Virus record (IMG/VR): IMGVR_UViG_3300025168_000043
Coordinates: 32,377-96,376 of that record
Reading direction: 5' to 3' (one strand)
DNA: 64,000 nt
From: a virus
Position numbers and translations under genes: made by a program. How positions within the stretch are numbered: position 1 is the first letter of the stretch; the number at the start of each line of letters is the position of its first letter. The notes beneath the pieces were generated by a model, which saw only the letters and a list, made by a program, of their open reading frames with translations, did no database searches and was not told the origin of the DNA. This document shows positions 1 to 64,000 of the stretch, piece after piece.

Positions 1-13
1 ATGGGATTCTGAC

Positions 14-3000
14 ATGACGTTCCCAGAATTTGGCATACTCAATATCCCTGACCTTTTTGCGATACTTTTAAAAGCTTTAAAAGAAGCCATTATTGAGACT
101 GCTGTAGCTATCGCGATGCAAGTAGTTAAATTAATTTTAGAAAAGATCTTTTCTCTTGCTTGTGATGCTTTAGCACTCCTCGGCGCTAACTTGCTCGACC
201 TCACTAACGGAAACAATCACTTTAGGGACTTGCTAAAAGATAATCTTTGTCCTGACGCGTCCCAAGAGGATATGAATGAAACAATCAAAAATTTGTTTGA
301 TGCATTGGGTGACCCAGATCAAGACTGCCTTGAGCGTCTAACAAATGATGAAATGGGAGACTTTATTGATGATATCTCTCTGATGCTGACACAAGGTCAA
401 ATATGTCAACTGTTAAGGGGCAACCCAAGCGACGAAACAATGAAGATGGCAATGGAGCTTGCACAAACATCAGACTCGGAGTGTATTAGGGATATATTCT
501 CAGATCCCAACGCGTTCAGAGATTTCTTTAGGTCACTCGCGCCATTTATCCCCAACTTAAATGAGTTATGTGATAACTTGCTGCCAAACGCTAGCGACTT
601 AGACGTTTATCCTTGTGCTCCCGGTACTGCTGACAAGATTGAAGAGTTCAGGTGTGACCTCTTGCAACAAAAGGGACTTACTAAAGAAGAGTGTAGAGAT
701 ATTCTTGATGACCTTAAAGACAAGGCTCTAATGGATTTGGCAGATCTAGCCGATGTGATGCAAAATGGGCCGTTTGGAAACACACCACCAATGAGTTCCG
801 ACGAGGACTGCCCAGCCGCAGGTTTCTTCCCAACAGAACATCCACTTCAAAAGGCTCTTAACAATAATATTTCTAAATCAATGATGGAAACCATTGAAAA
901 AGCTCACCTAAGAGACTTGTGGGGTAATATTAATAAAGGCACAGGCCAAGGTGGCTTCTTAAATGCTGTCTTATCTGATACTTTAGGCCGTCCCTATAAA
1001 CAGCATAACTGGTATGTTGAGCATCTTGGTGCCCCGCTGGCAGCAGATTTTGGTTTCTTTGATTATCATTGTGATAATGCGATTATGAAACCCCAAGAGG
1101 GTAAGGTTGATGGTAACGCAAACAAGCCTATAAATGTATTTGGTGAAGTACTGGATGGTCCGGAAGGTGGCAAGTCTGGAAGGCAATCTTTCGGCGCTGG
1201 ATATTCTAATGGTGGCTATCCTCCAACCGTCGCGGCCCATCTTTCCAAGAAGTTTAAAAGTATGCACAAAAACATGACGTTTAGCACCACAACTAAACCT
1301 CCGGGCTTTCCTAACATGGCATCAGCTATAGAGGAATTTGAAAGAGTTCAAAGAGTTAATGAAAAACGCATTGATGAGCGTAGCAAATATATCGAAGCTT
1401 GGATTAGAGAGAATGATATTGAAGATAGATCTCAATCTAAGAGGTCTGTTCTCGCTCAAGATCTTCGTTCGGGTATTGCTAAAAAGATATTCTTCGAGGA
1501 GTTTGCTGGTGATGAAGATACCGCCGGAGGCCTCAAACTAGCTAGAAAGGTGAATCCTAAAAACTCGGCTGCCGACTTGGCCCGAGAGGTCTTGTTAGGT
1601 AAGCAAGTTTTAGGTGGTGTCGGTAAACCGGGCGAAAAAGGAGTCCCCTCACGGTCAGGAACAAAAGGCAAACTATTCCTTGATGAATATGGCGGGAAAC
1701 ATAAGTTACTACCTCTCCCGGACACATCCTCTGCTGATGTTGTATTAAAATACGGAGCATATCCAACAGATCCTGAAGATAATCAGTCGCCATATCAGTT
1801 TACTATTGAATACGATTACAACTTGTTCGATCAGGAAACACAGCGTATAATTGATGATAACAGATACAAAGTTAAAGTTACCGAAACATACAAAACTGGC
1901 AAACCTTCTGGCAAGACTAAGAAGGAGTTACGCCAACTTGGTAATCAACAACTAACAACATCAATTTACCAACCGGGCGCCTCGGGTTATTCTTTCCCTA
2001 GATATGAATTTGAAGTTGTGTCCAACCCACCGGGCGACATAGCTGATTTCTTAGATGGTTTGACCGAAGCAACACCGGGTGAACCGTTAACAAGGCCAAC
2101 TGCGGATCCACTGGGTGATTCTTTTGAGACTGAGGCATTATATAACTTCTTTAGAAGTCAGCTAACTGACATTTCGGAGGACCAACGCACAGCAGTTAGA
2201 GTTATGGACAGAGGGGCATTTAGAAACTATTTTGCTAAAAAAGAAGATCTCTTTGACCCGCTGGATTTCCCAGACCCGATAAAAAGATTAAATCTATTTG
2301 ATCAACTCTCAACAGGATTCATAGAAAGAATCTCCACACTTGTATCAACTGGGAACCCAAATGACGGATACAAGAGCAGAGACGATGACGATCTTAGTAA
2401 AATAGAAAAGAAAATCTCGGAGAAGATGAGCCTTGACAATATCTCCAGAGCTTTCCAGTTTGGGTACAACCCAGATCGACAGGCTAGGATTATTGAACTT
2501 GATCCATTAAAGTTTGGTGGCCCAAGGGCTCAGGCAAACCCTGATTTAGTTCCTCCTCCGTTTTATGTAAAGGAGAGAAGATTCAAAGGCTGGTTAGACT
2601 TATGCGACACACTAGTTCCTGAAGTATCAGGCTGCGAACCAGAATCTAAAGCCATATATAACTTAGAGGATTTGTCAGATCTCATAAGTTCGCTAGAATC
2701 TGAGCTAACAGCAGATCCAAGATTACAAAATGATCCGCTCTGTTCTCAAGAAGCGCCATACGATAAGATTCTTAGTTCTTTTGACGCTGCCAACCTTGAA
2801 GCCTCCATGAGGGCAATCATAAGAATATACACTTTGGACGTGTTCTTAAGAACGATACCAGTCTTCACAGCATTCGCATTAACAAAAGATAACTATGATG
2901 ACCTAATGTTGACGTTTGTTGTTGAAAGAATGAAGCAAGGTCTTGTCGTTGATGGTGCCAAGAGAACAGGTGCAGCAGACAATACTTACTACTACAGGTT

Positions 3001-4432
3001 CTTAGAGCAAGCGGTTAACAACACTAAAAGAAAACTAGACGCTGGAATATTAACTGCTGAAGACTTAACTGATGAAGAAAACGCTGCTTTTGATAGGATA
3101 GCGAATGAAATAATGGCTTATTATGATGAGTTCGACGGAGAACTTGAGTGTTTATCAGATGCTGCCATCAAAGGCAAAGGTATTTTTGATGGATTTTTCT
3201 CTACTTCCGCTGCTGCCTCTGCGGTTGGTATTGGCGCAGGAAGTAACAGGTTTAATAAGGGAGTTGCTAAAAATGCAAAAGACAGGGCATTTAAAGATTT
3301 TGTTGGCCGCACCGAAAAAGACGCGCTCCTGTTCTTAAGAAGGTACGTTAGAGAAGAATTTACATTTTTAAGGGATAAGCTGTCAAATGCAATCCCGCCA
3401 GTGGTCAATAATGTTAATAATCTCATGGCTCTTAGTCCTGATTGGGTTCGTGGTGCTGTAGATGCCGAGGGTCCTTATAATGTTATGGGCGATGTAAATG
3501 ATCCAACCGATTATGTGATAGAGGCTGGTCCGGTCCGGCGAGGATCTAATGATTCGGTGAGCTTTGTTACAAATAATTACTGGCCATTTGTGCTGGAAAA
3601 ATATATTAGAATACAAGAAAAAGAAGCCCCCGGATCTGACGTGGATAGATCTTCAAATCTTTACGACATTGTAAATATAGATGACTGGGAAGCATATGTT
3701 AAAAATGTGGCCTCTAGAGGAATAGAGGGTAATATATCTGACTTGTGGGAAGGATGGAGTTTTGGACTGCGACTAAGCTACCTTGTTGCTAAGGAGGACA
3801 ACGCCGCATTTGAAGAGGTCATGAACACAATACCAGAGTCTGTTTCCAGAGAAAATAAGGCATTTAATGTCGTCGATCGCGCAGGAGAAACCAGATACCT
3901 TATACCTGTTGCATCCGGAGAGCTTCCAATACCAGATCAAAAATACGATTTGTTTAAGGCTGATTCTTATGATGTTTATTGTTTGATTCCTGAGATGCAA
4001 AAAACTCCTGAGTTCCGAACAATGTTTAAATATATTTTCCCGTTGCCTCGTTTTATTTCTTTGATCGCGATGTACTCAACAATGGGTTTTACATCATCAA
4101 TAGGCAACACCGGCTATCCAAACGAAGGTGGGGACGTATGGGAATATCCGGGCGGAAAACCTCACAAGAAATTTAGAAAGTGGAACCATAGCCCACAGAA
4201 AGCTTTTCAAAGGTCCCGTCAGGCTGCAAGAAGAGTATTCGAAAGTTTCTATGAAGCAGCACAAGCTCTTGATTTTGATATGTCTTCCGATAGGGATCCA
4301 AAGAATAGTGCCGATTCTTTAAGAAACTCAATCCGACCAAAGGTTAACTTTGAAGATGGGCTTCGTTGGTGGGAAAGGGGCCTTAGAGTTACAGGTAATC
4401 CATATAACGATGACGGCGACTTGTGCGACTAA
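14..4432 (+). CDS. Large baseplate-region structural protein, unknown function
   Basis: This encodes 1472 residues. I do not recognise a family. The first 60 residues hold amphipathic to hydrophobic helices (FAILLKALKEAI, then IAMQVVKLILEKIF), followed by an acidic, cysteine-bearing helical part to about residue 250. The rest is mixed and rich in Pro, Gly, Asp and Asn. A TGA at bases 10-12 probably ends the previous gene, so the ATG at 14 is almost abutting it; no strong ribosome site fits in the visible bases. The gp25-like and gp6-like wedge genes follow directly, so a role in the baseplate, such as a wedge-hub linker, is the likeliest reading. That is inference from position only. Being a real gene is certain from its length and its fit with the neighbours. 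Confidence 0.85.
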   Translation: MTFPEFGILNIPDLFAILLKALKEAIIETAVAIAMQVVKLILEKIFSLACDALALLGANLLDLTNGNNHFRDLLKDNLCPDASQEDMNETIKNLFDALGDPDQDCLERLTNDEMGDFIDDISLMLTQGQICQLLRGNPSDETMKMAMELAQTSDSECIRDIFSDPNAFRDFFRSLAPFIPNLNELCDNLLPNASDLDVYPCAPGTADKIEEFRCDLLQQKGLTKEECRDILDDLKDKALMDLADLADVMQNGPFGNTPPMSSDEDCPAAGFFPTEHPLQKALNNNISKSMMETIEKAHLRDLWGNINKGTGQGGFLNAVLSDTLGRPYKQHNWYVEHLGAPLAADFGFFDYHCDNAIMKPQEGKVDGNANKPINVFGEVLDGPEGGKSGRQSFGAGYSNGGYPPTVAAHLSKKFKSMHKNMTFSTTTKPPGFPNMASAIEEFERVQRVNEKRIDERSKYIEAWIRENDIEDRSQSKRSVLAQDLRSGIAKKIFFEEFAGDEDTAGGLKLARKVNPKNSAADLAREVLLGKQVLGGVGKPGEKGVPSRSGTKGKLFLDEYGGKHKLLPLPDTSSADVVLKYGAYPTDPEDNQSPYQFTIEYDYNLFDQETQRIIDDNRYKVKVTETYKTGKPSGKTKKELRQLGNQQLTTSIYQPGASGYSFPRYEFEVVSNPPGDIADFLDGLTEATPGEPLTRPTADPLGDSFETEALYNFFRSQLTDISEDQRTAVRVMDRGAFRNYFAKKEDLFDPLDFPDPIKRLNLFDQLSTGFIERISTLVSTGNPNDGYKSRDDDDLSKIEKKISEKMSLDNISRAFQFGYNPDRQARIIELDPLKFGGPRAQANPDLVPPPFYVKERRFKGWLDLCDTLVPEVSGCEPESKAIYNLEDLSDLISSLESELTADPRLQNDPLCSQEAPYDKILSSFDAANLEASMRAIIRIYTLDVFLRTIPVFTAFALTKDNYDDLMLTFVVERMKQGLVVDGAKRTGAADNTYYYRFLEQAVNNTKRKLDAGILTAEDLTDEENAAFDRIANEIMAYYDEFDGELECLSDAAIKGKGIFDGFFSTSAAASAVGIGAGSNRFNKGVAKNAKDRAFKDFVGRTEKDALLFLRRYVREEFTFLRDKLSNAIPPVVNNVNNLMALSPDWVRGAVDAEGPYNVMGDVNDPTDYVIEAGPVRRGSNDSVSFVTNNYWPFVLEKYIRIQEKEAPGSDVDRSSNLYDIVNIDDWEAYVKNVASRGIEGNISDLWEGWSFGLRLSYLVAKEDNAAFEEVMNTIPESVSRENKAFNVVDRAGETRYLIPVASGELPIPDQKYDLFKADSYDVYCLIPEMQKTPEFRTMFKYIFPLPRFISLIAMYSTMGFTSSIGNTGYPNEGGDVWEYPGGKPHKKFRKWNHSPQKAFQRSRQAARRVFESFYEAAQALDFDMSSDRDPKNSADSLRNSIRPKVNFEDGLRWWERGLRVTGNPYNDDGDLCD

Positions 4433-4439
4433 CTATATA
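4433..4439 (+). promoter_or_regulatory. Degenerate copy of the late-promoter-like motif
   Basis: CTATATA sits right after the stop of the 1472-residue gene and 27 bases before the gp25-like ATG. It differs by one base from the CTATTTA found upstream of many structural genes. It is a weak candidate. Confidence 0.35.
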
Positions 4440-4459
4440 TTAATGTGGAGGAATAAATA

Positions 4460-4909
4460 ATGGCTCAAGGTTTAGCAATAGCTCTACCACTTACAGTAGA
4501 TACGGTGGATGGACCATATACATTACATAAAAATTTAACTGATATGGCATCGCAAAACTTAAAAATGGTCATATTAACCTCCCCCGGCGAGAGAATAATG
4601 ATCCCAGAGTTTGGAGTTGGCATCAGAAACTTCCTCTTTGAACCAAATAATAACGATACAAGAGAAAGAATCAGAAACAGAATCCAAGTTCAAGTTGAAA
4701 AATACTTGCCATATATTGAGTTAGTGAGTCTTGAATTGTATAAACCACAAACCGCAATAGTCGGTGAGACAGACGACAACGGCTTAGTCATAAGAATAAA
4801 ATACTCGATACCAGCCGCAAACGTTGTTTCAGAATTGACCATCGATGCGGGCTCCGGAGCCTCCACATCTACTAGTGGCGGTTCTGGTGGATCTGGCGGC
4901 GGCTATTAA
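4460..4909 (+). CDS. Baseplate wedge protein, gp25-like
   Basis: This 149-residue protein matches the T4 gp25 / IraD-like baseplate family in size (T4 gp25 is 132 residues) and in its core: a LKMVILTSPGERIM strand-turn, then PEFGVGIRNFLFEP, then a helix with RIRNRIQVQVEKYLPYIEL. In contractile tails gp25 has a lysozyme-like fold without enzymatic activity. It joins the wedge (gp6) to the sheath and starts sheath polymerisation. A GTGGAGGAATAA ribosome site precedes the ATG. The last 20 residues are a Ser-Gly linker ending in GGGY, absent from the usual family core. The gp6-like gene follows after 53 bases. The family call is firm; the tail's purpose is unknown. Confidence 0.9.
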   Translation: MAQGLAIALPLTVDTVDGPYTLHKNLTDMASQNLKMVILTSPGERIMIPEFGVGIRNFLFEPNNNDTRERIRNRIQVQVEKYLPYIELVSLELYKPQTAIVGETDDNGLVIRIKYSIPAANVVSELTIDAGSGASTSTSGGSGGSGGGY

Positions 4910-4937
4910 TCTATGTGTTTAAATGTTTGTTTGAATA

Positions 4938-4944
4938 CTATTTA
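4938..4944 (+). promoter_or_regulatory. Candidate late promoter motif CTATTTA
   Basis: TACTATTTAAAG lies in the 53-base gap between the gp25-like and gp6-like genes, 25 bases before the ATG, and is followed by the ribosome site AGAGGGAG. It is one of eleven exact intergenic copies. Confidence 0.6.
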
Positions 4945-4962
4945 AAGAGGGAGAAACATTAG

Positions 4963-6759
4963 ATGGCCAGAAGAAATGTACCCATAGATTATACTAGCAG
5001 AGATTTTGATTCCATTAGGGAAGATCTCATAAACTATACAAAGAGATATTACCCCGACACGTTTAAAGATTTCAGCGAGGCCTCCTTTGGCTCTTTAATG
5101 CTTGATACGGTCGCTTATGTCGGCGACATTATGTCATTCTATCTTGACTATCAGGTTAACGAGTCTTTTATTGATACGGCCGTTGACTTTAAAAATATTC
5201 TTCGAATAGCCAAGCAGATGGGATACAAATATACCGGAGCCAAAACAACTTCTGGTATGGTTTCTTTTTATGCAATAGTTCCGGCCACATCAGTCGGTCT
5301 CGGCCCAAGAACAACCCATATGCCAATATTAAAAGCAAATACCGTGGTTAAGTCTGATTCTGGCGCCTCTTTTATTTTGACAGATGATGTTCGTTTTGAT
5401 GACCCATCAAATGAAGTAGTAGCCGCGCAGACCGATACTACAACAGGCGTACCCACAAGTTATGCTGTTAAGGCCGAAGGGCAGGTAATATCAGGCATAT
5501 TTGGCCAAACTACTGAGATTGTAGGTGCGTTCCAAAAGTTTAAGACGGTTCGTATAAACAACGCGAACCTAGTAGAAATAACCAGTGTATTTGATTCACA
5601 AGGTCACGAATATTTTGAAGTTGAATACTTAACACAAGATGTTGTATACAAGGCTGTTCCCAATAGAGATGAAAATACAAGACAAAATGCTCCATCACTT
5701 ATGAGACCATTTGTTGCTGCGCGCCGATTTACAGTTGAAAGAGATATTAATGGAGTTACATTAACTTTTGGCCACGGCTCTGATTCTGAAACAGCTTCAC
5801 AGACAATCGCCGACCCGGCAAATGTAGTCTTGCAAAGGGCCGCGAAAGACTATACTACTGATGTATCCTTTGATCCATCTAATCTGGTTGGAAATGACAA
5901 GTTGGGCATAGGACCAGCAAACACAACTCTAACAATAAGGTTCAGAGAAAATACTGCTTCAAATGCTAACGCAGCTATTGGATCAATCACGGCAGTAGCT
6001 AATCCTATTTTTGAGTTTAACGACCCAACTATAGCAAATACAGCAGCAGCAAGGGATGTTGTTGCTAGTATAGAGTGTTCAAATGAAGAGCCTCTAGTTG
6101 GCTCAACAGCAATCCCATCACGCGAAGAAGTTCGACAAGAAGCTATGATGGCTTTTTCTAGTCAAAACAGGGCTGTTACTTCGCAAGACTACGAAGCTCT
6201 TGTTTATATGATGCCCGGCAAGTTTGGTTCCGTCAAACGCGCAAGAGTTGTCAGAGACCAAGATTCATTGAAACGAAATCTAAACATTTATGTTATCTCT
6301 GAGAACTCATTTGGTAAAATGGCTACTACAAACAATGCTATCAAGGAAAACTTAAAAGTTCACTTAAACAGATATCGCATGATCAATGATACGGTAGATA
6401 TTCTGGATGCTAAGATAGTTAATATAGCTATCGATTTTGAGGTTGTATCAAGCGAAGAAATAAACAAATACGAAGTGTTAGATTCTTGTATACAAGCACT
6501 TAGAAGAAAATACTCATCTCCGATGTTTATAGGAGAAAGGTTTTATATTACCGATGTATATACAGAACTCAACAAGGTGCGCGGCGTGGTGGATACATCC
6601 AGAGTGAAGCTTGTCAGTAAGTCTGGAGGAAACTACTCATCCTCAGCCCTTAACATTGATCAATATATGTCCCTCGATGGCAGGTACTTATCAGTCCCAG
6701 ACAATGTAATAATTGAGATCAAGTTCCCAAGAATAGATATTAAAGGAACCGTAAGATAA
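4963..6759 (+). CDS. Baseplate wedge protein, gp6 / J-like
   Basis: This 598-residue protein begins with a hallmark of the gp6 / baseplate J family: PIDYTSRDFDSIREDL, then FSEASFGSLMLDTVAYVGDIMSFYLDYQ near residues 40-70 and a long helix leading to RIAKQMGY. The middle is beta-rich. Residues about 385-430 contain the REEVRQEAMMAFSSQNRAVTSQDYEALVY block typical of the core domain, and the C-terminal third carries the wedge dimerisation part. In T4, gp6 dimers form the inner baseplate ring and bind gp25, gp7 and gp53. Size is close to T4 gp6 (660). The stop overlaps the next ATG by one base, so the two are translationally coupled. Confidence 0.92.
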   Translation: MARRNVPIDYTSRDFDSIREDLINYTKRYYPDTFKDFSEASFGSLMLDTVAYVGDIMSFYLDYQVNESFIDTAVDFKNILRIAKQMGYKYTGAKTTSGMVSFYAIVPATSVGLGPRTTHMPILKANTVVKSDSGASFILTDDVRFDDPSNEVVAAQTDTTTGVPTSYAVKAEGQVISGIFGQTTEIVGAFQKFKTVRINNANLVEITSVFDSQGHEYFEVEYLTQDVVYKAVPNRDENTRQNAPSLMRPFVAARRFTVERDINGVTLTFGHGSDSETASQTIADPANVVLQRAAKDYTTDVSFDPSNLVGNDKLGIGPANTTLTIRFRENTASNANAAIGSITAVANPIFEFNDPTIANTAAARDVVASIECSNEEPLVGSTAIPSREEVRQEAMMAFSSQNRAVTSQDYEALVYMMPGKFGSVKRARVVRDQDSLKRNLNIYVISENSFGKMATTNNAIKENLKVHLNRYRMINDTVDILDAKIVNIAIDFEVVSSEEINKYEVLDSCIQALRRKYSSPMFIGERFYITDVYTELNKVRGVVDTSRVKLVSKSGGNYSSSALNIDQYMSLDGRYLSVPDNVIIEIKFPRIDIKGTVR

Positions 6760-8651
6760 TGGGTATTAAAAGATACTACGCTAAAAAAGATAATACTATA
6801 TCAAACGCTTTCAAAGAGAATTTAGTTACCCGAGCTACTGGGTCCAACATGGGGGCCTCTGATATTCTGGAGGTGTTTTCAATTTATGGCCAAGCAAACT
6901 CCACTTCTACGGAGGAGGCTAGAGTACTGATTAAATTTGACTGCACTGCATCAACCGATTCTATTAAAGCAGACAGAGATGCAGGAGTTATTCCTGTTAG
7001 TGGTAATGTAAACTTCTTTTTAAGACTCTACAACGCACCCCACAGCCAGACTCTTCCTAAATCATACACAATGGATGTCTCAGCCATTTCAGGCTCTTGG
7101 AATGAGGGTACAGGCCTTGATATGGAAGGTTACAAAGACATTGGTGCTTCCAACTGGGTAAATAGTCAAACAAATCAAGTCGCTGCCACAATGCGCTTCC
7201 AAGTTGATCAAAATTTAAGCGGCAACGGCCAAAGTTTTACTCTTATAAATACTGATGGTACGTCCGTTACATTTACATCGGATAGTAGCAAAACCGAGAC
7301 ACAATCAACCGCAACACTAATAGGTACCAGCCTTGACGGCACAGCAGCTAAAGCAATAACATCAGTTCACAATGCTTTGTCTGCTGCCATAACGGCTGGC
7401 ACACTTAAGATGTCTATAACTTCGCTTTCTGGTGCTTTATCGGACAGTGGATTTATGACCTTAACACAAAATGTAGGAGGAGTGGCAGGTAACAGCGCAA
7501 TACCATCTGGTGTTATGAACGGCGTTAGTTTTACCGTGGGTTTTACTGGTGGATCCGGCGCTTGGGCTACAACAGGCGGCGATTACTTCTCCGATACATC
7601 TTCTTCTTTCTCCGCATCCTTCGATGACGGCACTGAAGACATAGAACTAGACATTACACCGCTTGTAGAACAGTGGCTATCCTCCTCTAATCTTGGACAA
7701 AAAGAAGACGAAGGGGTCGGTGTATTTTTATCTAACACTTATTCCACTGCTGCAAGATCATATTATACAAAAAGATTCTTCGCAAGAGGTACAGAGTTTT
7801 TCTATAAGCAACCAAATATTGAGGCTCGCTGGGATTCTTCAATTGAGGACGACCGAGGAAACTTTTATTATAGCAGTTCTTTAGCTACTGGACCTGAGAA
7901 TCTAAATACTATCTTCTTTTATAACTACTTTAGAGGACGACTTCGTAATATACCTGATATTGGAACAGATAATATAGGCGTAAGCATCTTCTCCTCTTCA
8001 GCAGGCACACCCACTGGATCAGCTATCTCACTTGTGGCAGACGGCACCCACGTTCTATCAACAGGTTTATTTGCGGTCACAGGCGGTCATGTTTCTACTG
8101 GTATATACTCGGCCTCATTTGCTATGACGGCTGCTGCTACCCCCCTTACAACGATCAATGACATATGGTTTAAACTAGATAACTCATCGGCCGATGCCTC
8201 AACGGGCATCCAATACGGTACAGGAACAATCGAACCCAAAACCATTACAAACATGTACAATGCCCCCACAAACGATTATGTGGTTACAATAACAAACTTG
8301 CGAGAAAAGTATCGTCCTGAAGAGACTGCACGTTTTAGAGTTTACAGTCGCCAAAAAGATTGGACACCAACTATTTACACTAAGGCGGTAAGCACGCCAG
8401 AGGTTGAAATTGTTGAAAGTGGCTCTTTCGAAGTCTTCAGGGTTATAGATGATCTAAAAATTATACCACACGGAACGGGAAGCACACCATATTATACTTT
8501 CCTTTCATATGACACATCCGGATCCTATTTTGATTTAGATATGGCACTTTTTGAGCCCGGATATGTTAACGGTATAAAACTAGCATTCTATAACGAAGAT
8601 ATAGGGAGTTGGGTTGAGCAATCAGAAATCTTTAAATTTAGAGTTGAATAA
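6759..8651 (+). CDS. Tail structural protein with DNRLRE-like beta-sandwich
   Basis: This 630-residue protein starts on the last base of the gp6-like stop (TAATG). Residues about 45-320 read like the DNRLRE-type domain of bacterial and phage surface proteins: ARVLIKFD, then NFFLRLYNA, a SGSWNEGTG turn, and ASFDDGTEDIELDITPLVEQWL before GVGVFLSN. An extra Thr/Ser/Gly-rich insertion interrupts the domain at about 145-270. A second beta-rich half ends with EIFKFRVE. The domain reading comes from pattern memory and has not been aligned. Position between the wedge and the giant tail protein suggests a baseplate-peripheral or fibre-attachment part. Confidence 0.8.
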   Translation: MGIKRYYAKKDNTISNAFKENLVTRATGSNMGASDILEVFSIYGQANSTSTEEARVLIKFDCTASTDSIKADRDAGVIPVSGNVNFFLRLYNAPHSQTLPKSYTMDVSAISGSWNEGTGLDMEGYKDIGASNWVNSQTNQVAATMRFQVDQNLSGNGQSFTLINTDGTSVTFTSDSSKTETQSTATLIGTSLDGTAAKAITSVHNALSAAITAGTLKMSITSLSGALSDSGFMTLTQNVGGVAGNSAIPSGVMNGVSFTVGFTGGSGAWATTGGDYFSDTSSSFSASFDDGTEDIELDITPLVEQWLSSSNLGQKEDEGVGVFLSNTYSTAARSYYTKRFFARGTEFFYKQPNIEARWDSSIEDDRGNFYYSSSLATGPENLNTIFFYNYFRGRLRNIPDIGTDNIGVSIFSSSAGTPTGSAISLVADGTHVLSTGLFAVTGGHVSTGIYSASFAMTAAATPLTTINDIWFKLDNSSADASTGIQYGTGTIEPKTITNMYNAPTNDYVVTITNLREKYRPEETARFRVYSRQKDWTPTIYTKAVSTPEVEIVESGSFEVFRVIDDLKIIPHGTGSTPYYTFLSYDTSGSYFDLDMALFEPGYVNGIKLAFYNEDIGSWVEQSEIFKFRVE

Positions 8652-8667
8652 CTAAGGTAGTTAAAGT

Positions 8668-11600
8668 ATGAGTATCAAAAAACTATTTGATTCAAATAAA
8701 ACAAACGACATACTCGTCTCGACTAACCTAGAAGAAGAGGTAGTCAAGAACGTCCCCGAGCTTGAATCTGCGGATAACGTCAGAGAGCAGATCGAGAGGA
8801 TTAATCGTTTTATACCACAGGTGGATTATAGTGATCCAGCCAACTTTGCTGTTTATGGATCAGCCGAGCGATACTATAGGGATTCATTCCACAGAGTTGC
8901 CACTCAATACCCGTATGATGGCTCCGAAGAAGAGATAACTCGCTACAACAACGAGTCCAACTACCTTGACCTACATATCCTTGAGAATGAGTATCCTAGG
9001 ACGCTTGGCCACGTTCGGTTTCCTACAAATAACGGCGGCGGATCCGCTACTAACCAGTTTGGCCAACAAACAAACGCAGCAAACATTACATTTTTTGGCG
9101 GTCCAAATGCTATAGCAGGAGGGATGACAACTGGCTCATTCCACCTACAGTTCACTGGTTCCAACTATTACGATACAGATATTTATCAAACTGATGGTAC
9201 GCTTGCATTAGACAGAGTTGGGTCAAGAGAAAGTAACTTAACTTACAATCTTCCTAGCAAAGGGCTCACTGTTGAGTTTTGGCAAGGAACCGAAGGAAAC
9301 CTGATAAGTGCCACCGGCCCGTTTGGCCGACAATCCAGACACGCTTTGTTTGATTTATGGAACGGAGAAGCCTCAAGTTCGGCTCAATATGGTCGCCTAA
9401 CTGTATACGCTTCAGGTTCTTCATCAGCCTTTAAAGGTATTTATCTAAACGCATATTCAGGCACTGTTGGAATCCAAGAACTTGAGTTATTGGATCCTGC
9501 TGTGGCTGCTCAAATCCCACCACAATATGTTAATACTTCATCTCCCACACCGGGTCACTTGGCTTTTGCTTTTAGTTCTGGGTCAACTCTGGGTTTAACT
9601 GTTAAAACATATATTAATGGTGTTCTAACCACAACAACAGGCTCTTCAGTCGCCCTAAATGAAGTCACTGGCGCCCTCCGAGGCCGTATTGGTGCTCTCC
9701 TAACGAACCCATCAGGTACTTCTATAGGTACAGATATGGATGGATACGGTACCAGTATTCGCAGTGCCTACGACGAGTTTAGGTACTGGAAAGCCGAGAG
9801 AACAGAAAAAGAAATACAACAAAACTATTGGACACAAGTTCGCGGCGGCACAAATAACGAAATAGCAAACGCAGAACTCGGTGTATACTACAAATTTAAC
9901 GAGGGCATTACAGGGGATGCAACAACTGACACCACTGTTTTAGACTATTCAGGCCGCATTACAAATGGAACTATCACAAACTACGGCACTGATGCTACCA
10001 CTACACTAGTAAGAAATGCCAACCTCCTGCCCGAGCGCAGTTCGCTTATTGTTGCTGCTGGAGCAGCCACATCAGAGTTCAAAGACCCAATCATCTATGC
10101 AAGCCATCCAGATGTTGTCTCAGCACTTGACAGATTGGTCGCATCTGGTAGCGTCCACGACTTTGAAAACCAAGCAAGCATAAAAGATTCTATCCCAAGC
10201 TGGATCATAGAAGAAGACGAAACATCAGGCGGTGAAGAGTTAGGAAAGCTTACGCAGATCCTTGGCTCCTATATGGACACACTTAACCTGCAAATTGAGT
10301 CCCTGCCCACATTAGCAGATAATACATACTTAAGTGGCAGCGACAAGCCTACACCATTTATGAAGAACCTGTTAAGCTCCCGAGGCTTGGCAGTCCCAGA
10401 AATCTTTGTGGACGCAGATCTGCTCCAAAGATTCGCTAACAGAAGCGACACCGAAGGCTACACTCTTGATATTAACGATACCAAGAACCTTATTTACAAA
10501 AACATCTACAACAACCTTATCTATCTTTATAAGTCAAAGGGTACAGAAAAAGCATTTAGAAACCTTATCCGCTGTTACGGTATCGGTGAAGATGTTATTA
10601 GATTCAACGCATATGCAAGCAATCAAACCTTTGACATCCAAGAAACAAGACAAGACAGAGTTATTAGAAAGAACTATGTTGACTTTAACCACCCTGATAG
10701 GTTTGATGGGGTTGTTTATCAGAGAGCCAACACTGGTGAAACAACTGGCATATCTTTCTTCTCGGCATCCTCGCCAAATAACGCTTTTGCTCAAACCGCA
10801 GAACTAGAAGTTATATTCCCAAGAAAGATGGAGTTTGCTAACTCGCAATATTTTGATACACCTTTTGTTACAGCGTCCCTCTACGGTAAAGCATCAGCAT
10901 CAGCAGACCCAGCAATCTTTGACGCAGCGTTTAGCAATAACCCAGCCACCGCACCTTGGCTTGTTGCTTATGCTGTTCGCACACAACAAAACTCAAATGA
11001 TGCTTATTTTGTTCTTGATTCTAACTTATTTACAAATCCACTTACAAGTGACATTTACTCAAATATTTACGACAACCAGAAATGGAATCTGGCGATAAGA
11101 GTTAAATCAAAAAACTGGCCATACTCTACGGGCTCTGTTGCATCAGGTGATGGGGCTGCTTCTTTCGGAAACCAAGAGGTTAGCTTTGTTGGCTATAACG
11201 TAGAAAATGGAGTCGTAAGAAATAGTTTTGTTTTAACAACTTCATCAATATCCTCCAATTTAGGGCCAAGTTTGCCTTATCGCTACTTCGTCGGCTCACA
11301 AAGAACAAATTATACAGGCGCAGTAGGCCATCAGACTGATATCTTAGCATCCTCACTACGAGTATATACAACCTTTTTAGATGACGATGTTATCAAATCA
11401 CACGCCCTTGACCCCGAAAACTACGGAACAAGAAACCCTAGCAGAAACTTGTTGTTCTATAACGACTCTGACGACGCAAGCCTAAACCCGGCGATTAAAA
11501 CAACTATCCCAGAGTCTGTTTCTCTTGCTCTTAATTGGGATTATTCGCAGGTCACTACAACAGACGCCACTGGCCGCTTTTCGGTCCAAGATGCATCATC

Positions 11601-14600
11601 TGGTTCAACAGGGCTAACCAGCAGATACCCGCAAGAGAATGTACTTACAAATGTTAATAAACAGTTCGCAGGCCGAGGACAGTTTGGGGTTAGCGCATAC
11701 AGTTCAACGGATGTCATCTCCAAGCAGTTTGTTCAATCAGCACAACAAAGACTGCCCGAAGTTGTTAATACCAACGATGATGTAAATGTTCTGTCCAGAG
11801 ATGATGAACTTTACCCAAGAGATGCATCCATCTCACAGACCTACTACACCTTTGAAAAGAGTATGTACGGTATCGTTTCACAAGAAATGATCAATATGTT
11901 CTCGTCTATTGTTGAGTTCAACAACCTTATCGGTGAAGTTGTTCATAAGTATCGTGGTGAATACAAGAGTTTAAGACTTTTAAGAGAACTTTTCTTTGAG
12001 AAGATCCAAAACAACCCTGACCTCGACAAGTTTATTGATTACTATCATTGGATTGATTCTTCACTTAACATTTTCTTACAACAGTTTGCTCCTGCTTCTG
12101 CTGATGTCTCCGATGAGATTCGCACTATAGTTGAAGATTATGTTCTTAATCGCTCCAAGTATCAACACAAATACAACCAGATCAAACAAGGTGACTCTGG
12201 AACTGGCACAAAAGCTGGTGGCTTTGACGAAACTATTCTAGAAGGCAGGGTCAAGGGCACCAGAGAACTACAATACGACTGGCAGTTTGGTCACGCCCCC
12301 CTAACTAACTCTCAAACCGAACACTCCCTTTGGTGGAAAGACCGAGCAGAAAGAAACAACACAGCATTTAATACCGCCGCGCTTATTGACACAGCAAGAG
12401 AAGACATTCTCACTATCATCCAGTTATTCAACTCTGCAAGCGCCCCATCGCTTAATGACGGCACCGGAGCCTCTGGGATATACGAAGGGTCCGCTTACGC
12501 CACAAGACGCTTCACAAGGCAATACAAGCTTGATACAGCCATTGTCCCTGATATCGGCGGTGGGTACAACTACCCAAGAAACCACAAGCCGGATGCTCTT
12601 TTTCCCCTGATGTTTGACCAACCATTGGATCTTACTAATAATATTGAGCAGGTAAATTTTGAAAAACAAGGGATGTTTACTCTTCCAGAAGAGGAACTAA
12701 GGCCTGTTATAAAGCAAGAAAAAAGAAGATTTACCGCAATCAATCCCGAGACACCCGTCGGCACCAACGGCGCTACAGTTTTTAGAGCATCTAGTGTTTT
12801 AGCCGGAACAAAATTTGTTACGCCTTTTATAATATTTAGTTCATCTGTTTCGCCTGCTGGCGGTTATGGACAACAATGGCAAACTTATCAACTCAAACCA
12901 GACTTCAATAAAGAAGAGTTCGCCGGTTATCACAATGATTCTTATGGTGACGACTATGAAGTACCTATGCAGGGTCCTTTTACTAACCACCACGTCGGCG
13001 GAAATAGACACCGGCATACCGATTTAAATAAAGGATCAGATACAGCGTTAAACAGGGCAGAGGCTTGGGAATTAGATATTGGAAATTCTGAGGTCGGCGC
13101 CGCCAAAGCCCGAGGTGCATCCGATGGTTCAATTAATACAAACATGCCCGGATCTAACCCCAACTACCGCAGAGACGAAACAGCCAAGCGCCCCGTTAAC
13201 ACCAAAAACATCAAACACAGAACAGGTTCCCTTGGCACGGTTGCAATGGGCAACTATTCTGCAAGTTATGAAATAGTTCAAACAACTGGTAGAACTCAAA
13301 ACAACTCTGCGTTTGTAAAGTCAGAGGGTATAAGAGATAACTTTACGATTTCTGTTGCTGGCGCTGATGAGGTTGGCTATATTGATCACGTCACAGACTA
13401 CGCCAAGCCTATTCGCCGCAGAACAGAACACGTTATAGTTAATCGTTTCTCCGCACCCGGTGGTCCTGAAACAGCAGGTGATAGTCAGGGTGGCCCCGGT
13501 CTTGACTTTGAGGCAGCAGAACTTAGCCCATACAACAACCTAAACTATAGAAATACAACCGTTCGCGACCCGCTAGAAACTTTATTATCAGAACACTCCG
13601 CACAGTTTGGACTTAGATCAGGTTCTATAGCTTCACCTATAGGATATAGTGGATCAGCAACTAATGTAACAGCAAGCTTTCACAAAGTTAATAGAAACCC
13701 GCTTCATAGGCTTGAAGGATATGACACAGGTTCCGACACTCCAGTTACAGGAACAGTGTTCGACAACTATTATGTACAACATATGATTCCAAGATCTGAT
13801 TTCCAATACGCTTGGATTACAGCTTCTTCTGATAGATTTAACTCTGCATTCGGCGCAGCCAATAATGTATATGGTTATTTCCCGTATGATGGCCTAGCCA
13901 GAGTGTCGAGTTCAGCCAATGGGTTTAGGTATGAATCAGCAGTTAACTTTGTTAGTGCAAGCGAGATAGGCTCTGTTCCCGGCACTATAACATATTCAAC
14001 CACTACCACAGCAACCGAAACACTTACGGGCCGTGGTAGTTTAGTCAGCAAAGGTGTTTACGATATATCTGGATCTTCAGGTTCTTTCGCGCCCGCTGCT
14101 AATCCTAATGATCATTTTATACCTCAAACCACTCATCTAAACATTGGTGGTATTTACGGAGACTTGTTCTCTACTTTCGTAGGACCTAAAGTTGCTCCCT
14201 TTACTTACTTACCAAGTAGGGGCGGCAACCCCTCCGCCATTGACAAAACACACGATTTTAATAGTTCACTTACGTTCTTAACGAATCAAGTATTATTTGG
14301 TGGAAACCTTTCTGATCCCCAAGAGTTTATAATCGGCCAAGATCGCGAATACGTCACTCAGTGGGTAGTCGATACTGTTTTGGGTGTCACCCCCTTCGAC
14401 AAAGAGACCGGTACCGGAGGGTATATTTTCAATGCAGCCGGCGCTCCGTATGGTAGACTTTATACTAGCCCATCAGCGATGGACAACACTAGATTTCAAA
14501 TGTTTCAAACGCTCAATAAAACATATGGTAGATTTGAATCAACCAACTATGTGAAATCCGTGGGATCAATCCCGTTAGCCGTAGCCTATCCACCAGAGGT

Positions 14601-17600
14601 CGGCTTTAATAAATATGGCTTAGGTACGCTCACACAACCTATATCATTCACAAACGGTAATCCTCTCTTTACAGTGTCTAATATGATAGAGACATCTGCT
14701 TCCCGTGGCGCCGGCTTAATATTAAACTCGCTTTTGACAAAACGTAATGGCTATTATGGTCATCCAACATGGAAGCAAATACGAGTAGGAGAGACTGGCT
14801 TAGTAAGGTATCATAGAAAAAATAATTATTATTCGCACACATATGATCCGGTGATCATTTCCAGCCAAACAGATCCAACTGGCGGGAGAGCAAAAGTTCA
14901 ATCTAGGACAGAAAATATTTTAATAAGCCAATCAGTTGTTACAGATCGCTATTTCCCTGTGGTATTTGAATTAGAAGCTAGGGATGATCAACAAAATAGT
15001 AAAGTTCTCAAATCAACAAATGTTGTAGCTAGGACATCGTTTGCTAATGATGTAATAACCTTTGATAACCAAGATGTTGTAGACAGGTTATTAGATGCTG
15101 ATGTTCTAGAAGCTTCCGAAAGGAAAACCTCTTATAGACAAATTGTTGACGATTTCAGCATATATGATAGTTTCCTAGACGAACAAAAACCAATACTTCA
15201 GATTAATAGTTTAAAATATAGAGAAACAGTCTATCCACCCAGAAATTTTGCATATACTTCCTTAACTCGCGGCCGCAACAATTTTAGTAACAACTTCTGG
15301 CGTGATGCACGCTCTGATAGAACTTGGCCTTCCACACCGCCAGCCAACGCGGAAAATCTTACAGAATACTCAAAAACCCAACGGGAGAAAAACACTAATA
15401 GTCAGGGTCAGGGATCCTCAAATGTGTCGTTTCAGCTAGCGCCTTTTCAAAGTCGATGGGCACTTGATGGATTGTTATCTACCACAAATCAGAATAATTT
15501 AACTACTTTAGCCGGATATCCAACTGGTGGTATTAACGCTAATAATGCAGATGGCTATAAGCCCGGTGAGCTTCAGAACTTATACACTCATTTTGTTCGA
15601 AACCAACAAGATGACTTTGAAATAGATCGCTCAGACGATGGTGAAATAGCTCAACTTCGAGCAGGAGCTTTGTACGCTAGAAAGCATATCAATCCTTACA
15701 CTTCTTCGGTATGTGGTATGTCAGGCATGAGAAAACAAATAGATATATCGGCTTTTATTTTCTCTGGAACATCTTACCTCTTATTAACTAGCTCCATTGG
15801 TGCTGGCGAAGCATTTTGGGATGCACCCAATCTGGCAGGAAGATACGAAGGCACATCAAGTGTTTTTGTTAAAGAACGAGCAACACCATTCTATGATGAT
15901 TATGATGCTTTTTATTCGGATATAAAAACAAAAACACGCGGCCGCTCTATTATACCGGAGTTTAGAATAGAAGATCATATAGATTTTTACGAACAAAATG
16001 GTTTTGATTACCTCACAGAAAACCCAGCCTTATTTCAGTTCCCCGGTGTTCCCAGTCAAGAGGGGTATCTCCAGAATAGTGGATATCCTCACTTCTTTAA
16101 AATATTCACCAACTCTGATTTTATGCAACACTTTGAAGTTGTTCGAGAAGATGGTCTTAAAGAAGGCGGAATATTGGAGCCCGCAAAGGTGAAGTTAAGA
16201 TGCAAAGCAGTCAAAAAGTTTGTCCCATACGACGGCTTCTATCCTGCCGAAAGAACTCTACAGCTAGCGTCTGCATTCTCCGCATCTTACGCCCCGCTTA
16301 CACAACTTTCTTCTTCAACAGGCGCCGAAAACACATATCAAGTTGCTTGGAGAACAATGCTCAAACCTTTCTTTGCACCCGGAATTGTGTACAATACTAT
16401 TAAATCGGGAGTTGCAGTTGACTACCCGATAATGACTGGCTCCTACAATGTTGGTAAAATGATCATGGCCGGAGATGGAGCAAGCGCAAACACCGGAGTC
16501 AGAATGGTGGCTACAGCTTCTGCGGGCATATTCTCTAACTCAAGAAATGATTCAAAAAATGGCCTCACGGGCCTTTTGGCTGGTTTTAATATAGTATCAC
16601 ATAATGATGGTTGGGATTATCGTGTTCCATTCGAGACAGTGCTTGAGCCGGGTAAATATATTTATGGTAAAAATATTGTTGATGATGAACCAAGTGCTTT
16701 TGCAGGGATAAATGTTACGGCTTCTTGGGGAAGCAGCGAACAAGGCACAAAATACAAGAATATGATGCACAACTTTTTGGCCTCCTCGCTGGATGTCTTT
16801 ATCAAAGACGGAAAACCAACAGAGATTCTGTCAGCACCTCAAAAAGAATTTAAGGCTGTAACTCCGGGCCAGCCTTATGGTATGCGTATTAAAATGTATC
16901 GTAGTTTTGAATCAGGATCTCAACAAGAAACCTCGGGAGACTGGGGAGACTTTCAGGTCCCACAATATATAAGTGGCTCCCTTACAGACTTCACCATGTA
17001 CAGTCGCCCATCAGCCTTCGGCCCACCAGTACTCGCAGGCACAGGGTCGCAAGTAATGTCGCAACAAAAATATTGTATTACTGGTTCTAGAGAGATGACT
17101 CCAGCCCGAGGGCGTTATGCATCACATACTCCGCCTTATTTTGATGGTGAGTCTTGGATTGATCTTATTTACTATCCCTACAAATCTTTTGATAGCGGTT
17201 CCACAGGTCTAGAAGTAATAAACAACACCACAAGAACAGTGACAGTTTCTGATTTACATAATTTAGCTTCAACTGAGTTTTCTTCTGGTTCTGCTATCCT
17301 AGACTACGAATTTGGCCAAGGCTCTAGATTTGGCGGCGAGGGTACTTATGTGGTTCGTTGGCGCTTTGACCAAGAAGCCTTAAGAACCAATTTTTCGACA
17401 GAAGATACGGGATCAACATACCACGGAACTGGAAGTGACATCGGTCCAATGGGTGGACCTTGGGCTAATAGATGGGCAATGCATCTGGATGCCTCACTTA
17501 ATATTTTTTCTAAAGCTCGCGGAGTGGGAAGCTTGGCGGCTGAAGCTGTTTCGGCTGATTTAGCAGAAAGTGGATTAGGTGATGGAAGTTTCAATGCAGG

Positions 17601-18849
17601 AGACGACCGTTGGCGTATCCAAACTAAATTTGAGACACCGATGCTAAACTTTGGATATCTTGGTATGTCAGATATAACATTCAATGGAACAATCGGAAGT
17701 TTGAATGATTATCAAAGAGCAGTTAATAGTGTTGTACCAAGGGGTATGTGGCACCAATTTGGCAGGATCCCGCGCGATGCGGAAGGAGTTTATATTCAGG
17801 TCACTGATATTCCAGATAACTTTATCAATAATCACCCATCTTCTAGTATTATATTTGACCCGGCCGGCAAGTTTGATCTCCGAAATGCTGTTTCAGAGGG
17901 CATGAGAACCTTCTCAATTTTTGCAAAAGGTGGCAGTACTAATTCTGCCGAGGCCATTGATGCTGTAGCTAAAGATTTAAATGGCTATAAAATTCCGCAA
18001 AATATGAAAATTGATAGAAATGCGATTGATAACGCTGCGGGCCGGAAAACTGTGTCAACAACAGACTCTCCATTATCCTTGGTTGATATATGTGGTTTCC
18101 CAACCGAACCAGTTAGAATTGGTGAAATGCCATCATCTAAAACTATATTTGAAGCTGTTGTAGCGGTACCATTTATAGATGTAGATGGAGACAAAGAATT
18201 TTTCAATGTTCCTGTAGCTCGAACCGAGTTCGAAAAACCGTTTTTTGATAAAGCGGCCGGCAACAGTATTCTAAGACAACAAAGATTGATGGAAAAATAT
18301 GTTTTCCCTCCAACATTTGATTTTGTTCAAAACGACGCTGTTGAGCCAATAGCAATGTATATATTTGAGTTTTCTCATAAACTTAGTCAAGATGATTTGT
18401 CGCATATATGGCAAAACCTTTCACCCAAAATTGGAACAAGGTGCGAAGAGGCAATGGCCACAGTTTCGCACCCTCTTCTTGCAAACCAACTCTTGAATTT
18501 TAATGTTCTTGATGCTCTAGAAGCAGATGAGCAAGGCATTAAACCACCAAGGGTTGAGTTCCCCGAAGAACTTCAGTGGATGGTGTTTAAGGTCAAGCAA
18601 CGCGCGAAATCAAATTATTTTAAACAGATCGAAAGCTCCGAAAGAGCAGACATTCCTTTCTATACTTCTAACTGGCCATATGATTTCTTCTCTTTGATTG
18701 AGGTTGCTGATATAGATGCTGAAGTTGAATTTAAACCGACACAAAATAACCTAGATATGAAGAAGCAGAAACGCGAAGCTGCACAGAACGCATTAAATGA
18801 TAGGACTAGTAGAGATGAGGCTGTTGATGTTGGACCAGCGGGGGATTAA
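8668..18849 (+). CDS. Giant LamG-containing tail/baseplate protein (3393 residues)
   Basis: One uninterrupted frame covers 10.2 kb. Residues about 199-425 look like a LamG / concanavalin-like jelly roll: LTVEFWQG, then HLAFAFSSG, a YINGVL strand, and the closing DEFRYWKAERTEKEIQ that typifies Laminin_G_3 domains, which often bind glycans. Around residues 620-640 there is KSKGTEKAFRNLIRCYGI, a motif I associate with large phage wedge or fibre proteins that follow gp6. The long remainder is Ser/Gly/Asn/Tyr-rich beta protein. The last 150 residues become helical and charged. It occupies the place of T4 gp7 (1032 residues) but is over three times longer. I infer a wedge component fused to receptor-binding modules; the function is unproven. 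Confidence 0.85.
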   Translation: MSIKKLFDSNKTNDILVSTNLEEEVVKNVPELESADNVREQIERINRFIPQVDYSDPANFAVYGSAERYYRDSFHRVATQYPYDGSEEEITRYNNESNYLDLHILENEYPRTLGHVRFPTNNGGGSATNQFGQQTNAANITFFGGPNAIAGGMTTGSFHLQFTGSNYYDTDIYQTDGTLALDRVGSRESNLTYNLPSKGLTVEFWQGTEGNLISATGPFGRQSRHALFDLWNGEASSSAQYGRLTVYASGSSSAFKGIYLNAYSGTVGIQELELLDPAVAAQIPPQYVNTSSPTPGHLAFAFSSGSTLGLTVKTYINGVLTTTTGSSVALNEVTGALRGRIGALLTNPSGTSIGTDMDGYGTSIRSAYDEFRYWKAERTEKEIQQNYWTQVRGGTNNEIANAELGVYYKFNEGITGDATTDTTVLDYSGRITNGTITNYGTDATTTLVRNANLLPERSSLIVAAGAATSEFKDPIIYASHPDVVSALDRLVASGSVHDFENQASIKDSIPSWIIEEDETSGGEELGKLTQILGSYMDTLNLQIESLPTLADNTYLSGSDKPTPFMKNLLSSRGLAVPEIFVDADLLQRFANRSDTEGYTLDINDTKNLIYKNIYNNLIYLYKSKGTEKAFRNLIRCYGIGEDVIRFNAYASNQTFDIQETRQDRVIRKNYVDFNHPDRFDGVVYQRANTGETTGISFFSASSPNNAFAQTAELEVIFPRKMEFANSQYFDTPFVTASLYGKASASADPAIFDAAFSNNPATAPWLVAYAVRTQQNSNDAYFVLDSNLFTNPLTSDIYSNIYDNQKWNLAIRVKSKNWPYSTGSVASGDGAASFGNQEVSFVGYNVENGVVRNSFVLTTSSISSNLGPSLPYRYFVGSQRTNYTGAVGHQTDILASSLRVYTTFLDDDVIKSHALDPENYGTRNPSRNLLFYNDSDDASLNPAIKTTIPESVSLALNWDYSQVTTTDATGRFSVQDASSGSTGLTSRYPQENVLTNVNKQFAGRGQFGVSAYSSTDVISKQFVQSAQQRLPEVVNTNDDVNVLSRDDELYPRDASISQTYYTFEKSMYGIVSQEMINMFSSIVEFNNLIGEVVHKYRGEYKSLRLLRELFFEKIQNNPDLDKFIDYYHWIDSSLNIFLQQFAPASADVSDEIRTIVEDYVLNRSKYQHKYNQIKQGDSGTGTKAGGFDETILEGRVKGTRELQYDWQFGHAPLTNSQTEHSLWWKDRAERNNTAFNTAALIDTAREDILTIIQLFNSASAPSLNDGTGASGIYEGSAYATRRFTRQYKLDTAIVPDIGGGYNYPRNHKPDALFPLMFDQPLDLTNNIEQVNFEKQGMFTLPEEELRPVIKQEKRRFTAINPETPVGTNGATVFRASSVLAGTKFVTPFIIFSSSVSPAGGYGQQWQTYQLKPDFNKEEFAGYHNDSYGDDYEVPMQGPFTNHHVGGNRHRHTDLNKGSDTALNRAEAWELDIGNSEVGAAKARGASDGSINTNMPGSNPNYRRDETAKRPVNTKNIKHRTGSLGTVAMGNYSASYEIVQTTGRTQNNSAFVKSEGIRDNFTISVAGADEVGYIDHVTDYAKPIRRRTEHVIVNRFSAPGGPETAGDSQGGPGLDFEAAELSPYNNLNYRNTTVRDPLETLLSEHSAQFGLRSGSIASPIGYSGSATNVTASFHKVNRNPLHRLEGYDTGSDTPVTGTVFDNYYVQHMIPRSDFQYAWITASSDRFNSAFGAANNVYGYFPYDGLARVSSSANGFRYESAVNFVSASEIGSVPGTITYSTTTTATETLTGRGSLVSKGVYDISGSSGSFAPAANPNDHFIPQTTHLNIGGIYGDLFSTFVGPKVAPFTYLPSRGGNPSAIDKTHDFNSSLTFLTNQVLFGGNLSDPQEFIIGQDREYVTQWVVDTVLGVTPFDKETGTGGYIFNAAGAPYGRLYTSPSAMDNTRFQMFQTLNKTYGRFESTNYVKSVGSIPLAVAYPPEVGFNKYGLGTLTQPISFTNGNPLFTVSNMIETSASRGAGLILNSLLTKRNGYYGHPTWKQIRVGETGLVRYHRKNNYYSHTYDPVIISSQTDPTGGRAKVQSRTENILISQSVVTDRYFPVVFELEARDDQQNSKVLKSTNVVARTSFANDVITFDNQDVVDRLLDADVLEASERKTSYRQIVDDFSIYDSFLDEQKPILQINSLKYRETVYPPRNFAYTSLTRGRNNFSNNFWRDARSDRTWPSTPPANAENLTEYSKTQREKNTNSQGQGSSNVSFQLAPFQSRWALDGLLSTTNQNNLTTLAGYPTGGINANNADGYKPGELQNLYTHFVRNQQDDFEIDRSDDGEIAQLRAGALYARKHINPYTSSVCGMSGMRKQIDISAFIFSGTSYLLLTSSIGAGEAFWDAPNLAGRYEGTSSVFVKERATPFYDDYDAFYSDIKTKTRGRSIIPEFRIEDHIDFYEQNGFDYLTENPALFQFPGVPSQEGYLQNSGYPHFFKIFTNSDFMQHFEVVREDGLKEGGILEPAKVKLRCKAVKKFVPYDGFYPAERTLQLASAFSASYAPLTQLSSSTGAENTYQVAWRTMLKPFFAPGIVYNTIKSGVAVDYPIMTGSYNVGKMIMAGDGASANTGVRMVATASAGIFSNSRNDSKNGLTGLLAGFNIVSHNDGWDYRVPFETVLEPGKYIYGKNIVDDEPSAFAGINVTASWGSSEQGTKYKNMMHNFLASSLDVFIKDGKPTEILSAPQKEFKAVTPGQPYGMRIKMYRSFESGSQQETSGDWGDFQVPQYISGSLTDFTMYSRPSAFGPPVLAGTGSQVMSQQKYCITGSREMTPARGRYASHTPPYFDGESWIDLIYYPYKSFDSGSTGLEVINNTTRTVTVSDLHNLASTEFSSGSAILDYEFGQGSRFGGEGTYVVRWRFDQEALRTNFSTEDTGSTYHGTGSDIGPMGGPWANRWAMHLDASLNIFSKARGVGSLAAEAVSADLAESGLGDGSFNAGDDRWRIQTKFETPMLNFGYLGMSDITFNGTIGSLNDYQRAVNSVVPRGMWHQFGRIPRDAEGVYIQVTDIPDNFINNHPSSSIIFDPAGKFDLRNAVSEGMRTFSIFAKGGSTNSAEAIDAVAKDLNGYKIPQNMKIDRNAIDNAAGRKTVSTTDSPLSLVDICGFPTEPVRIGEMPSSKTIFEAVVAVPFIDVDGDKEFFNVPVARTEFEKPFFDKAAGNSILRQQRLMEKYVFPPTFDFVQNDAVEPIAMYIFEFSHKLSQDDLSHIWQNLSPKIGTRCEEAMATVSHPLLANQLLNFNVLDALEADEQGIKPPRVEFPEELQWMVFKVKQRAKSNYFKQIESSERADIPFYTSNWPYDFFSLIEVADIDAEVEFKPTQNNLDMKKQKREAAQNALNDRTSRDEAVDVGPAGD

Positions 18850-18852
18850 TAA

Positions 18853-19899
18853 ATGAAATTTTTCAATCCAAAAGAAGAAGTTTTAGATATAAAAATGACT
18901 CAATATGGTCGCCACTTATTATCAAAAGGCCTGTGGAAACCAGAATTTTATGCTTTTTTTGATGATAATGTTCTTTATGACTCACAGTATGGTGATATTA
19001 CGGCTACTGGAAGCATAAACGTTATAGAAAGTCGTATACAAGATGAGACGCCGTTGTTAAAAGCACAACATACTTTCACCGGCTGCGACGAATACTTGTT
19101 TGATGGGCAAAATGACCTAGTTGATCGAGTTAGATTAAGTACTTATGAGAAACTCAATGTTATGCCGATGTCGCTTGGTACTTCTGACTATGAATCAACT
19201 AAAACCCCGGCTTTCCGCGCCCAATTCTTGGCTGGTGAAATTAAAGGATTAGAGTTTAACTTGACCGGCAGTTCCCGAACCGTGTCAGGGGTTGCCTCAA
19301 CAGCACATCAGTTACAGAAAATACCACAATTGGAGTTTGATATTGAGTATAAAATAAAAGTTATTGATCCGGAGTTCCCAGCCGATGAAGCGGTACAATT
19401 TGAAGTAGATCCTTCATTAACTCCGGGCACAACTTACAGTGATGGAAAGCAAATTGTTGTTGGGCCAGAACAAATAATATTTACACTTGAGGAACTTAAC
19501 GCACCATTTGACTTTGAAAACTATGATATAGAAGTTTTTGAAATAACAAATGAGTTTGGCGCTAGCGGAGAACAAATACTAAATCCTTTAAATTTCATAA
19601 AGCCGCTCCAAATGGTAGAAAACAATATACTAATAGATAAAAAAGAGGCTGAAATAAAAGCAGGCCGAGTCTCCGGCGCCGCCCCGGAAATCGATCCAAC
19701 GTTTGTTAGATACTTTTTTGACATCAACGTAGATGATGAAATCTCCGAAACTATTCTATGTAAATCAATATCAAAGATCAAAGCGGCCGGCAAGAGTCTA
19801 TATACAGATATTGACATTAATTGCCCGGACCTGTCAATCCCGGTTCGGCAAAATATTTACGGCTCCGACGCGTTGGACGAAGATTGTTCAGATTATTAA
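18853..19899 (+). CDS. Tail structural protein, paralogue-like to the 26292 gene
   Basis: This 348-residue protein starts 3 bases after the giant gene. Its N terminus, EEVLDIKMTQYGRHLLSKGLW followed by FYAFFDDNVLYDSQYG, has the same layout as the protein at 26292 (DIILDAVLTDTGRMRLAAG, FALGDDEINYELY), so the two are probably distant paralogues. It is beta-rich and acidic, with one long hydrophilic stretch at 150-250. No enzyme motif is visible. Gene order places it among tail or baseplate-periphery proteins. No family name can be given. Confidence 0.75.
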   Translation: MKFFNPKEEVLDIKMTQYGRHLLSKGLWKPEFYAFFDDNVLYDSQYGDITATGSINVIESRIQDETPLLKAQHTFTGCDEYLFDGQNDLVDRVRLSTYEKLNVMPMSLGTSDYESTKTPAFRAQFLAGEIKGLEFNLTGSSRTVSGVASTAHQLQKIPQLEFDIEYKIKVIDPEFPADEAVQFEVDPSLTPGTTYSDGKQIVVGPEQIIFTLEELNAPFDFENYDIEVFEITNEFGASGEQILNPLNFIKPLQMVENNILIDKKEAEIKAGRVSGAAPEIDPTFVRYFFDINVDDEISETILCKSISKIKAAGKSLYTDIDINCPDLSIPVRQNIYGSDALDEDCSDY

Positions 19900-19933
19900 T
19901 CAAAAACTACTTAGGTATATGAGGTTCTAGTTT

Positions 19934-22900
19934 ATGCAAATACAAGTTGATTTTCCAAGCATTTTTAACACTGCCTTGCCAAAAGTGTACATTAAGAAAG
20001 TAACTCTACTCCCGAACACAACACCGGGAAGTAGAAATGGAGTATCTTATGATTTGGAGTCTGATGATGGGCTACAAAAAAACAAGTATGGCAAGAAAAA
20101 GCCGAAAAAGATTAGTCCTAGATTTAGAGATGTATCTCCTGCTGGCAGGTCTCTAGAGATAAAAACAGAAGTTACCATTAAAGAAAGAATAAAACAAGAT
20201 GGAGATACAACTTGGTACAATAACAGTGAGTTTAATGAGTTCTTAAATTTAAAAATTGTGTTAGCTCGTACTCAAGATGCAATAGAAAACTTAGAGGATG
20301 GCAATTTTACACCTAAGTATTTGAAAAAACTAAAACGTCGGTCTCAAGTTATAGAAAAAAACATAAGCCTAAGAAAAAACGAAACTCCTATATTAGATCA
20401 AAAAGTTGAAAGTATAGATGGTAAAAAAGTTTATAGCACAACGTATGAAGTTACTTTTGAAATCCCAAGCTACAGACCAAGAAATTTGTCAGTTTTTGCT
20501 GCTACTTTTGTTGATTTGCGTGAGTATTATTTGCACAAATCTCCCGGTGTAAAATCTTCCAGAAGGTTTTTCCAAGGCACCGCAGTTTCACAAAGGGTTA
20601 TTAAAGCTGGCGAAGTACCAACAGGATCAAGTATATATTTATTACCTGACAAAAAACTGTGGGCCGGCCCAATACATTATCACGAACCTTCTGGGTTCAT
20701 GGCAGGCGCCTTTCATGGCCCACAAGCCCACCCTCGATTAGAAAAAAGAAAAGTTCCCAACCTAGTAGTTCGAGATTTTAGGGTTCTTGAAGATATAAAA
20801 CAGTCAGATTTTCTTTTACGACCAGAAAAGAAGAGGTTGAACAAAAAGCTGGAAAACAAAAGAGCTAAAGGCAATAGAATAATAAAGAAAAATCTTTATA
20901 TAACAGAACCTGAGTATGCTTTCAATGAGATCAACCAACTTCGATTTATTTTTCATCTTGACATGTATAAGGTAATAGCAGAAAAATCACAATTTGGTGC
21001 TTGCTTCCGCCGCGCAGACGCGTCGGCAAAGAGGCGTATTATGAACAACACAAGAATAAAAAATCTTTTTGTGTTAAGAAGCCGTGTTAAGCAAGGTTTA
21101 TCAAAAAATGAAGTTGTTACATTAAACGACTTAGAGCAACAAAGCCTCGTCGCGCAAAGCGGTGAGTCCAAGCGGAATGTTGTTCAGCCTCGCCGAACCA
21201 AGAAATCTTTAAACCCAGCCCTAGAAGATTCCGAAAAAGTAGTAACCGGTGGCATAAGAGAAATAAAATTAGGAGTCGAAGGATCAGAAGGGATTAGAAC
21301 TTTCACTGTATCTGACTTTGATATGTCCAAAAGAACAGATGGCTTGTATTCTTACAGTGTAGATTTTGAAATACAAGACGGAACCGCTATCTTTGTTAAT
21401 GATCAAAGAAACAAACTAACACAAGCAATAGGAACGCTGACAGAATATTATGGTGTAGCTTCAAGAGCAGAAAATACAAACAAAACCACCGGTTTATTTA
21501 CAGAAGATTTTATAAAAGAAATGGAAGAAATTTATAAAATACCAGAGTTCAGAGATGTAAACGTGCCAAACCGACGGCGCCGACGACGAGCAGTGCAATC
21601 TAGTATAGCCAAGGCCCCGTGGCTGAACGCGATAGCCGTGTACAGTGATGTTATGAGGAACCTAACAAATGCTAGGCAAAGTGATATAGTCAGGGCCTCA
21701 CTTTTATTACACAGTCTGGTAGAGCCATCTAGTGGGTCGGTGACTGGCATTGAAAAAATGCTTGAAATGTTACAACTGGCACAAAGTAAACTTTCATTTG
21801 CGGCAATAGGCGGTAAAAATCGATCTGGTACTCCACTGTCAAAAACAAATATTCCTATGATAGACGAAGTAGATTACAATGCCAAGACATCAGCATTTAA
21901 AGGCAAATTGTCAAAGTCTGCAATTCGATTGACTAAGAAATTCAAAACTGTGCATGACAGTAACATTCAAAATTTTGTTGGGTATGATTTTTTAAATCTA
22001 CAGAGATCTAAGAATTTAGGACTGAGAGTTATTACAACTGATCAGCTATCACAAAGATTGTCTCTGGAGAATCAAAAATATTTTAGCAGAAACGCTGCCG
22101 CCGAAGTCTTACAGCCTCCCGTAGGCGATTCACAAACGCCGGAAGACTTTACTAGGTTCATAAATCTTGAAGATGCTTACTATTCTTATTTAACACCCGC
22201 CGTAGTATATCACGGTAAAAAAAGATTAAAATTAGTTGGTCGCGGCCGCAGGTTGTGGAATGTGAGCCAATACGATTCTATGATAACAAATCTGGTCAAT
22301 TCTTCGAAGGAACGAGATTCTCTATCATCTAAAAAGAAAGAAGTCTTCAGAGGACCAAAAACAACCCCTTACATACCGTCCTTATCTCCGATAGAATATC
22401 GCGCTGATTACAGGCCGAATAAGGCTAAGGTAAACATGGATACATATGAGACAAACGTAGTTAATGCATCCTTAATCAGCAAATATGGTGTAACATTAAC
22501 CACCAAGAAAACTGAAAATATTTTTACAATAGCTGAAGATAATTATTATGGTCTTGAAGAGCGCGAACGCAAAAATTTAAGATCTAAAAAATATTTAGGA
22601 GAGAGTACCTTATTTACTAATGACTTTTTAGCAAACAAGTTCGCTAAAATGCCAATAGACGATAATCAGCTTAGAGATTTTACTTCTGTTTCGACACTAT
22701 TTGTAAAATCTAATATTCAATCTACTGACGGTGGCCTTTCAAATAAAAAGAAGAAAACAATTAAACTCTTCCGCCCCTCGGATGAAAGAAACATCATAGA
22801 TAAAGAATTGGAAAAGTATGATGACAAAAAAAACCCACAAGCAAAAAAACAAAGATTTATATCCAAAATTCCCAATCAGATAAAGTCTATTTTTATGGGT

Positions 22901-23707
22901 GATGACCCGAGGACCAATAAAAACTGGTTTACTGTTCTAGAAAATAAAGGCTTTGATCTAATCAGTTCTTCGCAGTATACAGGTTTGTATTATTTTAACT
23001 ATAACCATATTAATCAAATAGAAGTATTGGTTGGATTTGAAAAAGATAGGAATGAAAATATTCAAGCTTCTGCTCCTATCTATAGAATGCTCACAAAGGA
23101 GGTGTTTGATAGAATATCTGATGCTGGGAGACCATTTGTGTGTCGTCTTCGCCCCGCTACTATACCATATTTTGGAAAAAGTAGAAAGTTGAGTCTGCCA
23201 GAATATAACACAACTTTTATTCTAAGTTCCCGAACGAACCAGAGAGACCTTACTGCTGATGCCGAACTGGTGGAACTACAGGATGAATCTGGTGAGGATT
23301 TTGATTTTGAAACACCGGAAGAATCAATATTCATAAGTCGTTTAACAGAATATGAAGATTTAGATACAACTGGGCGCCGAGTACTTCGAAGGTTAATACG
23401 AAGAAACACTCGGTTATCTGGATTGTTACCAGAATTCACTTCCAACACCTTTATCCAACAACCAAGAAGAATTTCAAGAACTGGCGCTACATTTGGTATC
23501 GAAACAGACCAGACACAAGGCCAAGCACAATCTGGGGTAGTTAGCGAAGCCGTCGCGACCGGTCAAAGAACAAGAACACCCCGTGCTCCAACAGGCGCCA
23601 CGTCTACTACAACACCAGCCCGCGCCCAATCTACCACAACCGCATCACCGAACTCGCCGGCCACAATGTCTTCTCCGTCTACAACTCCATCTGGAGGAGG
23701 TTATTAA
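19934..23707 (+). CDS. Large basic tail-region structural protein, unknown function
   Basis: This 1257-residue protein is rich in Lys and Arg, unlike its acidic neighbours. Residues about 90-150 form a charged helical part (IKERIKQDGD, then KYLKKLKRRSQVIEKNI), and further Lys/Arg-rich stretches occur near 285-320 and 540-555 (RRRRRR-like NRRRRRRAVQ). The last 60 residues are a Thr/Ser/Pro/Ala-rich linker that ends in SGGGY, the same final residues as the gp25-like protein. The stop TAATGG overlaps the next ATG by one base. I recognise no family. It is probably virion-associated by position. Confidence 0.75.
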   Translation: MQIQVDFPSIFNTALPKVYIKKVTLLPNTTPGSRNGVSYDLESDDGLQKNKYGKKKPKKISPRFRDVSPAGRSLEIKTEVTIKERIKQDGDTTWYNNSEFNEFLNLKIVLARTQDAIENLEDGNFTPKYLKKLKRRSQVIEKNISLRKNETPILDQKVESIDGKKVYSTTYEVTFEIPSYRPRNLSVFAATFVDLREYYLHKSPGVKSSRRFFQGTAVSQRVIKAGEVPTGSSIYLLPDKKLWAGPIHYHEPSGFMAGAFHGPQAHPRLEKRKVPNLVVRDFRVLEDIKQSDFLLRPEKKRLNKKLENKRAKGNRIIKKNLYITEPEYAFNEINQLRFIFHLDMYKVIAEKSQFGACFRRADASAKRRIMNNTRIKNLFVLRSRVKQGLSKNEVVTLNDLEQQSLVAQSGESKRNVVQPRRTKKSLNPALEDSEKVVTGGIREIKLGVEGSEGIRTFTVSDFDMSKRTDGLYSYSVDFEIQDGTAIFVNDQRNKLTQAIGTLTEYYGVASRAENTNKTTGLFTEDFIKEMEEIYKIPEFRDVNVPNRRRRRRAVQSSIAKAPWLNAIAVYSDVMRNLTNARQSDIVRASLLLHSLVEPSSGSVTGIEKMLEMLQLAQSKLSFAAIGGKNRSGTPLSKTNIPMIDEVDYNAKTSAFKGKLSKSAIRLTKKFKTVHDSNIQNFVGYDFLNLQRSKNLGLRVITTDQLSQRLSLENQKYFSRNAAAEVLQPPVGDSQTPEDFTRFINLEDAYYSYLTPAVVYHGKKRLKLVGRGRRLWNVSQYDSMITNLVNSSKERDSLSSKKKEVFRGPKTTPYIPSLSPIEYRADYRPNKAKVNMDTYETNVVNASLISKYGVTLTTKKTENIFTIAEDNYYGLEERERKNLRSKKYLGESTLFTNDFLANKFAKMPIDDNQLRDFTSVSTLFVKSNIQSTDGGLSNKKKKTIKLFRPSDERNIIDKELEKYDDKKNPQAKKQRFISKIPNQIKSIFMGDDPRTNKNWFTVLENKGFDLISSSQYTGLYYFNYNHINQIEVLVGFEKDRNENIQASAPIYRMLTKEVFDRISDAGRPFVCRLRPATIPYFGKSRKLSLPEYNTTFILSSRTNQRDLTADAELVELQDESGEDFDFETPEESIFISRLTEYEDLDTTGRRVLRRLIRRNTRLSGLLPEFTSNTFIQQPRRISRTGATFGIETDQTQGQAQSGVVSEAVATGQRTRTPRAPTGATSTTTPARAQSTTTASPNSPATMSSPSTTPSGGGY

Positions 23708-26232
23708 TGGCTAAAAAAACTACAAGATTCGCAAATCCAAGTGTCATGAATACTCAAGATAGATTCCGCGCAATATTTGGCCGTTGGACCCAAAACCAAA
23801 ATGGCATAAATTTTTCTGTACTTGAAAATGATAGCACGGTTAAGCTTGATAAAATATTTGATCCTGTCCCACTAGAGGCGGACATCGCGTCCGGTAACAT
23901 ATCGTTGGCTGATGGCACGGAAAGTTTTACAGATGTTATAACTGGTGCCCCTAGCGACGACGTGGATCCCGGTGTTGCAGTCGCAGAGTTACGAGCAGAG
24001 AATATAGACCGCCCGGCCGGCTCCGTTAGTGGCAGAACAGGCAACCCAATTCCGTTCAACCCATACCCAACGTTAGTACCTACGCATGTACAAACAATAA
24101 GATTGTTGGACACTAGAGATAAAGATGCTACTACTGATCAATCATGGATTGATATTGTTAACAATCTTTTTGATCCTACTATAGTATATGAAGACTTTGT
24201 AACTTCATTTGATGCCCCTATTACAAAAGAAGAAATGTTGAATGTAGAGGGCTCGGCTGCTTCATCCCCGGCTGCAATAAACTATGTATATAACTTTAGT
24301 GACGCTAACTTCGAAAGAATAGCAGCAGTAGTAACTAACCACGTCGTTCTCCCAGATTTATACTCTATGTTTGACGAAAGCACAAAAGTAGGCACCGCAA
24401 AACAAGATGGCACTAGGGATATTGATGTGCTAAAGTCTCCTACCGCGAAACAGTTAAGGCGCAATATAAGAAACAGAAGCCAAAGATTAAGTCTTCAAAA
24501 CAAAATAGTTCCGATTGAAAACATGCCATTGTTAGCAGATTATGAAGGCAGTAAATATTTGTTTCAAATGTATGTGGATATGAATATACCTATTGATAAG
24601 AATAAGAAATTTGCTAAGGTGATGAAAGATAGCACAATGGGAATAGCCTTAACTAGAGACATAGAGGGTGTACCTGATGTGGCATCACAATTAAAATCTG
24701 AACCTTTTATTTTTTCGACGCAAGTTATAGCCAAACGATCAGGGCTGGAAGAAACCAGCGTTTCTGAAATACCAGTTAAAACATTAAATCTTTTAGACTG
24801 GACTTTAATCGACGCGCCATCATATGCTCCGGACGTGGAAACATCATACCCACCACCAAATAATTTTAGTTTTGTTGGCATTAACTCTGGCCAGTCATAT
24901 CTTAATGGGCCACCCGGCTCAAAATCCAACGCGCTAGAACTTACCGGCCTGTATGACCAACTCACAAAGCTTCCAATCGGGTTTAACTCAGTTAGTACAG
25001 CAGTTGCTAATAATGATGCCTTCGCTCTAGCATTAGAGGGTTGCTATGACGGGCTGAAAGATCTTGCAGATGATAATAGGCGAACATTTCAAGATCTAAT
25101 AGATGGCAACGAAGCGTATTCTGAAATGCTTATGTACAAGGTTGAGAAGAGGCTAGGACCGGTTCAGCCAGTATTACAAGATCCAATACAAACATTTCAT
25201 TTTATGAACTCTGCTGAGGTTGAAGAATTTTTGTCAAATGAAAATCAGTTCAAGTTTGTGGACACGCAAGTTAAATACGGCACTGAATACATCTATACAG
25301 TAACTGGGTACAGAGCAGTCATTGGAACTCGCTACCAGTATGGTACTCCAACCACAGTCTCGGACTCGTTTGAGAGTCCAAATAACCGCACTGCTTCAGT
25401 GCCCATCTTTACAACCCCAACGATAAAGCTAATAGAAGTACCTCTCTTGTCATCAACAGGAAGAATATTTGATAATCCTCCATTAAAACCAGAGATTAGA
25501 TTTTTCCCGGTTGTTGATGATAGAAACAGTGTTAAGATGTTTTTTACCACATCTACAGGCCAAGAAGATGTTAAACCTATAGCCTTTAATCAGGAAGAGG
25601 CTAATGAACATGCACAAGTGGCCATCAATCAAAATAGAAATGATGGTAAGCTCACCTTTAAGACTGATGACTCAGCATCGGCTTTCGAGATATACCGAAT
25701 ATCTCAAATCCCAGCTACTATTGATGATTTTGCAGGACAGTTATTTGCAACAGTTCTGACTAGTTCACCGACTAATGTGCCTTTGAACGGTTCGTCAGCG
25801 ACAGCTTTAGTATCTCAGGTTCCAAATCAAAAATATTATTATGTATTTCGGACAGTAGATACACATGGTCATAAATCTAATCCAAGCTCGGTTTTTGAAA
25901 TAGAACTATATAATGATGGAGGGGCAGGATACCCAATCATAAGACATTATGATATGGCCTCACCTGACCCTACAATAACCACCAAATCTGCAAGAAAAAT
26001 AATACAGATTGTTCCAAGGATATCTCAGGCATACCTAAATGAAGAAAGCTCGGGCCTCCGCGATGATGACAATGCATTGCAGCCCGCCGGCGGAAACAGA
26101 AATATAAAACTTGGGACCGAAGAAGAATCATTATTTGGGAAGAAATTTAAGGTGCGACTAACATCTAAATCAACTGGCAAGAAACTTGATTTAAATATAA
26201 ATTTTAAGACAAAACAACTCAAGAGTTCATAG
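23707..26232 (+). CDS. Tail structural protein with fibronectin-III-like parts
   Basis: This 841-residue protein overlaps the previous stop by one base. Residues about 515-550 (FVDTQVKYGTEYIYTVTGYRA) and 690-735 (PNQKYYYVFRTVDTHGHKSNPS) look like the F and G strands of fibronectin type III or related Ig-like domains, which phage tails use as spacers or weak surface binders. The N-terminal 250 residues are unassigned. The C terminus is basic (KFKVRLTSKSTGKKLDL). No catalytic motif is seen. It ends the first co-directional block; a promoter motif follows. Confidence 0.75.
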   Translation: MAKKTTRFANPSVMNTQDRFRAIFGRWTQNQNGINFSVLENDSTVKLDKIFDPVPLEADIASGNISLADGTESFTDVITGAPSDDVDPGVAVAELRAENIDRPAGSVSGRTGNPIPFNPYPTLVPTHVQTIRLLDTRDKDATTDQSWIDIVNNLFDPTIVYEDFVTSFDAPITKEEMLNVEGSAASSPAAINYVYNFSDANFERIAAVVTNHVVLPDLYSMFDESTKVGTAKQDGTRDIDVLKSPTAKQLRRNIRNRSQRLSLQNKIVPIENMPLLADYEGSKYLFQMYVDMNIPIDKNKKFAKVMKDSTMGIALTRDIEGVPDVASQLKSEPFIFSTQVIAKRSGLEETSVSEIPVKTLNLLDWTLIDAPSYAPDVETSYPPPNNFSFVGINSGQSYLNGPPGSKSNALELTGLYDQLTKLPIGFNSVSTAVANNDAFALALEGCYDGLKDLADDNRRTFQDLIDGNEAYSEMLMYKVEKRLGPVQPVLQDPIQTFHFMNSAEVEEFLSNENQFKFVDTQVKYGTEYIYTVTGYRAVIGTRYQYGTPTTVSDSFESPNNRTASVPIFTTPTIKLIEVPLLSSTGRIFDNPPLKPEIRFFPVVDDRNSVKMFFTTSTGQEDVKPIAFNQEEANEHAQVAINQNRNDGKLTFKTDDSASAFEIYRISQIPATIDDFAGQLFATVLTSSPTNVPLNGSSATALVSQVPNQKYYYVFRTVDTHGHKSNPSSVFEIELYNDGGAGYPIIRHYDMASPDPTITTKSARKIIQIVPRISQAYLNEESSGLRDDDNALQPAGGNRNIKLGTEEESLFGKKFKVRLTSKSTGKKLDLNINFKTKQLKSS

Positions 26233-26257
26233 AATGAGAGAAAACCTTTTTAATATA

Positions 26258-26264
26258 CTATTTA
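26258..26264 (+). promoter_or_regulatory. Candidate late promoter motif CTATTTA
   Basis: ATACTATTTATTATG stands in a 59-base gap, 34 bases before the ATG at 26292, with GTAGGAGAGG as the ribosome site between them. It is one of eleven exact intergenic copies. Confidence 0.6.
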
Positions 26265-26291
26265 TTATGATCGCTGTAGGAGAGGAAACGA

Positions 26292-27233
26292 ATGGCTTTT
26301 TTAGATAATTCGGGTGATATTATACTCGACGCTGTATTGACTGATACTGGTCGCATGAGATTGGCTGCGGGAGATGGTAGTTTCAAGATTGTTAAGTTTG
26401 CGCTTGGCGATGATGAAATCAACTACGAACTTTATAACAAAAACAACGCTAGCGGATCTGCTTATTATGATCTTGAGATTTTGCAATCGCCTGTATTGGA
26501 GGCTTTTACTGATAATGCTTCTTCTATGAAGTCTAAGCTTATATCAATCCCAAGAAATAACTTATTATATCTTCCAGTACTAGCTCTTAACGAAGTTTTT
26601 GATACAACAGCAACTGCTAAACACTCTAGTGGGTTCTTCCTCGTCGCAGTTGATTCCGACACACAGACGGAGCTAGAGGCAAACTCCACCGGCACGTCAG
26701 TCGCTGGTGTTCTTTTTGGAGAGGATCCTGCTGCAAATGGTAACCGCGTTCGCGTTGATCAAGGATTAAACACAACTGCCATATCCCCCGGCCGCACAAT
26801 GCCACCAGTTCTACTGGAAACACAATACCAAATCGAGATGGATAACAGGCTTGGCTTCATCGTTAGTCCTCAAATGGCTCAACCAGCCTCAGTGTCTTTT
26901 GTGGATGACGATAATATGGCAACATATTATTTGTCTAGAGGTACTGATGCTGAATATGTACGCAACAATACTGACACTACTAACTCTTCAAATCAAGTTA
27001 TTAAAGGTCCTCGCGGAACTTTTATTGTTTTTAAAGTTAACTCGTCCTTGGAACTAAATACATCTGATTATTTGTTCGATACGATTGGGTCAACAGAAAC
27101 CATTTCAACTTCGAAAACAGCTAGTCAAGAGTTTAAAACCATCAGATCAAATATTAGAATCACTGGAGTTAATACTGGATACCGTATCGACATTCCGGTT
27201 AAATTCTGCAAGAAACATGGATCACCAATCTAA
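26292..27233 (+). CDS. Tail structural protein (second member of the 18853-like pair)
   Basis: This 313-residue protein begins MAFLDNSGDIILDAVLTDTG, then GRMRLAAGDGSFKIVKFALGDDE, a layout also seen at 18853. The middle (residues 60-230) is beta-rich with Thr/Ser/Asn. The C terminus (FKTIRSNIRITG, then YRIDIPVKFCKKH) looks like a closing beta-hairpin. It heads a block of three tail genes behind its own promoter motif, which suggests higher copy number than the neighbours upstream. No family name can be given from reading alone. Confidence 0.75.
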   Translation: MAFLDNSGDIILDAVLTDTGRMRLAAGDGSFKIVKFALGDDEINYELYNKNNASGSAYYDLEILQSPVLEAFTDNASSMKSKLISIPRNNLLYLPVLALNEVFDTTATAKHSSGFFLVAVDSDTQTELEANSTGTSVAGVLFGEDPAANGNRVRVDQGLNTTAISPGRTMPPVLLETQYQIEMDNRLGFIVSPQMAQPASVSFVDDDNMATYYLSRGTDAEYVRNNTDTTNSSNQVIKGPRGTFIVFKVNSSLELNTSDYLFDTIGSTETISTSKTASQEFKTIRSNIRITGVNTGYRIDIPVKFCKKHGSPI

Positions 27234-27249
27234 AGGATAAGGATTAATA

Positions 27250-28386
27250 ATGGCTACGACATTTAAAAACTTTCAGAGCAACGATTTAGCACAAACCAGA
27301 ACCCTTCTCCACGAGGCAATCCCAATCACAGGTTCTATTGTATCGGGTACTTACGCTGAAGATAATATTAAAACTTATGGGCACGGAATGTTTTCTAGTG
27401 TTTATGATTACCCTTTCTTAAGTTCTTCTGCTAACCATATATTTGATACATCTGTTGGGATCTCAGCAGATTCTACAATATTCGCTACACTTACAAGCCA
27501 ACAAGATAAGAAAAAGAATATTTATAATCAAATGGCTCAATATTTGGTGGGATATGATGATACTGGGTCGATTAAGAGATTCACGATTCCGGAGTCTTCC
27601 TCTGCCGGTCTCGCTGCCGGGATAGCCATGAATGATGTTTATTTTATTCCATTCGCTAGACTTCTATCAAAAGACGAGGTAAAGAAAGGTTCGTTTAACT
27701 TTGAAGTTGCAGTTAGTGCTAGTCATGGTCATGGTGGCCAACTATTCCAAGAAAGAATCAAACTGACAGACCACTCTGGGTCTGATGGTTATTATGTTGA
27801 TTCGCCTGCCGGCGAATACGGCATTCTTTATGCTTCAACTTCGATTGGTAATGTATCCTTTGTTAATGGTGAAGATTCAACAACAGGTACGCAACCTCCC
27901 GCTGGCCTTATTTATTATCAAGCCGGAATAGCTGTTGTATCTGGTTCAATCTTTAATACTACTAACTCTGGTGGCTTGTTGCGAAACTTAGACGCTGCCT
28001 ATTCTGTTATAAACGGCTGTGAACTAGGCGCCGGCTTTAGCAGATCGGGATTTGCAGCAGTTACAGCTTCTACTATTGATACTATGAATACCGGATTAAG
28101 AAACAGAATATTTAATATTTCATTCAATAATACAACTGAGCTTAACTCAACAATTTACTTCTGTCGAGCAAGTCACACTGATTTTAACTATAGTTCAAAT
28201 CCAACTTATCTAAGTGGAAGTGAAATCAGGGTGAAAACGCGCCCATCTGATACGCCCGTTGCATACTTTACCTCTATTGGCTTGTACTCCGCAGACAACG
28301 AGTTGCTAGCAGTCGCCAAGTTGTCCGAGCCACTCCGTAAGGATCCCACGAATGAGTTAACACTCCGAGTGAGGCTTGACTACTAG
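27250..28386 (+). CDS. Tail fibre/appendage-like protein, paralogue A
   Basis: This 378-residue protein is rich in Ser, Tyr, Thr and Asn. Its C-terminal 120 residues parallel those of the next gene: an LNSTIYFCRAS strand, then FNYSSNPTYLSGS, and the ending YFTSIGLYSADNELLAVAKL, then LRVRLDY. The pair therefore arose by tandem duplication. The ATG follows GATAAGGATTAATA. Repeated short strands with SGS turns fit an extended fibre or a tail-surface protein. Receptor binding is possible but not shown. Confidence 0.78.
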   Translation: MATTFKNFQSNDLAQTRTLLHEAIPITGSIVSGTYAEDNIKTYGHGMFSSVYDYPFLSSSANHIFDTSVGISADSTIFATLTSQQDKKKNIYNQMAQYLVGYDDTGSIKRFTIPESSSAGLAAGIAMNDVYFIPFARLLSKDEVKKGSFNFEVAVSASHGHGGQLFQERIKLTDHSGSDGYYVDSPAGEYGILYASTSIGNVSFVNGEDSTTGTQPPAGLIYYQAGIAVVSGSIFNTTNSGGLLRNLDAAYSVINGCELGAGFSRSGFAAVTASTIDTMNTGLRNRIFNISFNNTTELNSTIYFCRASHTDFNYSSNPTYLSGSEIRVKTRPSDTPVAYFTSIGLYSADNELLAVAKLSEPLRKDPTNELTLRVRLDY

Positions 28387-28397
28387 GAGGTGCGAGT

Positions 28398-29690
28398 ATG
28401 CCTCTTTATAAGTTTGGGGCCGGGGATGTATTTTACAATCAGTTAAGAACATATCCCAGTAGCTCGTTTTATATATATTCGGGTAGCGTTTATTATCAAA
28501 ACAAGTCAACCGAAGTGGGCTCCACTGTTGCAAACGTCAATGGTGTCCCTATTGGCAACGTGAGCTTGTTTGAGCTTAATGTTGACCGCGCCGCAACCTC
28601 TACTGGCAGAATCATCGGTTTATCCTCATCTGTTGGTACACAAAACGTTGTGGATAACGGAACAATATATCCTTTCATAGAAAAAGGGTTATCCAAAGTA
28701 GGCTTCAAAGGTCTTACAAGAAAACAGTTTATCAACGACTATGCCCAAGGCGACGTTATAACCGGCTCCTATTTTATGTCTTCCAGCATAACAAGAAGAT
28801 TGTATGCCTCAACCGCTGGTTTTAATGATACAAATAAAGACGGTGCTGCCTTGCGAAACAGTCTAGATTTTGCAAAACGATTAGGTCCGCACTATAACTT
28901 CCCATCGGGGTCTTCAGCAATTTTTACTAATGTTATTTATATCCCTTCTATTTTTTACGGATCAGAGATTAAGAAAGGCACTGTAGATCTTAAGTTTTAT
29001 ATCACAGGTACTCTTGTTGCCCACTGCCGAGACTCAAGATATGACGGCGCCCTTATTATGCAAGGAGATGCTGATTCTGCTCACTCCACACGCGCAACTG
29101 ATGGTTTGACAGTTGGGTGCGTACTATATAACGAAGGCGCAATAATATTGACCAGTTCCGCCCGTATTTCGGATTTAGCATCTAGTCCAAATATTAAAGC
29201 ATATTCTAATAGAACAAACACCACAACGTCAGATGCAGGTGGAAAATATACTTGGGAGCATTTTGGCCTTGGCTTACCCCAAGGTAATGACACATCATTA
29301 GAGCGCCTAACTACGCAAGCCTTTTTACAAAGCGCATCCTTTGGTTTAGAGTTCGCAGGCACCCACAAAATCCCAACCGTCACAATGCTTGCCAATGCAA
29401 ACCGAGGCGAGCTAAACTATACAAATAATCCAACGTATATTGAGTTCGGCCAAACAACTTACAACCCAGTAACAAGTTCTACATTCTTTGGCGAACAGCA
29501 GTTGAATATCAAGAATATTCACTCTTCTTCCTATTCGGATCCTACTGGAAGCCTAAAGAAAACCACATATATTACAAAGATTGGTATTTACGATGATAAG
29601 AAAAAACTTATTGGTATTGCATCTGTTGCCAAGCCTGTCAAGAAAACTGAAGATAGAGACTTGACATTTAAAATAAAACTTGACATCTAA
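28398..29690 (+). CDS. Tail fibre/appendage-like protein, paralogue B
   Basis: This 430-residue protein repeats the plan of the gene before it: ELNYTNNPTYIEFG matches FNYSSNPTYLSGS, and the end YITKIGIYDDKKKLIGIASV, then FKIKLDI, matches the end of paralogue A. Similarity is weaker in the N-terminal half, as expected if that half anchors or binds differently. A strong AGGAGGTG ribosome site lies 11 bases upstream of the start. The last codons overlap the -35 box of the next promoter. A tail-surface role is inferred. Confidence 0.78.
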   Translation: MPLYKFGAGDVFYNQLRTYPSSSFYIYSGSVYYQNKSTEVGSTVANVNGVPIGNVSLFELNVDRAATSTGRIIGLSSSVGTQNVVDNGTIYPFIEKGLSKVGFKGLTRKQFINDYAQGDVITGSYFMSSSITRRLYASTAGFNDTNKDGAALRNSLDFAKRLGPHYNFPSGSSAIFTNVIYIPSIFYGSEIKKGTVDLKFYITGTLVAHCRDSRYDGALIMQGDADSAHSTRATDGLTVGCVLYNEGAIILTSSARISDLASSPNIKAYSNRTNTTTSDAGGKYTWEHFGLGLPQGNDTSLERLTTQAFLQSASFGLEFAGTHKIPTVTMLANANRGELNYTNNPTYIEFGQTTYNPVTSSTFFGEQQLNIKNIHSSSYSDPTGSLKKTTYITKIGIYDDKKKLIGIASVAKPVKKTEDRDLTFKIKLDI

Positions 29691-29708
29691 ATATAATCGT
29701 GTTATAAT
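29680..29708 (+). promoter_or_regulatory. Consensus sigma-70 promoter (early type)
   Basis: TTGACA at 29680-29685 and TATAAT at 29703-29708 are both perfect, with an exact 17-base spacer. The -35 box lies inside the end of the fibre gene. The ATG of the next gene begins only six bases after the -10 box, where transcription should start, so the message is predicted to be leaderless or nearly so. The stretch GTGTTATAATA is shared with the promoter at 51097. Confidence 0.85.
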
Positions 29709-29713
29709 ATAGT

Positions 29714-30241
29714 ATGATACTTGGTTTAGACATTTCCACAAGCATTACTGGATACACTCTCCTAGACGGAGATAAGATAATCCTTAATGGTGCTTGGGAC
29801 ACAAGAAAATACAAAGACTTTTTTAAAAAGGTCGTTCATGTTAGGGACGGCCTTGAAATTATAAGGAAAGAATATGGAACACGGATTACAGCAGTTTACA
29901 TCGAGCAGTCGCTCCAATCATTCAGGTCAGGGTTTTCGTCTGCAAAAACTCTCTCCACTCTTTCTCGTTTTAATGGCATCGTCTCTTGGTTGGTTTTTGA
30001 TCAATACAAAATCACGCCTGAATACCTCGCGGCTACGTCTGCCAGAAAACTTTGTGGCATCAAAGTTCCCCGAGGACAAAAGGCAAAACAAGTTGTTTTA
30101 AACTTTTTGGTTGACAACGAGCCTGCTTTCGTGTTAGAATATACTCGTAACGGTAATCCTAAGCCCGAGTGCTACGATAAAGCAGACTCAATAGTGATTG
30201 CCAAGGCGGGGGCCATATGCGAGCAGAAAAACTCAAAATAA
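29714..30241 (+). CDS. RuvC-like Holliday junction resolvase
   Basis: This 175-residue protein has the RNase H-like fold of RuvC: ILGLDISTSITGY with catalytic Asp6, VYIEQSL with Glu64, and YDKADS with Asp155 and Asp158, spaced as in bacterial RuvC (173 residues in E. coli). RuvC enzymes cut four-way DNA junctions; in a phage this resolves branched replicative DNA before packaging, the role that endonuclease VII has in T4. The start is set by the first beta strand beginning at residue 2, which leaves no room for a later ATG. The end overlaps the primase gene by 25 bases, so the two are coupled. Confidence 0.85.
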   Translation: MILGLDISTSITGYTLLDGDKIILNGAWDTRKYKDFFKKVVHVRDGLEIIRKEYGTRITAVYIEQSLQSFRSGFSSAKTLSTLSRFNGIVSWLVFDQYKITPEYLAATSARKLCGIKVPRGQKAKQVVLNFLVDNEPAFVLEYTRNGNPKPECYDKADSIVIAKAGAICEQKNSK

Positions 30242-31146
30242 TAAAGAATGTTCTTGGACGAGGTTACCAGTCTGGTGATGAACACCTATTCGGCTGTCCG
30301 TTCTGTGGTCATCATAAGAAGAAGATGTCCGTTAATGTGGACAAATCTGTGTTCAAGTGTTGGATTTGTGACAAGTCAGGCCGTGATCTAGGCTACATTG
30401 TCCGCAAGTTTGGAACCAGAGAAGATCGTGACGAATGGTCCAAGTATGACGACCGTGTTGAGATCACAGATTTTGACTTCTTATTTGCGGAGCCTGAAGC
30501 CCCTTCTGAGCAACGCGTTGATTTACCCGAGCAGTTAGTCAGCTTAACGGGCAAGACGCCTTCTGTGGCCTCACAGATAGCTTTAAACTACTTATCAAAG
30601 CGTGGGATCACAAGAGACGACATCCTCAAATGGAAAATCGGTTATTGTCCTGACGGAGAGTATGCTGGTCGTGTGGTGGTGCCATCGTTTAACGAGAACG
30701 GCTATGCAAACTATTTTATTGCACGCTCATACGGCCAAGCTTGGCCAAGATACAAGAACCCACCTGCCTCCCGTGACATTATTTTCAATGAACTGTATGT
30801 AAATTGGGACGAGGACATAATTATAGTAGAGGGCGTCTTTGATGCCATAAAGGCTGGTAATGCAATTCCTCTTCTTGGATCAACGCTTCGCGAGAACTCT
30901 GCTCTTTTTCAAACCATTGTTAAAAGTGGGAATAGGGTGTTTCTGGCTTTGGATGAAGATGCATCCAAAAAAGCACGCAGCATTGCTCGCTTATTACTCA
31001 AGTATGGGGTAGAAGTTGGCCAGATAGATACATCTGGTGTCGAGGATGTCGGAGAGATGTCAAAAGAAGAATTTAAGCACAGGAAAAACAACGCGGCGAT
31101 TATAGAGAAAGACAACTATTTATTGCAAAGGCTTTTTGCCGTTTAA
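30217..31146 (+). CDS. DNA primase (zinc finger plus TOPRIM)
   Basis: This 309-residue protein has an N-terminal zinc finger with Cys27, Cys30, Cys48 and Cys51 (CPFC and CWIC), as in CHC2-type primases. The centre has the RNA polymerase core, and a TOPRIM fold follows with EGVFDAI at about residue 207 and LALDEDAS at about 243, which bind the metal ions. It makes RNA primers for lagging-strand synthesis. No helicase domain is attached, so a separate helicase should exist elsewhere in the genome. T4 gp61 (342 residues) is the functional analogue. It shares the sigma-70 transcript with the RuvC-like gene. Confidence 0.88.
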   Translation: MRAEKLKIIKNVLGRGYQSGDEHLFGCPFCGHHKKKMSVNVDKSVFKCWICDKSGRDLGYIVRKFGTREDRDEWSKYDDRVEITDFDFLFAEPEAPSEQRVDLPEQLVSLTGKTPSVASQIALNYLSKRGITRDDILKWKIGYCPDGEYAGRVVVPSFNENGYANYFIARSYGQAWPRYKNPPASRDIIFNELYVNWDEDIIIVEGVFDAIKAGNAIPLLGSTLRENSALFQTIVKSGNRVFLALDEDASKKARSIARLLLKYGVEVGQIDTSGVEDVGEMSKEEFKHRKNNAAIIEKDNYLLQRLFAV

Positions 31147-31158
31147 AGGAATAATGTT

Positions 31159-31413
31159 ATGAAAGTGACTCGGAAACAACTAAAACAGATTATCAAGGAA
31201 GAGTTAGAAGCTTCATTGGTGCAAGAAGCAGAAGGTGAGACGCCTCAAGATGTGGCTGATCGGCTCAAGAATATACCCGCCAGCTTTAGAATGAGTGTCC
31301 TAAACGACTTCCGCAACATGGCTGATGGTGACACAGAGATGGCAGAGTTCTATCCTCACGTTAAAGATCTTGCTGCTTTCGGCAAAGAAGTGCTACGATT
31401 GTTGGGCGCGTAA
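31159..31413 (+). CDS. Small protein with capsid-targeting-like N terminus (1 of 6)
   Basis: This 84-residue protein begins MKVTRKQLKQIIKEEL, with Ile12-Lys13-Glu14 in the [L/I]-x-E form cut by T4-type prohead proteases. The rest is helical and acidic, with no enzyme motif. It is the first of six consecutive genes with such a start, and it follows the primase after 12 bases. I infer an internal head protein carried into the capsid and trimmed by the protease encoded at 45646. The remaining body is too short to suggest a function. Confidence 0.75.
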   Translation: MKVTRKQLKQIIKEELEASLVQEAEGETPQDVADRLKNIPASFRMSVLNDFRNMADGDTEMAEFYPHVKDLAAFGKEVLRLLGA

Positions 31414-31415
31414 AG

Positions 31416-31913
31416 ATGAAAACCACCAGATCTCAGCTAAGACAAATCATCAAAGAAGAAATAAACAGTATGCTGAACCGGCCAAGAACCGCAGAGCAGT
31501 TTCTGAAAATGATCAAGTCTCAGTTCAGGCTCGCGGGAACACGAAAAACTCTTGAAACGATGGCTAAATACTATGACGCAATGATTAAAGCCGCAGCCGA
31601 AAGAGCACCACTCAAGCCCAGTGACCCAAAAGAGATCGCAGCAGAGATTGGCATTGGACAGGATAGTCCTTATCTACAGTGGACAACCTTTCATCTAAAT
31701 AAGCTTCAGCAAGTACCTAGAGAGGCTTACGAAATGCTGCCCGCAAGTGATGAACTCACTGCTATGCATTATGACCGTCTCACAATAAAAGATAAAAAGC
31801 GCGCAGACCGAGATGCAGAGTTATCTCGCCCACGGTCACCGGAAGAGAAAGAAGCCGCTGCTGCCAAGTTCGGCCAAGATATGGCCGCAGGAAAATACGG
31901 TCCACTGGACTAA
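31416..31913 (+). CDS. Small protein with capsid-targeting-like N terminus (2 of 6)
   Basis: This 165-residue protein begins MKTTRSQLRQIIKEEI, again with Ile-Lys-Glu at residues 12-14. The mature part is helical and basic-acidic mixed; near residue 150 is EKEAAAAKFGQDMAAGKYGP. The gap to the previous stop is 2 bases. The body shows no recognised domain. The shared leader with unrelated bodies argues for a sorting signal instead of a common function. Confidence 0.78.
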   Translation: MKTTRSQLRQIIKEEINSMLNRPRTAEQFLKMIKSQFRLAGTRKTLETMAKYYDAMIKAAAERAPLKPSDPKEIAAEIGIGQDSPYLQWTTFHLNKLQQVPREAYEMLPASDELTAMHYDRLTIKDKKRADRDAELSRPRSPEEKEAAAAKFGQDMAAGKYGPLD

Positions 31914-31925
31914 GGAATCATATCG

Positions 31926-32678
31926 ATGAAAATCACCAAAAAACTTTTAGAGCAAATGATTGAGGAAGCAGCATCGGAGTATGTCTACGGTATTAAAAAT
32001 CCCGGTCGTGTTGCCAACCAATACAAAATAAAGACAATCAAGAAAGTTATCTTTGAAGAGTTGTCCACAAACCTTAACGAAGATGGCCACGAAGACACAT
32101 CCTCAGCAATAAGAAAGTTGAAGACTTCTATTGAAGACGCAGGAGAAATCCTACAAGGTCTCCAAGCACACCAAGGAGATCTTCCCTCTTGGTGGATGGG
32201 CAAAGTAACTATCGCTGCTGACTATCTTAACAAAGCCAGAGACTACTTCCTTGTTTCCGGTGATGTGATGCAAGAAGAAGAGTTGGACGAGCGATGTCAA
32301 AAAGGTTATAAAACCCACGACACCCAAAAAACAAAACAAATGTTTGGAAAGACTTACCGCAACTGTGTAAAAGCAGAGGGTATGGAAGAGGATGCGATGG
32401 ACGAGATCTTTGGCCTTACCAATAATATCTCCTCTAACATTCTACATCTAAGCAAAGAAGACCGAGCACTTATTGAGCGTGACCTCGAAGAGATCAGAGA
32501 GTTGGCGCAAATGGAAGTGATGGACGAGCGCAAACTAAAACCGACCGAAAAGAAGAAACTTAAACGACTTGAAAAAGAAGTTCCCAAAAAAGACTTTACT
32601 GACCAGTATGGAAAGGAAGGCGAATCTATTTACTATGCCACATTAACTAAAATGGCGAAAAAGGGCAAGAAGAAATGA
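31926..32678 (+). CDS. Virion-associated-like protein with capsid-targeting-like N terminus (3 of 6)
   Basis: This 250-residue protein begins MKITKKLLEQMIEEAA, with Ile12-Glu13-Glu14 then Ala15, close to the T4 cleavage context. A second run at residues 36-48 (IKTIKKVIFEEL) repeats the pattern. Residues about 80-105 (LPSWWMGKVTIAADYLNKARD) and 124-150 (CQKGYKTHDTQKTKQMFGK, then YRNCVK) resemble short motifs that I have met in virion proteins of marine T4-like phages. The C terminus is Lys-rich (KMAKKGKKK), which could contact DNA. It overlaps the next start by 4 bases (ATGA). Function unknown. Confidence 0.75.
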   Translation: MKITKKLLEQMIEEAASEYVYGIKNPGRVANQYKIKTIKKVIFEELSTNLNEDGHEDTSSAIRKLKTSIEDAGEILQGLQAHQGDLPSWWMGKVTIAADYLNKARDYFLVSGDVMQEEELDERCQKGYKTHDTQKTKQMFGKTYRNCVKAEGMEEDAMDEIFGLTNNISSNILHLSKEDRALIERDLEEIRELAQMEVMDERKLKPTEKKKLKRLEKEVPKKDFTDQYGKEGESIYYATLTKMAKKGKKK

Positions 32679-33307
32679 AAATTACCAGAGAAAAACTAAA
32701 GCAAATCATCAAGGAAGAACTTGAAACTGCTCTTAATGAACAAACGCCCGCATATTATCAAGCCGGCAAGATTGGCGCAGGTATACCCGGCATTTTTAAA
32801 CGCCTTAGCCCCGTTCCGGACTATCTGGTACAAAGCTATAAAGGAAAAAAGAAAGTCTATAACACGAATAATGGAAATATTGTGGCATTAGATGATAGGG
32901 GCATTCCTTTTGTTTCATATGCTGATGAGATGGAGAAGAACCCCAATGCGGACTACCAATTCGCGATAGATACGCTTAAAAAAAATGGCTATGTAGAAGC
33001 TTCTCTAAGTGTCCCTATGTCTCCGGCAAATCTTGATGCACTCACTCTCGGAACTATTAAAGGGGAAGAGGTCGATCGTGGCTATGTACAAAGAGCGCGC
33101 GCCAACTTTATGAATCAGGACAAAGATATCCCCCGGATTAAGCAAGTCATCGGCAAGAGAGAACTGTCAGATCCAAGTATGCCTAACTGGGACCCCAGCA
33201 AAAATCAAATAGTTTACTTGGGATCACGGACACTTAGTTCCGGAGGTCGGGAAATTTATTTTAAGACATCAAATACTCACAAGTATTATAAAGCATTGGC
33301 CAGATAA
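32675..33307 (+). CDS. Small protein with capsid-targeting-like N terminus (4 of 6)
   Basis: This 210-residue protein begins MKITREKLKQIIKEEL, with Ile-Lys-Glu at 12-14. The body is beta-rich and basic, quite unlike the helical bodies of the other members (VQSYKGKKKVYNTNNGNIVA, then YLGSRTLSSGGREIYF). It is translationally coupled to the gene before it by an ATGA overlap. No family is recognised. Confidence 0.75.
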   Translation: MKITREKLKQIIKEELETALNEQTPAYYQAGKIGAGIPGIFKRLSPVPDYLVQSYKGKKKVYNTNNGNIVALDDRGIPFVSYADEMEKNPNADYQFAIDTLKKNGYVEASLSVPMSPANLDALTLGTIKGEEVDRGYVQRARANFMNQDKDIPRIKQVIGKRELSDPSMPNWDPSKNQIVYLGSRTLSSGGREIYFKTSNTHKYYKALAR

Positions 33308-33320
33308 AGGAAATAATATT

Positions 33321-33857
33321 ATGAAAACCACTAAACAACAACTTAGACAAATCATCAAAGAAGAGTTAGAGGTCGTCCTCACAAACGAGGAGGCAGGCGA
33401 ACTCTTTGGCGAAGGCGTTGAAGCTCAGTTAGAAGAACAAGAGTTGAATGAAGACCTTGGTCAACTAGCTAATATGCTTGGCTCAAATCCTGAAGAACTA
33501 ATGATTGTACTCAAAGGCCTTGGTCTCACTGCTGCAAACATCGGAGTCCCAGCAGCCGCCGGCGGAGTTTTGTATAAAATTATAGATATGATAAGGGATT
33601 ACCGGGAACGAAAAGCAGAGCCCGAAGGCGAGCAAATGATGGAGCAAGAAAAGGTTGCTGGTGATGTCGCCCGCGTTGGCAAAAAGCTTGGTGGTGTTCA
33701 AGGTCTTGAAGCTCTTTTGGCAAGCATCAACAATCGTGATAAGTTTGAGGCTGTTTTAGCACAGTTTATTCAGATGGTTGCTAAAGAAAGACTTCAGCCC
33801 AACGATGTTAAAATGGGTGTTCGTAACGTTGCAGCAACGATTCTAAAAGGCAAGTAA
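33321..33857 (+). CDS. Small protein with capsid-targeting-like N terminus and one hydrophobic segment (5 of 6)
   Basis: This 178-residue protein begins MKTTKQQLRQIIKEEL, with Ile-Lys-Glu at 12-14. An acidic Glu-rich part follows (residues 20-50), then a hydrophobic Gly/Ala-rich segment at about 70-93 (LTAANIGVPAAAGGVLYKII) that may enter a membrane or pack in a helical bundle. The C-terminal half is a helical domain (LGGVQGLEALLASINN). A head-carried protein that meets the host membrane on injection is one reading, but only a guess. Confidence 0.72.
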   Translation: MKTTKQQLRQIIKEELEVVLTNEEAGELFGEGVEAQLEEQELNEDLGQLANMLGSNPEELMIVLKGLGLTAANIGVPAAAGGVLYKIIDMIRDYRERKAEPEGEQMMEQEKVAGDVARVGKKLGGVQGLEALLASINNRDKFEAVLAQFIQMVAKERLQPNDVKMGVRNVAATILKGK

Positions 33858-34325
33858 ATGAAAGACCTTATGGAAGGCTGGCGTGGATATCTTTCAGAAC
33901 AAGAGGAAGAAGTCGGTGACCCAAAGGGGATAGAGACGTTTGAAGATCTTAAGAAACTTTTAAGATCTATTGAACTTAAAAGAAAGGGCGGCGCCGTTGG
34001 CAAGAAAGCACTTAGTTTTGCTGCGTCTCTTATACCGGGTGGATCAGCAGCAAAAGAGTTGTTTGATAATGCGAAGGATGTTAAAGAATTCTTACAAGAT
34101 TTGTATACAGCAGATGATAACTTTAAAACACAAACTAGGCTTGACACCCTGAACATTGATGATAATGTTTCAAAAATTGTTGATGATCAAGTAGAGGCAG
34201 CATTTCTTAAAGTATTGCCAAATTTAATCGCAGATAAAACTGGACCTATTGGTGATTTTAACATTACTAAAGAATTGCAAGTTTTTCTAGCATCCAAATT
34301 TAATAATACAACAGTTAAAAAATAA
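33858..34325 (+). CDS. Small protein with variant capsid-targeting-like N terminus (6 of 6)
   Basis: This 155-residue protein starts on the base after the previous stop. Its N terminus is different in wording, MKDLMEGWRGYLSEQEE, but Leu12-Ser13-Glu14 puts an [L/I]-x-E site at the same residue as in the five genes before it. The body is helical with an Ala/Gly-rich stretch at 45-65 (KKALSFAASLIPGGSAAK). It ends the unit; the next sigma-70 promoter begins 3 bases after the stop. Confidence 0.72.
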   Translation: MKDLMEGWRGYLSEQEEEVGDPKGIETFEDLKKLLRSIELKRKGGAVGKKALSFAASLIPGGSAAKELFDNAKDVKEFLQDLYTADDNFKTQTRLDTLNIDDNVSKIVDDQVEAAFLKVLPNLIADKTGPIGDFNITKELQVFLASKFNNTTVKK

Positions 34326-34328
34326 TCC

Positions 34329-34357
34329 TTGACAGTGAGCCTTTAGCAGGTTATAAT
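34329..34357 (+). promoter_or_regulatory. Consensus sigma-70 promoter (early type)
   Basis: TTGACA at 34329-34334 and TATAAT at 34352-34357 are perfect, with a 17-base spacer. The flanks AATAATCC before the -35 box and TAGCAGGT before the -10 box recur at 35144, so the two promoters share an origin. The ATG is at 34376 behind a GAGGA ribosome site. Confidence 0.87.
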
Positions 34358-34375
34358 AATAGTAACGAGGAAAAT

Positions 34376-35140
34376 ATGTCTAAAAGCTTAGTGGCTTCTA
34401 TTGAAGCTCATGATTGTATTAGGACCACCTATTTTAAAATAAGACTATCTGATGAGGTCTTGGCCGGCCTTCAGGAATACTCAGCTAAAGTTTTATCGTC
34501 TCCAAGCGTGTATGAAGATTATACATATAGGTTAGCCGGCCACATAAAAAAGGGTAAACAATTACAAATTCCTTTAGAAACCAAAGAGACAAAAGATTTA
34601 TTAAAAGTTTTATCCTCAGCCACCATACAATATTATAATAATTATTTATCTCGCGTGATGCCAAATCATGCACAAATACCTAAAGAAGAAAATCCATACG
34701 CTCTCAAGGGTGTAGAGGTTCAAGATCTGTGGTTAAACTCATATTTAGCTGGGGACTATAACCCAATACATAAGCATGGAACTGTTTCTCCTGTTGGGAT
34801 GTCATGTTTTATAGTTGTAAGCGTACCAGATAGTATTAAAAATAAAAAACAATCTCATACTGTGGGTAAATCAGGCGGGATTACTGGAAACGATCATTTT
34901 GATGGACACACTTTACTAAAGTGGGGATATAACTTTGGTAGCGACAACGTATTTGATTCTTTAGAATACTCGCAGCAGGATTATGTAAAGCCGGAAGAGG
35001 GTATGATATACTTATTTCCACGATGGATGGATCATATGGTGTGTCCATTCCAAGGTCCGGGGATTAGAGTGACAATGGCCGCTAACATTAGTATATGGAC
35101 AGATAGATATTATAAAATATATAATAATTCTAGTGAATAA
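34376..35140 (+). CDS. Putative 2OG-Fe(II) oxygenase-like protein
   Basis: This 254-residue protein has the pattern of the double-stranded beta-helix oxygenases common in marine phages: NPIHKHG with His132 and His134, a core strand MSCFIVVSVP, then FPRWMDHMV with His220, and GIRVTMAANI with Arg231 as the likely 2-oxoglutarate contact. Such enzymes hydroxylate proteins or nucleic acids using Fe(II), oxygen and 2-oxoglutarate. The substrate is unknown. It stands alone between two promoters, which suggests early independent expression. The metal triad is inferred by pattern and not aligned; the first acidic ligand is replaced by a second His in my reading, so activity is uncertain. Confidence 0.65.
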   Translation: MSKSLVASIEAHDCIRTTYFKIRLSDEVLAGLQEYSAKVLSSPSVYEDYTYRLAGHIKKGKQLQIPLETKETKDLLKVLSSATIQYYNNYLSRVMPNHAQIPKEENPYALKGVEVQDLWLNSYLAGDYNPIHKHGTVSPVGMSCFIVVSVPDSIKNKKQSHTVGKSGGITGNDHFDGHTLLKWGYNFGSDNVFDSLEYSQQDYVKPEEGMIYLFPRWMDHMVCPFQGPGIRVTMAANISIWTDRYYKIYNNSSE

Positions 35141-35143
35141 TCC

Positions 35144-35172
35144 TTGACAACAAGTCTGTAGCAGGTTATATT
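35144..35172 (+). promoter_or_regulatory. Sigma-70 promoter (early type)
   Basis: TTGACA at 35144-35149 and TATATT at 35167-35172 have a 17-base spacer. The sequence around both boxes copies the promoter at 34329 (AATAATCC and TAGCAGGT). It drives the SbcD-SbcC fusion gene, whose start lies 28 bases after the -10 box. Confidence 0.8.
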
Positions 35173-35199
35173 ATAAGTATATTCAAGTAAGGGGTTACT

Positions 35200-38100
35200 T
35201 TGAAGATCGCACATATCGCGGATACACACATTCGCAACTATAAGTATCATAGAGAGTATCGTGAGGTATTTGATAAAATCTATGATAAACTAAAAGAAGA
35301 GAAAGTTGACTACATTGTCCACTGCGGGGATCTCGCACACACAAAGACTCAACTTTCTCCTGAATATTTTGATTTGGCGACATCGTTCTTAAGGAACCTT
35401 GCCAACATTGCGCCGACCTATATCATTCTTGGAAACCACGATGGTAATCTAAAGAACGAACATAGGCAGGACGCGATTACGCCAATCGCAAATGCTTTAG
35501 ACCATCCACAACTTCACCTGCTCAGAAACGCAGGCGAGACAGTGGTTGGGAATATAGCATTCAACGTTCTTTCTGTCTTTGATGAAGAGAACTGGGTGAA
35601 ACCATCAAGTAAAGAACGCATTAACATTGCGCTCTATCACGGCTCTGTGTCTGGTGTTACAACCGATACAGGCTGGGTAATGACACACGGTGACCATCCT
35701 ATTGAAGTTTTCGAGGGGCACGATTATGTTCTTCTTGGAGACATTCATAAAACAAACCAAATCCTCGATGACGAGGGACGTGTAAGGTATCCGGGCTCCA
35801 CTGTTCAACAGAACTTTGGTGAGACGGATGATAAAGGCTTCCTGCTTTGGGATATCCAGAGTAAAGAAGACTTTAGTTGTGAACACGTTGTAATCCCAAA
35901 CCCCAAGCCTTTTGTTACTATAAACCTAACCCCCACTGGGCGTATGCCCAAAGGCTTGTCTGTGAAAAAGGGTGCCAGATTACGACTAGTTTCTAACAAC
36001 AATCTGTCTCTTGAAGCGATGCGGAAGGCAGTAGATGTCGCAAAGCAACGCTTCAAGCCCGATACTATTACATTTCTTAATAGAGCAGCAGGCCAACGGG
36101 GGAACGTTGAAGAAATCACAGACAGTATTCAACAAGATGATATGCGAAACCCAGAGATCCAAGAAGAACTTATTCGTGAGTATCTGGTAGATTACCAAAC
36201 CAGCGAAGAGCTAATGAAAAAGGTTTTGGATCTCAATACCCAATACATCAAGAAGGCTGAAGAGACCGAAGAAGTATCCAGAAACATCAAGTGGCGTATC
36301 AACGACCTACAATGGGACAACCTATTCAACTATGGTGATGGCAACAGGATTGACTTCAACAAGCTAAATGGCACCGTTGGTATTTTCGGCAAGAACTATT
36401 CCGGCAAATCCAGTGTTGTTGACAGTTTATTATATACTTTGTTTAACACTACATCAAAGAACGAAAGAAGAAACGTCAACATTATCAACCAGAATAGAGA
36501 TGAAGGTTCTGGTGAGGTTGTGATATCAATCGGCGAAGAACAATATTATGTTCGCCGAGGGTCAAAGAAATATACAAAGCGTTTGAAAGGTGTTGAAACA
36601 CTTGAAGCGAAAACCGATCTAGACTTCTTCAAGATCGATGCCAACGGAGAAAAGGTTAGTTTAAATGGACTCACAAGAAACGACACAGACAAAAACATCC
36701 GAAAGGTCTTTGGATCTTTGGATGACTTCCTTCTCACTAGTTTGTCTAGCCAGTTGGATAGTCTTTCCTTTATTAGGGAAGGCAGCACAAAACGCAAGGA
36801 AATCCTTGCGAAGTTTCTCGACTTGGAAATCTTCGAAAAGAAGTTCAGATTAGCTAAAGAAGACGCATCAGATATGCGAGGTGCTTTGAAACGCCTTGAA
36901 GGTAGGGAATACGATGCTGAGATAGAAACTGCCGAAGCAGAGCATAACGAATGCGAAGAAAACTTATATGACCAGAAAGCCATATGTGAGGATCTCCGAG
37001 GCGAGATTGGGATCCTTTCTAAGAACATTACCGAGATAGACACCAAGATAGAATCTATTCCAGCAGAGGTAATAAACATTGCTCAGGTCAGAGTAGATAT
37101 CAAAGACAAGGCAGCAACTCTCGCTAAAACACAGGAACAACTTACACAAGAAAAAGACAATCTACAAGAAAAGAAAGATCTTATCTCTAAGATAGAAGAG
37201 TTCTTGGAGAGTTATGATATTGATGACCTGAAACAGAAAGAAAAGAAATCAGATGATCTATGGGTTAAAATCGTAGATCTAAAGAAAGAACTACACCGAA
37301 TAGAAGAAAAGGTTTCTTCCCTGAACGATCCTGAGTTTTTAAGAGGTTGTAAGTGTCTGTTCGAAGCAGAAGCAGCCTTAAAGTTAAAGCCAGACGTAGA
37401 AGAGAAGATAGGGATCTTTTCTGAAGAGCACACAGCTTACAACGCTCCAAGTATTGATAAAAAGATTGAACAGTATGGCTCTCTTGTGTCTAAGAAAGAT
37501 CAATCAACAAGAGACATTACAACTACCGAACTCACAATCGCCCGTAAGCAAAACACCATCAATACTCTGATGGCAGAGTTATCAGTGCTTAAAACCAAGA
37601 AAACATCTTATGAAGATAATAAAGAAGCAATTGAGAATCTTGAAGCACTCCTTAGCGAGAAGAAAACTCACAGAACAAGCCTCTCCACCAAGGAGAGAGA
37701 ACTAGAAACCTGTGAAGATGAGATTGTAAAATATCACAGAACGGTTGGTTCTCTGGAACAAAAGGTTATTAATATCAAAGATCAAAAGAACGACTACCTT
37801 GAACTTCGTGAACAGTTCGCAGCATACGATCTTTACATGCGCTGTATGCACCCTAACGGTATCGCATACGATGTTATCAAAAAGAAACTTCCAGTTATCA
37901 ATCAAGAGATAGCAAAGGTTCTTACAAACTTAACAAACTTTGAAGTCCTCTTTGAGGAGGATGGAAATAAGCTTGATATCTTTATCAAGCATCCGAAGCA
38001 CGACCCTCGTCCACTCTCTATGGCTTCGGGAGCAGAGAAGACAATGGCCGCAATGGCTATCCGTCTTGCTTTCCTTGCAGTGTCAAACCTGCCTACAAGC

Positions 38101-38295
38101 GACATTATGGTGCTTGATGAACCGGGGACAGCATTGGACGAGGAACACTTACAAGCATTCACCCAACTTTTGGATATGATTAAGGTACATTTCAAGACAA
38201 CACTTTTGATTTCCCATTTGGATTCATTAAAAGATGTTGTTGATTTAACTCTTGACATTTGCAAAAAAGAAGGTTATGCTTATATAAACCAATAA
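35200..38295 (+). CDS. Fused SbcD-SbcC (Mre11-Rad50 / gp47-gp46) nuclease-ATPase
   Basis: This 1031-residue protein joins two subunits that are normally separate. Residues 1-340 are the SbcD/gp47 metallophosphoesterase: HIADTHI, HCGDLAH, LGNHDG, ALYHGS and GDIHK. Residues 370-1031 are the SbcC/gp46 ATPase: Walker A GKNYSGKS near 398, a Q-loop near 513, two long coiled-coil arms, a signature MASGAEK near 941 and Walker B IMVLDEPGTALD near 970. At the apex, where a CxxC zinc hook is expected, there is only Cys717-Lys-Cys719. The complex processes DNA ends for recombination-dependent replication. The start codon is TTG, chosen because MKIAHIADTH must begin there and AAGGGG precedes it. Confidence 0.9.
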   Translation: MKIAHIADTHIRNYKYHREYREVFDKIYDKLKEEKVDYIVHCGDLAHTKTQLSPEYFDLATSFLRNLANIAPTYIILGNHDGNLKNEHRQDAITPIANALDHPQLHLLRNAGETVVGNIAFNVLSVFDEENWVKPSSKERINIALYHGSVSGVTTDTGWVMTHGDHPIEVFEGHDYVLLGDIHKTNQILDDEGRVRYPGSTVQQNFGETDDKGFLLWDIQSKEDFSCEHVVIPNPKPFVTINLTPTGRMPKGLSVKKGARLRLVSNNNLSLEAMRKAVDVAKQRFKPDTITFLNRAAGQRGNVEEITDSIQQDDMRNPEIQEELIREYLVDYQTSEELMKKVLDLNTQYIKKAEETEEVSRNIKWRINDLQWDNLFNYGDGNRIDFNKLNGTVGIFGKNYSGKSSVVDSLLYTLFNTTSKNERRNVNIINQNRDEGSGEVVISIGEEQYYVRRGSKKYTKRLKGVETLEAKTDLDFFKIDANGEKVSLNGLTRNDTDKNIRKVFGSLDDFLLTSLSSQLDSLSFIREGSTKRKEILAKFLDLEIFEKKFRLAKEDASDMRGALKRLEGREYDAEIETAEAEHNECEENLYDQKAICEDLRGEIGILSKNITEIDTKIESIPAEVINIAQVRVDIKDKAATLAKTQEQLTQEKDNLQEKKDLISKIEEFLESYDIDDLKQKEKKSDDLWVKIVDLKKELHRIEEKVSSLNDPEFLRGCKCLFEAEAALKLKPDVEEKIGIFSEEHTAYNAPSIDKKIEQYGSLVSKKDQSTRDITTTELTIARKQNTINTLMAELSVLKTKKTSYEDNKEAIENLEALLSEKKTHRTSLSTKERELETCEDEIVKYHRTVGSLEQKVINIKDQKNDYLELREQFAAYDLYMRCMHPNGIAYDVIKKKLPVINQEIAKVLTNLTNFEVLFEEDGNKLDIFIKHPKHDPRPLSMASGAEKTMAAMAIRLAFLAVSNLPTSDIMVLDEPGTALDEEHLQAFTQLLDMIKVHFKTTLLISHLDSLKDVVDLTLDICKKEGYAYINQ
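38252..38280 (+). promoter_or_regulatory. Possible weak sigma-70 promoter inside the SbcC end
   Basis: TTGACA at 38252-38257 is followed after 17 bases by TATGCT, which matches the -10 consensus at four of six bases. It lies within the end of the fusion gene, ahead of the small membrane genes. Confidence 0.35.
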
Positions 38296-38302
38296 CTATT
38301 TA
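38296..38302 (+). promoter_or_regulatory. Candidate late promoter motif CTATTTA
   Basis: TAACTATTTATTACA begins right after the SbcD-SbcC stop, 23 bases before the ATG at 38319, with GGAGGT between. It is the only copy for the following 8 kb, so the terminase-portal-protease block probably depends on it. Confidence 0.62.
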
Positions 38303-38318
38303 TTACATTGGAGGTAAT

Positions 38319-38510
38319 ATGAATATGATTAAGGGAGCAGTCGATAAAACTTTAGAAAAGGTTGTATCGCGTAAGCTACTTGTCTGGGCAACAGCAACCG
38401 GTCTCGCGGCTGGTGGTTTCTTGACTAGCGGAGATTGGGTAACCATCTCGGCTCTTTATCTCGGTGGCCAAGCAGTCATCGATGCCGTTGTTAAACTCAA
38501 GGCAGCGTAA
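38319..38510 (+). CDS. Small membrane protein, possible holin
   Basis: This 63-residue protein has a charged N terminus with KTLEKVVSRK, then two hydrophobic stretches (LVWATATGLAAGGFLTS and WVTISALYLGGQAVIDAVV) parted by a short turn, and a Lys-containing end. That is the plan of small phage holins, which open the inner membrane at lysis. The ATG at 38319 is set by GGAGGTAAT; an upstream in-frame ATG would lack a site. The next ATG overlaps the stop (TAATG). No endolysin lies beside it, so the holin label is tentative. Confidence 0.6.
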   Translation: MNMIKGAVDKTLEKVVSRKLLVWATATGLAAGGFLTSGDWVTISALYLGGQAVIDAVVKLKAA

Positions 38511-38887
38511 TGAGAAGCCTTATGAGATTCATAGGCACCTATTGGAAGGAGATCGCGATAGCTTCGTTGTTATTTGCGGTCTCCTTCTTCTGGTGGCAAG
38601 ACCACAAGGGTCTGGTTGATGCATACGACGCGTCTGTAGAGAGCTACGAGACAAGATTGAAGGAACTTAAAGAGAGCCATCAACGCGAGACTGAACGCAA
38701 GGCAGAGGCTCTTGAAGACTACAAGGCAAAGCTACAAGAACTTGAGATGGAATACACAGAGTATCAGCAAGCTGTAGCAGAAGCTAAATTTGAAAGAGTA
38801 CAAGATTTTGTAACTCTGAGACAAAGCAATCCAGATCAACTGATCGTGGAAATTGAGGCAAAGTTTGGTTTTGAGCACGTTGATTAA
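38510..38887 (+). CDS. Possible inner-membrane spanin (Rz-like)
   Basis: This 125-residue protein has one N-terminal membrane segment (IAIASLLFAVSFFWW, residues 14-28) followed by a long charged coiled coil (residues 40-100) that would stand in the periplasm. This is the layout of Rz-type i-spanins, which help disrupt the outer membrane of Gram-negative hosts. Tail-chaperone or structural alternatives cannot be excluded. It starts on the holin-like stop and overlaps the start region of the next gene. Confidence 0.55.
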   Translation: MRSLMRFIGTYWKEIAIASLLFAVSFFWWQDHKGLVDAYDASVESYETRLKELKESHQRETERKAEALEDYKAKLQELEMEYTEYQQAVAEAKFERVQDFVTLRQSNPDQLIVEIEAKFGFEHVD

Positions 38888-39302
38888 AACATTATTTTTA
38901 TTTCTTTTGATGATCCCTGTTGCTTACGGTGGCGATGGTAAGTTTACCCTCGTTCCGCAAGGTGGGGTTGTCCCGTTTGAAGCAACTTGCTTTGACACAG
39001 AAGCCACAGCCAAGCTATTAACTTGGAAAGAGTTTCTAGCAGAAGAGATGAAAACCAAGTGTGAATACGAAAAGCAAGCTTTGGTCTTAGACACAGAGCT
39101 AGTGATTACAAATATGCAGATCACTCTTGACGAAACACGAGTTCGGTATCAGGTAGAGATTGATACACGAGATAAAGAACTAGAAACTCTGCGTGACATT
39201 ATCAAGAAAAACAAAAAACTAAACATACCTGTTGTCGTAGCAACCTCTGTGGCCGTTGGCTTTGGAGTTGGATTCGGCACTTATCATTTTGCGAGTCGGT
39301 GA
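38865..39302 (+). CDS. Secreted/membrane coiled-coil protein with signal peptide
   Basis: About 145 residues. A signal-like segment (IKTLFLFLLMIPVAYG) is followed by a periplasmic part with two Cys (FEATCFDTE and MKTKCEYEK), a charged coiled coil, and a C-terminal membrane helix with Gly spacing (VVVATSVAVGFGVGFGTYHF). There is no ATG; TTG codons occur at 38853, 38865, 38871 and 38880. I chose 38865 because GAGG stands 6 bases before it, but 38880 would also give a clean signal peptide. No lipobox is present, so it is not a typical Rz1. It probably works with the two genes before it. Confidence 0.55.
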   Translation: MVLSTLIKTLFLFLLMIPVAYGGDGKFTLVPQGGVVPFEATCFDTEATAKLLTWKEFLAEEMKTKCEYEKQALVLDTELVITNMQITLDETRVRYQVEIDTRDKELETLRDIIKKNKKLNIPVVVATSVAVGFGVGFGTYHFASR

Positions 39303-39703
39303 TGAGCAAGAAAGATTTAGATTTAAACGACATCGCTAGATATGAAAAAGCGATCGCAAAGAAATATGGCCCCAAAGCCATAGAAAACCCAAGGAAATAT
39401 TGGAACGATGAAAAAGAAAAGTCTTATCAAGACCAGATTAAAAAGCTTGCCGAAAAAGAGCGTTCATTCGAAGAAAAGGATGATAAAGTAGAAGTAGACG
39501 GCTTTTTAATCTCCAAAAAACTACTTAATAAAGACACGACTAGGAGAACTTGTCCAGTTTGCAAAACATACTCTTTTAAAATAAGAGATGATGTATTTAT
39601 GAATAAGTTTGAATGTTGTGAAAAGTGTTATGTGCAGTGGATTGAAAATCGAGAAGATCGCTGGTTGACAGGCTGGCGCCCAAATAAACAGGAGACAGAT
39701 TAA
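39302..39703 (+). CDS. Zinc-ribbon protein, unknown function
   Basis: This 133-residue protein starts with an ATGA overlap on the previous stop. The first 75 residues are charged and helical. Near residues 83-107 there is a CPVC pair and a CCEKC cluster, separated by about 20 residues, which should bind one zinc ion. The end IENREDRWLTGWRP is Trp/Arg-rich. Genes of this size with a zinc ribbon are often found just before the terminase of T4-like marine phages. No function is known to me. Confidence 0.7.
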   Translation: MSKKDLDLNDIARYEKAIAKKYGPKAIENPRKYWNDEKEKSYQDQIKKLAEKERSFEEKDDKVEVDGFLISKKLLNKDTTRRTCPVCKTYSFKIRDDVFMNKFECCEKCYVQWIENREDRWLTGWRPNKQETD

Positions 39704-40317
39704 TGGCTACAACAATGGAAATCGTTAGAGGGATCTCGCAGGTGATGGCAAACACCTATGATGGAGCCCTTGATGAAAACGGTGAGCCAATCAAGGTTGG
39801 ACTTAAAAGAGAAGAGGGGCACCCTATTCATGACTCAAGAGTTATGGATGGCTTCAAGGTGTCATTCCCGGCCAACCAACTTTGTATTCATTACCATTCG
39901 GAGGTCAGACTGAAAGAAGTTTACGCAAACGGTTTTGAGTCAGATCTAGAACAAATGATTGAAGATATTGCTTCGTTCCTTAAAAAAGAATATAGAAAAG
40001 TCACTGGCTCTACGCTTAGTCTAAAGAAGGTAGGCGAGCTTGACGCTATAGTGCAAAACACATCCCGCATCCGAACTTGGGTTCAGGCTAAGTGTTTTTA
40101 TGATATTGGTGGTCTCGACGATACTACAGAGGGCATTAACGATCCTTCAGACGATCGACTCGAAGACAATTTTCGTAAGTTCTTAGAAAAAGATGCAGGA
40201 AACAAGCGCCCAAGCAACGACAAAACCAAAGCACCAACTCCGGGCCAGCCCGTTTACGCAGGTAACGGCAAAGTCCACGCTAGAAAGGATGTAAACAGCA
40301 CTTACAAGGCTGAGTAA
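39703..40317 (+). CDS. Conserved-looking protein upstream of the terminase, unknown
   Basis: This 204-residue protein overlaps both neighbours by one base (TAATG at each end). It has a structured N-terminal 135 residues (VMDGFKVSFPANQLCIHYHSEV, then DLEQMIEDIASFLKKEYRKV) and a disordered, charged C-terminal tail with GQPVYAGNGKVHARKD. Small terminase is a natural guess by position, but no DNA-binding helix-turn-helix or oligomerisation core is evident, so I do not make that call. A head-completion or connector protein is an equal alternative. Confidence 0.65.
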   Translation: MATTMEIVRGISQVMANTYDGALDENGEPIKVGLKREEGHPIHDSRVMDGFKVSFPANQLCIHYHSEVRLKEVYANGFESDLEQMIEDIASFLKKEYRKVTGSTLSLKKVGELDAIVQNTSRIRTWVQAKCFYDIGGLDDTTEGINDPSDDRLEDNFRKFLEKDAGNKRPSNDKTKAPTPGQPVYAGNGKVHARKDVNSTYKAE

Positions 40318-41903
40318 TGTCAGCGGGTCTAACCAAAAAAGAAACTGTCAAAGAGATAGTTAAGTGCGGTAAAGACCCCGCTTACTTTATTAACAACTAC
40401 GCTAGAATCTCGCATCCCCTGAAAGGTCTGATACCATTTAAAACGTATCCCTTTCAGGATGATTTGCTTGTAGACTTTAACGACTACCGCTTTAATGTTA
40501 TTCTTAAAGCACGACAGCTAGGCATCTCGACCATCACAGCCGCGTATGTTGTGTGGTTGATGTTGTTTTATCGAGACAAGAACGTCTTGGTTATTGCAAC
40601 GAAGTTCCAGACCGCAGCTAACCTAGTCAAGAAGGTTAAGAACATTATGCAGAATGTTCCCCCTTGGCTCCGTATTGCAGAAATTAAAATCGATAACAGA
40701 ACTTCGTTTGTTTTAACCAATGGATCAGAAGTTAAGGCCGCATCCACATCTGGTGATGCTGGTCGTTCGGAAGCACTCTCACTTCTTATTATTGACGAGG
40801 CCGCACACGTTGACGGCCTTGAAGAGTTGTGGACTGGTTTGTATCCTACACTATCAACTGGTGGCCGCTGTATTGCTTTGTCCACACCAAACGGTGTTGG
40901 TAACTGGTTCCACAAAACATATACCGAATCAGAACAAAATGTAAATGACTTTCACCCAACCAATCTTCCTTGGGATGTTCATCCCGACCGTGATCAAGAA
41001 TGGTTTGATAAAGAAACTAGAAATATGTCTCGCCGTCAAATCGCGCAAGAGCTTGAGTGTAGTTTTAATGCATCAGGTGAGACTGTCATACATCCGGAAG
41101 ATTTAGAAAGACTCGTACTAAATGTTAAAGATCCGATATATAGAACCGGCTTTGATCGTAATCTATGGCTGTGGGAACAGTATAGCCCGGAGGCCACATA
41201 TATGATGTCTGCCGATGTTGCCCGAGGCGATGGAGCAGATTTTTCTGTTTTCCACATAGTTAAATTAGAGACTATGGAGATTATAGGTGAGTATCGTGGA
41301 AAACCAAACCTTGAGGAATTCGCTTCTATTCTTGATTCCACAGGTAGAGAATTTGGTAATTGTCTGCTGGTGGTTGAGAATAACAGTTTAGGGATATCAA
41401 TCCTTGAGAAGTTGCAGGACCGGTCGTACCCCAATCTTTATTTTTCAATAAAGGGTACGCACGAGTATATAGACCAGCTACGGGCCGAATCAATCAGCAA
41501 TTCAGTTCCCGGTTTTACTACCTCCTCTAAAACTCGCCCACTTATCGTAGCGAAAATGGAAGAATTCATACGAAATAAACTAATTACAATATATTCTTCA
41601 CGCATCGTAGACGAGTTTAAAACATTTATATGGAATAATAATAGAGCACAGGCTATGAGAAGTTATCACGATGACTTAGTTATGGCATTAGCAATAGCAT
41701 GTTGGGTAAGAGACACAGCTTTAGAGGTTAATAAAAAAGACGTAGAATATAAGAGGGCTATGATGGACTCGATGAGAATAAGCACTAGGCAAATAAAGAC
41801 AACTATACCGGGCATGGAAGGACACCAACAAGGTGTCTGGAATGAAAAAGCTAAAAAAGAATTGCAAGAACATAAAGAGTTCATTTGGCTCATTAAGGGA
41901 TAA
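40317..41903 (+). CDS. Terminase large subunit, gp17-like
   Basis: This 528-residue protein is the DNA-packaging motor and nuclease. The ATPase half has ILKARQLGIST at residues 62-72, Walker B LLIIDEAAH near 155 and coupling motif ALSTPNG near 188. The nuclease half has an RNase H-like triad: SADVARGDGADFS near 298, VVENNSLG near 351 and YHDDLVMA near 449. The phosphate loop lacks the usual Gly-Lys-Ser/Thr lysine; Lys64 at the head of the motif may serve instead, as in the deviant loop of lambda gpA. The start overlaps the gene before it by one base, and the portal gene follows after 4 bases. Confidence 0.95.
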   Translation: MSAGLTKKETVKEIVKCGKDPAYFINNYARISHPLKGLIPFKTYPFQDDLLVDFNDYRFNVILKARQLGISTITAAYVVWLMLFYRDKNVLVIATKFQTAANLVKKVKNIMQNVPPWLRIAEIKIDNRTSFVLTNGSEVKAASTSGDAGRSEALSLLIIDEAAHVDGLEELWTGLYPTLSTGGRCIALSTPNGVGNWFHKTYTESEQNVNDFHPTNLPWDVHPDRDQEWFDKETRNMSRRQIAQELECSFNASGETVIHPEDLERLVLNVKDPIYRTGFDRNLWLWEQYSPEATYMMSADVARGDGADFSVFHIVKLETMEIIGEYRGKPNLEEFASILDSTGREFGNCLLVVENNSLGISILEKLQDRSYPNLYFSIKGTHEYIDQLRAESISNSVPGFTTSSKTRPLIVAKMEEFIRNKLITIYSSRIVDEFKTFIWNNNRAQAMRSYHDDLVMALAIACWVRDTALEVNKKDVEYKRAMMDSMRISTRQIKTTIPGMEGHQQGVWNEKAKKELQEHKEFIWLIKG

Positions 41904-41907
41904 ATAA

Positions 41908-43881
41908 ATGGCAAATCAAAACAGAAATCCAAGAAATCCAAGATCAGAATTATTTAAATCTCTAACAAGAGTTTTTTCTGGTCCGTTAACAACACGACGC
42001 ACACAGACTGGCCGAAGGATCAGGAGGTACCAGCTAGACAAATATCAGAGTAGATTTACTTCAGCTAGTGGTCAATCCTTTAAAACATTCAGATCGACAA
42101 ATGCATACAATATGCAACTAGGGATAATGAATCAACATAATCGCGCTGAACGATATGTTGATTTTGACCAAATGGAGTACACACCAGAGATTGCGTCTGC
42201 ACTTGATATTTATGCTGATGAGATGACTACGCATTCTTCTTTACAGCCAATGTTGCATATCAAATGTTCTAATGAAGAAATAAAAGCTGTTCTCGATTCC
42301 TTATATCATAATATTCTAAACATTGATCATAATCTTTTTGGTTGGTGCCGTTCGATGTGTAAGTATGGAGATTTTTTCTTATACCTTGATATTGATGATA
42401 AGTATGGTATCAAGACGGGTATCGGACTTCCATCGCGAGAAGTAGAACGCCTCGAAGGCGAGGACGAAACAAACCCAAACTACGTTCAATACCAGTGGAA
42501 CTCTGCCGGCATGACTTTAGAAAATTGGCAGATGGCTCACTTTCGTATTCTCGGGAACGATCGATATGCCCCTTATGGTACTTCAGTCTTAGAACCCGCA
42601 CGTCGAATCTTTCGACAGTTGATTCTTTTAGAAGATGCTATGATGGCTTACCGTATCGTCCGCTCTCCAGAGCGACGAGTAGTTAAAATTGATGTTGGTC
42701 AGGTTCCTCCAAACGAGGTGGAGCAATATGTACAAAAAGTTATTAGCTCAATGAAACGTAATTCTATCGTAGACGAGACAACAGGCCGCGTCGATCTTAG
42801 ATACAACCCTCTTTCAATCGAGGAAGATTATTATATTCCTGTTCGCGGAGATTCTAAGACAGAGATTACATCATTACCCGGTGGCACATTTACCGGAGAT
42901 ATTGACGATGTTAAATACCTTAGAGATAAGTTATTCTCCGCATTAAAAATCCCAGCATCTTATTTAACAAACGCTGAAGGTGCCGATGAAGATAAAACTA
43001 CGCTCGCTCAGAAAGACATTCGCTTCGCAAGAACCATTCAACGCTTGCAGAGAGCAGTTGTTTCCGAGTTAGAAAAGGTTGGTATCATTCACCTTTATAC
43101 TCTTGGGTTTAGAGATGAAGATTTACTTAGCTTTAAACTACAACTTAATAACCCATCCAAGATCTCAGAACTCCAAGAGTTAGAGCACTGGGACAAGAAG
43201 TTCTCTGTTGCAGGAGCAGCCACCGAAGGCTTCTTCTCTCGCCGTTGGGTTGCAGAGCATCTGTTCAATATGTCCCACGAAGAGTTTGAAAGAAATCAAA
43301 GAGAGATCTACTACGATCGTAAATTTGATGCTTCACTTGCAGCCGTTGCAGAAGCAATGCAAGAAGAGGCAGCAGGAGCAGGCCTTGGTGACCTTGGGGG
43401 AGACGAAGGTCTTGGCGATCTCGGTGATGATCTTGGTGATGATCTTGGAGCCGACCTCGGTGATCTTGGTGGGGACGAACCTGCCACCGCAGCGCCAGAG
43501 GAACCAGAGATCGGAGATGATCCGCTCTTAGCAGCACCCGGCCGTCGAGAAGATGAGGGTTATACAACACCCGGCTCGAAAGGAAAAGTATACCGTCCAG
43601 TTAAAAAAGGCAGAGACAATCGAGCAAAGGGTGCAATGAAGCGCCATAGGGCTTCGGTTGCTGGTGTAAATATGGACCCTCGTAAAACTTTTCCCGGTAA
43701 GAGTGGTTATGGAGGCTTAGATTCCTTAGCCAAGGGGATGTTTGAGTCGCGAGAAACTAATTATGACAATGAGTTTGCAATCGAGGAAGAAATTCTACAG
43801 ACCACCAACTTTGAAGTTAAAAGTCTACTAGAAAGTTTAGGTAACTCAACGGAGATTAAAAATGAAACTAAAGCACAATAA
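41908..43881 (+). CDS. Portal protein, gp20-like
   Basis: This 657-residue protein is a T4-type portal. Visible blocks are YVDFDQMEYTPEIASALDIYADEMTT near residues 83-108, APYGTSVLEPARRIFRQL near 222, and YRIVRSPERRVVKIDVGQ near 248, plus the LPGGTFTGDIDDVKYLRDKL stretch near 325. Twelve copies form the ring through which DNA enters and leaves the head. Length exceeds T4 gp20 (524) because of a C-terminal extension: residues about 491-527 are acidic repeats of Gly-Leu-Gly-Asp-Leu, then a basic linker (KKGRDNRAKGAMKRHRAS). The end overlaps the next gene by 20 bases. Confidence 0.94.
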   Translation: MANQNRNPRNPRSELFKSLTRVFSGPLTTRRTQTGRRIRRYQLDKYQSRFTSASGQSFKTFRSTNAYNMQLGIMNQHNRAERYVDFDQMEYTPEIASALDIYADEMTTHSSLQPMLHIKCSNEEIKAVLDSLYHNILNIDHNLFGWCRSMCKYGDFFLYLDIDDKYGIKTGIGLPSREVERLEGEDETNPNYVQYQWNSAGMTLENWQMAHFRILGNDRYAPYGTSVLEPARRIFRQLILLEDAMMAYRIVRSPERRVVKIDVGQVPPNEVEQYVQKVISSMKRNSIVDETTGRVDLRYNPLSIEEDYYIPVRGDSKTEITSLPGGTFTGDIDDVKYLRDKLFSALKIPASYLTNAEGADEDKTTLAQKDIRFARTIQRLQRAVVSELEKVGIIHLYTLGFRDEDLLSFKLQLNNPSKISELQELEHWDKKFSVAGAATEGFFSRRWVAEHLFNMSHEEFERNQREIYYDRKFDASLAAVAEAMQEEAAGAGLGDLGGDEGLGDLGDDLGDDLGADLGDLGGDEPATAAPEEPEIGDDPLLAAPGRREDEGYTTPGSKGKVYRPVKKGRDNRAKGAMKRHRASVAGVNMDPRKTFPGKSGYGGLDSLAKGMFESRETNYDNEFAIEEEILQTTNFEVKSLLESLGNSTEIKNETKAQ

Positions 43882-44689
43882 AAAGAGAAACACTGCTTTT
43901 TTGTATGAGGCACTTGTCAAAGAACTAACAAAAGCCATTGTTAATAAAGATGTAGAAAAGAAAAATGCTTTAGTTTCTACACTAAAGGAGAATTTCTCTG
44001 CTGGCAAAATCCTCTACAAAGAGATGGAGCTTATTAAAGCCTTGTCTGAAACCAAGAAGGTGGACATGTTCACAGCAGAGCGCCTGCTTTCGGAATCTGT
44101 TTTACGGTATTCTAAGTTGGACGCAGATAAAATATTTGAAGCCCAGTCTAAACTTATTGAAAATATTAATAAAAACTTTGGCAAGAAAGTTTATAGCAAC
44201 TTTGTCCCAAACTACAAACATCTTGCTACTATTTGGCAGTTGTTTACACAAAGCACGTCGGTGAAAGAGAAGGTACTCTTAGAGAAAGCTTTGGTATTTT
44301 CTATGACTGCAAGAGGCAAAGAGCCCGTTAAAGCAAAACAAATGCCTCACGTTGATAAACTAGTATTTAAAACTGTTATTGAAAATTTCAACAAATCATA
44401 TGATGGTGAACTCCTTATAGAGCAAAAAGAATTATTGAATAACTATATTGTTTCCTTCGGCGCTAACGAAGTAGAATTCAAAGCATACCTTAATGAAGAA
44501 CTAGGAAGACTTAAGAACGAAGTCACCATTCTTAAAGAAAAAGAGGTAATGCTTGAAAATAAAGATCTTACCGGTAAGTTGGAAGATGTTAGAGCTACGC
44601 TCGATAGATTCCAGACTAAAAAGGTTAACCCTGCGATGCTAGAAAAGGTCATGCAGGTACAGAAACTTGTAAAGGAATGTGCTGAATAA
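43862..44689 (+). CDS. Helical protein between portal and protease, unknown
   Basis: This 275-residue protein overlaps the portal end by 20 bases and is followed by a TAATG junction. It is almost wholly helical: MKLKHNKKRNTAFLYEALVK at the start, then Lys/Glu helices, with a coiled coil at about 215-260. Genes of this kind in the portal-protease interval are usually prohead or portal assembly factors (compare T4 gp67 and gp68, which are much smaller). I infer a prohead core or portal-assembly role; no family motif supports it. Confidence 0.7.
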   Translation: MKLKHNKKRNTAFLYEALVKELTKAIVNKDVEKKNALVSTLKENFSAGKILYKEMELIKALSETKKVDMFTAERLLSESVLRYSKLDADKIFEAQSKLIENINKNFGKKVYSNFVPNYKHLATIWQLFTQSTSVKEKVLLEKALVFSMTARGKEPVKAKQMPHVDKLVFKTVIENFNKSYDGELLIEQKELLNNYIVSFGANEVEFKAYLNEELGRLKNEVTILKEKEVMLENKDLTGKLEDVRATLDRFQTKKVNPAMLEKVMQVQKLVKECAE

Positions 44690-45234
44690 TGGCCATCAAA
44701 ATCACAGTTGGTTCTAAGCAATCACCAGAACCTAAAAAAGCAGACCCAATAGCAGAAGTCGAACTTCAAATAAGAAGAGCCGCTAATGGTGATTACATTA
44801 TCTCTGACCACGCTGATATCGACATTATTGTGATGAAAGGTAAAAATAAGGTTTTGGTAATCGCTAAAGACATTATGTCAGAGATGGTATATGGAGCACA
44901 AGATAGGTTATTTTCTTTCTTAATTAAGAAGGGCCTCGTATCCCCCGACTCAGTTCAGGGTGGTTCGGTTTATGGTTCAATGGAAGGGCAACTATTACCA
45001 TCTGATGAACTAGATGTCGTTAACATGACCATACTTAATATCTCAAAATATATAGATGAAGAACGTCCATACTTTGAGTTTGCTGAGAAATTTGATGAAA
45101 TGGAAACAGAATACTTTACAGAACCAGAAGAGGAAGACTCAACTGAACTTGGTGAAGTTCCACAAGAATCTGAAAAGGGGACGATCCGCCCCGGCTATAC
45201 TTACGGCCCTTACTGGCAATCTTACACTTATTAA
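44689..45234 (+). CDS. Acidic protein in head-assembly block, unknown
   Basis: This 181-residue protein starts within the previous stop codon. An N-terminal compact part (residues 1-115) contains IIVMKGKNKVLVIAKDIMSE, and a very acidic tail (EPEEEDSTELGEV) ends in a Tyr/Gly-rich stretch, RPGYTYGPYWQSYTY. No domain is recognised. Its place before the protease suggests a prohead role. Confidence 0.68.
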   Translation: MAIKITVGSKQSPEPKKADPIAEVELQIRRAANGDYIISDHADIDIIVMKGKNKVLVIAKDIMSEMVYGAQDRLFSFLIKKGLVSPDSVQGGSVYGSMEGQLLPSDELDVVNMTILNISKYIDEERPYFEFAEKFDEMETEYFTEPEEEDSTELGEVPQESEKGTIRPGYTYGPYWQSYTY

Positions 45235-45243
45235 GAGGTTAAT

Positions 45244-45549
45244 ATGGATTTATTGTGGTTTGCGCTCGCTTGCTACGGCTTGACTTTTCTTGTCGTGTAT
45301 GCGAGCATTTTTAATAGAATCCGACCAAGCAAAGAATGGCTTGGTGGTTTCGGCAAGTTATTTAACTGTTCCCTATGCTTTGGCTTCCATGCAGGGTGGT
45401 TTTTATTCGTCATTAACCGTTGGACAGAACTATTTACTTTTGACTACACTGTTGCAAACTTTTTTATTTGTGGCTGGGTAGGAGCCGGAGTTTCTTACAT
45501 TCTTTCAATGATTGTTGGTGACGAAGGTATAAGGTTAACAAAGGAGTGA
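45244..45549 (+). CDS. Small membrane protein, DUF1360-like
   Basis: This 101-residue protein has three hydrophobic segments: LWFALACYGLTFLVVYASIF, then FHAGWFLFVI, and FFICGWVGAGVSYILSMIVG. Between the first two is FNCSLCFGFHAGW, like the Cys-x-x-Cys-x-Gly-Phe signature of DUF1360-type membrane proteins. The family has no firm function. Finding it among head genes, one step before the prohead protease, is notable because T4-type proheads assemble at the inner membrane. The ribosome site is AAGAGG. Confidence 0.65.
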   Translation: MDLLWFALACYGLTFLVVYASIFNRIRPSKEWLGGFGKLFNCSLCFGFHAGWFLFVINRWTELFTFDYTVANFFICGWVGAGVSYILSMIVGDEGIRLTKE

Positions 45550-45552
45550 ACA

Positions 45553-45603
45553 ATGCGACGTAGAAATATACCAGATGTTCGGCGCTGCTGTAGCGGCTCT
45601 TAA
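45553..45603 (+). CDS. Possible 16-residue Arg/Cys-rich peptide
   Basis: A very short frame, MRRRNIPDVRRCCSGS, begins 3 bases after the membrane gene and has a strong AAGGAG site 6 bases upstream. It ends just before a GC-rich hairpin. It could be a leader peptide for the protease message or have no product. No homologue is known to me. Confidence 0.3.
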   Translation: MRRRNIPDVRRCCSGS

Positions 45604-45605
45604 CT

Positions 45606-45622
45606 CGGGCGGGTAGCGCCCG
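45606..45622 (+). other. GC-rich RNA hairpin before the protease gene
   Basis: CGGGCG pairs with CGCCCG around the loop GGTAG. There is no T-run, so it is not an intrinsic terminator. The upstream TAGCGGC can pair with the later GCCCGCTA in an alternative fold. It lies 24 bases before the protease ATG. Confidence 0.45.
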
Positions 45623-45645
45623 CTAAATGTCGTTTGGAGATAACA

Positions 45646-46260
45646 ATGGGAAAAACACTTTTAAGAGAATATTACGCACTTTGTGATGGTGGTGTCTGTC
45701 AAGACATGCTAACCGAGGATGAGAAGAAACTTATGTCCGCTGGCAAGAAGTTTTTTATGACCGGTTGTATGCAGAAGTTTGACACACCAAACGGCAACGG
45801 ACGCGTGTATTCCAAAAGTATTCTCCAACGTGAAGTGGAAAACTATTGGAAACTTGTCAAGGAGCGCAGAGCACTTGGCGAGTTAGACCATCCAGATGAT
45901 TCAGTCATCAACTTAAAAAACGCATCTCACCTTGTAACCGATATGTGGTGGGATGGCGAAGCCCTTATGGGTAAGGTTGAAATCCTGAATACTCCTTCAG
46001 GCCAGATTCTTAAACAACTTGCCGAGTCAGGCGTAACATTAGGAATCTCATCCCGAGGCCTTGGTTCTGTCCGCGAAGTCCGTGGCACGACAATGGTTGA
46101 AGATGATTTTCAACTTATCTGCTTTGATTTTGTTTCCGAACCATCTACCCCCGGCGCCTTTATGCAGGTGAAAGAGGGGATGCGAGAGCACAAGGAACCA
46201 AACATTTTCACCAAAGCAGACAAAATAAACAGAATCTTAAATGATATTTTGAGAGATTGA
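45646..46260 (+). CDS. Prohead core protease, gp21-like (peptidase S77)
   Basis: This 204-residue serine protease has the family's two catalytic signatures: GELDHPDD with His82 and GISSRGLGS with Ser135/136, plus the strand FQLICFDFVSEPS near 155-167. T4 gp21 (212 residues) cuts scaffold, capsid and internal proteins after [L/I]-x-E during prohead maturation, then digests itself. The ATG at 45646 follows GGAGATAAC; a TTG four codons earlier overlaps that site and is unlikely. Candidate substrates in this window are the capsid protein (Glu59) and the six small proteins at 31159-34325 (each at Glu14). Confidence 0.93.
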   Translation: MGKTLLREYYALCDGGVCQDMLTEDEKKLMSAGKKFFMTGCMQKFDTPNGNGRVYSKSILQREVENYWKLVKERRALGELDHPDDSVINLKNASHLVTDMWWDGEALMGKVEILNTPSGQILKQLAESGVTLGISSRGLGSVREVRGTTMVEDDFQLICFDFVSEPSTPGAFMQVKEGMREHKEPNIFTKADKINRILNDILRD

Positions 46261-46261
46261 G

Positions 46262-46690
46262 ATGAAAAGAACAGAACTTAAAAAACTAATAAAACCATTA
46301 GTGAAAGAATGCGTCCAAGAAACCATTCTAAACGATGGCCTCTTATCTAACATCGTATCAGAAGTTATGCAAGGGATGGGCAACCAGTTCCTTGTGGAAA
46401 ATAAAGAACAGATTGTTTCTACAATGTCTAATGAAAACAGTGTCCAAATAGAACAGTTGAAAGAAAGACAAAATGAAACAAGAAAACGCCTACTTGACGA
46501 GATAGGTAAAGAAACTTATAACGGAGTGGACCTTTTTGAAGGTACAACACCTATCAAAGATAGCGGAGAATCATCAATAATGAGGCAAGCAAGTCCGCTG
46601 TCCGGACAAGCCCCTGACGATTCTGGAGTGGATATTTCATCTATTGTAGCGTTAGGTGGAAAAAATTGGAAAGCTTTAACAAGTAACTAA
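46262..46690 (+). CDS. Helical head-assembly protein, unknown
   Basis: This 142-residue protein starts 1 base after the protease stop. Its N terminus MKRTELKKLIKPLVKECVQE recalls the small-protein leaders at 31159-33321 but has no [L/I]-x-E at residues 12-14. A helical middle (SNENSVQIEQLKERQNETRK) is followed by a disordered part and an end GGKNWKALTSN. A core or scaffold accessory protein is a fair guess. A late promoter motif follows directly. Confidence 0.65.
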   Translation: MKRTELKKLIKPLVKECVQETILNDGLLSNIVSEVMQGMGNQFLVENKEQIVSTMSNENSVQIEQLKERQNETRKRLLDEIGKETYNGVDLFEGTTPIKDSGESSIMRQASPLSGQAPDDSGVDISSIVALGGKNWKALTSN

Positions 46691-46697
46691 CTATTTA
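46691..46697 (+). promoter_or_regulatory. Candidate late promoter motif CTATTTA
   Basis: TAACTATTTAATGTAAG begins directly after the previous stop, 26 bases before the ATG at 46717, with AGAGAGGT as the ribosome site. It would also transcribe the bS21 gene. Confidence 0.62.
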
Positions 46698-46716
46698 ATG
46701 TAAGAGAGGTAATACG

Positions 46717-47172
46717 ATGCCCATAGATGCAAGTACTCAAATATTCGGTGGATCCTATGGAGTAGGATTTAACAACGTTGGCAGTTATCAGGCCAGCGCA
46801 AAACCATACATCAAGACTGAACTTGTCGTTCCTGCCTCATCTAGTGATGCATCAACCGCTTTGGAAATAAGTTTTCCAAAGGTAACAAAGTTTATCACGG
46901 TTCGTAATGATGCAACTTCAGCAGCCGGCGAAATAAGATTAGCTTTTGCGTCAGGCGGCTTGGGCGCAGACAAAGACGGCGGGACGTCAGCTAATAACTA
47001 TATTAAGATCGCACAATCCGCATCATTCTCAGCCGATTTTAGAGTGACAAAGATTTATCTAATGTCTGACAAAAACTACACAACTAATGCTACTGTTATT
47101 GCCGGCCTTACACAAATAGAATCTGCAAGACTGCCTGACTCTTGGAAGGGTGACACCGGCGTTGGCGACTAA
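46717..47172 (+). CDS. Small beta-rich virion protein, possible head decoration
   Basis: This 151-residue protein is Ser/Ala/Gly/Thr-rich with alternating strands: IKTELVVPASSSDAST, ALEISFPKVTKFITVRND, IRLAFASGG and ATVIAGLTQI. No enzyme motif is visible. Its promoter motif and place between protease and scaffold suit a small head-surface or decoration protein. That is inferred by position and composition. Confidence 0.65.
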   Translation: MPIDASTQIFGGSYGVGFNNVGSYQASAKPYIKTELVVPASSSDASTALEISFPKVTKFITVRNDATSAAGEIRLAFASGGLGADKDGGTSANNYIKIAQSASFSADFRVTKIYLMSDKNYTTNATVIAGLTQIESARLPDSWKGDTGVGD

Positions 47173-47187
47173 TAAATAAGAGGAATA

Positions 47188-47463
47188 ATGAGCTACCATA
47201 ATAAAAGAGGTAATCGAGGGCGCCCCCCAAGAAAGTTTTTTCACGAAGGGAAACACCCTTCCCACGTTACCACTTACGCCAAAGAAGGCGAACATCCTGA
47301 ACGCACTATAAAGCGATTTCTTAAGAAGTGTAAAAAAGAAAAAGTCATAGAGCAAGTAAGAAAATACGACTATTACGAAAAGCCATCTGTTAAGCGAAAA
47401 AGAGCTAGAGCCCGCCGCCAAGCGGTTCTAAAAAAGCTAAATGAGCAAAACAAGAAGACTTAA
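47188..47463 (+). CDS. rpsU: Phage-encoded ribosomal protein bS21
   Basis: This 91-residue basic protein carries the bS21 core: ERTIKRFLKKCKKEKVIEQV, then RKYDYYEKPSVKRKRARARR, close to the E. coli pattern of [25 protein letters not shown]. bS21 sits beside the anti-Shine-Dalgarno end of 16S rRNA on the 30S subunit and helps initiation. Phage homologues are known in several marine and giant phages. Here an N-terminal extension of about 35 residues (MSYHNKRGNRGRPPRKFFHE) is added to the usual 71-residue length. The gene lies in the head block just before scaffold and capsid. Swapping host bS21 for the phage copy could bias ribosomes to phage late messages; this is inferred. Confidence 0.88.
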   Translation: MSYHNKRGNRGRPPRKFFHEGKHPSHVTTYAKEGEHPERTIKRFLKKCKKEKVIEQVRKYDYYEKPSVKRKRARARRQAVLKKLNEQNKKT

Positions 47464-47485
47464 GGGTTTTTCTACAAATAGGGTA

Positions 47486-47492
47486 CTATTTA
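47486..47492 (+). promoter_or_regulatory. Candidate late promoter motif CTATTTA
   Basis: GTACTATTTATTTATG lies 47 bases before the scaffold ATG at 47533. No other copy is present before the capsid gene, so it probably makes the scaffold-capsid message that ends at the terminator at 50319. Confidence 0.62.
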
Positions 47493-47532
47493 TTTATGAC
47501 AAAATAAGTGTTTCTAACACGAGGATTCAAGC

Positions 47533-48513
47533 ATGCCAACACTCCTAGAACAAGCTATTATCGACGCAGAAGAACTTAGAGAGGCCGCGTTAAAGAACGC
47601 CGAGTCTACTATTCTGGAAAAGTACAACAACGAAGTAAAGAATGTTGTTGAAACTCTTCTGGAACAAGAAGAAGAAATGGAAATGATGGGCGCGATGGAA
47701 GAGCCCGCCTTCGCTGCTGCTGAAGAAGAAGAGATGTGTCCTTGTCCTGACAAGGAAGAAGAAGAAATGGTTTCTTTTAGCTTAGAAGATCTTAAGAATA
47801 TGGCCGACGACCTAGAAGGCACTTCCGTTATGGGTGAGCCAGAAAGTCAAGAAGATCTTATGACCGGTCTTGGAATGGAGCCCGACGACGAAGACGAGAC
47901 TCTTCCCCTCCAAGAGGAGTTTGAGTTGACTGAGGAAGATGTTGAACTCGATGAAGAGATGATTAAAGAACTCGTTGAGGAATTAGTTGTTGATGTGATG
48001 CCTGTTAAAACTGGCTGGCTCGCAACCCCACAAGGTGAAATGCAATACGCAGAAGAATTAGAATTGGCTAGATTGGCCGGCACGGAGGCCCAAGAGCAAA
48101 TGAAAGCTCTTAAGGATGCCCACGACCGTCTAACCATTACAAACGAATCTTTGACAAGCGACAATAGAAAGCTTGTTGGGGGCATTTTAGCATTGAAAGA
48201 GAAGGTTGAAGAAACCCTCTTGGAAAATGCGAAACTTCTCTATATGAATCAGGCATTGAATAGTGCCTCCCTGAATGAGCGACAAAGGTCAAACGTTGTC
48301 GAGTCTATTCGCAAGGCTGATTCTGTTGAAGAGGCGAAGGTTATATATGAAACCCTTCAAAGCGCAGCGGGCGACTCTACTCGTAGAAAGCCAAAATCGT
48401 TGAGCGAAGCAATCAGTAGGCCTTCATCGACATTGCCAAGACGAAGAAAAGAAAGAGCGCAAGGGGATTCCGTTGCGAAGGATCGATTCCAAATTTTGGC
48501 AGGACTTAAATGA
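47533..48513 (+). CDS. Prohead scaffold/core protein, gp22-like
   Basis: This 326-residue protein lies between the protease and the capsid gene as T4 gp22 does. It is strongly acidic, with Glu runs at about 45-85 and 120-155, and largely helical with coiled coil at 190-265. The last 50 residues turn basic (STRRKPKSLSEA, then LPRRRKERAQGDS), as expected for contact with the capsid shell. Several [L/I]-x-E sites would let the prohead protease remove it. The call is by place and composition, since scaffold sequences vary greatly. Confidence 0.8.
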   Translation: MPTLLEQAIIDAEELREAALKNAESTILEKYNNEVKNVVETLLEQEEEMEMMGAMEEPAFAAAEEEEMCPCPDKEEEEMVSFSLEDLKNMADDLEGTSVMGEPESQEDLMTGLGMEPDDEDETLPLQEEFELTEEDVELDEEMIKELVEELVVDVMPVKTGWLATPQGEMQYAEELELARLAGTEAQEQMKALKDAHDRLTITNESLTSDNRKLVGGILALKEKVEETLLENAKLLYMNQALNSASLNERQRSNVVESIRKADSVEEAKVIYETLQSAAGDSTRRKPKSLSEAISRPSSTLPRRRKERAQGDSVAKDRFQILAGLK

Positions 48514-48539
48514 CAGAATAATCCAATTAAATTAATTAA

Positions 48540-48550
48540 AAGGAGGTGAT
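48540..48550 (+). promoter_or_regulatory. Extended Shine-Dalgarno of the capsid gene
   Basis: AAGGAGGTGAT matches eleven consecutive bases of the complement of the usual 16S rRNA 3' end. It sits 8 bases (from GGAGG) before the ATG at 48555, and rules out the in-frame GTG at 48546 as the start because that codon lies within it. Confidence 0.85.
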
Positions 48551-48554
48551 TAAA

Positions 48555-50294
48555 ATGTCAATATTAAATAAATTAACTGAAGGAATCGTGAACCGCGATC
48601 TCCGTCAGGAAGGCGATGCCCTTATCTCTAAATGGGAAAAGACCGGTCTCCTCGAAGGACTCAATAATGATTCTTCGAAGAACGGAATGGCCCGACTTCT
48701 TGAAAATCAAGCCAAGCAGCTTCTGAAAGAGGCTTCTTCTATGGCAGCAGGCGATGTGGAAGGTTTTGCTTCCGTCGCATTCCCGCTCGTTCGCCGCGTG
48801 TTCGGTGGTCTTTTGGCCAACGATCTCGTTAGTGTTCAGCCGATGAGTCTCCCAAGTGGTCTCATCTTCTTCATGGACTTCACTTACAGTGACAGTCGTC
48901 TCGGTCTTACCGATGGTGAGTCTGTCTACGGTGGTGGTGTTGTGGCTAAGGGCATCCAAACAGGTGTCACGGATGTTAAGGAAAGTGGTGGTGGTTTCTA
49001 CAACCTTGCCAATGCTTACTCGCATCCTACTGCCTCTGTGACTGTCCAGATGGACAATGTTGTTGTCGCCGGTTCAACCGTTGCGGCTACCACTACAGAT
49101 GCAAACAAGAAGCTGATTCGTTTCGACCCGGACATTCTTGGTGATAGTACAAACCGTATTGCTGTTTTCAAAGGCGACAATGTTGTTGGTACTGATCTTC
49201 CAAATCTCAACAGAGATATGGTGACTGCAATCGAGGCAACGGCTGGTACGTTCAACCTTGGTAACGGTACTCAAGCTCGTCGTCTGACTTTCATCGATGC
49301 CGATGACAAGTTGAACGTCGTTTTCTTCAGAACTGGTGGCGCTATTACAGATCCAACCAGTACACAGACTCTCGTTCTTAGTTACCCAATTGCCGATAAG
49401 TTCGACAATGGTGGAGCTACTCCGGGTTCTGTGGTCGGTGGCGATCCTTGGGGCCTTGAAGAAGCTACTAATGCTACTCAAGCTTCCTCTGCATCAGGCG
49501 CTGGAGCCAAAGATGTCATCCCTGAGATCGACATTAAGGTGGACTCGGTTGCTGTGACAGCGATGACCAAGAAACTGAAGGCCAAATGGTCGCCAGAACT
49601 CGGTCAAGACTTGAATGCATACCACAACCTCGACGCTGAAGTTGAGTTGACCTCGATCCTGTCGGAGCAAATTGCTCTTGAGATCGATCGTGAGATCGTG
49701 AACGACTTGATCCAAGGTGCAACTGCTGGTACATTCTACTGGTCGCGCTCTCCGGGCCTCTTCGTGAACCGCACAACTGGTGTTGAAATCGGCGCTGCTT
49801 CGGCTGCTCCTGACTTCACTGGTACGGTTTCCGAGTGGTATGAAACCCTCATTGAGACCATCAATGATGTGTCGGCTCGTATTCATGTGAAGACTCTTCG
49901 CGGCGGTGCAAACTTCCTCGTGACCTCACCTGAAGTTGCTAACATCCTTGAGTTCACCGCTGGCTTCCGTGCTAGTGTGACTGCTGACTCCGATCGCGGT
50001 ACCGCAGGTGCAATCAACGTCGGTTCTATCTCTAAGAAGTTCGACATCTATGTCGATCCTTACTTCCCACGGAACGTCGTACTCGTCGGCCGTAAGGGTG
50101 GTAGCTTCCTTGAGTCGGGCTATGTTTACGCTCCGTATGTGCCCCTACAGGTCACGCCAACTATCTTCGGCACCGAGGACTTCGTACCTCGTAAGGGCGT
50201 CTTGACGCGCTACGCCAAGAAGATGGTCCGTCCTGATATGTACGGTCTGGTTATTTGTCGCGGACTCCTTGGTGAAGCTGGTGCAACTAGCTAA
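48555..50294 (+). CDS. Major capsid protein, gp23-like
   Basis: This 579-residue protein has the T4 gp23 layout (521 residues): a helical N-terminal propeptide with LLENQAKQLLKEAS, where Leu57-Lys58-Glu59 then Ala60 matches the T4 cut after Leu-Thr-Glu65. After this comes GFASVAFPLVRRVFGGLLAN and VQPMSLPSGLIFFMDF, typical of the HK97-fold gp23 core. The C terminus has TRYAKKMVRPDMYGLVICRG. The start is fixed by the extended ribosome site. Codons are visibly richer in C- and G-ending forms than those of neighbours, as expected for the most abundant protein. A strong terminator follows. Confidence 0.95.
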   Translation: MSILNKLTEGIVNRDLRQEGDALISKWEKTGLLEGLNNDSSKNGMARLLENQAKQLLKEASSMAAGDVEGFASVAFPLVRRVFGGLLANDLVSVQPMSLPSGLIFFMDFTYSDSRLGLTDGESVYGGGVVAKGIQTGVTDVKESGGGFYNLANAYSHPTASVTVQMDNVVVAGSTVAATTTDANKKLIRFDPDILGDSTNRIAVFKGDNVVGTDLPNLNRDMVTAIEATAGTFNLGNGTQARRLTFIDADDKLNVVFFRTGGAITDPTSTQTLVLSYPIADKFDNGGATPGSVVGGDPWGLEEATNATQASSASGAGAKDVIPEIDIKVDSVAVTAMTKKLKAKWSPELGQDLNAYHNLDAEVELTSILSEQIALEIDREIVNDLIQGATAGTFYWSRSPGLFVNRTTGVEIGAASAAPDFTGTVSEWYETLIETINDVSARIHVKTLRGGANFLVTSPEVANILEFTAGFRASVTADSDRGTAGAINVGSISKKFDIYVDPYFPRNVVLVGRKGGSFLESGYVYAPYVPLQVTPTIFGTEDFVPRKGVLTRYAKKMVRPDMYGLVICRGLLGEAGATS

Positions 50295-50318
50295 TCCATA
50301 AAGATTGCTTGACAATCT

Positions 50319-50349
50319 AACCCGCTCTCTTCGGAGGGCGGGTTTTTTT
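50319..50349 (+). terminator. Intrinsic terminator after the capsid gene
   Basis: AACCCGC pairs with GCGGGTT, extended by TCT/AGG, closing on a C(TTCG)G tetraloop, then seven T. The TTCG tetraloop with C-G closing pair is unusually stable. Confidence 0.92.
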
Positions 50350-50371
50350 ATGCTTATACTAAACTAAGAAA

Positions 50372-50378
50372 CTATTTA
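50372..50378 (+). promoter_or_regulatory. Candidate late promoter motif CTATTTA
   Basis: GAAACTATTTATAAG stands 22 bases after the capsid terminator and 136 bases before the next ATG, the longest leader in the set. The leader contains paired hairpins at 50402-50456. Confidence 0.62.
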
Positions 50379-50401
50379 TAAGTGACTTGGAAATACTCTC
50401 C

Positions 50402-50456
50402 GGGGTCGAGGCCACTGACCCTTGAAGAAATCTGACCGAAGTGGCTGGTCTTTTTT
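50402..50456 (+). promoter_or_regulatory. Leader RNA with two hairpins and complementary loops
   Basis: Hairpin 1 is GGGTC (50403-50407) with GACCC (50417-50421) around the loop GAGGCCACT. Hairpin 2 is GACC (50434-50437) with GGTC (50447-50450) around the loop GAAGTGGCT, then six T. The loops hold GCCACT and AGTGGC, exact complements, so they can kiss or form a competing long stem. Hairpin 2 with the T-run could be a weak terminator whose strength depends on this pairing. The rest of the gap (50457-50507) shows only an AAAAGGAGAA ribosome site. Confidence 0.55.
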
Positions 50457-50507
50457 CGTGATTATTAACAAGTTATCGATAACTTAACTTAAAAGGAGAA
50501 ATTAAAA

Positions 50508-51038
50508 ATGGGAAGTCGAAGAATAGGATTAGCGCGATTTGAGGCGTTGCTAGAAGCGGTCGATAGAGACCTCAATCTTGAAAACTCAACATTAACTAAC
50601 TGTACAATCACAACAAACGCAGCGTGTACTTTCACCGGTACAACCCGTCTGCTTCACACCTCTGGCGTCATCAGACACCAAGGCGCCGAAGCGACGACTG
50701 CCGATGATACGGCGGTTGTCACAGCAGCAAACGTTTTGACACAAATCGTCAAGTGTACCCCCGGAGCCGACCGAAGCAAAGCTACCGATACAGCAGCTAA
50801 CTTTGTTTCAGGGCTAAATCTAACAGCGGATAATGATTCGTTTGATTTTCACTTCATTAACTTAGCTACTGATGGAACATCTGCCGTTACGTTAACCGCC
50901 GGCTCAGGTGTGACTCTTGTCGGTCGTATGGTTATTATGGCACAGGATGCAGCCGAGGATGCAGTTGCGGAAGGTGTTGCTACTTTCCGTGTTCGTCGTA
51001 CTGGCGCTACAGCCGTTACGATTTATCGTATTGGCTAG
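50508..51038 (+). CDS. Small beta-rich virion protein, probable head decoration
   Basis: This 176-residue protein follows the capsid gene behind its own promoter motif and leader. A short helical start (LARFEALLEAVDRDLNLENS) precedes a Thr/Ala/Gly-rich beta part with TLTAGSGVTLVGRMVIMAQD and the end TFRVRRTGATAVTIYRIG. The latter style is common in abundant small virion proteins of marine phages. A capsid decoration or stabilising role is likely by position; no family name can be given. A terminator follows within 25 bases. Confidence 0.7.
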   Translation: MGSRRIGLARFEALLEAVDRDLNLENSTLTNCTITTNAACTFTGTTRLLHTSGVIRHQGAEATTADDTAVVTAANVLTQIVKCTPGADRSKATDTAANFVSGLNLTADNDSFDFHFINLATDGTSAVTLTAGSGVTLVGRMVIMAQDAAEDAVAEGVATFRVRRTGATAVTIYRIG

Positions 51039-51062
51039 TATCATCTGAGACTATGAAACAGG

Positions 51063-51095
51063 CCCCCTTCCAGTTTTGGTTGGGGGTTTTTTTTT
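51063..51095 (+). terminator. Intrinsic terminator after the decoration-like gene
   Basis: CCCCC pairs with GGGGG around an inner CCA/TGG stem with loop GTTT, followed by nine T. It insulates the next, sigma-70-driven mini-gene from late read-through. Confidence 0.88.
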
Positions 51096-51096
51096 A

Positions 51097-51125
51097 TTGA
51101 CACATATAACATATTGTGTTATAAT
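51097..51125 (+). promoter_or_regulatory. Consensus sigma-70 promoter (early type)
   Basis: TTGACA at 51097-51102 and TATAAT at 51120-51125 are perfect with a 17-base spacer, starting directly after the T-run. GTGTTATAATA, then AGTAT, is shared with the promoter at 29680. It serves the 53-residue gene at 51150. Confidence 0.87.
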
Positions 51126-51149
51126 AAAGTATTGAGACAAGGAGTAGGC

Positions 51150-51311
51150 ATGTCAGAGACAGAGACAATAAATATTAGTCTACAAGATAGACTTGAGTTA
51201 TTAGAGCAGCAAGTAAAAGAGTTAGTAGGACGACAAAACAATATATTGCAACATTTGCGAGAATTAATCTCAACACTCGCAGAAATCCAACCGGATTATT
51301 ATGAAGAATAG
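51150..51311 (+). CDS. Small coiled-coil protein under an early promoter
   Basis: This 53-residue acidic protein is one helix with heptad leucines (LQDRLELLEQQVKELVGR, then ILQHLRELISTLAE), so it should dimerise or trimerise. The ATG follows AAGGAG. It is bounded by a terminator upstream and a late motif 2 bases after its stop, which makes it an independent early unit inserted in the head region. Small early proteins of this sort often bind host factors, but nothing shows that here. Confidence 0.7.
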   Translation: MSETETINISLQDRLELLEQQVKELVGRQNNILQHLRELISTLAEIQPDYYEE

Positions 51312-51313
51312 AA

Positions 51314-51320
51314 CTATTTA
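51314..51320 (+). promoter_or_regulatory. Candidate late promoter motif CTATTTA
   Basis: GAACTATTTATTATAA lies 37 bases before the ATG at 51351, directly after the previous stop. Confidence 0.6.
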
Positions 51321-51350
51321 TTATAACCCTCTGGGTTGAAGGAACAAAAA

Positions 51351-51593
51351 ATGAAGTTTATATCACGCGCAAAGCGCAAGGCACTTGAAGAGAAGCTGGC
51401 TACACTCGATAAACAGAGTGCAGAAGCAAAAGAAATCAGGGGGAGCTTAGGCTGGGGTGAACCAGAGCCACCGGCACCACCACCTGCTCCACCTAAACCT
51501 AAAGCAAAGCCTGTTCCAAAAGCAAAGGCAGCACCGAAAAAGGCTCCCGCTGCTAAGAAGCCGGCTACAAAGAAAAAGACAACTAAAAAATAA
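51351..51593 (+). CDS. Lys/Pro/Ala-rich histone H1-like basic protein
   Basis: This 80-residue protein has a short helical head (MKFISRAKRKALEEKLATLD) and then a tail made almost only of Lys, Ala and Pro: PPAPPPAPPKPKAKPVPKAK, then AAPKKAPAAKKPATKKKTTKK. This is the composition of histone H1 C-terminal tails and of bacterial H1-like proteins, which neutralise DNA charge. The start at 51351 follows AAGGAAC; an in-frame TTG at 51336 has no site. A late motif and a terminator enclose it, so it is likely made late. DNA condensation in the head, or a flexible virion linker, are the two readings. Confidence 0.7.
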   Translation: MKFISRAKRKALEEKLATLDKQSAEAKEIRGSLGWGEPEPPAPPPAPPKPKAKPVPKAKAAPKKAPAAKKPATKKKTTKK

Positions 51594-51631
51594 AAGTAAC
51601 TTTTAATAACGATTTGGTTGTTGGCACCCGG

Positions 51632-51662
51632 CCCCTCACCTTATTGGTGGGGGGTTTTGTTT
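51632..51662 (+). terminator. Intrinsic terminator after the H1-like gene
   Basis: CCCCTCACC pairs with GGTGGGGGG (one G-T wobble) around the loop TTATT, followed by TTTTGTTTT. The next late motif begins 9 bases later. Confidence 0.88.
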
Positions 51663-51670
51663 TGTGTAAA

Positions 51671-51677
51671 CTATTTA
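51671..51677 (+). promoter_or_regulatory. Candidate late promoter motif CTATTTA
   Basis: TAAACTATTTATACTG stands directly after the terminator and 28 bases before the ATG at 51699, with TAGGAG between. This terminator-motif-SD arrangement is the clearest case for the motif being a promoter. Confidence 0.65.
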
Positions 51678-51698
51678 TACTGTATAGGAGAAAAACGT

Positions 51699-53012
51699 AT
51701 GGCTGTACCTACTCTAACACCTGCTAGCACGACAAGTAAGGTTATACTGACATCAACAGGTAGCACCGAAGCTACTGGCAACGGTGCAGCATCCGCAACT
51801 CATTATCCTTTTGGGATATACGTTGATACGACATCAGCCTTGTTCGATGCTAACTTCATTTCAGGTGCCTCAGATCAAGTTGCGTACACTTATAAAAAGC
51901 TTGGGGGTGATGTTCTAGATATTGAACTTACAGTAGGAAATGTTTACGCAGCCTACGAAGAGTCTGTTTTAGAATATACTTATCATATAAATAAACATCA
52001 AGCAAAGAATGTTCTTGGTAGCCTATTGGGCTTTGCCACTGGAACCTTTGATCATGACGGCCAAATGACCGGTGGCGATGCCTCTGGTTCAGCAGTTAAC
52101 TTGGCTTTTCCTAAGTTTAAGGTTGAATATGCTAGGAAAGTTGGAGAGGGTTTTGCAGAAGAAGCAGGCATTGGCGGAGATAATACTTTTTACTCTGCAT
52201 CGTTCGCTCTAACTTCTGGTGTGCAGGACTATGATTTACAAACAATTATATCACGATCCGCAACTACAAATGTAGACGAAGCATCAGGCGGGTCAGTTCC
52301 ATACGCTGATTTGGTTGGCAATAGAAAAGTAAAAATTCAAAAAGTGTTTTATAAAACCCCCGGTTCTATGTGGAGGTTTTATGGTTATTATGGCGGTCTT
52401 AATGTAGTAGGCAATCTCAACTACTATGGACAGTATTCAGATGATAGTACTTTTGAAATAATACCTGTATGGCAAAATAAACTTCAAGCTATGGCATATG
52501 AAGACCATCTGTTTACAAGATTATCCCATTATTCTTATGAGCTTTTTAATAATAAATTAAGACTCTTTCCTATTCCTCATGGATTTATTCCTCATATGTG
52601 GGTTCAGTTTACGATAGATAGTCAGCCTTGGACAGAGGATTCAGACAGAAAGAATGGCACAGACGGTATTAATAACATGAACACTCTGCCGTTCGATAAT
52701 ATACCCTATAAGAACGTTAACGCCATTGGCAAGCATTGGATCCGTCGTTACGCTCTCGCGCTCTGTAAGGAGATGCTAGGCCAGATTCGCGGCAAGTTTG
52801 GTGGTAGTATCCCAATCCCCGGTGATAATGTAACTCTCAACTCAGCCGACCTCTTGGGACAAGCAAAAGAAGAGCAAGATTATCTCAAGGAAGAGTTAAA
52901 AACTATTCTAGATGAAATGACCTACAATGCCCTCGCAAAACAAGACGCTGAAAAGATTGAAGCCATAGACAAGGTGAACGGCGGTATTCCATTAATGATT
53001 TATCAGGGGTAA
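51699..53012 (+). CDS. Probable neck / head-completion protein (gp13 position)
   Basis: This 437-residue protein begins MAVPTLTPASTTSKVILTST at the ATG behind TAGGAG. A beta-rich N-terminal part is followed by helical segments (VYAAYEESVLEYTYHINKHQ near 85-105, and WIRRYALALCKEMLGQIRGK near 345-365). In T4, gp13 and gp14 close the head after packaging and connect it to the tail. This gene is the first of three between the capsid and the sheath, which is the neck position. The match is by place and length, so the exact T4 counterpart is uncertain. Confidence 0.72.
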   Translation: MAVPTLTPASTTSKVILTSTGSTEATGNGAASATHYPFGIYVDTTSALFDANFISGASDQVAYTYKKLGGDVLDIELTVGNVYAAYEESVLEYTYHINKHQAKNVLGSLLGFATGTFDHDGQMTGGDASGSAVNLAFPKFKVEYARKVGEGFAEEAGIGGDNTFYSASFALTSGVQDYDLQTIISRSATTNVDEASGGSVPYADLVGNRKVKIQKVFYKTPGSMWRFYGYYGGLNVVGNLNYYGQYSDDSTFEIIPVWQNKLQAMAYEDHLFTRLSHYSYELFNNKLRLFPIPHGFIPHMWVQFTIDSQPWTEDSDRKNGTDGINNMNTLPFDNIPYKNVNAIGKHWIRRYALALCKEMLGQIRGKFGGSIPIPGDNVTLNSADLLGQAKEEQDYLKEELKTILDEMTYNALAKQDAEKIEAIDKVNGGIPLMIYQG

Positions 53013-53016
53013 ATAA

Positions 53017-53511
53017 ATGTCAAACGAGAATAAATGGTCACAACCTGATGCCCCACCTCCCCCAATGTTTGCAGGGAAGAAGGAAAGAGATCTCGTAAAG
53101 CAAGTTAATGATGAACTGATTGAACGAGTCATAGGTCAAACCGTCGCCTATTATCCAATAGACACTCAAACAACAAACTTTCACTCTCTCTATGGAGAGG
53201 CTATTCACAAAAACTTTTTGCCTCCCATCCGAGTTAATGCTCTTGTAGAATTTGATGGGATAAACACAAAGTTCGAAAATAGTATAGGTTTAGATAAGAC
53301 CACAGAGATCACAGTCCACTTCCATAAGCGGCGCCTAACCGAAGACCAAGACCTTTTTGTGCGAGAAGGCGACTTCGTGGTATACGGAAAGTTTTTCTAC
53401 GAGATAGTTAGTTTATCGGAACCAAGACCGCTTTACGGTCAAGTAGATCATCTTTTAGAGATTTCTGCTAAATGTATTCGAGCACGAGAGGATTTATTCG
53501 ATGCCAGTTAA
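53017..53511 (+). CDS. Probable neck protein (gp14 position)
   Basis: This 164-residue protein starts 4 bases after the previous stop. A Pro-rich start (PDAPPPPMF) is followed by a helical stretch KERDLVKQVNDELIERVIGQ and a compact beta part, TEITVHFHKRRLTED, then GDFVVYGKFFYEIVSLSEP. This resembles small head-closure proteins that meet the tail terminator. It overlaps the next start by 11 bases. The counterpart of T4 gp14 is inferred from order. Confidence 0.7.
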   Translation: MSNENKWSQPDAPPPPMFAGKKERDLVKQVNDELIERVIGQTVAYYPIDTQTTNFHSLYGEAIHKNFLPPIRVNALVEFDGINTKFENSIGLDKTTEITVHFHKRRLTEDQDLFVREGDFVVYGKFFYEIVSLSEPRPLYGQVDHLLEISAKCIRAREDLFDAS

Positions 53512-54436
53512 AAAACCAGACTACTCGTTTACAGACTTGCCAGATCATGGCGATGTATTAAAAGACCTAACTTTTATGCCTTCAACCGCCGAGAATATCG
53601 ATCAGGCCATATTTAAATTTATCAACGAAGAGCTTGATTTATTCACAACCACAAATAAAGGCAGAAAAAAGGTCCCTGTTATTTGGGTTTCGGCTGAACG
53701 AGCCCATCAAATAAAGAACAATCGAGACCTGCGAGATAACAATGGAGTGTTAAAGCTCCCGCTTATTACTGTCGAGAGAACAGGGCTAACGAAAGATCCA
53801 GCATTTAAGGGTACTTGGCAGGCACATATGCCAGATTTTGCCAAAAGCTACCACAGGGTTAGAAGGGTCAATGTTCCAGCAGCCAGAAGAATAAACCAAG
53901 AAAAAACGTCAAACTTTGCAAACGCTTTTTCAGCAAGAAAGTCAGGACAGAACCAACAAACTGGTATAGGACAACGAAACTTCCCAGCCCGGCCTAATAG
54001 AAAGAACCCAACGGTTCTAGAAACCATATACTTGCCAATACCTATATGGGTTAACGCAACTTATTCTTTAAAGTTAAGAACTCAATATATACAACAGATG
54101 AATGATCTAACACAGCCATTCTATACTTTTACGGGGCAGATGAATTCCTTCTTCGCAACTAACGAGGGTCATAGATATGAAGGATTTGTTGAAGGTGATT
54201 TTGGTAAAACAAATAATATCGCTGAAATGGGGGAAGAGGAAAGAACTTATGTTACAGATGTCAACTTAAAGGTTCTTGGTTATCTTATGGGAGAGGGTTC
54301 CAACGACAAAAAACCCAAGGTCACAGTAACTCAAAACTTTGTGGATGTTAAAATACCAAGAGAAAGAGTTATAGTTGGAGACATAAATGAGTTCTTGAGA
54401 GAGGATGAGGAAGGAAAAGGTTTTTATAGAGAGTAG
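53501..54436 (+). CDS. Tail sheath stabiliser / terminator, gp15-like
   Basis: This 311-residue protein is near the length of T4 gp15 (272). The central YLPIPIWVNATYSLKLRTQY, then QQMNDLTQPF, and the later strand VTDVNLKVLGYLMGEG are the pattern of gp15-type tail terminators, which cap the completed tube and sheath and bind the neck. Its place just before the sheath gene is the usual one in related marine phages. A Ser/Gln-rich loop at 135-165 looks flexible. Confidence 0.8.
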   Translation: MPVKKPDYSFTDLPDHGDVLKDLTFMPSTAENIDQAIFKFINEELDLFTTTNKGRKKVPVIWVSAERAHQIKNNRDLRDNNGVLKLPLITVERTGLTKDPAFKGTWQAHMPDFAKSYHRVRRVNVPAARRINQEKTSNFANAFSARKSGQNQQTGIGQRNFPARPNRKNPTVLETIYLPIPIWVNATYSLKLRTQYIQQMNDLTQPFYTFTGQMNSFFATNEGHRYEGFVEGDFGKTNNIAEMGEEERTYVTDVNLKVLGYLMGEGSNDKKPKVTVTQNFVDVKIPRERVIVGDINEFLREDEEGKGFYRE

Positions 54437-54457
54437 GGTTTTTGCCCCCGCACAATA

Positions 54458-54464
54458 CTATTTA
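54458..54464 (+). promoter_or_regulatory. Candidate late promoter motif CTATTTA, with a second partial copy
   Basis: ATACTATTTATAAAG lies 57 bases before the sheath ATG. A one-base variant, CTATTTG, follows at 54490-54496, nearer the AAGGAG ribosome site. Two start points for this highly expressed gene are possible. Confidence 0.6.
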
Positions 54465-54514
54465 TAAAGAGAAAGGAACCATATTGAGACTATTTGGTTT
54501 AAGGAGACATAATA

Positions 54515-57500
54515 ATGCCATCAGACGCTAGAAAATTTAGATTCGTATCCCCCGGTATCTTCATCAATGAAATTGATCAGTCACAGATCCCTGCTATCCC
54601 TGATGCAGTTGGCCCTGTAGTCATCGGCCGCGCCGAAAAAGGCCCCGGAATGATCCCAACAAAAGTTGGTTCATTTTCCGAGTTTGTCGAAAGATTTGGA
54701 AACCCACTTTCTGGTATAGGCACAGATGGTGATGTTTGGCGTCTAGGCAACGGCTACGCTGCTCCATCGTATGGCGCATACGCCGCACAAGCATATCTCC
54801 GAGCAGGCGTAGGTCCTGTTACTTTCGTCCGTCTCATGGGCACACAGTCTCCTGACGCCACTGAGGCTGGTAAAGCTGGTTGGACAACCACTGCTGCATC
54901 TCCTTCTACAGACCCCGCTACAAATGGTGGTGCTTACGGTCTCTTCATTTTTGATTCTGGGTCAGCCGTTGATACCGTTAACACTGGTTCTTTAGCAGCC
55001 GTATGGTACCTTAATAGTGGCGCAATCGTTCTTTCTGGTACTCTCGCAGGCGCTTACGACACAGGTGTTACCCAAACTACAGCCTCCGCAGGCGCTGTTA
55101 TCAAGGCCACCAATGGCGAGTTTAAAGCGCAGATTTATAGTGCTGCTGGAACACCTGCTAGTTCAATCGAAGCCGAGACTGGCAAACTAGAAGATATCAC
55201 CTTTAACCTTACTGAAGGCAGTCGGCACTTTATCCGTAACGTGTTCAATACGAACCCTGAGAACGCCGGCGCAATGGCAGACTCAAACAGTACTAAGACT
55301 TACTGGTTAGGGCAGACTTTTGAAAACTATATGGCCCGAGCCGGCAACGGTGGTTCTTCTTTAGCTGGAACAGATTCATATGGTGTTATTCTAGCGGTTG
55401 CTAACGGTGCTGGTGAAAACGGCCCTCATGAGCAAAGAATACCATACCGTGATGCTCACTCTGGGTGGTTCTTTGCACAAAGTCTCAACGCTGATACTGG
55501 CTCATATACACATGCAGCACAGAAGAAACTATTTAAGTTTGTTGGTATCAACGGCCATGGCGCTTGGTTGCACAGAAATCTTAAGATTTCTATCAGCAAC
55601 ATCAAAGCCCCCAGTAACGACAATGTGAAATATGGTACTTTCGACGTCGAGATTCGAAAAGCTCAAGACGGAGATCTTGGTCCAGTTATTCTTGAAAGAT
55701 TCTCTAACTGTAACCTGAACCCTGTAAGTGCTAACTTCATCGCGCGCCAAATCGGTGATGTTTCATTAGAATTTGATACAACTGAAAATCGTTACCGAGA
55801 GTTTGGTGATTATCCAAATAACTCTGAGTACGTTCGTGTTGTTCTTCATGATAATGTTGGAACTGTAGACTCTAAATATCTTCCATTTGGTGTTTTTGGT
55901 CCGCCAAAATATCCAAACTGGTTCTTTCAATCTGGCTCCATAGGCACCGCAAACGGAAACCCAACTGCCAATGCATTTGCACAAGGCGGTAATACTATTC
56001 CACACAGCATGGCCACTGATGCTACCGCTATTTTATCCGGCGCACTTGGCCTAGCAGGCGATCGCGGCGCTTACGGAACCGCATCTATCGAGTACCCAGA
56101 GGTTCTTACTCGACTAAGTTGTTCTAATGGTGCCGACGGCGCTAATCCAACTACTAATGCTTACTTTGGATTACAAACATCTAAGTCTAGAACAAGCACA
56201 GTGTTTGATCCGGGTTATGTTGATTATCTTCGCCCTCTCGGTGCTGATATTGTTACGGATGCATTGTGGGTTGATGATTTTGGTATTAACGGCTATACAA
56301 GCCCGCTTGTTCCTCAATTCAACTTTACTCTTGATGAAATTTATGTTACAACTGGTTCTGCATACTCGGCTGTAACCCCCACTAATAATATCGAAGATGC
56401 AGCATATATCGCTGGTTCCTTCGTGAACGGAACTTCATTTACTGCGACTAGCTCCATCGGAGGCGCCGCTAACTATGAAAACATTCTAAACGCTAAGATT
56501 AATCGCTTTACATCACCTCTCTTCGGAGGGTTTGATGGTGTTGACATTACTGAACGCGACCCATTCCGGAATACCCTTATTGATGGTACAACACCTACAG
56601 AGCAAACAAACTATGTTTTCTTCTCTCTCCGTCGCGCAATCAATACTATTGCGGATGCCGAGGTTGTGGAGATGAACGCAGCTACTATTCCCGGCCTCTG
56701 GCATGAAGAGACCACCAAGTATCTTATTGATACTTGCGAAGCTCGCGGCGATTCCTTGGCCATTATTGATATTAAGGGCGGCTTCCTCCCAAGGCATGAG
56801 AGCACTAGCTCCAAGTCTGCCAGAAAAGGACAACTTGGTGATGTTCTTACCAATATCAAAGCTCGTAATCTTAACTCCTCCTATGGTGCAGCTTATTATC
56901 CGTGGGTTAAGGTTAGAGATGATCAGACCGGAACTATTGTTAACATGCCTCCTTCGGTTGTTGCCCTCGGCGTTCTTGCTAACACAGAGAGAGCAGCAGA
57001 TGTCTGGTTCGCACCAGCAGGCTTCCGTAGAGGTGGTTTGTCCCTTGGAGCAGCCGGCCTCACAGTTAGCGGAGTTGAGACTAAGTTAACTTCACGCAAC
57101 AGAGACGACCTCTACGAAGTGAACGTTAATCCGATTGCTAGCTTCCCCGCAGAAGGAGTTGTGGTCTTCGGACAGAAGACTCTACAGGCTACTCAGTCGG
57201 CTCTCGACCGCATCAACGTGCGTCGTCTGTTGATCTTCCTCAAACGAGGAATCTCTAGAATCTCTAGCACCACATTGTTCCAACCGAACGTTCAAGCTAC
57301 TTGGAATAACTTCAAGTCCAGAGCAGATCAGTTCTTGGGCGATGTCCAAACTAGATTCGGTCTCGATGACTTCCGAGTTGTTCTTGACGAAACCACCACT
57401 ACTCCTGACTTAGTTGATCGTAACATCTTGTATGCTAAGATCTTTGTCAAGCCTACAAGAGCCATTGAGTTCATTGCTATTGACTTCATTATTACACGGT

Positions 57501-57523
57501 CAGGTGCGTCTTTCGACGACTAA
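54515..57523 (+). CDS. Tail sheath protein, gp18-like (enlarged)
   Basis: This 1002-residue protein is the contractile sheath. The N terminus FVSPGIFINEIDQSQIPAIP, then GPVVIGRAEKGPG, is the family hallmark, and the C-terminal 120 residues (LQATQSALDRINVRRLLIFL, then FKSRADQFLGDV and YAKIFVKPTRAIEFIAIDF) form the conserved inner domain. T4 gp18 has 659 residues; the extra 340 or so lie in the Gly/Ser/Thr-rich middle and should bulge from the sheath surface. Two promoter motifs upstream agree with high expression. The tube gene follows. Confidence 0.95.
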   Translation: MPSDARKFRFVSPGIFINEIDQSQIPAIPDAVGPVVIGRAEKGPGMIPTKVGSFSEFVERFGNPLSGIGTDGDVWRLGNGYAAPSYGAYAAQAYLRAGVGPVTFVRLMGTQSPDATEAGKAGWTTTAASPSTDPATNGGAYGLFIFDSGSAVDTVNTGSLAAVWYLNSGAIVLSGTLAGAYDTGVTQTTASAGAVIKATNGEFKAQIYSAAGTPASSIEAETGKLEDITFNLTEGSRHFIRNVFNTNPENAGAMADSNSTKTYWLGQTFENYMARAGNGGSSLAGTDSYGVILAVANGAGENGPHEQRIPYRDAHSGWFFAQSLNADTGSYTHAAQKKLFKFVGINGHGAWLHRNLKISISNIKAPSNDNVKYGTFDVEIRKAQDGDLGPVILERFSNCNLNPVSANFIARQIGDVSLEFDTTENRYREFGDYPNNSEYVRVVLHDNVGTVDSKYLPFGVFGPPKYPNWFFQSGSIGTANGNPTANAFAQGGNTIPHSMATDATAILSGALGLAGDRGAYGTASIEYPEVLTRLSCSNGADGANPTTNAYFGLQTSKSRTSTVFDPGYVDYLRPLGADIVTDALWVDDFGINGYTSPLVPQFNFTLDEIYVTTGSAYSAVTPTNNIEDAAYIAGSFVNGTSFTATSSIGGAANYENILNAKINRFTSPLFGGFDGVDITERDPFRNTLIDGTTPTEQTNYVFFSLRRAINTIADAEVVEMNAATIPGLWHEETTKYLIDTCEARGDSLAIIDIKGGFLPRHESTSSKSARKGQLGDVLTNIKARNLNSSYGAAYYPWVKVRDDQTGTIVNMPPSVVALGVLANTERAADVWFAPAGFRRGGLSLGAAGLTVSGVETKLTSRNRDDLYEVNVNPIASFPAEGVVVFGQKTLQATQSALDRINVRRLLIFLKRGISRISSTTLFQPNVQATWNNFKSRADQFLGDVQTRFGLDDFRVVLDETTTTPDLVDRNILYAKIFVKPTRAIEFIAIDFIITRSGASFDD

Positions 57524-57537
57524 AAAACATTTGAGTA

Positions 57538-57544
57538 CTATTTA
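57538..57544 (+). promoter_or_regulatory. Candidate late promoter motif CTATTTA
   Basis: GTACTATTTAAGATAG lies 15 bases after the sheath stop and 31 bases before the tube ATG. Confidence 0.6.
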
Positions 57545-57568
57545 AGATAGATAGGGAGACACTATAAC

Positions 57569-58141
57569 ATGGCAAATAACTTCTGGACAAACGCTGGAGC
57601 GGCTAACGATCCAAAAAGAGGCTTTCGCTTCCGGGTGATGATCCCCGGTATTGATTCTAATTACCTTTGGTATGCTAAGACTGCTACAAAGCCACAGATT
57701 TCTTTTGGTGAAGCATCACACTCTTACTTGAACCACACCTACTATTGGCCCGGACGAGCAGAGTGGAATGAGGTAGATGTTGTTCTGGTTGATCCTGTCG
57801 AGCCAAATCTTGGAGGTAACATGTCAGCCCTGATTACCGCTGCTGGTTATGCGATCCCTGAAGATTCTAATTCTTTTAGTACAATGTCAAAAGCCCGTGC
57901 GTCCCAGCCACTTGGAGTTGTTACAATTGAACAGATTGACGAGAGTGGTAACACTATAGAGAAGTGGAATCTAAACAATGCTTGGGTCAAAGAACTGTCG
58001 TGGGGAGACCTCGACTATTCAAGTGATGATCTTACTGAATGTACTATTAAGTTCCGATACGATTGGGCATCCCTTACTTCCAAAGCCGATGGTCCACAAA
58101 ACATTAGTGGCCCCTTCTTCGCAGGGCCTACAACCAGTTAG
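57569..58141 (+). CDS. Tail tube protein, gp19-like
   Basis: This 190-residue protein is close to T4 gp19 (163). It begins NFWTNAGAANDPKRGFRFRV and has YLWYAKTATKPQ, then VTIEQIDESGNTIEKW and LDYSSDDLTECTIKFRYDW, the tube-family pattern. Hexamers stack to make the inner tube through which DNA passes. Its own promoter motif and the preceding sheath gene fit its high copy number. A longer paralogue follows after 13 bases. Confidence 0.93.
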   Translation: MANNFWTNAGAANDPKRGFRFRVMIPGIDSNYLWYAKTATKPQISFGEASHSYLNHTYYWPGRAEWNEVDVVLVDPVEPNLGGNMSALITAAGYAIPEDSNSFSTMSKARASQPLGVVTIEQIDESGNTIEKWNLNNAWVKELSWGDLDYSSDDLTECTIKFRYDWASLTSKADGPQNISGPFFAGPTTS

Positions 58142-58154
58142 TAGAGGTGTTTAA

Positions 58155-59108
58155 ATGGGTAACAAAGGTTTCGACGATCTCGATAGTTACGCAACTAATC
58201 GCCAAAGACAACTTAATGAGAACGCAAGGGAGCGTGTCGAGGGTCTTATCCGACCCGGCCAAGGTGTAAATCCAAACTTTGGGGTCAATCCGGGCGCCCT
58301 CGGAGACTTTAACCTCCCCGCCTCAAATATACCTAGTGATTTAGATCTAGCAAAAACATTTGTTGATGCTGCGATTGCAAAAGAGAGTAGCAAGAAACCA
58401 CAATTTTGGACAAACACTAAACTAGCTTTTGACCCCAAGTCACAGTTTCGTTGGAGAGTCCGTATACCCGGCTTTTCGGGAATTCGTGTCGGTACCGGGA
58501 ACGGCCGCGCCGGTTTAGAAGTCGATGATTCTGTTCAACTCGGTATATGGTATGCAAAAACAATAGACAAACCATCTTATGCTGTTAAGAATCTTGTAGA
58601 AGGAAGATATCCAGTAGATGGTGTATTGGCCTTTCCAAAAATAACCGCTACATCACCAGAACTTAAACCTATTACAATGACGTTGGTCGATCCCGTCAAT
58701 CCTGATGCCACAAGAGTTCTTGCTAAGTACTTGCGAAATGGAGGATTTCAGGAAAAAACGAAACCCGATAACTCTACGCAAGGTTACTTAAGCACCAATT
58801 ATCCATTGTCTAACGAAAGAACACAATCCGATTTTACTGTTGGAGAAATGTATATAGAACAGTTAGATTCTAGGGGTAATGTACTGGAGCGTTGGACTTT
58901 AATCGATCCATACCCAATCGATGTAAATTTTGGAAAACTTGATTACTCCAGTGACGATTTAGTAGAAATCTCCGTTACTTGGGGATATAGAACATTTAAA
59001 GTATTCTTTGCAGCAACTGGTAATAGTGAAGAAATAGAATACTTTGCAGAGATACCAGCCGCCAATAGTTTGGGTGGCGGTAGCGCCGGCGGATTACCCG
59101 GCACATGA
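58155..59108 (+). CDS. Second, longer tail-tube-like protein
   Basis: This 317-residue protein repeats the tube protein's pattern: QFWTNTKLAFDPKSQFRWRV, LGIWYAKTIDKPSYAV, YIEQLDSRGNVLERWTLID and KLDYSSDDLVEISVTW. It adds about 80 residues at the N terminus (rich in Asn, Gly and Pro) and a Gly/Ser-rich end. The two therefore come from a tandem duplication. A minor tube form, such as a baseplate-proximal initiator ring or a terminal adaptor (as gp48 and gp54 are in T4), is the likeliest use. Confidence 0.88.
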   Translation: MGNKGFDDLDSYATNRQRQLNENARERVEGLIRPGQGVNPNFGVNPGALGDFNLPASNIPSDLDLAKTFVDAAIAKESSKKPQFWTNTKLAFDPKSQFRWRVRIPGFSGIRVGTGNGRAGLEVDDSVQLGIWYAKTIDKPSYAVKNLVEGRYPVDGVLAFPKITATSPELKPITMTLVDPVNPDATRVLAKYLRNGGFQEKTKPDNSTQGYLSTNYPLSNERTQSDFTVGEMYIEQLDSRGNVLERWTLIDPYPIDVNFGKLDYSSDDLVEISVTWGYRTFKVFFAATGNSEEIEYFAEIPAANSLGGGSAGGLPGT

Positions 59109-59129
59109 TAATTTTAACCTAGAGAGGTA

Positions 59130-59978
59130 ATGATGAGAGACAATAATAAACGGCTATCAGCCGGTGCAGACCCAGCACCTGCCGTAGCTGATGATGCAAA
59201 GCCGTCCTTGGACTTTGCTACACCAACAGAGTTGGTGGATTTGCCATCAAAAGGCAAGTTTTATTCTGAAGGGCATCCCCTTTATAATCAAGAAACAATC
59301 GAAATCAAGTATATGACAGCTAGAGATGAAGATATTCTAACATCTCCTTCGTTATTGAAGAAAGGTTTGGCTATTGATCGATTCCTACAAAATGTTATTC
59401 GCAATCAGCGGATTAACGTTAGCTCGTTGCTAACAGGTGATAAGAGTGCGATCATTGTTGCATCTCGTATCAACGGATTTGGAGCAGAGTATAAAACAAA
59501 AGTAACGTGCCCTAACTGTATCACTGTTAGCGAATATACTTTTGATTTAGATGGAGTCGAACACTACTATGGTGATGATTTGGAAAACTATGATGTTGTT
59601 CCATCTGATCGTGGAACTTTTATTGTTAAGCTTCCAAGAACAAAGTTTGAAGTTGAAGTACGATTGCTGACTGGCAGAGACGAAAACGAACTCGCTGCAA
59701 AGATGCAATCTAGCCAAAAGCGATCAAACAAGATTGAAACAAACCTTACTGACCAGTTAAAGAAAGTTATTGTTTCAGTGAATGGTGTAGAGGATATACA
59801 ATCTATACACCAAGTTGTTAATAATTTACCGGCTTATGATTCTCGATATCTGCGTGGCGCTTATGCTAAGATCACGCCCGGCCTTGATATGACGCAGCAC
59901 TTTGGGTGCCCAGCGTGTGGTTTCGAGAAGGAGGTAGATATACCCTTAACGGTTGACTTTTTTTGGTCTAAGCAATGA
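59130..59978 (+). CDS. Baseplate hub / tape-measure chaperone, gp26-like (T4_baseplate family)
   Basis: This 282-residue protein has the PF12322-type pattern: LPSKGKFYSEGHPLYNQETI, then IKYMTARDEDILTSPSLLKK and FLQNVIRNQRI near residues 37-90. Two Cys pairs, CPNC near 125 and CPAC near 260, can hold one zinc. T4 gp26 acts in hub assembly. An AAGGAGGT at 59928-59935 and a seven-T run at 59958-59964 lie near the end. Shifting frame on that run would replace the last four residues by a 66-residue extension (next entry), giving about 344 residues. Such two-product genes before the tape measure are usual for tail assembly chaperones. Confidence 0.82.
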   Translation: MMRDNNKRLSAGADPAPAVADDAKPSLDFATPTELVDLPSKGKFYSEGHPLYNQETIEIKYMTARDEDILTSPSLLKKGLAIDRFLQNVIRNQRINVSSLLTGDKSAIIVASRINGFGAEYKTKVTCPNCITVSEYTFDLDGVEHYYGDDLENYDVVPSDRGTFIVKLPRTKFEVEVRLLTGRDENELAAKMQSSQKRSNKIETNLTDQLKKVIVSVNGVEDIQSIHQVVNNLPAYDSRYLRGAYAKITPGLDMTQHFGCPACGFEKEVDIPLTVDFFWSKQ

Positions 59979-60165
59979 TTATATTGCCTCGGTATATGAA
60001 GAGTTTTTTCTTTTAAAATACCACGGCAATTGGTCGTTTATGGAAGCTTACAATCTTCCTATCACTGTTCGCAGATGGTTCTTGAGTCGTCTTCAACAAC
60101 AGGTTGAAAAAGAAAATAAACAAATCGAAGAGGCCCAAAGTAAATCTAAGTCCGGAAGGCGTTAA
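59950..60165 (+). CDS. Frameshift-dependent C-terminal extension of the gp26-like gene, or small separate protein
   Basis: This frame is open from 59950 and overlaps the gp26-like end in the +1 frame. It encodes NDYIASVYEEFFLLKYHGNW, then LPITVRRWFLSRLQQQVEKE and a Lys-rich tail; about 66 residues follow the T-run. It has no ATG. The only start-type codon is a TTG at 59953, 18 bases from the nearest SD-like site, which is too far. The ATG in the local ATGA overlap (59975) opens a third frame that ends after 13 codons. A +1 or -2 shift on TTTTTTT would fuse it in frame. The conserved-looking helical content argues for real translation. Confidence 0.65.
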   Translation, partial: RLTFFGLSNDYIASVYEEFFLLKYHGNWSFMEAYNLPITVRRWFLSRLQQQVEKENKQIEEAQSKSKSGRR

Positions 60166-60182
60166 TGTCTTCCGGTCTTTTT
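60152..60182 (+). terminator. Intrinsic terminator after the frameshift extension
   Basis: CCGGAAG pairs with CTTCCGG around a 10-base loop that includes the stop codon, followed by TCTTTTT. The next late motif begins 12 bases later. Confidence 0.8.
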
Positions 60183-60193
60183 GCTTCTTGAAA

Positions 60194-60200
60194 CTATTTA
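60194..60200 (+). promoter_or_regulatory. Candidate late promoter motif CTATTTA
   Basis: GAAACTATTTACATAG directly follows the terminator and stands 28 bases before the ATG at 60222, with GAGGGAG between. Confidence 0.62.
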
Positions 60201-60221
60201 CATAGAGGGAGAACATAGGCT

Positions 60222-61031
60222 ATGGATGATTTTAACAAACAAATAGATATGGTTTTAGAATCCTCTTTGGGGGAGGTTAGAGCCGATGTGTTTGACCGCA
60301 TCGCAATGCCACCAAGTAGAGTAGGCACAGTAGCAGCCGAGCCAGAGCCAGAGCCGGATGATCCGGACGCCGAAGAGGAAGAAGAGGAAGCCCCGTTGCC
60401 TTCGCTTGAGCCTGATACATTCGATGTAGATGCTGTGGAGGCTTTGTTGCCCACGATGTCGGATGATGAAAGAGAAGATTTTCTCGCAAGACTTAGTTTT
60501 GACCCGGCCACGGAAATGTTTTCCCTCCCCCCAGAGGACGAACCAACCGAAGAAGCCGAACCAACCCCAGCAATCCCACGCCCTGCGAGACCATCAACTG
60601 CCAAGCGCACAAGCGGAACCACCCCGCTAGGCCACGCCCGTGACGCAGCCGCCGCCATCGGAAACCTTTTCCGCCGCAACGAGAATGTTAACGAAAACCG
60701 CAAACCAGCCGATGACCTTGTTGAAATCGTGATTGATTTTGAAGAGTTAAAGAAACAAGAACTTAATGAAAGCTTCTTGGCTATGTTTGGTGGCTGGGTT
60801 GAGCAAATCTTGAAGTCGATGTTCGGCGGCAGAACTCTTCCTTTGGCAGTCAAGGGTAGTTCCAGAGACGTTAAAGCTTTCGCAAAAGCAATCGGAGGTG
60901 AAAGAGCTTATCTAGACGCAGCGCAAAGATATGGTCTTGATCACCCTACAACGTATAAAAACAAAGCAAAGCTTAACAACTCTATTAAGGGCTTTGAGAA
61001 AGACACCGGCTTAAAGTGGCCGTTTAAGTAG
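60222..61031 (+). CDS. Tail-assembly region protein with acidic/Pro-rich linker, unknown
   Basis: This 269-residue protein has a helical start (residues 1-30), a very acidic Glu/Pro/Asp-rich linker (35-65), an Asp/Leu-rich helical patch (67-105), and a Pro/Thr/Ala linker. The C-terminal 85 residues look like a compact domain (FLAMFGGWVEQILKSMFGG, then DVKAFAKAIGGERAYLDAAQ and FEKDTGLKWPFK). That ending is of a kind I associate with proteins of T4-like marine phages. It sits between the chaperone and the tape measure. The base composition is richer in G and C than its neighbours. Function unknown. Confidence 0.68.
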   Translation: MDDFNKQIDMVLESSLGEVRADVFDRIAMPPSRVGTVAAEPEPEPDDPDAEEEEEEAPLPSLEPDTFDVDAVEALLPTMSDDEREDFLARLSFDPATEMFSLPPEDEPTEEAEPTPAIPRPARPSTAKRTSGTTPLGHARDAAAAIGNLFRRNENVNENRKPADDLVEIVIDFEELKKQELNESFLAMFGGWVEQILKSMFGGRTLPLAVKGSSRDVKAFAKAIGGERAYLDAAQRYGLDHPTTYKNKAKLNNSIKGFEKDTGLKWPFK

Positions 61032-61043
61032 GGGGTGTTTTAA

Positions 61044-63350
61044 ATGGCAAATGGAGACGGTAGAACACCAGAACAAATACAAGCAGATGCCGAAGCCCTC
61101 GCACTCGTACAACAACGCCTAAGCCAAACCACCGCCGAACGTCTTGAAGATCTACAAAAAGAACAAAAGACGTTAAAAGATAATGTTGACCTTTTAGAAA
61201 CGATTGATCGTGCCACAAATCGAGTTGTCGGTCTTGGGGCCAAAAAACTTGAACTAGATCAAAAAGCGTTAGAGGTTTTAAAACAACAAACAAAACTTGA
61301 AAGAGAAAGAGGAAAACTTCAAGGCGCCGCTCTTGACGACAGACTTAGAGAAATTGCTCTTATTGAAGATGCTTTAGATCTACAAAGAGACTCTTATAAT
61401 GAAGCAGAAGGGGCTGCTAGAAGATTTCTTGGAGTACAAAAGCCCTCTGGACTGGCACGATCAATAGTTACTGGCGCAGCCGGAGCCAAATCTTTTGCCC
61501 GAGGCCTAAAAGAGATTTTAACCCCAGCAAATCTAGTTGGGTCAGCCCTCATGAAAGTTGCCGAGGCCTCCATTCTTGTCGGCACTCAACTTGATGAAGC
61601 AACTGCTAGCCTCTCAAAGGGAACAGGCCAGTTTGGCGTCTTCGATGTCCAAGTAGGCCAACTCGAACGGAGCCTATTTCAGGCCGGCGTTACCGCTGAA
61701 GATTCCGGCGCCGCCTTCAACAGCTTGTTCACAAATGTTAATGATTTTACTGGAATGCAGACCGCAACGCAGAATGAGTTAGCGCAGACCGTTGCCGTAT
61801 TAGATGAACTTGGTGTCGCTGGCGACACGACCGCAAAAAACTTACAACTTGCGACAAAAGTGCTTGGGATGACAGCTACCGAAGCAGGTGAGCTTACAAG
61901 AGAAATATTAGATTTTTCCATAGATCTTGGACTTTCACAACAACAAGTAGCCGATGATTTATCAAACTTTGGCCCTATGTTGGCTGCTTTAGGTAAGGAA
62001 GGGGTAAGCGCGTTTAAACAACTAGAAGTTCAAGTCAAAGCCACTGGCTTGCAAGTGAATGAACTCCTGCAACTAACAGAACAGTTCAACAAGTTTGACA
62101 CAGCCGCGCAGGCTGTTGGTAAGCTAAATGCTCTTCTCGGAGGACCGTTCCTAAACACACTTGAACTGGTAAATGAAACCAATCCGGCAAAGAGATTTGA
62201 GCTATTAAAGAATAGTATAGATAAAGCCGGCCTTTCCTTTGATACAATGGATTTCTACCAGAAGAAAGCTTTGGCAAGCGCAATCGGACTTAATGAACAA
62301 CAGTTAGCTCTTATGATGCGTGGTCGTTTAGATTTAATAAATGAACCAGAGAAATCAGCGCGCGATATTGAACAACTAGCCGCAGCGACACAACAGTTTC
62401 AAAGCTTGGCAGAAGAGTTAAAGCAAACCGTTGCAGCCTTAGCTGTGCCGCTTGGTCCTGTGTTTGATGGACTTAAGATGCTTTTAAATGGTATTCAAGA
62501 ACTAGCGCCTGCCCTGCCACCTATTATCATAGGTCTTGGTTTGCTCGTCGGCGTGATGACCCGAGCAGCCGTCGCCGCAGGCCTCGCAGCGATCGCGAAG
62601 AAGGGAGAGACAGCCGCTCTTCTCTCTAATAATGTAGCTCAAATCGCCGCCAACACCGCATCTGGCGGCGCCGCAGTCACAGCAGAAGTGGAAACAGTGG
62701 CACGCGGCTTACTTACAACGGCGATTGGGCTTCAGGCTGAAGCATTAGATAAACTGACTACTGCTACTACTAACTACGGATTAGCAGCAAAAACAGCAGC
62801 AACATCCGGTGCTGTTGGAGGCGCCGGCGCCGCTGGTGGCGTAGGTTTAGCAGCCACCCTCGCAGCATTCGCAAACCCAGCTACTTTAGGCGGTCTTTTG
62901 ATCATAACAGGTGCGGTTGTAGTATTGGCTAGTGTTTTCGGTCTTGTTATAGCAGCAGTTGGGTTTCTTGTAATGCAGTTCGCAAAACTGGCTGGAAACT
63001 TTACCAATGTAGCACAGGGCGTCAGAACGATGGTCGATGCGATTAACGATATAGAAGCTTCTAAAGCTGTTGTATTTACAACCGCCATGGCTCCTGTGGC
63101 TGCGATCGCAATGTCACCAATCGGAATGGCTGGAGCCGTTGCCACTACTACCGGAGGCGCTACAGACGGTGGAGCAGGCGGTGGGGCAGGTGGGGCAGCA
63201 CCAACGATTAATATTAGTTTAAGTATTGACGGAGATGAGTTATCAACTGCTGTAAATTCTGTTGAGGTGTCTAGATATAACAAAGGCCAACAAAGCGATA
63301 TGTACAACTCGATTATCGCTATGATTGAGCAAGGCTTGGTGAAGGGGTAA
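61044..63350 (+). CDS. Tape measure protein
   Basis: This 768-residue protein sets tail length. The N-terminal 130 residues are coiled coil (TAERLEDLQKEQKTLKDNVD). Middle helices with Gln/Leu/Ala follow. Two hydrophobic regions at about 487-525 (IIIGLGLLVGVMTRAAVAAG) and 616-650 (LIITGAVVVLASVFGLVIAA) could enter the host membrane on injection. The C-terminal 60 residues contain a Gly/Ala linker and INISLSIDGDELSTAV, a common tape-measure ending. T4 gp29 has 590 residues, so a somewhat longer tail is implied. It follows the gp26-like chaperone genes as expected. Confidence 0.88.
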   Translation: MANGDGRTPEQIQADAEALALVQQRLSQTTAERLEDLQKEQKTLKDNVDLLETIDRATNRVVGLGAKKLELDQKALEVLKQQTKLERERGKLQGAALDDRLREIALIEDALDLQRDSYNEAEGAARRFLGVQKPSGLARSIVTGAAGAKSFARGLKEILTPANLVGSALMKVAEASILVGTQLDEATASLSKGTGQFGVFDVQVGQLERSLFQAGVTAEDSGAAFNSLFTNVNDFTGMQTATQNELAQTVAVLDELGVAGDTTAKNLQLATKVLGMTATEAGELTREILDFSIDLGLSQQQVADDLSNFGPMLAALGKEGVSAFKQLEVQVKATGLQVNELLQLTEQFNKFDTAAQAVGKLNALLGGPFLNTLELVNETNPAKRFELLKNSIDKAGLSFDTMDFYQKKALASAIGLNEQQLALMMRGRLDLINEPEKSARDIEQLAAATQQFQSLAEELKQTVAALAVPLGPVFDGLKMLLNGIQELAPALPPIIIGLGLLVGVMTRAAVAAGLAAIAKKGETAALLSNNVAQIAANTASGGAAVTAEVETVARGLLTTAIGLQAEALDKLTTATTNYGLAAKTAATSGAVGGAGAAGGVGLAATLAAFANPATLGGLLIITGAVVVLASVFGLVIAAVGFLVMQFAKLAGNFTNVAQGVRTMVDAINDIEASKAVVFTTAMAPVAAIAMSPIGMAGAVATTTGGATDGGAGGGAGGAAPTINISLSIDGDELSTAVNSVEVSRYNKGQQSDMYNSIIAMIEQGLVKG

Positions 63351-63353
63351 ACT

Positions 63354-64000
63354 ATGTCAGCTAAGATAACTATAGAACACGTTGCTACTGGATTAACTAC
63401 TACTTTGTCAAACTATTATATGACTGAGTTCTCAGATAATATTAGTACAAAGTACAATAAAGTAGAAACATTTGGTCGTATGGATCCTCTTGTTAACTAT
63501 CAGGGAAGCACAAGAGATATATCGGTTGGTTTATTATTTACATTGACAGATCGAGCCGAACATGTTAGAATGCATAGGATGATTACCAAACTACAGAAGA
63601 TGCAATACCCAGTTTATGAAAACAAAGCGAATGCGCTTACCATCCAAAGACCTCCTCTGGTCAAAGTAACCTTTGCAAACCTGATTCGAGGCAATGGCGG
63701 CGGTGCTCTTCTTTGTGCAATGGAAGGATTTTCATTTACACCCAAAGTTGGTTTCACACCAGAAGATTCACCGTATGTGCGCTTCGGCGCTCCTAGAGGC
63801 CAACAAAGCAACCAAGGCCCAAAAACAGATATTAATCAAGTGGGTACGGCAGACGAAATATTCTTTAAAGAATATTCATTCGCGTTTAAATTCACTGTTT
63901 TGCACGAAGAACCAATGGGTTTTGCAATAGATTCATCTATGCGAGACAGAGAAACTGATTTGGGCAAAGACAGCAGCTACAATGACAAGAATATGCGCTT
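63354..64000 (+). CDS. Baseplate/tail-tube-cap-like protein, runs off the window (partial)
   Basis: An ATG 3 bases after the tape-measure stop opens a frame that stays open to the end of the window (215 codons). It begins MSAKITIEHVATGLTTTLSN and includes YQGSTRDISVGLLFTLTDRA, then LTIQRPPLVKVTFANLIRGN and FKFTVLHEEPMG. In T4 the tape measure is followed by gp48 and gp54, the tube cap and tube initiator of the baseplate, so a gp48-like protein is likely. The sequence also suits tail proteins with peptidoglycan-binding domains further on. The C terminus is not visible. Confidence 0.7.
   Translation, partial: MSAKITIEHVATGLTTTLSNYYMTEFSDNISTKYNKVETFGRMDPLVNYQGSTRDISVGLLFTLTDRAEHVRMHRMITKLQKMQYPVYENKANALTIQRPPLVKVTFANLIRGNGGGALLCAMEGFSFTPKVGFTPEDSPYVRFGAPRGQQSNQGPKTDINQVGTADEIFFKEYSFAFKFTVLHEEPMGFAIDSSMRDRETDLGKDSSYNDKNMR

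Follow-up and report, generated by a model that had tools for sequence, protein, structure and literature searches.

In this study, we analysed a window of 64,000 nucleotides (positions 32,377-96,376 of the 96,376-base IMG/VR virus record IMGVR_UViG_3300025168_000043), whose list of open reading frames (ORFs) contains six consecutive genes at 31159-34325, all on the plus strand. The original prediction had described six adjacent genes with a common kind of start and unrelated bodies at 31159, 31416, 31926, 32675, 33321 and 33858, and each was found at its position. Five of them begin with the predicted pattern MK-x-T-[RK]-x-x-L-x-Q-[IM]-I-[KE]-E, here called leader A (a slash marks boundaries considered below): gene 1 (31159..31413; MKVTRKQLKQIIKE/ELEASLVQE), gene 2 (31416..31913; MKTTRSQLRQIIKE/EINSML), gene 3 (31926..32678; MKITKKLLEQMIEE), gene 4 (32675..33307; MKITREKLKQIIKE/ELETALNE/QTP) and gene 5 (33321..33857; MKTTKQQLRQIIKE/ELEVVLTNEE...EQELNE/D). 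Gene 6 (33858..34325) begins with a different leader, MKDLMEGWRGYLSE/, here called leader B. As had also been claimed, residues 12-14 read [IL]-x-E in all six genes. This holds for none of the 44 other listed ORFs of the window; by composition, [LI]xE is expected at any one position in about 1.2% of proteins (4.3 of 357). Since the five A starts are mutually related, these are to be counted as two independent leaders, not six. The bodies are indeed unrelated to one another, showing no similarity among the six by BLAST at E<=1e-3, and none has a convincing family in Pfam or PHROGs. No fold could be assigned to 33858 or 32675, whose structure models were too weak (mean pLDDT 49 and 60, respectively), and the best PDB match of the 32675 model reached only E=1.1. 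No further A or B leaders were found in the remaining 32 kb of the 96-kb record.

The cassette lies in one unit with a RuvC-like gene (29714-30241) and a primase-like gene (30217-31146), both on the plus strand and 5' of it, which owe their names to the original prediction and to their matching position in relatives. The unit is opened by a perfect sigma-70 type promoter (TTGACA-17-TATAAT; 29680..29708, plus strand), identified by consensus match only, and the next such promoter, also a consensus match, stands behind the cassette (34329..34357, plus strand). This agrees with the suggestion that the six genes share a sigma-70 unit with RuvC and primase. That their promoter class differs from that of the virion genes could be confirmed on the sigma-70 side only, because the excess of T4-type late promoters (TATAAATA) was not convincing (7 found vs 3.6 expected).

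The head genes of the phage are encoded further downstream on the same strand. An S77 prohead protease of the gp21 type, which had been anticipated at 45646, was identified at 45634..46260 with an ATG start at 45646 (PF03420, 1.9e-30; phrog_207, 3.4e-53). It keeps the His in GELDHP and the Ser in SSRG as in T4 gp21, which we take to be the catalytic residues. The protease gene is followed, here as in most relatives, by a small protein with a leader-like start, MKRTELKKLIKPLVKE (46262..46690), a candidate core protein whose role is inferred. A probable scaffold in the gp22 position (47533..48513) rests on position and composition only, and a gp23-type major capsid protein is encoded at 48546..50294 (PF07068, 4.8e-73; phrog_138, 2.4e-71).

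The leader is not special to the phage of this window. A DNA-pattern scan of a viral collection returned at least 357 non-redundant proteins with leader A (consensus MKITKxQLKQIIKEEL), in which, among the matches listed, L8 is present in 349 of 357, I11 in 317, I12 in 341 and E14 in 355. A separate scan gave at least 133 non-redundant proteins with leader B (MKLIMENWRKFLxE), and the sixth leader, MKDLMEGWRGYLSE, is a member of this second widespread family. A third type, D (MNLLREYIRELLxE), was seen in three loci, and A, B and D share the spacing Phi8-xx-Phi11-Phi12-x-E14. Other uncultured phages thus have hundreds of undescribed proteins with these tags, enzymes among them. It should be kept in mind that the motif patterns were designed after the data had been viewed, that ORFs were called mechanically, that many contigs are fragments and that homologous proteins are not independent. 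In a cellular collection of 84,980 genomes, the leader-A pattern occurred in 8 stretches only, all of them MAG contigs, the longest being a 305-kb contig with 25 leader-A genes and an S77 protease. A tblastn search of a 22-residue leader against cultured phages returned LR756508.1 only, short queries being insensitive. Full-text searches, including the literature on capsid targeting in metagenomes and on N-terminal motifs, found no paper describing these leader peptides, subscription journals being outside their scope.

The prediction that the leaders are cut at residue 14 fared differently for the two types. In leader B, E14 carries 3.57 bits of information, but residues 15 and 16 only 0.67 and 0.24, a sharp fall that is expected if the leader ends there, and residue 14 is a good candidate for the inferred cut. 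In leader A, strong conservation runs to residue 16 and decays to background at residue 23, [LI]xE peaks again at residues 21 and 22 with the second LxE 11-20 times over-represented, and the whole heptad is repeated at E22 in 56 proteins vs 1.04 expected. A cut of type A at E14 alone was therefore not accepted, and the exact position may be E14 or E22 in view of this second peak; a putative cut at about residue 22 is as plausible as one at E14. Body comparisons point to both kinds of site. The junction IIQE/VTQGEMEF vs LINE/VTQGEMEF supports E14, and later junctions are seen as LNE/DGHED vs LQE/DGHED among the relatives of 31926, as ALNE/ in 32675 and as ELNE/D at residue 44 of 33321, where residue 44 is also a plausible, equally inferred, cut. 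The gene at 31926 contains an inner second leader-like segment, residues 33-52, YKIKTIKKVIFEELSTNLNE/DGHED (32022..32081, plus strand), and two of its relatives (L038/L091) begin at once with a leader ending LQE/DGHED.

By sequence, leaders and bodies are exchanged as separate parts. Bodies of one homologous family stand behind A in one phage and behind B in a different one (L052/L194, L122/L202, L029/L099 and L092/L035), both leaders occur on otherwise unrelated bodies, and leader genes occur in arrays of up to 25. The gene at 31926 is a fusion whose two component proteins occur singly behind leaders in other phages, the body of 32675 joins two modules that elsewhere occur apart from each other behind type A leaders, and in a close relative the leader and propeptide of 33321 are retained in front of a different body. 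The leader peptide is also present in an orthologue of 31416 that has a GTG start. Most of the several hundred leader bodies found elsewhere have no family, and the families that were recognized include NUDIX (3), GNAT (several), AAA_33/zeta-type kinases, guanylate kinase, 5'-nucleotidase, GDSL, M23 and pentapeptide repeats. Weak matches to ART-PolyVal (ADP-ribosyltransferase), below the Pfam cut-off, were obtained for two proteins, L122 and L073, neither of which is in the window. Among 342 complete bodies, 61% are acidic and 17% basic. We infer that such a range of enzymes is easier to explain by delivery into a cell than by a role in structure alone.

Whether the leader goes together with an S77 protease, a question raised along with the original prediction, was answered at two levels, that of the genome and that of the gene neighbourhood. 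Firstly, of 50 leader-A records, 29 encode S77, among them all those of at least 110 kb in that set, and in an enlarged set S77 is present in 18/18 leader-A records of at least 120 kb and 21/23 of at least 100 kb, compared with 1/4 and 2/8 random records at these sizes. Gp23 was absent from all 20 S77-negative leader-A records tested. For leader B, S77 was present in 9/11 records of at least 110 kb, the other two being without gp23, and all but one of the S77-negative records lacked gp23, the exception being an 85-kb fragment which ends inside gp23 and has no S77 in the available part. The absence of gp23 makes nearly all of the S77-negative records look like fragments that lack the head module. 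Conversely, leader A occurred in 16 of 25 contigs selected for S77 and in no random contig. Secondly, across 35 S77 loci the leader genes peak right beside S77, with a second peak 6-10 kb upstream and almost none in the other structural bins, although the comparison bins were picked after the profile was seen. Full-length homologues of 31159 and 33858 adjoin S77 in other phages: that of 31159 (64% identical) lies directly upstream of S77 in L134, and homologues of 33858 with MKLIMENW leaders lie upstream of it in several relatives. The portal-to-S77 position holds for these relatives elsewhere and not for the copies in the window. No N-terminal motif enrichment was found in the S77 phages RM378, G066, G076 and G085, so that S77 does not imply leaders, and the existence of S77 phages without such a cassette indicates that the system is accessory to the gp21-gp23 head. 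The shared leaders, the exchange of bodies, the LxE boundaries and the tie to S77 by genome and neighbourhood are thus established, as properties of sequences. It may still be that leaders and S77 are simply co-inherited within one clade.

The closest model is offered by the internal proteins of T4, of which IPII and IPIII begin with MKTYQEFIAEA. Suppressor mutations have shown which positions of this capsid-targeting sequence (CTS) matter: residues 4 and 7 act in targeting, 8 and 10 in cutting by gp21 (PMC9026906). In T4, a leader with Asp at position 10 still allows packaging but is left uncut. When aligned on the Glu, T4 positions 4, 7, 8 and 10 correspond to the conserved positions 8, 11, 12 and 14 of leaders A, B and D, and this heptad is also recognizable in T4 gp23 (FGSFLTE) and gp24 (INELLRE). 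As in IPI, IPII and IPIII, a short N-terminal leader with fixed Phi-xx-Phi-Phi-x-E spacing and E as P1 stands on unrelated bodies, and an S77 protease with intact His and Ser motifs is encoded with a gp23 capsid in the same phage. The mature parts of T-even internal proteins also differ between phages, as here (PMC9026906). Unlike the T4 internal proteins, there are several distinct leader families rather than one, with arrays of up to 25 genes, and leader A is basic, longer than the T4 CTS and often has a second site. Moreover, the T4 internal proteins are basic (PMC9026906), whereas the leader bodies are mostly acidic (61%) and often enzymes, and the phages are mostly uncultured. The exact leader-A pattern is absent from T4, and a stretch of 10-14 residues does not suffice to tell common descent from convergence; whether the system belongs to the T4 internal-protein family by descent is not decided.

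An enzyme packed with the genome has a precedent in T4 Alt, a head-packed ADP-ribosyltransferase which is processed at both its N and C termini and injected with the genome. On the leader side, there are only the sub-threshold ART-PolyVal matches of L122 and L073, none in the window. In Salmonella phage SPN3US and phiKZ relatives, many head proteins are packed with the DNA and trimmed after Glu by a phage protease (PMC10052503). These ejection proteins differ in having another protease and motif, and mostly long propeptides of 111-254 residues.

Taken together, the co-occurrence with S77, the A/B body swaps, the S77-adjacent homologues, the T4 CTS spacing and the enzyme bodies support the earlier proposal of a head-packed, protease-trimmed cassette, presence in the virion, cleavage and injection being inferred. 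We consider it highly probable that the leaders work like the T4 CTS and that the six genes encode head cargo which is trimmed by S77 and injected. Each protein would carry a detachable capsid-targeting leader at its start, of type A, an amphipathic helix of about 22 residues, in five genes and of type B, with 14 residues, in one. The hydrophobic positions 8, 11 and 12 would dock the protein to the prohead core, and after assembly the S77 protease (45634-46260) would cleave [LI]-x-E behind its Glu at E14, at a second site or at both, the candidates for the second being E22, residue E44 of 33321 and sites within 31926. The freed bodies inside the head would then enter the host together with the DNA. 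Docking to the core, cutting and packaging, like injection, are inferences of ours, and no virion data are available. Because the bodies are exchangeable modules, the cassette would serve as a loading dock for proteins that are directed at the host or pack DNA. Our verdict, subject to the same inferences, is that the T4 capsid-targeting system is met here in a new version, far larger and more varied.

The proteins might, as a possibility that we hold only tentatively, be packed and processed and yet serve as structural core or DNA-condensing head proteins of the gp67/gp68 kind, not as host effectors. Homologues of 31159 and 33858 stand beside S77, where T4 has gp67 and gp68, and many bodies are small and without a known domain; the likeness to gp67, gp68 and the scaffold gp22 consists in this neighbourhood and in the LxE sites. 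However, no sequence similarity to these three was detected by family search, and variable, exchangeable bodies in arrays of up to 25 genes are difficult to reconcile with such a role, as are NUDIX, GNAT and kinases, which would be odd structural parts, and the location of the cassette in a sigma-70 unit apart from the head genes.

We regard it as unlikely that the leader is merely a helix for dimerisation, for binding to host RNA polymerase or a membrane, or for sorting to a phage compartment, with its link to S77 due to shared ancestry. Such a helix would not call for an invariant Glu at the protease P1 position, for the drop in conservation right behind it in B, or for the second LxE peak at 21-22 in A, and it leaves unexplained the exchange with a different leader of equal spacing and the S77 neighbourhood. 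The pattern of conservation is nevertheless that of an amphipathic helix, one is predicted over residues 5-22 in the low-confidence 32675 model, and all leader phages may form one broad clade. Finally, a nucleic-acid element copied along with the genes, such as a translation enhancer or a recombination site, would account for similarity that starts exactly at the start codon, is the sole part common to the genes and has GAA as the E14 codon in 91% of cases, but we reject it as scarcely conceivable, since codon variation contradicts it (L8 is written with six synonymous codons, I11 and I12 with three), the spacing is common to A and B although their sequences differ, and the orthologue with a GTG start retains the peptide.

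Returning to head cargo as the favoured reading, T4 carries a handful of head-packed effectors, and if the leaders act as in T4, uncultured gp23 phages carry many more. We lean, with some reserve, towards a broader view in which uncultured gp23 phages have a family of interchangeable N-terminal tags, all with Phi-xx-Phi-Phi-x-E near the start as their one rule, and fill each head with up to dozens of different enzymes and host-directed proteins, a large, modular delivery system whose cargo can be read from genomes. If the leaders act as in T4, they would mark those unknown genes whose products are the first to enter the cell, in which proteins against host defence and for host take-over do their work. 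They would also allow injected cargo to be tested for directly from sequence and offer new targeting peptides to choose from. The old observation on T-even internal proteins would thereby be extended to a general rule, open to testing, for a large clade of viruses.

A cultured representative is at hand in Flavobacterium phage immuto, which grows on Flavobacterium sp. LMO8 and is among the closest named relatives by capsid protein. It encodes S77, and similar starts are found on many of its proteins, for example on nucleotidase-like and DUF5872-like proteins, including MKKSQLRQIIKE/AL, MKKVMGNLADLLLE and leaders ending LLKE or IITE. Among immuto proteins, 14.3% have the heptad at the N terminus vs 4.1% internally (p=6e-5), and in random contigs the corresponding values are 3.0% and 2.7%. 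The annotated primase gene of immuto is flanked by leader genes, and in the window the leader genes follow the primase.

The leader carried by five of the six adjacent cassette genes (leader A), which we read as a putative capsid-targeting peptide, also occurs in contigs assigned to bacterial genomes. NHDW01000006.1 (305,838 bases; the source of loci L306, L310 and L311) holds 25 leader-A genes together with a gene for the gp21-like prohead protease S77, and although it was binned as part of a Methylococcaceae MAG, it is most likely a large phage placed in a bacterial bin. A Halobacteriovorax MAG contig, PBIO01000025.1, carries 11 leader genes.

Some of the bodies that follow the leaders also occur without them. 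A DUF5872-like domain (loci L011:2359, L300:12185, L238, L244 and L252) is joined to a leader in S77-encoding phages and is also present, leaderless, in unrelated contigs. The family starting with GGNVF bears leader B, the form found on the sixth cassette gene, in uncultured phages (L331, L377 and L409); its member in the cultured Flavobacterium phage immuto (106221-107129) has no leader.

L442, the initial 15 kb of a record of 85 kb, encodes a 1218-residue protein that begins much like leader B (NIWRNYLTE) and then shows a HAD-like motif; its neighbor is a NUDIX-like protein with leader B. S77 was not found near these leader genes, though scaffold and capsid genes are nearby. Two gp23-type capsid genes stand in tandem in each of the records behind L025 (242 kb) and L082 (293 kb).

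The small protein MKRTELKKLIKPLVKEC (46262-46690), the downstream neighbor of S77 in most relatives, has a start similar to leader A with an inserted Lys-Pro, and is a candidate core protein. Just past the cassette, a gene with its own perfect sigma-70 promoter upstream (34376-35140) encodes what we presume, from inspection of the sequence alone, to resemble a 2-oxoglutarate/Fe(II) oxygenase.
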